12,746 bases of DNA from Patescibacteria group bacterium (lineage in GTDB: Bacteria; Patescibacteriota; Minisyncoccia; Phycocordibacterales; Phycocordibacteraceae). The stretch spans positions 1-12,746 of the forward strand of contig JAFAQP010000083.1 of the NCBI GenBank assembly GCA_019246385.1. The letters are read 5' to 3'. Below, in pieces: positions 1 to 12,746 of the stretch; the first letter of the stretch is position 1, and the number at the start of each line of letters is the position of its first letter. The notes under the pieces were generated by a model. The model was not told the DNA's origin and made no database searches. It saw only the letters and a program-made list of their open reading frames with translations. The position numbers and the translations under genes are program-made.

Positions 1-612
1 GCGCGGCGCTATCTCATTCCTGAACACGCGCCCAATTTGGGCGATACCAAACGGAAGTTTGGGATGGTACGTATCTAGAATGTTCTTGAAGTTCGCGAAC
101 ATTCCCTGCGCATTCTCCGGCCTCAAGTACACCGGAATCTCCGAACCGTCGACCGAGCCCACCGATGTCCTGAACATCATGTTGAACTGCTGAGGGGCGC
201 TGAGTTCATTCCCCTCGGGACTCTTCAGTTTTTTTTCAACTATTAATTCCGCCATCTGATCGATCGATATGCCTGAGACATCCATACCCGCCTCTTCGAG
301 TAGATGGTCGGCTCGATAGCGTTTTTTGGTCTTTACGTCGGTCACGAGGGGATCATGGAATCCGCTCACGTGTCCGCTTGCCTCCCATACTTTCGGACTC
401 ATGAGTACGGAGGAGTCGATACCGTACATGTCTTCGCGCGAATCCACAAACGTGCGCCACCAAAGGTTTTCTATGTTTTTTTTGAGCGCAAGGCCCAAGG
501 GACCGTAATCCCACGTTCCGGCAAGTCCGCCATAAATCTCGGAGCCGCGGAATATGAATCCTCTTCTTTTGGAGAGCGCCACGATCTTTTCCATGAGACC
601 CTCTGATTCCAT
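1..612 (-). CDS. glyQS: Glycyl-tRNA synthetase, alpha2 type (5' part; continues beyond left edge)
   Basis: This is a class II synthetase that charges tRNA-Gly in the cytoplasm. The 204 visible residues are the N-terminal part of the single-chain dimeric GlyRS found in Gram-positives, archaea and eukaryotes, not the split GlyQ/GlyS form of E. coli. Visible signatures are the N-terminal RRGFIFRGSEIYGG and WDYGPLG block (17-39), EASGHVSGFHDP (77-87), KRYRADHL (97-104), RPENAQGMF (164-172) and motif 2 with FRNEIAPR at the edge (197-204). The ATG at 612 is taken as the start; Met7 (594) is an alternative. No Shine-Dalgarno sequence precedes either. The segment after HDPLV, where I would expect a Cys pair in some homologues, reads VKTKK. 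The gene lies 33 bases after the stop of the surface-protein gene, on the same strand. Most of the catalytic core and the anticodon domain are outside the window. Confidence 0.95.
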   Translation of the reverse strand, partial: MESEGLMEKIVALSKRRGFIFRGSEIYGGLAGTWDYGPLGLALKKNIENLWWRTFVDSREDMYGIDSSVLMSPKVWEASGHVSGFHDPLVTDVKTKKRYRADHLLEEAGMDVSGISIDQMAELIVEKKLKSPEGNELSAPQQFNMMFRTSVGSVDGSEIPVYLRPENAQGMFANFKNILDTYHPKLPFGIAQIGRVFRNEIAPR

Positions 613-619
613 TTTTCTC

Positions 620-648
620 ACTCTAGCTTCTTATTCGTCCGCTGGCTA
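620..648 (-). promoter_or_regulatory. Weak candidate promoter upstream of glyQS
   Basis: On the minus strand a TAGCCA hexamer (648-643), a 17-base spacer and TAGAGT (625-620) lie 7 bases before the ATG at 612. Each hexamer matches the sigma-70 consensus at 4 of 6 positions. A transcript from it would start almost at the ATG. The -35-like part overlaps the stop codon of the preceding gene. Such matches occur by chance often, so it counts only because other genes here show the same spacing. Confidence 0.25.
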
Positions 649-2496
649 CTTCGTGACCAATCCGCTCTGTTCTCCTCCCGCCGAGCCGGTCGAGAGATCG
701 GGAGCGTGGCCCTCTACGCTGTCTTGCACGAAACGATCGAAAGCAGTCGCTTTCTGAGAGCTCAAAAGGACCGGTGCGGTTCCCAGTTGCGATATGGAAG
801 GCGTTACTCCGATCTGGAACGTGACATTCCTCGCATCGTTCGCGGACAGATCGCCGACGTTCCAGCTGACGCGGCTTTGGGTCTTATCGAAAGTGACGCC
901 GTTGCCTCCTATAAAGCGCACGTAGCTGGGTATGGTCGCTGTGACGGCAGTATTGCCGAGAGAATTCGCTGAATTTGCTACGTTCCAGGTGACCGCGTAT
1001 ACAGTTTCAGTATTCGCTTTGGGGGTTGACGGTCCGGAAACGTACGCAAGACCCGAGCTCAGCACAAGATCGGACGCAACGACCGCTTTCGTCGCGGCTG
1101 TGCCGGAAACTGCTTCTGCCACATTGCCTTCGCTCGAACGGTTCGCTTGTACGCTTACGGTAAACGTCATGACTGGGTTCTTGAACTGCCCGCTCTCGGG
1201 TGGGTATGTCCTCAGGGTAAATCCAAGTGCGCCGGAGGATCCCGGCGGGACGTTCGCAAAATCGGGGTTCGTCGTCTGGTCCCAGAGAATGTCCGAGTTG
1301 CTTGAGCTGTAGAAGCCGCTTTCCACCCGGACGCTTTCAGGGTCAATGACTTCGCCATTTAATCGCATTTCTATTGAAAGATTTTGAATGGAAACAGGAA
1401 GATTATTGGCCCATTGGACCTGGCCCTCGATAGGCGCGCCGCGTTTCACTGTATGCTGGTCGGCGACCGAACCATTGAGAACGATTGATGCGGAAACGAA
1501 AGGTTTCGTGACGGTAATATCCGATTGCGCGACAGCGAGAGCGGCCGCTATAACGGTGTCCGTGTTCGATTTCCTACTTCCCGTCGTGAAGGTAATAGTT
1601 TTCGTATCGCCGTCTTCGCCCGTAAAGACGCCGCTGAGATGAATCGTCCGCGATCCGCCGGGCTCTATATCGCCGAGCATCCATGCGGAATTTCCGAGCG
1701 ACGCGGCAGGATCGGCGTTTTGGAAGGTGAAGCCAGGCGGATAATTTGCAATGAGCAGCATATCTTTCAAAACCTGAGGAGAATTGGAAGTGACGGTGAC
1801 CGTGATGGGGACGCTTTGCCCGGATACCGCTTCCTTTTCTGCGGATGTCGTGATCGCTGCCGGCGACTGGGTAATACGCGCCGTATAGGTGTTCTCGCTT
1901 ACGAATACGGCATTCGAAGATTGTACGCGGTATTCGACCGATGCCTTGATGGGAAGTTCGGCGCCGGAGGCGCCGAAAAGCACCGCTTTTACGGTTCGAT
2001 TCACGGACTCACCCGGCGCGATAGTGCCTAAGGGTGTGCGTGTTGACGGTATCGGAAGAGCGATATCCTGATCGGATCGCGTACCGGGAGGAAACTGGAC
2101 AACGAGGTCGGCCAACTGTATCGAAACGCTGTTGCGGTTCGTCACGACTACCTGCAACGTGACCGTATCGCCTCCCGCAATGGATTCGGGACCGGAAATC
2201 TGGACATCCACATTCTTGGTCGAGACGATGTTGTTTCCGAAAAAAATAAGAACGCCGGCGAGGGCGAACGACGCTACGAAAAAAATCGCCGATCCCAGAA
2301 ATATCTTTTCGAATCTTCCATATTTTTTTTTGGCCATAGGTTCTGCTACGTCGGGCTGTTTTCCCGGAGCCGCCGTTTCCTGCCAAACGGCGGGTGCACT
2401 TCCCGCGCGAACCGGTATCGAGGAGCGCCGCACATGTTCCGGATCCGTGTTGTCGAGTTTCTTTGAAAGCCGCTCGAGCGCGTCATCTTTCGGCAT
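646..2496 (-). CDS. Single-pass membrane protein with repeated DUF11/CARDB-like beta-sandwich domains; function unknown
   Basis: I do not recognise a specific family for this 616-residue protein. Its N-terminus is hydrophilic (about 1-64) and ends in a basic patch with KKKYGRFEK. One hydrophobic helix follows (about 65-87), then about 525 residues rich in Ser, Thr, Val and Gly with no cysteine. The outer part is about four units of 105-125 residues, each ending in a similar signature: LGTIAPGESVNRTV (156-169), LGDIEPGGSRTIHLSG (274-289), NVPPGSSGALGFTL (415-428) and WNVGDLSANDARNVTFQIG (545-563). This pattern is typical of DUF11/CARDB-like immunoglobulin-fold repeats on bacterial surfaces. 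Inferred topology is N-terminus inside and repeats outside. The frame is open up to 2526, inside recO, but I chose the ATG at 2496 because an extended -10 element ends six bases before it and MPKDDALERL is a natural N-terminus. A role in adhesion or envelope structure is only a guess. Confidence 0.85.
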   Translation of the reverse strand: MPKDDALERLSKKLDNTDPEHVRRSSIPVRAGSAPAVWQETAAPGKQPDVAEPMAKKKYGRFEKIFLGSAIFFVASFALAGVLIFFGNNIVSTKNVDVQISGPESIAGGDTVTLQVVVTNRNSVSIQLADLVVQFPPGTRSDQDIALPIPSTRTPLGTIAPGESVNRTVKAVLFGASGAELPIKASVEYRVQSSNAVFVSENTYTARITQSPAAITTSAEKEAVSGQSVPITVTVTSNSPQVLKDMLLIANYPPGFTFQNADPAASLGNSAWMLGDIEPGGSRTIHLSGVFTGEDGDTKTITFTTGSRKSNTDTVIAAALAVAQSDITVTKPFVSASIVLNGSVADQHTVKRGAPIEGQVQWANNLPVSIQNLSIEMRLNGEVIDPESVRVESGFYSSSNSDILWDQTTNPDFANVPPGSSGALGFTLRTYPPESGQFKNPVMTFTVSVQANRSSEGNVAEAVSGTAATKAVVASDLVLSSGLAYVSGPSTPKANTETVYAVTWNVANSANSLGNTAVTATIPSYVRFIGGNGVTFDKTQSRVSWNVGDLSANDARNVTFQIGVTPSISQLGTAPVLLSSQKATAFDRFVQDSVEGHAPDLSTGSAGGEQSGLVTK

Positions 2497-2502
2497 GTAG
2501 GT

Positions 2503-2511
2503 ATCATAACA
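2503..2511 (-). promoter_or_regulatory. Extended -10 promoter element for the surface-protein gene
   Basis: Reading the minus strand from 2511 to 2503 gives TGTTATGAT: a TGn extension followed by TATGAT, 5 of 6 matches to TATAAT. The last base lies seven positions before the A of the ATG at 2496, which is the expected transcription start, so the mRNA would be leaderless. No good -35 is seen, as is usual for extended -10 promoters. The element sits in the 19 bases between the recO stop and this start. Confidence 0.5.
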
Positions 2512-2515
2512 GTTT

Positions 2516-3100
2516 CTATAATCCACTCGCGGAGATCGCTTCGTTTATCGCATGGACAAGAGGCCTGCGGGCCCGTGAAGCAAGGGAGAGGACCGATGAA
2601 TCGTATGCGTTCGTAAGAAAATTTCTTGTAGTTTCGTTTTCCCGTACGTATCCAAGCGCCGCCAATATCCTTAAGACGGCGAGCGTTTCAGCGGCATCCG
2701 CAAGTTCCGGCATAGCCGCTACAGAATCGAAAAAACCTCGGACCGCGGCATACAGTTCGCGGTTTGCTCCTTCCCCGTGTACGAATTGCCGAACGCTCAT
2801 GATGACTCGAGCAAGCGCGCGCTGTGCCGGCGCATGCGCCTGGAGCACAAAATGAAAATTTTTCGACGAAGTCGCTCCGGTTACACGCCATACGTCTTTC
2901 CCTTTGACGAGGGTGAACATGGCCCGCGAGCCGACCTGTAGATGAGGTCGCAATTTTGAGCGCTCTTCCCTGGCGCTTTTCGCAAGCACGCTCGCAAGGC
3001 CGAGTTCCTGGGTATACAACAGGATCCGCAGGCTTCCTTCCCCCGTCGCATGCCGGGAGAGCACTATTCCTTCCGTCGTTACCTCACGCCTTACGTACAT
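2516..3100 (-). CDS. recO: DNA repair/recombination mediator RecO (short form)
   Basis: RecO helps load RecA on SSB-covered single strands and anneals DNA, working with RecR in gap repair. The N-terminal part (about 1-75) has the OB-fold pattern of the family: TTEGIVLSRHATGEGS (8-23), LLYTQELGL (27-35), and SKLRPHLQVGS (48-58). A helical C-terminal part carries AVLRILAALGYV (141-152), the family's usual LL..LGY element. At 194 residues it is shorter than E. coli RecO (about 242) and has no cysteine, so it lacks the zinc site of some RecO proteins. The frame is open to 3157, but family homology starts at the MYVRREVTTEG methionine (3100), so I use that. This start lies inside the end of ileS (17-base overlap), suggesting translational coupling. 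The stop lies 19 bases before the surface-protein ATG. Confidence 0.85.
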   Translation of the reverse strand: MYVRREVTTEGIVLSRHATGEGSLRILLYTQELGLASVLAKSAREERSKLRPHLQVGSRAMFTLVKGKDVWRVTGATSSKNFHFVLQAHAPAQRALARVIMSVRQFVHGEGANRELYAAVRGFFDSVAAMPELADAAETLAVLRILAALGYVRENETTRNFLTNAYDSSVLSLASRARRPLVHAINEAISASGL

Positions 3101-6100
3101 CAAGATAAAACGACACGTCCGAAAGAGAGAGCGCGTGCAGAGCCTCCCCCTTTTCAAGCGCCGATAACTTTGCTGTTCCGCTTAATTCCTTCCAATTACG
3201 CTCAAGGAACGCGTGCGCTTCGGGAGTTCCTGAAACGACGAGATGCGCCGTATCTTTCGCCGTTAACCCTGCCTGCTTCCGCAATTCCTGGATGAAGCGA
3301 AGGGTTTCCCGCACTTCTCCTTCTTCTTGCAAGATTGGCGTAATGACGGTATCGAGCACTATTTCCTTTTCTTCCGTTTTTACCTCTTTCACATTCACTT
3401 CTTCCGCAAGTATAGATTTGAGTTCCGCAGAAAGCGTTCCGGGTACTGAAAGGCTTTGTAACGGCTGGCGAACTTTTAGATTTGCTTTCTGCCGCGCCTC
3501 CAGGGCCAAGGAGGCAAGTTTTCGGACACGTTCCATATCGACAATCAGCGTGCCTTCTTGTTTGCCGAAAATCTGGAACCATCCGCGTTCCTTCCTTTTG
3601 GGCCACTCCGTAAGATGCACGCTTTCCGGCTGCCCGTCTTTTTTTACACTTTGGTAAATTTCTTCCGCAATAAAAGGCATGACGGGCGCAATAAGGCGCG
3701 AGAGCACATGGAGAACGTCTCGCAGCGTATGGAGCGCCTCCTGCTTGTCTTTTTCATTTTCTCCCTTTACGCGATCGCGGGAGCGGCGCACATACCAGGT
3801 CGACAGGTCTTCAATAAAAACGCGCATGGGCCTCACGGCGCGAACAACGTCAAACGTATCGAACGCCACAGTTGCGGTCTCTATGGTCTCGGCGAGGCGC
3901 AGAAAGATCCATCTGTCGAGTGCGTGATCGCTTTTTCGCTGTATTGAATCATCGAGTTCGGAAGCGTACAGAAGATAGAATGCGTGCACATTTGTCAAAA
4001 TGTTGACGACACGGTTATGGACCTCCTTCACTTCCTCATCTTTGAAAAAAATGTCTTCCGCCTGCATGACGACAGATGACATGAGGTAATAGCGGAACGC
4101 ATCCGCCCCGTAGCGCTCGAATATATGGTAAGGATCGGTAAAATTCTGCTTGCTTTTTGAAAGCTTTTCGCCATCTGCGGCCAGCACGTTTCCCGTCGTA
4201 ATGACGTTATCGAAGGAGCGCCGGCTGAAAAGGTGCACGGAAACGGCGTGCATGTAATAGAACCACGCGCGCGTCTGCGCGATGTATTCGGAAACGAAGT
4301 GCCCGGGCGCGCGTTTTTCGAATTCACTTTTATTCTCGAAAGGATAGTGGTATTCGGCAAACGGCATGGATCCCGATTCAACCCAGCAGTCAACGACCTC
4401 CGGAATACGTGCTAACGGCCGGCCGTTTTCGTCAGCAAGCGCCACGCGATCTATGTAGGGCAAATGGAGATCGAGTTCGTAATTGTCATTGTGCGGAAGG
4501 GGAACGAAATCCAGGCGCGTCACGCCGCCGACCGGTATGCTTTGTTCTTCCGTTTGGCGATCTAAAATTTCGGCTGCCCGGTCTACGCCTGCTCCTTCCG
4601 CGATCACCGAAAGCATCGCGAGCGGCCATCCGTGCGAAACGAGGAGTATGGTTTTCCCGGCATATTTCTTCTCCATTTCATACATGAGTTCCCCGAGGCG
4701 GCCGCGCAAGCCAGTGAGCGTTTCTCCTTCCTCGGGCGGAACATCGAAAAGCTCCCGTGTCCTCGCTCCATACTCGACAGTCCAGTCGGCATCTCGCCGT
4801 CCTTCGAAGACGCCGTGATTATATTCGTTCAATCGGGCGTCCACTTCGACTGGAACAGTGAGGCCGAGAAATTCCTTGACCGTTTGGGCTGTTTCAACGG
4901 CTCTCGGAAGCGCGGAAGAAACGATTACATCGGGCCGCCTCTCGAGCTTTGCGGCAGACTCTCGCGCTGATTGCTTTCCTTTTTCGGTCAGGGGGAAAGC
5001 CGCTTCCGGATAGGAGTTTATGACACCTTCCACGTTCTTTTTCGATTCCCCATGGCGAAGAAGATAGTACGTGTTTCCGCTTTTTTTCGTATACCTTTTG
5101 AGCTCTTCAAGAGAACCGAGAACGCGCACATTCCCTTCGGCATCCTTCCATATGGGCAAAGGCGTGGCCCAGAAGCGGTTTCTTGAGATGGTCCAGTCTG
5201 GAGCGTTCTCCAAAATATGTTTAAAACGTCCGTGTTTGAGATGCTCGGGGATCCAGGTAACGTGCTCATTTTCCGAAATCATCTTTTCCTTCACGGCCTG
5301 CATATTGATGAACCAGGAAGAGACGGCGTTATAGATGAGGGGCGTGCCGCATCGGTAGCAGTGCGGATACGAGTGGGTGTGCGGTTTCTTCTCAAAAAGG
5401 AGCGCTCGTTGGCTAAGATCGGTTTTTATTTCCGCTTCCGCTTTTTTTACGTACTTTCCCTGTAGCCATTCGGGCGCGTTGCCGTTGTAGGTGGCGTTCG
5501 CGTTCAAAAGTGGAATCATCGGCAAATCCTCGCGCATGCCGAGTGCGTAATCATCCTCGCCGTACATGACCGCCGTGTGGACGATACCGGTTCCCTCTTC
5601 GGTTGAAACGAAATCCGCCGCGACAACTTCCCACTTCTTTCCCTTGTGTGCGCCAGCCTTTTCTATGAAATACAAAGGTTCATAGGCGAGGCCGGCGAGC
5701 TCCTTTCCCTTGAATACATTCAAGGGGGAACTGAAACCGTACGCGCTGGCGCGGTTAACGGCGAGGACGTAGACTGCTTCCCCCTGCGCGTATGCGCCGT
5801 ACTCTATGCCGGAACCGACCGCAAGGGCGACATTCCCCGGCAAGGTCCACGGAGTCGTCGTCCACGCGAGCGCGAAGACGTCTCCCGCAAGTCCGAGTTT
5901 GTCCGCGCCGGAAAGACGAAACTTTATTGTGACCGCTTCTTCGGTTATGTCTTTGTACGTGTTATCCATCGCGATCTCCGCTTTTGCAAGTGGCGTTTCG
6001 CAATGCGGGCAATACAGGAGCACCTTTCTGCCTTCGTAGAGCCGTCCCTTCTTGTGTATCTGCGCCAGTGCCCACCACACGCTTTCCATATACGTCGGGT

Positions 6101-6551
6101 CCATGGTCTTGTAAGAATTATCGAAATCGACAAAACGCCCCACACGTTCGACATACCGCTTCCATTCGGACACGTATTCAAGGACCATACTCCGCGCTGT
6201 TTCGTTGAATTTTTCTATGCCGATTTCGTATATCTCTTTTTTATTTCTGAGCCCTAGTTTTTTCTCGACAAGAGATTCTATCGGCAATCCATGGCAATCC
6301 CATCCCCAACGGCGGCGCACTCGGTAACCGCGCATCGTCTTATAGCGGGGGATGAGATCTTTGGATACGGAGGAAAGCAAAGAGCCTGAATGCGGAACGC
6401 CTGTTGCAAACGGCGGCCCGTCGTAGAAGACGAACTCGCCTTTCGGTGCCTCCTTTTCAAGGGATTTGTCGAAAATTTTATGCTCTTCCCAAAACGCAAG
6501 AATTTTTTCTTCTCGTTTCGCTACATCGCTTTTTTGCGATTGTTCAGCCAT
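3084..6551 (-). CDS. ileS: Isoleucyl-tRNA synthetase with an inserted histidine-phosphatase domain
   Basis: This class I synthetase charges tRNA-Ile. The 1155-residue protein has a Rossmann core with FATGVPHSGS at 48-57 (HIGH position, last His replaced by Ser) and WGWDCHGLPIE (82-92). The CP1 editing domain shows TTTPWTLPGN (231-240) and GIVHTAVMYGEDDYALG (322-338). The core resumes with WTISRNRFWATPLPIW (453-468) and SLEEL (480-484). A complete histidine-phosphatase domain follows (about 493-685), then the core continues with ELDLHLPYID (692-701), DCWVESGSMPFA (721-732) and the KMSKS variant KLSKS (796-800). The anticodon-binding domain and C-terminal region run from about 870 to the end. 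Sequence style resembles the archaeal/eukaryotic-type IleRS also found in many bacteria. The frame is open throughout. It starts 38 bases after argS and overlaps recO by 17 bases. No Shine-Dalgarno is seen; an extended -10 element sits 8 bases before the ATG. Confidence 0.97.
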   Translation of the reverse strand: MAEQSQKSDVAKREEKILAFWEEHKIFDKSLEKEAPKGEFVFYDGPPFATGVPHSGSLLSSVSKDLIPRYKTMRGYRVRRRWGWDCHGLPIESLVEKKLGLRNKKEIYEIGIEKFNETARSMVLEYVSEWKRYVERVGRFVDFDNSYKTMDPTYMESVWWALAQIHKKGRLYEGRKVLLYCPHCETPLAKAEIAMDNTYKDITEEAVTIKFRLSGADKLGLAGDVFALAWTTTPWTLPGNVALAVGSGIEYGAYAQGEAVYVLAVNRASAYGFSSPLNVFKGKELAGLAYEPLYFIEKAGAHKGKKWEVVAADFVSTEEGTGIVHTAVMYGEDDYALGMREDLPMIPLLNANATYNGNAPEWLQGKYVKKAEAEIKTDLSQRALLFEKKPHTHSYPHCYRCGTPLIYNAVSSWFINMQAVKEKMISENEHVTWIPEHLKHGRFKHILENAPDWTISRNRFWATPLPIWKDAEGNVRVLGSLEELKRYTKKSGNTYYLLRHGESKKNVEGVINSYPEAAFPLTEKGKQSARESAAKLERRPDVIVSSALPRAVETAQTVKEFLGLTVPVEVDARLNEYNHGVFEGRRDADWTVEYGARTRELFDVPPEEGETLTGLRGRLGELMYEMEKKYAGKTILLVSHGWPLAMLSVIAEGAGVDRAAEILDRQTEEQSIPVGGVTRLDFVPLPHNDNYELDLHLPYIDRVALADENGRPLARIPEVVDCWVESGSMPFAEYHYPFENKSEFEKRAPGHFVSEYIAQTRAWFYYMHAVSVHLFSRRSFDNVITTGNVLAADGEKLSKSKQNFTDPYHIFERYGADAFRYYLMSSVVMQAEDIFFKDEEVKEVHNRVVNILTNVHAFYLLYASELDDSIQRKSDHALDRWIFLRLAETIETATVAFDTFDVVRAVRPMRVFIEDLSTWYVRRSRDRVKGENEKDKQEALHTLRDVLHVLSRLIAPVMPFIAEEIYQSVKKDGQPESVHLTEWPKRKERGWFQIFGKQEGTLIVDMERVRKLASLALEARQKANLKVRQPLQSLSVPGTLSAELKSILAEEVNVKEVKTEEKEIVLDTVITPILQEEGEVRETLRFIQELRKQAGLTAKDTAHLVVSGTPEAHAFLERNWKELSGTAKLSALEKGEALHALSLSDVSFYLDVRKA
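4497..5075 (-). other. Histidine-phosphatase (phosphoglycerate-mutase-like) domain inside IleRS
   Basis: Residues about 493-685 of IleRS match the His_Phos_1 / PhoE-like pattern from end to end. Visible are YYLLRHGESKKN with the phosphohistidine candidate H500 beside R499, FPLTEKGKQSA (519-529), SSALPRAVETAQ (545-556) with R550, LNEYNHGVFEG (574-584) with the likely acid E576, PPEEGETL (605-612), and ILLVSHGWPL (635-644) with the second catalytic H640. All residues needed for phosphatase chemistry appear present, so I predict an active domain. It sits between SLEEL and ELDLHLPYID, which are close together in ordinary IleRS of this type. The substrate cannot be read from the sequence. Confidence 0.92.
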
Positions 6552-6559
6552 TAAAAACT

Positions 6560-6568
6560 ATCGTAGCA
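6560..6568 (-). promoter_or_regulatory. Extended -10 promoter element for ileS
   Basis: The minus strand from 6568 to 6560 reads TGCTACGAT: a TGn extension plus TACGAT, 4 of 6 matches to TATAAT including the key TA and final T. Eight bases separate it from the ATG at 6551, so transcription would start within one or two bases of the start codon. It lies in the 38-base gap after argS, the largest gap of the minus-strand run, which fits an internal operon promoter. No clear -35 was found. Confidence 0.4.
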
Positions 6569-6589
6569 CGCAAACTTTTTCTGTTCTAT

Positions 6590-8275
6590 TTACATTTTGC
6601 GAGGCGCTTCGATGCCGAGAAGCCAAAGCCCGTTTTTCATGACGTTCGCGAATGCGTTTACCAAAAGAACTTTGTACGAAGAAGTGCTGTCATCGGCGTC
6701 GACTATTTTTTCTTGCGCATACCAGCTGTTGAACATTCCGGCTATGTCGGTGAGGAACGTGACCAGATAGTGCGGCTCGTTCTCTTTTTGCGCCCGCGCT
6801 GCTACTGCAGGAAACCTGTAAAGAAAACGCTCGAGCAATATAGCGTTGTCGGGCGTCTGCGCGGGATCTTTTTGTATTTTTGCTTCCGCAGCTTTCCTCA
6901 GGACCGCGCCAGCGCGTACATGCGCGTATTGGAGATATGGCCCTGAATCGCCCTCAAAAGAAAGCGATTGTTCGGGATCGAAAAGAATATCTTTGCCAGT
7001 CGCCTGCCGGAGAATCGAATACTTGATGGCCGCGACGGCAATAGAATCCGCTACAGCCTGCTTTTCTTCTCCAAGGTCGCGCCCCTCCATCTTCGCGAGC
7101 GCCTTCGCCCGCATTTCTGTTATAAGCGACTCCCCCGAAACGACGTTTCCCTTGCGGGAAGACATTTTTCCTTTTGAGAGCTGCATAAACCCATGAGAAA
7201 CATGCGTGGTTTTACGAGCTACATCCGGGAGGATGTCCGCCAATGCGGCAAGAACGACCGCGAAGTAACCGCTTTGCTCGTTTGCTGTGACGATGATCGA
7301 CTGATCAAGCGGCTCTTTTTCAAACTTTTCCGCATTGAGGCCCAGGTCTTTCGCTTCATAGGTCGGTGTCCCCGCCCGGGTAATAAAGACGCGTGTATGG
7401 AGTCCTTTCTTCTCTCCTTTATATATGACAGCGCCGTCGGATTCCTCGAAAATTCCTTTCGACTCTGCGTCGCGGACCATAGCGACTCCTTTTGGCCATA
7501 CTTCAGTCTCGAAAAAATAATAATCGAATCTCGTCCCCAGTACCTTATATAACTCTTCGAAATGCTCGAGAGAGGTTTTTCTGCCGGCGTCATAGAGCGG
7601 CTGTAATTCCGGGTCGTTGGCATACAGGCGCTTGTTGAGCGCGTCTATTTCTTTTTTCGCCTCCTCGTTCTCTTCGTATGCCGAAGCGCCAATCACATAT
7701 GCACTGCCCAAATCTTGGACGCGCGACGGATCCAGGTTTACTTTTTGGAGCCCCCAGATGCATTTGGCGACATGCAGCCCTATGTCCCCCTGGTAATTCG
7801 CGCGCACCACTTTCGCGCCTTGGTGTTCAGCGAGTCGCGCGAGGGATTCGCCGATGGCGTTACTCATGAGGTGTCCGATATGAAAGACCTTGAAGGGATT
7901 TGGATCCGTATATTCGTACATGATCCGTTTTCCCGAAAGCGAGTCTCCCTTGCCCCACTCTTCGTTTTCCGCGATCTCTCGCATTGATTCCGAAAAGAAA
8001 CTCCGCGCAAGATAGAAATTTATGAATCCTGGTCCAGCTATTTCCGTTCTAGAAACTCCATCTATGACAGGAAGCGTTTGTATTATTTTTTCTGCAAATT
8101 CTCGAGGGGTCGCGTTTGCCTTTTTTGCCGCCGCAAGCGCTACGTTGGTCGAATAATCCCCGTTTGAAGCGTCGGCCGGATGCTCAAGCATAGGCACAAG
8201 GCCCTCGATGCCAAATGTTGCAAGTGCTGCAACAAGCGCCGTGCGAAGATTTTTTTCGATATTCACTACGGACAC
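6590..8275 (-). CDS. argS: Arginyl-tRNA synthetase
   Basis: This class I synthetase charges tRNA-Arg and needs bound tRNA to activate arginine. The 561-residue protein has an N-terminal tRNA D-loop recognition (Arg_tRNA_synt_N) domain over about the first 95 residues, with DYSTNVALAAAK (40-51) and GPGFINFYL (81-89). The catalytic domain follows with YTDPNPFKVFHIGH (122-135, intact HIGH), then ANYQGDIGLHVAK (159-171), HGFMQLSKGKMSSRKGN (361-377, the KMSKS loop) and SFEGDSGPYLQYAH (439-452). An all-helical DALR anticodon-binding domain runs from about 450 to the end. Length is normal for the family. The start is GTG, and its G is the last base of the glyA TAG stop (TAGTG overlap), so translation probably depends on coupling to glyA. 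No Shine-Dalgarno sequence is visible. Confidence 0.97.
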   Translation of the reverse strand: MSVVNIEKNLRTALVAALATFGIEGLVPMLEHPADASNGDYSTNVALAAAKKANATPREFAEKIIQTLPVIDGVSRTEIAGPGFINFYLARSFFSESMREIAENEEWGKGDSLSGKRIMYEYTDPNPFKVFHIGHLMSNAIGESLARLAEHQGAKVVRANYQGDIGLHVAKCIWGLQKVNLDPSRVQDLGSAYVIGASAYEENEEAKKEIDALNKRLYANDPELQPLYDAGRKTSLEHFEELYKVLGTRFDYYFFETEVWPKGVAMVRDAESKGIFEESDGAVIYKGEKKGLHTRVFITRAGTPTYEAKDLGLNAEKFEKEPLDQSIIVTANEQSGYFAVVLAALADILPDVARKTTHVSHGFMQLSKGKMSSRKGNVVSGESLITEMRAKALAKMEGRDLGEEKQAVADSIAVAAIKYSILRQATGKDILFDPEQSLSFEGDSGPYLQYAHVRAGAVLRKAAEAKIQKDPAQTPDNAILLERFLYRFPAVAARAQKENEPHYLVTFLTDIAGMFNSWYAQEKIVDADDSTSSYKVLLVNAFANVMKNGLWLLGIEAPRKM

Positions 8276-9540
8276 TATACAAAAGATTCCGGTATGGGGA
8301 ACGCTTTTGCGAGGAGGCGGACTTCTTCGCGTATACGAGCTTTGAGAGCCGCATCGTTCTTGTTCCTCAGAGTTTCAATCATGAGTTCGGCGACGCGGCC
8401 GCATTCCTTCTCCGTGAACTTGCGCGTGGTTATCGCAGGCGTACCGAAGCGAATGCCGGACGGGTCCATCGGCGAGCGCGTATCGTCGGCGATCGTGTTT
8501 TTGTTCAACGTAATACCTACCTCATCCAGAACCGTTTCCGCTTCCTTTCCAGAAATACCTAAGGAGCCGAATACGTCGGCAAGAATCAAATGGTTTGAAG
8601 TCCCCCCGCCGATCATGCGTATATTTTCGCGCGCGAACACTGCTTCCATCGCTTTCGCGTTTTTGAGTATTTGATCCGCGTATTTTTCAAAAGAAGGATG
8701 CAGAGCTTCGCCGAACGCGACCGCCTTCGCGGCGACCTGAGACATGTGGGGCCCGCCTTGAAAACCGGGGAATACCGCCTTATCCATTTTTTTCGCTATC
8801 TCTTCACTTTCGCGAGTAAGTATCATGCCTCCCCGGGGACCACGCAGGGTCTTATGGGTCGTCGTCGTCATGACATCGAAACCGTGGGCAAAAGGATTTT
8901 TTACGGCTTTGCCGGCAATAAGGCCGGCGATATGGGCGGCATCCATGACTGACACTGCACCGACTTCGCGGGCGATTGAGACGATGGCGTCGTAATCGAG
9001 TTCCCGCGAGTACGCCGAGTATCCGGCAAGGAGAATTTTCGGCTTCTCTTTTTTCGCGACCTCGCGCATTTCGTCGTAGTCTATTTCACCTGTCGCGGTA
9101 TCTTTCATCTTGTAGCGGACGAAGCGGAATATTTTTGTGAGGTAGGTGACCGGATGCCCGTGCGTTAAATGGCCGCCATGGGAAAGATCCATGCCTAGTA
9201 CCGTGTCGCCCGGCTGGAGAAGCGCGAAATACATCGCGACGTTTGCCGGAGCGCCGGAGAGAGGCTGCACGTTGGCATACGCGCAATTAAAAAGGTTTTT
9301 GGCCCGGTCGCGGGCGATGTTTTCAACGACATCCGTATATATCTGCCCACCGTAATAGCGGGCCCCCGGGTATCCTTCCGAATATTTGTTCGTGAGAACC
9401 GACCCCATCGCCTCGCGTACCGCGAGAGAAACATAGTTCTCCGACGGAATGAGCTCGAGTCCCTCTTCCTCGCGTTTTTCCTCGCCGCGTATGGCCTCCG
9501 CTATTTCTCCGTCTTGATTTTCAATGAACGGATAATTCAT
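8275..9540 (-). CDS. glyA: Serine hydroxymethyltransferase
   Basis: This PLP enzyme converts serine and THF to glycine and 5,10-methylene-THF, the one-carbon donor that thymidylate synthase uses. The 421 residues are a normal length. Signatures are ELIPSENYVS (29-38), NKYSEGYPGARYYGG (51-65), the substrate-loop HGGHLTHG (121-128), MDAAHIAGLIAG (199-210) with the PLP-stacking D200 and H203 region, TTTTHKTLRGPRGG (225-238) with the Schiff-base lysine K230, and the C-terminal GIRFGTPAITTR segment with the carboxylate-binding Arg. Its ATG lies inside the TGA stop of tmk (ATGA, 4-base overlap), and its stop overlaps the argS GTG by one base. It therefore belongs to one transcript with both neighbours. 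Placement next to tmk, and head-to-head with thyA and folA, ties it to the thymidylate cycle. Confidence 0.98.
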   Translation of the reverse strand: MNYPFIENQDGEIAEAIRGEEKREEEGLELIPSENYVSLAVREAMGSVLTNKYSEGYPGARYYGGQIYTDVVENIARDRAKNLFNCAYANVQPLSGAPANVAMYFALLQPGDTVLGMDLSHGGHLTHGHPVTYLTKIFRFVRYKMKDTATGEIDYDEMREVAKKEKPKILLAGYSAYSRELDYDAIVSIAREVGAVSVMDAAHIAGLIAGKAVKNPFAHGFDVMTTTTHKTLRGPRGGMILTRESEEIAKKMDKAVFPGFQGGPHMSQVAAKAVAFGEALHPSFEKYADQILKNAKAMEAVFARENIRMIGGGTSNHLILADVFGSLGISGKEAETVLDEVGITLNKNTIADDTRSPMDPSGIRFGTPAITTRKFTEKECGRVAELMIETLRNKNDAALKARIREEVRLLAKAFPIPESFV

Positions 9541-10235
9541 CTTAAGCGTACTGTTTTTCGAATGGCGGAATAAATGAGGTCATGAATCTTTTCTCTCGGC
9601 AGAATACCATTTTTGCCTTCGCATTCAATTTTTTTCCATTGCGGGCTTGCCGCTATCATCTTCAGGGCGCTTTCCTGTGCAGCTGAAAGATATGCGGGAT
9701 CCGCTTCGACGGTGTCCTTCCTCCCCTTCGCATAGCGCTTCTTGCGAGTTGAATCTTTTTGCTTTAAAAGTTTGAGAACGCTTTGCAACGGCAGATGCAG
9801 ATAAATAATCAGGTCCGGCCGGGGAAGACCGAACACCGTGTACTCCATAGTATCGAGCCATTTGAGGAAATATTTTCGCTTTTTCGGATCTTTTATTTTG
9901 CCCGCCTGGTGCAATTGATTGGCGGAGACATACCGGTCGAGGACTATCGTATATCCTTTCCGAAGCCACTTTTCTATCTTCGGCTTCGATTCGAACCGAT
10001 CAGCAGCATACATGACCGAAGCGACAAAGGGATCCATATGCAGAAAATCGCCGTACTGGCCGGTAAGCATGGCGCCGATGAAATGTCCGAAGAAATTATC
10101 GTAGTATTGCGGAAAATCGAGCGTCTTTACCTTCACGCCTTCGCGCTTGAGACGGGCGACCAGAAGCTTGGTCTGAGTCGCTTTCCCGACGCCGTCCGTG
10201 CCGTCTATAACGATGAGTTTTCCTCTTTTTGCCAT
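9537..10235 (-). CDS. tmk: Thymidylate (dTMP) kinase
   Basis: This enzyme phosphorylates dTMP to dTDP with ATP, the step after thymidylate synthase. The 232 residues begin KLIVIDGTDGVGKATQT, a P-loop (G12 to K18) of the dTMP kinase form in which the usual Ser/Thr after the lysine is Ala19 followed by Thr20. Other signatures are DFPQY (40-44), MYAADRFE (75-82) for base and phosphate binding, LDRYVSANQLHQ (99-110) with the DRY motif, and PDLIIYLHLP (140-149). A Lys/Arg-rich LID-like loop follows at about 161-173. The slightly long basic loop (112-125) is unremarkable. The ATG at 10235 is the natural start, just upstream of the P-loop strand. The gene overlaps glyA by 4 bases (ATGA) and starts the minus-strand run, divergent from thyA. 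Confidence 0.95.
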   Translation of the reverse strand: MAKRGKLIVIDGTDGVGKATQTKLLVARLKREGVKVKTLDFPQYYDNFFGHFIGAMLTGQYGDFLHMDPFVASVMYAADRFESKPKIEKWLRKGYTIVLDRYVSANQLHQAGKIKDPKKRKYFLKWLDTMEYTVFGLPRPDLIIYLHLPLQSVLKLLKQKDSTRKKRYAKGRKDTVEADPAYLSAAQESALKMIAASPQWKKIECEGKNGILPREKIHDLIYSAIRKTVRLR

Positions 10236-10256
10236 GCGCTGCCCTGCCGCTATACT
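10229..10256 (+). promoter_or_regulatory. Promoter for thyA-dcd-folA, overlapping the tmk start
   Basis: TTGCCA (10229-10234, 5 of 6 matches to TTGACA), a 16-base spacer and TATACT (10251-10256, 5 of 6 matches to TATAAT) form the best sigma-70-like promoter in the window. The predicted start of transcription is about 10263-10265, which coincides with the thyA ATG at 10265, so the mRNA would have essentially no leader. The -35 box overlaps the tmk start codon on the other strand. Confidence 0.55.
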
Positions 10257-10259
10257 ATA
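10254..10259 (-). promoter_or_regulatory. Candidate -10 box for the tmk operon
   Basis: The minus strand from 10259 to 10254 reads TATAGT (5 of 6 matches to TATAAT). It interlocks with the plus-strand TATACT of thyA in the near-palindrome TATACTATA. Transcription would begin near 10247, leaving about 12 untranslated bases before the tmk ATG at 10235. This leader holds AGGG, the nearest thing to a Shine-Dalgarno motif in the window. No convincing -35 was found. Confidence 0.35.
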
Positions 10260-10264
10260 CCTTC

Positions 10265-11092
10265 ATGCGCCAATATCTCGATCTTTTGCAAAAAGTCATG
10301 GATGAAGGAGCCGATAAAGAAACCCGGAACGGCAAAACGCGTGCGCTTTTTGGGCTACAGATGCGCTTCGCTATGGCCGACGGATTCCCCGCGATGACCA
10401 CGAAAAAACTCGGCTTTCAGTCGATGAGAAGCGAATTGTTGTGGTTTATCGAAGGCTCCTCGGACAACAACCGCTTGAAAGAATTGAACGGCACCGAACG
10501 CACTATCTGGTCCGATAATGCCGAAGCGCCGTACTGGACCCCCAAAGCTAAATTTCCGGGTGATTTGGGAAGAGTATACGGCGTGCAGTGGCGAAAATGG
10601 CAAAAGCCCGACGGTACGACCGTAGACCAGCTGGGAAACGTCATTGAAGAAATAAAAAAAGATCCGAACAGCCGCCGGCTCATCGTTTCGGCCTGGAACC
10701 CCGGCGAGCTCGACCAGATGGCATTGCCGCCCTGCCATATGTTTTTTCAATTTTTCGTCGCGGACAAAAAGTTGTCTTTATTCATGCACCAGCGCTCGGC
10801 CGACATGTTTTTGGGCGTGCCGTTCAACATCGCATCGTATTCCCTTCTGCTCCACATGGTGGCGCAGGTGACGGGTCTTACGCCCTACGAATTCGTGCAC
10901 TCTCTAGGCGATGCGCATATCTACCACGATCATTTCGACGCCGTAAAAGAGCAGCTTTCCCGCAGCCCACTCCCTCTACCGACTCTCAAATTGAATCCTG
11001 CCGTCAAAAGTATCGACGATTTCAAGATGGAGGACATACAATTCGAAAATTATCAGTCTCATCCGGCCATACTCGCCAAAATGGCGGTATAG
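10265..11092 (+). CDS. thyA: Thymidylate synthase (folate-dependent, ThyA type)
   Basis: This enzyme makes dTMP from dUMP with 5,10-methylene-THF and releases dihydrofolate. From the Met at 10265 the protein has 275 residues, close to the usual ~264. Visible are the N-terminal block with RNGKTRALFG (21-30), the LGFQSMRSELLWFIEGSS segment (49-66), GRVYGVQWRKW (102-112), SRRLIVSAWNP (136-146), the catalytic cysteine in LPPCHMFFQF (C157), QRSADMFLGVPFNIASY (176-192), GDAHIYHDH (215-223) and a C-terminal HPAILAKMAV (266-275). The aliphatic last residue closes over the active site in this family. A longer frame opens at 10229, but its extra 12 residues match nothing in the family and would overlap both tmk and the promoter. 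The gene is first in the plus-strand run; dcd follows after 21 bases. Confidence 0.97.
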   Translation: MRQYLDLLQKVMDEGADKETRNGKTRALFGLQMRFAMADGFPAMTTKKLGFQSMRSELLWFIEGSSDNNRLKELNGTERTIWSDNAEAPYWTPKAKFPGDLGRVYGVQWRKWQKPDGTTVDQLGNVIEEIKKDPNSRRLIVSAWNPGELDQMALPPCHMFFQFFVADKKLSLFMHQRSADMFLGVPFNIASYSLLLHMVAQVTGLTPYEFVHSLGDAHIYHDHFDAVKEQLSRSPLPLPTLKLNPAVKSIDDFKMEDIQFENYQSHPAILAKMAV

Positions 11093-11113
11093 AAGTTTAA
11101 AAATTTTGACAGC

Positions 11114-11809
11114 ATGGCGCTCTCAGACAAACGCATACTTGAAGAGATGAAAAAGGGGTCGGTAATCATCGAGCCTTTTGACCGAAAAAATCTCGCGACT
11201 TCGAGTTACGACGTCACCTTGGGGGAATGGTACTTCAAAGAACAGCCGCCTGCGGGTCATAAGAAGATTTACAATGTCTACAGCAAGAACGATACGGAAA
11301 TAGTGTGGGACACGACTCCTCGCAGGGCAAAAACAGCGGCGGAAGCGCTGAAGAATTTCAATTTTCCCTTCGACGGCATCCGGCCGGACGATAAAGTGAT
11401 TCTCATGGAGCCGGGAGAGACCATCCTTGCCCACACGGAAGAGTTCATCGGCGGCAGGGACACCGTAACGACGATGATGAAAGCGCGCTCATCCATGGGA
11501 CGCAATTTCATAAACGTGTGCAAATGCGCGGGATGGGGGGATGTGGGGTACACCAACCGATGGGTCATGGAAATATCCAACGCTTCGCAACATTACATCA
11601 TTCCCTTGGTGGTAGGGCGCCGCATAGCGCAGATAGTCTTTTTCGAGACGGGGCCAATTCTCGCGGGAAGCTATATAGAAAACGGCAAGTACCAGTCGAC
11701 CGCGGACGTGGCGAAGCTGAAGAAGCTGTGGAAGCCGGAGACGATGCTGCCGAAACTCTGGGCCGACCGTGACATCAAGAAAAAGCAGCCGTGGCATAAG
11801 AAAAAATGA
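11114..11809 (+). CDS. dcd: dCTP deaminase (Dcd/dUTPase family)
   Basis: Enzymes of this family deaminate dCTP to dUTP, and some also hydrolyse dUTP to dUMP, the substrate of the upstream thyA. The 231 residues carry an N-terminal block with LATSSYDVTLG (27-37), IRPDDKVILMEPGETILAHTEE split across 89-110, ARSSMGR (124-130), and KCAGWGDVGYTNRWVMEISN in two parts (137-147 and 148-156). Aligned by eye without gaps to E. coli Dcd, the catalytic Ser and Arg (S127, R130), D143, G145, catalytic E153 and N156 are kept. The usual DPGF/W.G signature has become DVGYTN, so this is a divergent member. It is longer than E. coli Dcd (193), partly from an insert at about 40-85 and a basic C-terminal tail. 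Whether it also has dUTPase activity cannot be told. Its TGA overlaps the folA ATG. Confidence 0.85.
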   Translation: MALSDKRILEEMKKGSVIIEPFDRKNLATSSYDVTLGEWYFKEQPPAGHKKIYNVYSKNDTEIVWDTTPRRAKTAAEALKNFNFPFDGIRPDDKVILMEPGETILAHTEEFIGGRDTVTTMMKARSSMGRNFINVCKCAGWGDVGYTNRWVMEISNASQHYIIPLVVGRRIAQIVFFETGPILAGSYIENGKYQSTADVAKLKKLWKPETMLPKLWADRDIKKKQPWHKKK

Positions 11810-12291
11810 GCGCCCGCGTGAGCGCCATTGCGGCGATTTCTTCCCGCGACCGTGGTCTGGGAAAAGACAATGATCTTCTCTGGAAAATTCCGGAAGATCT
11901 GAAGCGCTTCAGAGAATTAACGACGGGTCATCCCATTATCGCGGGAAGAAAAAATTTCGAATCCATCGGAAGGCCGCTTCCTGAAAGAACCAATATCATA
12001 GTGACGCGGGACGAAAAATATGCGAAAGAAGGGATACTTATCGCGCACTCGGTAGAAGAAGCGATCGAAAAAGCGAAAGCGCTCGACAACGAAGAAATAT
12101 TCGTGATAGGGGGCGGAGAAATATACCGGGCGGCACTCCCGTATACCGACCGCTTGTACCTGACCGTCATCGAAGGAGAAAAGGAGGCTGACGTATTTTT
12201 CCCGGATTACGCCGAATTCAAAAATGTACTTTCACAAGAACGCAAGGAATCGGACGGCATCAAATACGAAAATATCACTCTTGAACGCTAG
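11806..12291 (+). CDS. folA: Dihydrofolate reductase
   Basis: This enzyme reduces the dihydrofolate made by thymidylate synthase back to THF with NADPH. The 161 residues are a normal length. Signatures are VSAIAAISSRDRGLGKDNDLLW (in parts, 5-26), IPEDLKRFRELT (28-39) with the catalytic acid D31, GHPIIAGRKNFESIGRPLP (41-59), NIIVTRD (63-69), IFVIGGGEIYRAALP (98-112) for the NADPH-binding glycines, and DRLYLTVI (115-122). In the usual MGRxT motif this protein has AGRKN: Met to Ala and the NADPH-contacting Thr to Asn, a mild deviation. The start ATG shares bases with the dcd stop (ATGA), implying coupled translation. The TAG stop shares CTAG with the stop of the convergent ligase gene, so no room is left for a terminator between them. 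Confidence 0.95.
   Translation: MSARVSAIAAISSRDRGLGKDNDLLWKIPEDLKRFRELTTGHPIIAGRKNFESIGRPLPERTNIIVTRDEKYAKEGILIAHSVEEAIEKAKALDNEEIFVIGGGEIYRAALPYTDRLYLTVIEGEKEADVFFPDYAEFKNVLSQERKESDGIKYENITLER
12288..12291. other. CTAG shared by two convergent stop codons
   Basis: folA ends with TAG at 12289-12291 on the plus strand. The ligase ends with TAG read from 12290 to 12288 on the minus strand. The two stops are built from one palindromic CTAG, inside the 8-base palindrome CGCTAGCG (12286-12293). There is no hairpin with a T-run here that could serve as a bidirectional terminator. Confidence 0.9.
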
Positions 12292-12746
12292 CGAACTCTT
12301 TTCTTCTTCCATCCCTCTTTCCAAGGTACGCTCCGGAGGAACGGCGCGAATATATCTTTTTCCATATCTACTCCTAAATCATTGTCCCGTGCAAAATTTT
12401 TGCTTTGCGCAAGATGAGGATCGGTAACGTACGGAACGCCGCGCAGGCGGACGATCGGCGTTTGCTCATTCGCTTCTCCCATAACTAATACTGCGGCGGC
12501 AGCGATTGAATCGGCCACATTCACCTGGCTTCCTCCCGAGAATGCGCCCAGCAAATCTTTCCTGTTGCGCCCGTCATGGAGAGGAGAAAAGCCCGCCCAC
12601 CCTATTGCAAATCCGGTAACGCCCTGCCTCAGAGGCTGGCTTCGCGAATCAGTTATAACGACAGCGAGGTTCTCGCGTGCATATTTTTTTTTAAACCATG
12701 CTAAAAGTACTTCCGCCGCATTATTGGGGTTTTCGGGCCATAAAAC
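12288..12746 (-). CDS. CofE/FbiB-family gamma-glutamate ligase, putatively acting on folate (3' part; 5' end beyond right edge)
   Basis: The visible 152 residues are the C-terminal part of the F420-0:gamma-glutamyl ligase (CofE) fold, reading in from the right edge without a stop. Characteristic blocks are LAVVITDSRSQPLRQGVTGFAIG in two parts, followed by WAGFSPLHDGRNRKDLLG, then VNVADSIAAAAVLVMGE and TPIVRLRGV. They correspond to CofE's D-T/S motif, the aG..pl.D.rG segment and the aDelAaaA.LvmG helix. CPR genomes often carry such a protein, annotated as a folate-metabolism gamma-glutamate ligase, with no other F420 genes. The neighbouring folA and thyA support a folate role, perhaps in place of FolC, but this is inference. 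A TTG within the frame at 12554 is internal and is not the start. The C-terminal end is unusually basic (KEGWKKKRVR). Confidence 0.8.
   Translation of the reverse strand, partial: VLWPENPNNAAEVLLAWFKKKYARENLAVVITDSRSQPLRQGVTGFAIGWAGFSPLHDGRNRKDLLGAFSGGSQVNVADSIAAAAVLVMGEANEQTPIVRLRGVPYVTDPHLAQSKNFARDNDLGVDMEKDIFAPFLRSVPWKEGWKKKRVR

Follow-up and report, generated by a model that had tools for sequence, protein, structure and literature searches.

Few known enzymes are as strongly conserved as the aminoacyl-tRNA synthetases. Extra domains in these proteins are of a known kind, and such additions are usually seen as fixed traits of a lineage. The enzyme described here comes from a Patescibacteria group bacterium and is related to the type 2 isoleucyl-tRNA synthetases (IleRS) of Priestia megaterium (IleRS2, 8c8v) and yeast (8wnd). 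Compared with these, it adds an enzyme of 200 residues in the connective-peptide region, and its first signature motif is of the form HxGS. A GxHH first motif has been described for type 2 IleRS in PMC10485003, the main text of which does not contain the term HXGS. The added enzyme is a histidine phosphatase (HP), for which the closest described counterparts are the broad-specificity PhoE of Bacillus stearothermophilus (1h2e) and the metal-independent phosphoserine phosphatase of Hydrogenobacter (4ij5). Unlike these free-standing proteins, it is inserted in a synthetase. The NCBIfam family NF040702, an IleRS with an N-acetyltransferase, likewise combines an IleRS with an additional small-molecule-modifying enzyme, which differs from the HP in kind and place. 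As a working analogy, the GNAT protein MccE and the HIT hydrolase MccH are small immunity enzymes that inactivate synthetase inhibitors; they differ from the HP in being separate proteins of other folds, with AspRS as the target. GNAT and HIT enzymes disarm aminoacyl-adenylate antibiotics, and homologues from Parcubacteria, among them those of MccH, have been tested (PMC7157772).

The fusion is already visible in databases under automatic IMG/NCBI names such as 'isoleucyl-tRNA synthetase/broad specificity phosphatase PhoE'. Among open-licence papers, we found none on the IleRS-HP fusion, its function, its copy number or its exchange. As far as we could find, an exchanged enzyme that bears an active site and lies within the catalytic domain of a synthetase has apparently not been described before.

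A histidine phosphatase inserted in IleRS

The window, meaning the whole analysed stretch of 12,746 nucleotides (contig JAFAQP010000083.1), encodes the fusion in one uninterrupted frame (Table 1). The protein was recognised as isoleucine--tRNA ligase by the NCBIfam model TIGR00392 (ileS; 797.3 bits, cut-off 621.4), and Pfam searches matched tRNA-synt_1 (409.8 bits), Anticodon_1 (105.3 bits) and DUF5915. His_Phos_1 (PF00300) matched residues 496-659 with 112.2 bits (E 3.3e-32, cut-off 21.7). The domain search proposed in the first-pass annotation thus returned significant matches for tRNA-synt_1, His_Phos_1 and Anticodon_1, and its claim that both halves of the synthetase are intact is supported. 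By sequence, the closest relatives are type 2 enzymes (P. megaterium IleRS2, 8c8u, 663.6 bits versus 285.7 for IleRS1, 8c9e), and judged by these nearest relatives the window synthetase is probably a type 2 IleRS. Structures of editing domains could be aligned onto residues 203-391.

Table 1. Features of the IleRS-HP gene in the window
Feature	Position	Strand	Basis or remark
IleRS with inserted histidine phosphatase, 1155 aa	3084..6551	-	single open frame, Pfam, NCBIfam
N-terminal IleRS part, residues 1-490: first catalytic half and editing domain	5082..6551	-	TIGR00392 positions 3-507
Variant first class I signature motif, HSGS for HIGH, residues 54-57	6381..6392	-	sequence; variants in relatives
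Left cassette border TKKSGN, residues 488-493	5073..5090	-	N493 in 120/120; identity falls beyond
HP cassette, residues ~491-690	4482..5081	-	PF00300 at 496-659; borders from relatives; empty site in G180
RHG motif, residues 499-501	5049..5057	-	H500 predicted phosphate acceptor
R550, predicted phosphate-pocket arginine	4902..4904	-	120/120 relatives
E576, predicted general acid	4824..4826	-	E in 117, D in 3 of 120
H640, second active-site histidine	4632..4634	-	120/120 relatives
Right cassette border FVPLPHNDNYELDLHLPYID, residues 682-701	4449..4508	-	conservation in relatives and regain of identity
C-terminal IleRS part, residues 691-1155 and stop	3084..4481	-	second catalytic half, anticodon-binding and C-terminal domains
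KMSKS loop as KLSKS, residues 796-800	4152..4166	-	sequence and relatives

All the active-site residues named in the first-pass annotation are present (RHGE at 499-502, R550, E576 and the SHG with H640), so that its central claim of a histidine phosphatase with every catalytic landmark inside IleRS was borne out by the PF00300 match and by the residues themselves. The roles of the R499/H500 motif, R550, H640 and E576 are those which we take to be the landmarks of the PF00300 family. The insert was correctly placed in frame between the two IleRS halves, but its extent had to be redrawn from the relatives to residues ~491-690 (4482-5081). The first signature motif is HSGS and not HIGH, so that the canonical HxGH motif is not found in this protein. 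Of 120 relatives, 84 have H at residue 57, 28 have S and one has T, with seven gaps; residue 54 is a histidine in 83, a glycine in 24 and an alanine in six. Since the score of the curated family was reached and the other motifs stand, we filed the protein as an IleRS with a variant motif.

In a predicted structure, the insert adopts the histidine phosphatase fold with high confidence in the IleRS context. Among the best 25 of 33 NCBIfam rows, it did not reach the cut-off for any named HP subfamily, including the cofactor-dependent phosphoglycerate mutases (TIGR01258, 40.0 versus 81.7 bits; NF038349, 57.8 versus 225 bits), the alpha-ribazole phosphatase CobC (TIGR03162, 69.6 versus 162.9 bits) and the phosphoserine phosphatase PspA (NF045917, 51.3 versus 350 bits).

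The genome of the window (0.69 Mb in 109 contigs, 86.5% complete) yielded no second PF00300 match. Likewise, no additional, normal ileS scored over the cut-off in this 86.5% complete genome.

Position of the insert in the synthetase

The class of the window also contains a genome, G180, in which the IleRS (L163) reads GSVAELEKLTNQKVKDLHRPFID and has no insert. Because this IleRS is continuous there, the HP can be placed between the LEEL segment and DLHRPYID. The segment C-terminal of the insert starts near residue 484 of P. megaterium IleRS2, the core segments of which comprise residues 40-168 and 513-632 (PMC10485003). The insert therefore lies within the connective-peptide region, directly ahead of the second core segment, and we infer that the insertion region is connective peptide 2.

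At the same site, the IleRS of G038 and G056 (L077 and L076) carry an unrelated insert of ~130 aa, for which Pfam gave nothing significant (best E 0.056). The connective-peptide site may thus be tolerant of inserts in general. Two other candidates for this site were set aside. The HP in the IleRS of G054 (L078) lies between the catalytic and anticodon domains and is not a connective-peptide insert. An HD domain in P0019, considered as a second phosphohydrolase at the site, is located close to the C-terminal end (residues 762-803 of 962); P0019 is an IleRS fragment with the HD domain in its C-terminal part.

Distribution across Patescibacteria

A search with residues 478-700, in which proteins were matched by 5-residue words shared with the HP domain, returned 302 proteins; another search returned 721, so that the relatives number in the hundreds. 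In all 120 proteins listed of the 302, PF00300 was found together with synthetase domains, confirming the HP in each. Their names include Patescibacteria, Paceibacterota, Kaiser- and Zambryskibacteria. Among the best 80 of 443 matches in a further scan, the named carriers were Taylor-, Zambryski-, Nomura-, Yonath-, Adler-, Wolfe-, Colwell-, Wildermuth-, Yanofsky-, Ryan-, Niyogi- and Nealsonbacteria. One locus, L089 (QYPD01000003.1), is labelled Spirochaetia bacterium and encodes an IleRS-HP of the same type; the label may reflect a mislabelled bin. The phylogenetic spread has thereby been mapped over at least 80 named loci of 443 and over samples at the order, class and phylum levels, and the suggestion in the first-pass annotation of similar architectures in related CPR IleRS is matched by a wide occurrence across CPR genomes.

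In the window's genus, PF00300 was detected in 9/10 genomes. Three of the genus genomes that are 99-100% complete (G001, G003 and G004) have one PF00300 match each, within a frame of 1163-1170 aa. At the level of the order, with the whole IleRS as query, 133 of the 146 matched genomes align through the insert, five (G220, G227, G252, G253 and G270) have a frame of 950-980 aa in which the match ends near query residue 496, and the remaining eight were assigned neither way. A draw of 192 phylum genomes, from the list of which 29 genomes without a match were left off, included 12 listed genomes of the class; the HP is part of IleRS in 11, G180 being the exception. In an even sample of 68 phylum genomes, eight had an IleRS broken at the HP site, G054 had an HP elsewhere in IleRS, G038 and G056 had the unrelated insert, and most had no HP in IleRS.

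Additional copies and repeated recruitment

Among the listed phylum matches, at least 28 frames were longer than 800 aa; of the 28 inspected, 25 were IleRS and three were ValRS; within the inspected set, these were the only two synthetases with an HP. The three ValRS are L024, which has two HPs, L027 and L035. The HP of L027 had 13 matches, ten of them at at least 64% identity, the query's own cluster being counted. The genome G054 encodes the ValRS with two HPs as well as the IleRS in which an HP separates the catalytic domain from the anticodon domain.

The IleRS of Peribacteria/Peregrinibacteria have two HPs in 116/120 listed proteins and three in the other four. In the tandem proteins, the second HP begins ~28 residues past the end of the first, with IleRS sequence in between. 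Two Peribacteria-type proteins with two HPs, P0178 and P0210, in addition have a GNAT acetyltransferase domain, located at residues 276-382 in P0210 and known from precomputed domains in P0178. By domain content they may resemble NF040702, with HP and GNAT together in one protein.

In an HP tree, the 46 rows of first-position IleRS HPs were accounted for by three changes, compared with 31.5 when the labels were shuffled. Nested among them is a free-standing HP of G180, and three more free-standing HPs and the HP of the ValRS L035 cluster loosely with them. The second copies make up a separate clade (100/98), which leans to the remaining ValRS HPs (80/87). By this topology, HPs were recruited more than once. 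The G180 relative (L173:4162-4752) is a protein of 196 aa with unrelated neighbours, encoded away from ileS.

The active site is conserved in a divergent domain

R499, H500, R550 and H640 are invariant in all 120 relatives, and residue 576 is a glutamate in 117 and an aspartate in three; as these relatives were collected through 5-residue words in common with the HP, this constancy should be read with caution. Loss of H500 or H640 in close homologues, which the first-pass annotation had named as an argument against an active enzyme, occurred in none of the 120. The same residues, including the glutamate, are invariant in a profile-found set consisting of the window protein and 21 single-HP IleRS from other lineages. 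In the 80 named loci obtained in a scan with the insert as query, both arginines and both histidines are kept, and the glutamate is E in 78 and D in two. The tandem proteins show a similar picture: in the first copies, R and H of the first motif are present in 113/116 (three gaps) and the other residues in 116, in the second copies all residues are kept except for one H640, and in the four triple-HP proteins the full set is found in all three copies.

The remainder of the domain diverges. Mean pairwise identity is 0.383 for the HP compared with 0.52-0.55 for the catalytic parts, and it is lower still in the C-terminal segment (0.351). With catalytic residues conserved amid a divergent rest, a decayed domain could be ruled out, and judged by its conserved active site the HP is probably catalytically competent.

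The phosphatase cassette is exchanged as a block

Comparison of closely related synthetases revealed sharp changes at the insert. P0002 and P0023 differ in 20/468 columns before the insert and 8/447 after it, but in 106/260 within it; their identity is lost beyond KSGN and regained at PLPHN. Similarly, P0082 and P0107 are 0.97/0.98 identical in the body and 0.44 in the HP. In both pairs identity drops directly after the left border, and the junction residues are almost fixed (N493 in 120/120 and H687 in 119/120 relatives). The reverse pattern was also seen, for instance in P0081/P0100 (HP 0.87, bodies 0.49/0.55) and in P0058/P0071 (HP 0.74, bodies 0.51/0.44). Over 6216 pairs, HP identity exceeded that of the body by 0.15 or more in 22, while the median HP was 0.11 less alike. 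A further case is L137 (Ca. Nomurabacteria GW2011_GWE2_34_25), the N part of which is 0.86 identical to that of L133, whereas its HP shares 0.75 identity with the HP of L112 and 0.36 with that of L133. Windows at the codon level shift likewise.

The trees gave a corresponding result. HPs with the KSGN junction are spread over three or more body lineages, whose first motifs are HxGH, HxGS and GxHH, when compared with a quick tree of the bodies. Two body clades, chosen from the body tree when the HP tree was already known, were rejected by the HP data (AU p 5.5e-8 and 1.6e-6).

Among pairs at least 0.9 identical outside the segment, the HP was lower by at least 0.35 in 2/11, the other nine being within 0.07 or above, and no other segment fell by 0.35. 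Falls of at least 0.25 at this level were observed in the editing (1/15), anticodon (4/16) and C-terminal (1/15) segments, and in none of the N-terminal and two catalytic segments. With the level lowered to 0.8, a fall of 0.35 was found for the HP in 7/37 pairs versus 6/46 for the C-terminal segment, and at 0.7 in 50/201 versus 47/282. The pairwise identity of the HP correlates with that of the rest at 0.30 and that of the C-terminal block 940-1120 at 0.40, compared with 0.65-0.92 for other blocks. By these measures, the synthetases are mosaic at two or more positions.

In close pairs of Peribacteria, falls of at least 0.3 were seen for the first HP in 0/79 and for the second in 25/79, as in P0126/P0203, where identities in the parts N, A, B and C are 0.85, 0.88, 0.36 and 0.87. 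Across all 5671 Peribacteria pairs, the first HP correlates with the body at 0.48 and the second at 0.38, so that the contrast between the two is moderate. P0211/P0226 are mosaic in the N part instead. Near donors of the changed second HPs were mostly not found: five of six proteins had no second-HP relative above 0.57 identity among 107 rows. The sixth, P0226, has a second-HP relative at 0.99 (P0211), which is also close in the first HP and the C part. Since near donors are mostly missing, the second HPs of Peribacteria may have diverged fast.

Overall, the alignments and trees show that the HP domain has been exchanged as a block with fixed borders between synthetases. Such exchange, like the tandem and triple copies and the ValRS versions, goes beyond the first-pass annotation. 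A constant role tied to the charging reaction is hard to square with it. Exchange with sharp borders around a constant active site is a pattern likelier for defence or specificity modules than for housekeeping enzymes, and a swapped phosphatase in an essential enzyme of a large bacterial group whose members are tiny, uncultured and poorly studied hints at a protective or regulatory job.

Possible roles of the inserted phosphatase

The explanation that we favour, and which we consider to have an even chance of being right, is that a genuine, independently folded PhoE-like HP in a type 2 IleRS helps the synthetase by removing a phosphate that blocks charging. By analogy with its family, H500 would form a phosphohistidine and the phosphomonoester would then be hydrolysed. 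That this serves the synthetase is less sure; the phosphate might be carried by a phosphorylated inhibitor directed at IleRS or ValRS or by the synthetase itself or its tRNA. The first-pass annotation had put forward AMP, alarmones or a mis-activated adenylate as candidate substrates. A changing set of substrates would account for a phosphatase that is swapped with its active site fixed. Removal of a charging block is deemed the most likely role because, among the synthetases of the inspected set, HPs are found in IleRS and ValRS only, were taken up repeatedly and show turnover of sequence around a constant active site. By analogy only, the acetyltransferase domain that accompanies the two HPs of P0178 and P0210 would fit protection from inhibitors. 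Several observations stand against this explanation. The HP is dispensable, as IleRS occurs without it in 5/146 genomes of the order, in G180 and in most of the 68 phylum genomes; since the G180 relative is a separate gene away from ileS, the function may need no fusion at all. Moreover, block exchange is common to the HP and the C-terminal domain, with single cases in the editing, anticodon and Peribacteria N-terminal parts. The insertion site may also be merely tolerant, as the insert of G038 and G056 suggests, and HPs are fused to enzymes of other kinds as well.

The main rival is a general phosphatase that hitch-hikes on the synthetase, that is, an ordinary cellular phosphatase linked to IleRS through shared expression with an essential gene, sitting in a tolerant loop and exchanged by recombination in weakly constrained regions. 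We consider it somewhat unlikely. No other HP was found in the genome of the window or in G001, G003 and G004, so that the fused HP could be the general phosphatase of the cell, and G180 combines a free-standing relative with an empty IleRS site. The unrelated insert at the same site in G038 and G056 and the mosaic C-terminal domain also suit this rival, as do HP fusions to enzymes other than synthetases, in which a mutase-like HP is joined to a phosphoglycerate dehydrogenase-like (L038, L039) or pyruvate kinase-like protein (L040). It is less easily reconciled with repeated recruitment in IleRS and the related ValRS, including tandem copies and different insertion sites, or with the stable first and falling second HP of Peribacteria, moderate as that contrast is.

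A broader and rather doubtful proposal is that IleRS and ValRS of Patescibacteria are sites of conflict with exchangeable protection enzymes, the core being kept and the cassette swapped to match attackers. The HP, together with the acetyltransferase in some Peribacteria, would then disarm synthetase-directed inhibitors at their target or, alternatively, remove phosphates that toxins, phages or neighbours have placed on the synthetase or its tRNA. The first signature motif would vary along with the cassette.

An allosteric regulator, in which the HP would sense or remove a phosphorylated signal such as a nucleotide alarmone or a phospho-amino acid and so tune charging, appears improbable. In its favour, the HP lies in the connective-peptide region directly ahead of the second catalytic half, and its active site does not vary, but a fixed cellular signal would not predict exchange of the HP among close relatives. 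It is very unlikely that the domain is a structural or tRNA-binding add-on with an ancestral active site merely retained: the high-confidence predicted fold in context and the nearly fixed N493 and H687 would agree with such an add-on, whereas the active-site residues rank with the best conserved positions of a domain whose remainder has a mean pairwise identity of 38%.

That the HP serves as the phosphoglycerate mutase or pyrophosphatase of the cell has next to no probability. The cofactor-independent mutase domain PF06415 is indeed absent in 5/5 genus genomes tested, but so is enolase in 8/9 and PF01676 in 9/9, leaving no lower glycolysis to serve and ruling out this role in the genus, and the dPGM models score far under their cut-offs. 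PF00719 was found in 10/25 genomes overall and is absent from many fusion genomes outside the genus; within it, PF00719 is present in 5/5 genomes tested (in G000 as a contig-end fragment), which excludes replacement of the pyrophosphatase there. Equally negligible is an assembly join or frameshift artefact, a concern raised in the first-pass annotation and by the fragmented draft of 109 contigs, because the same frame and architecture recur in 80 named loci and many independent genomes, including single-contig ones (G201, G303), and the third-position GC of the insert (0.575) matches that of the flanks (0.606 and 0.572).

By Pfam, the gene has ordinary neighbours in the window: RecO, arginyl-tRNA synthetase, serine hydroxymethyltransferase, thymidylate kinase, thymidylate synthase, a dCTP deaminase-like protein and dihydrofolate reductase. 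At 646-2526 on the reverse strand, the window also encodes a protein of 626 aa with a weak DUF11 match (32.8 bits), for which a surface protein would be a guess.
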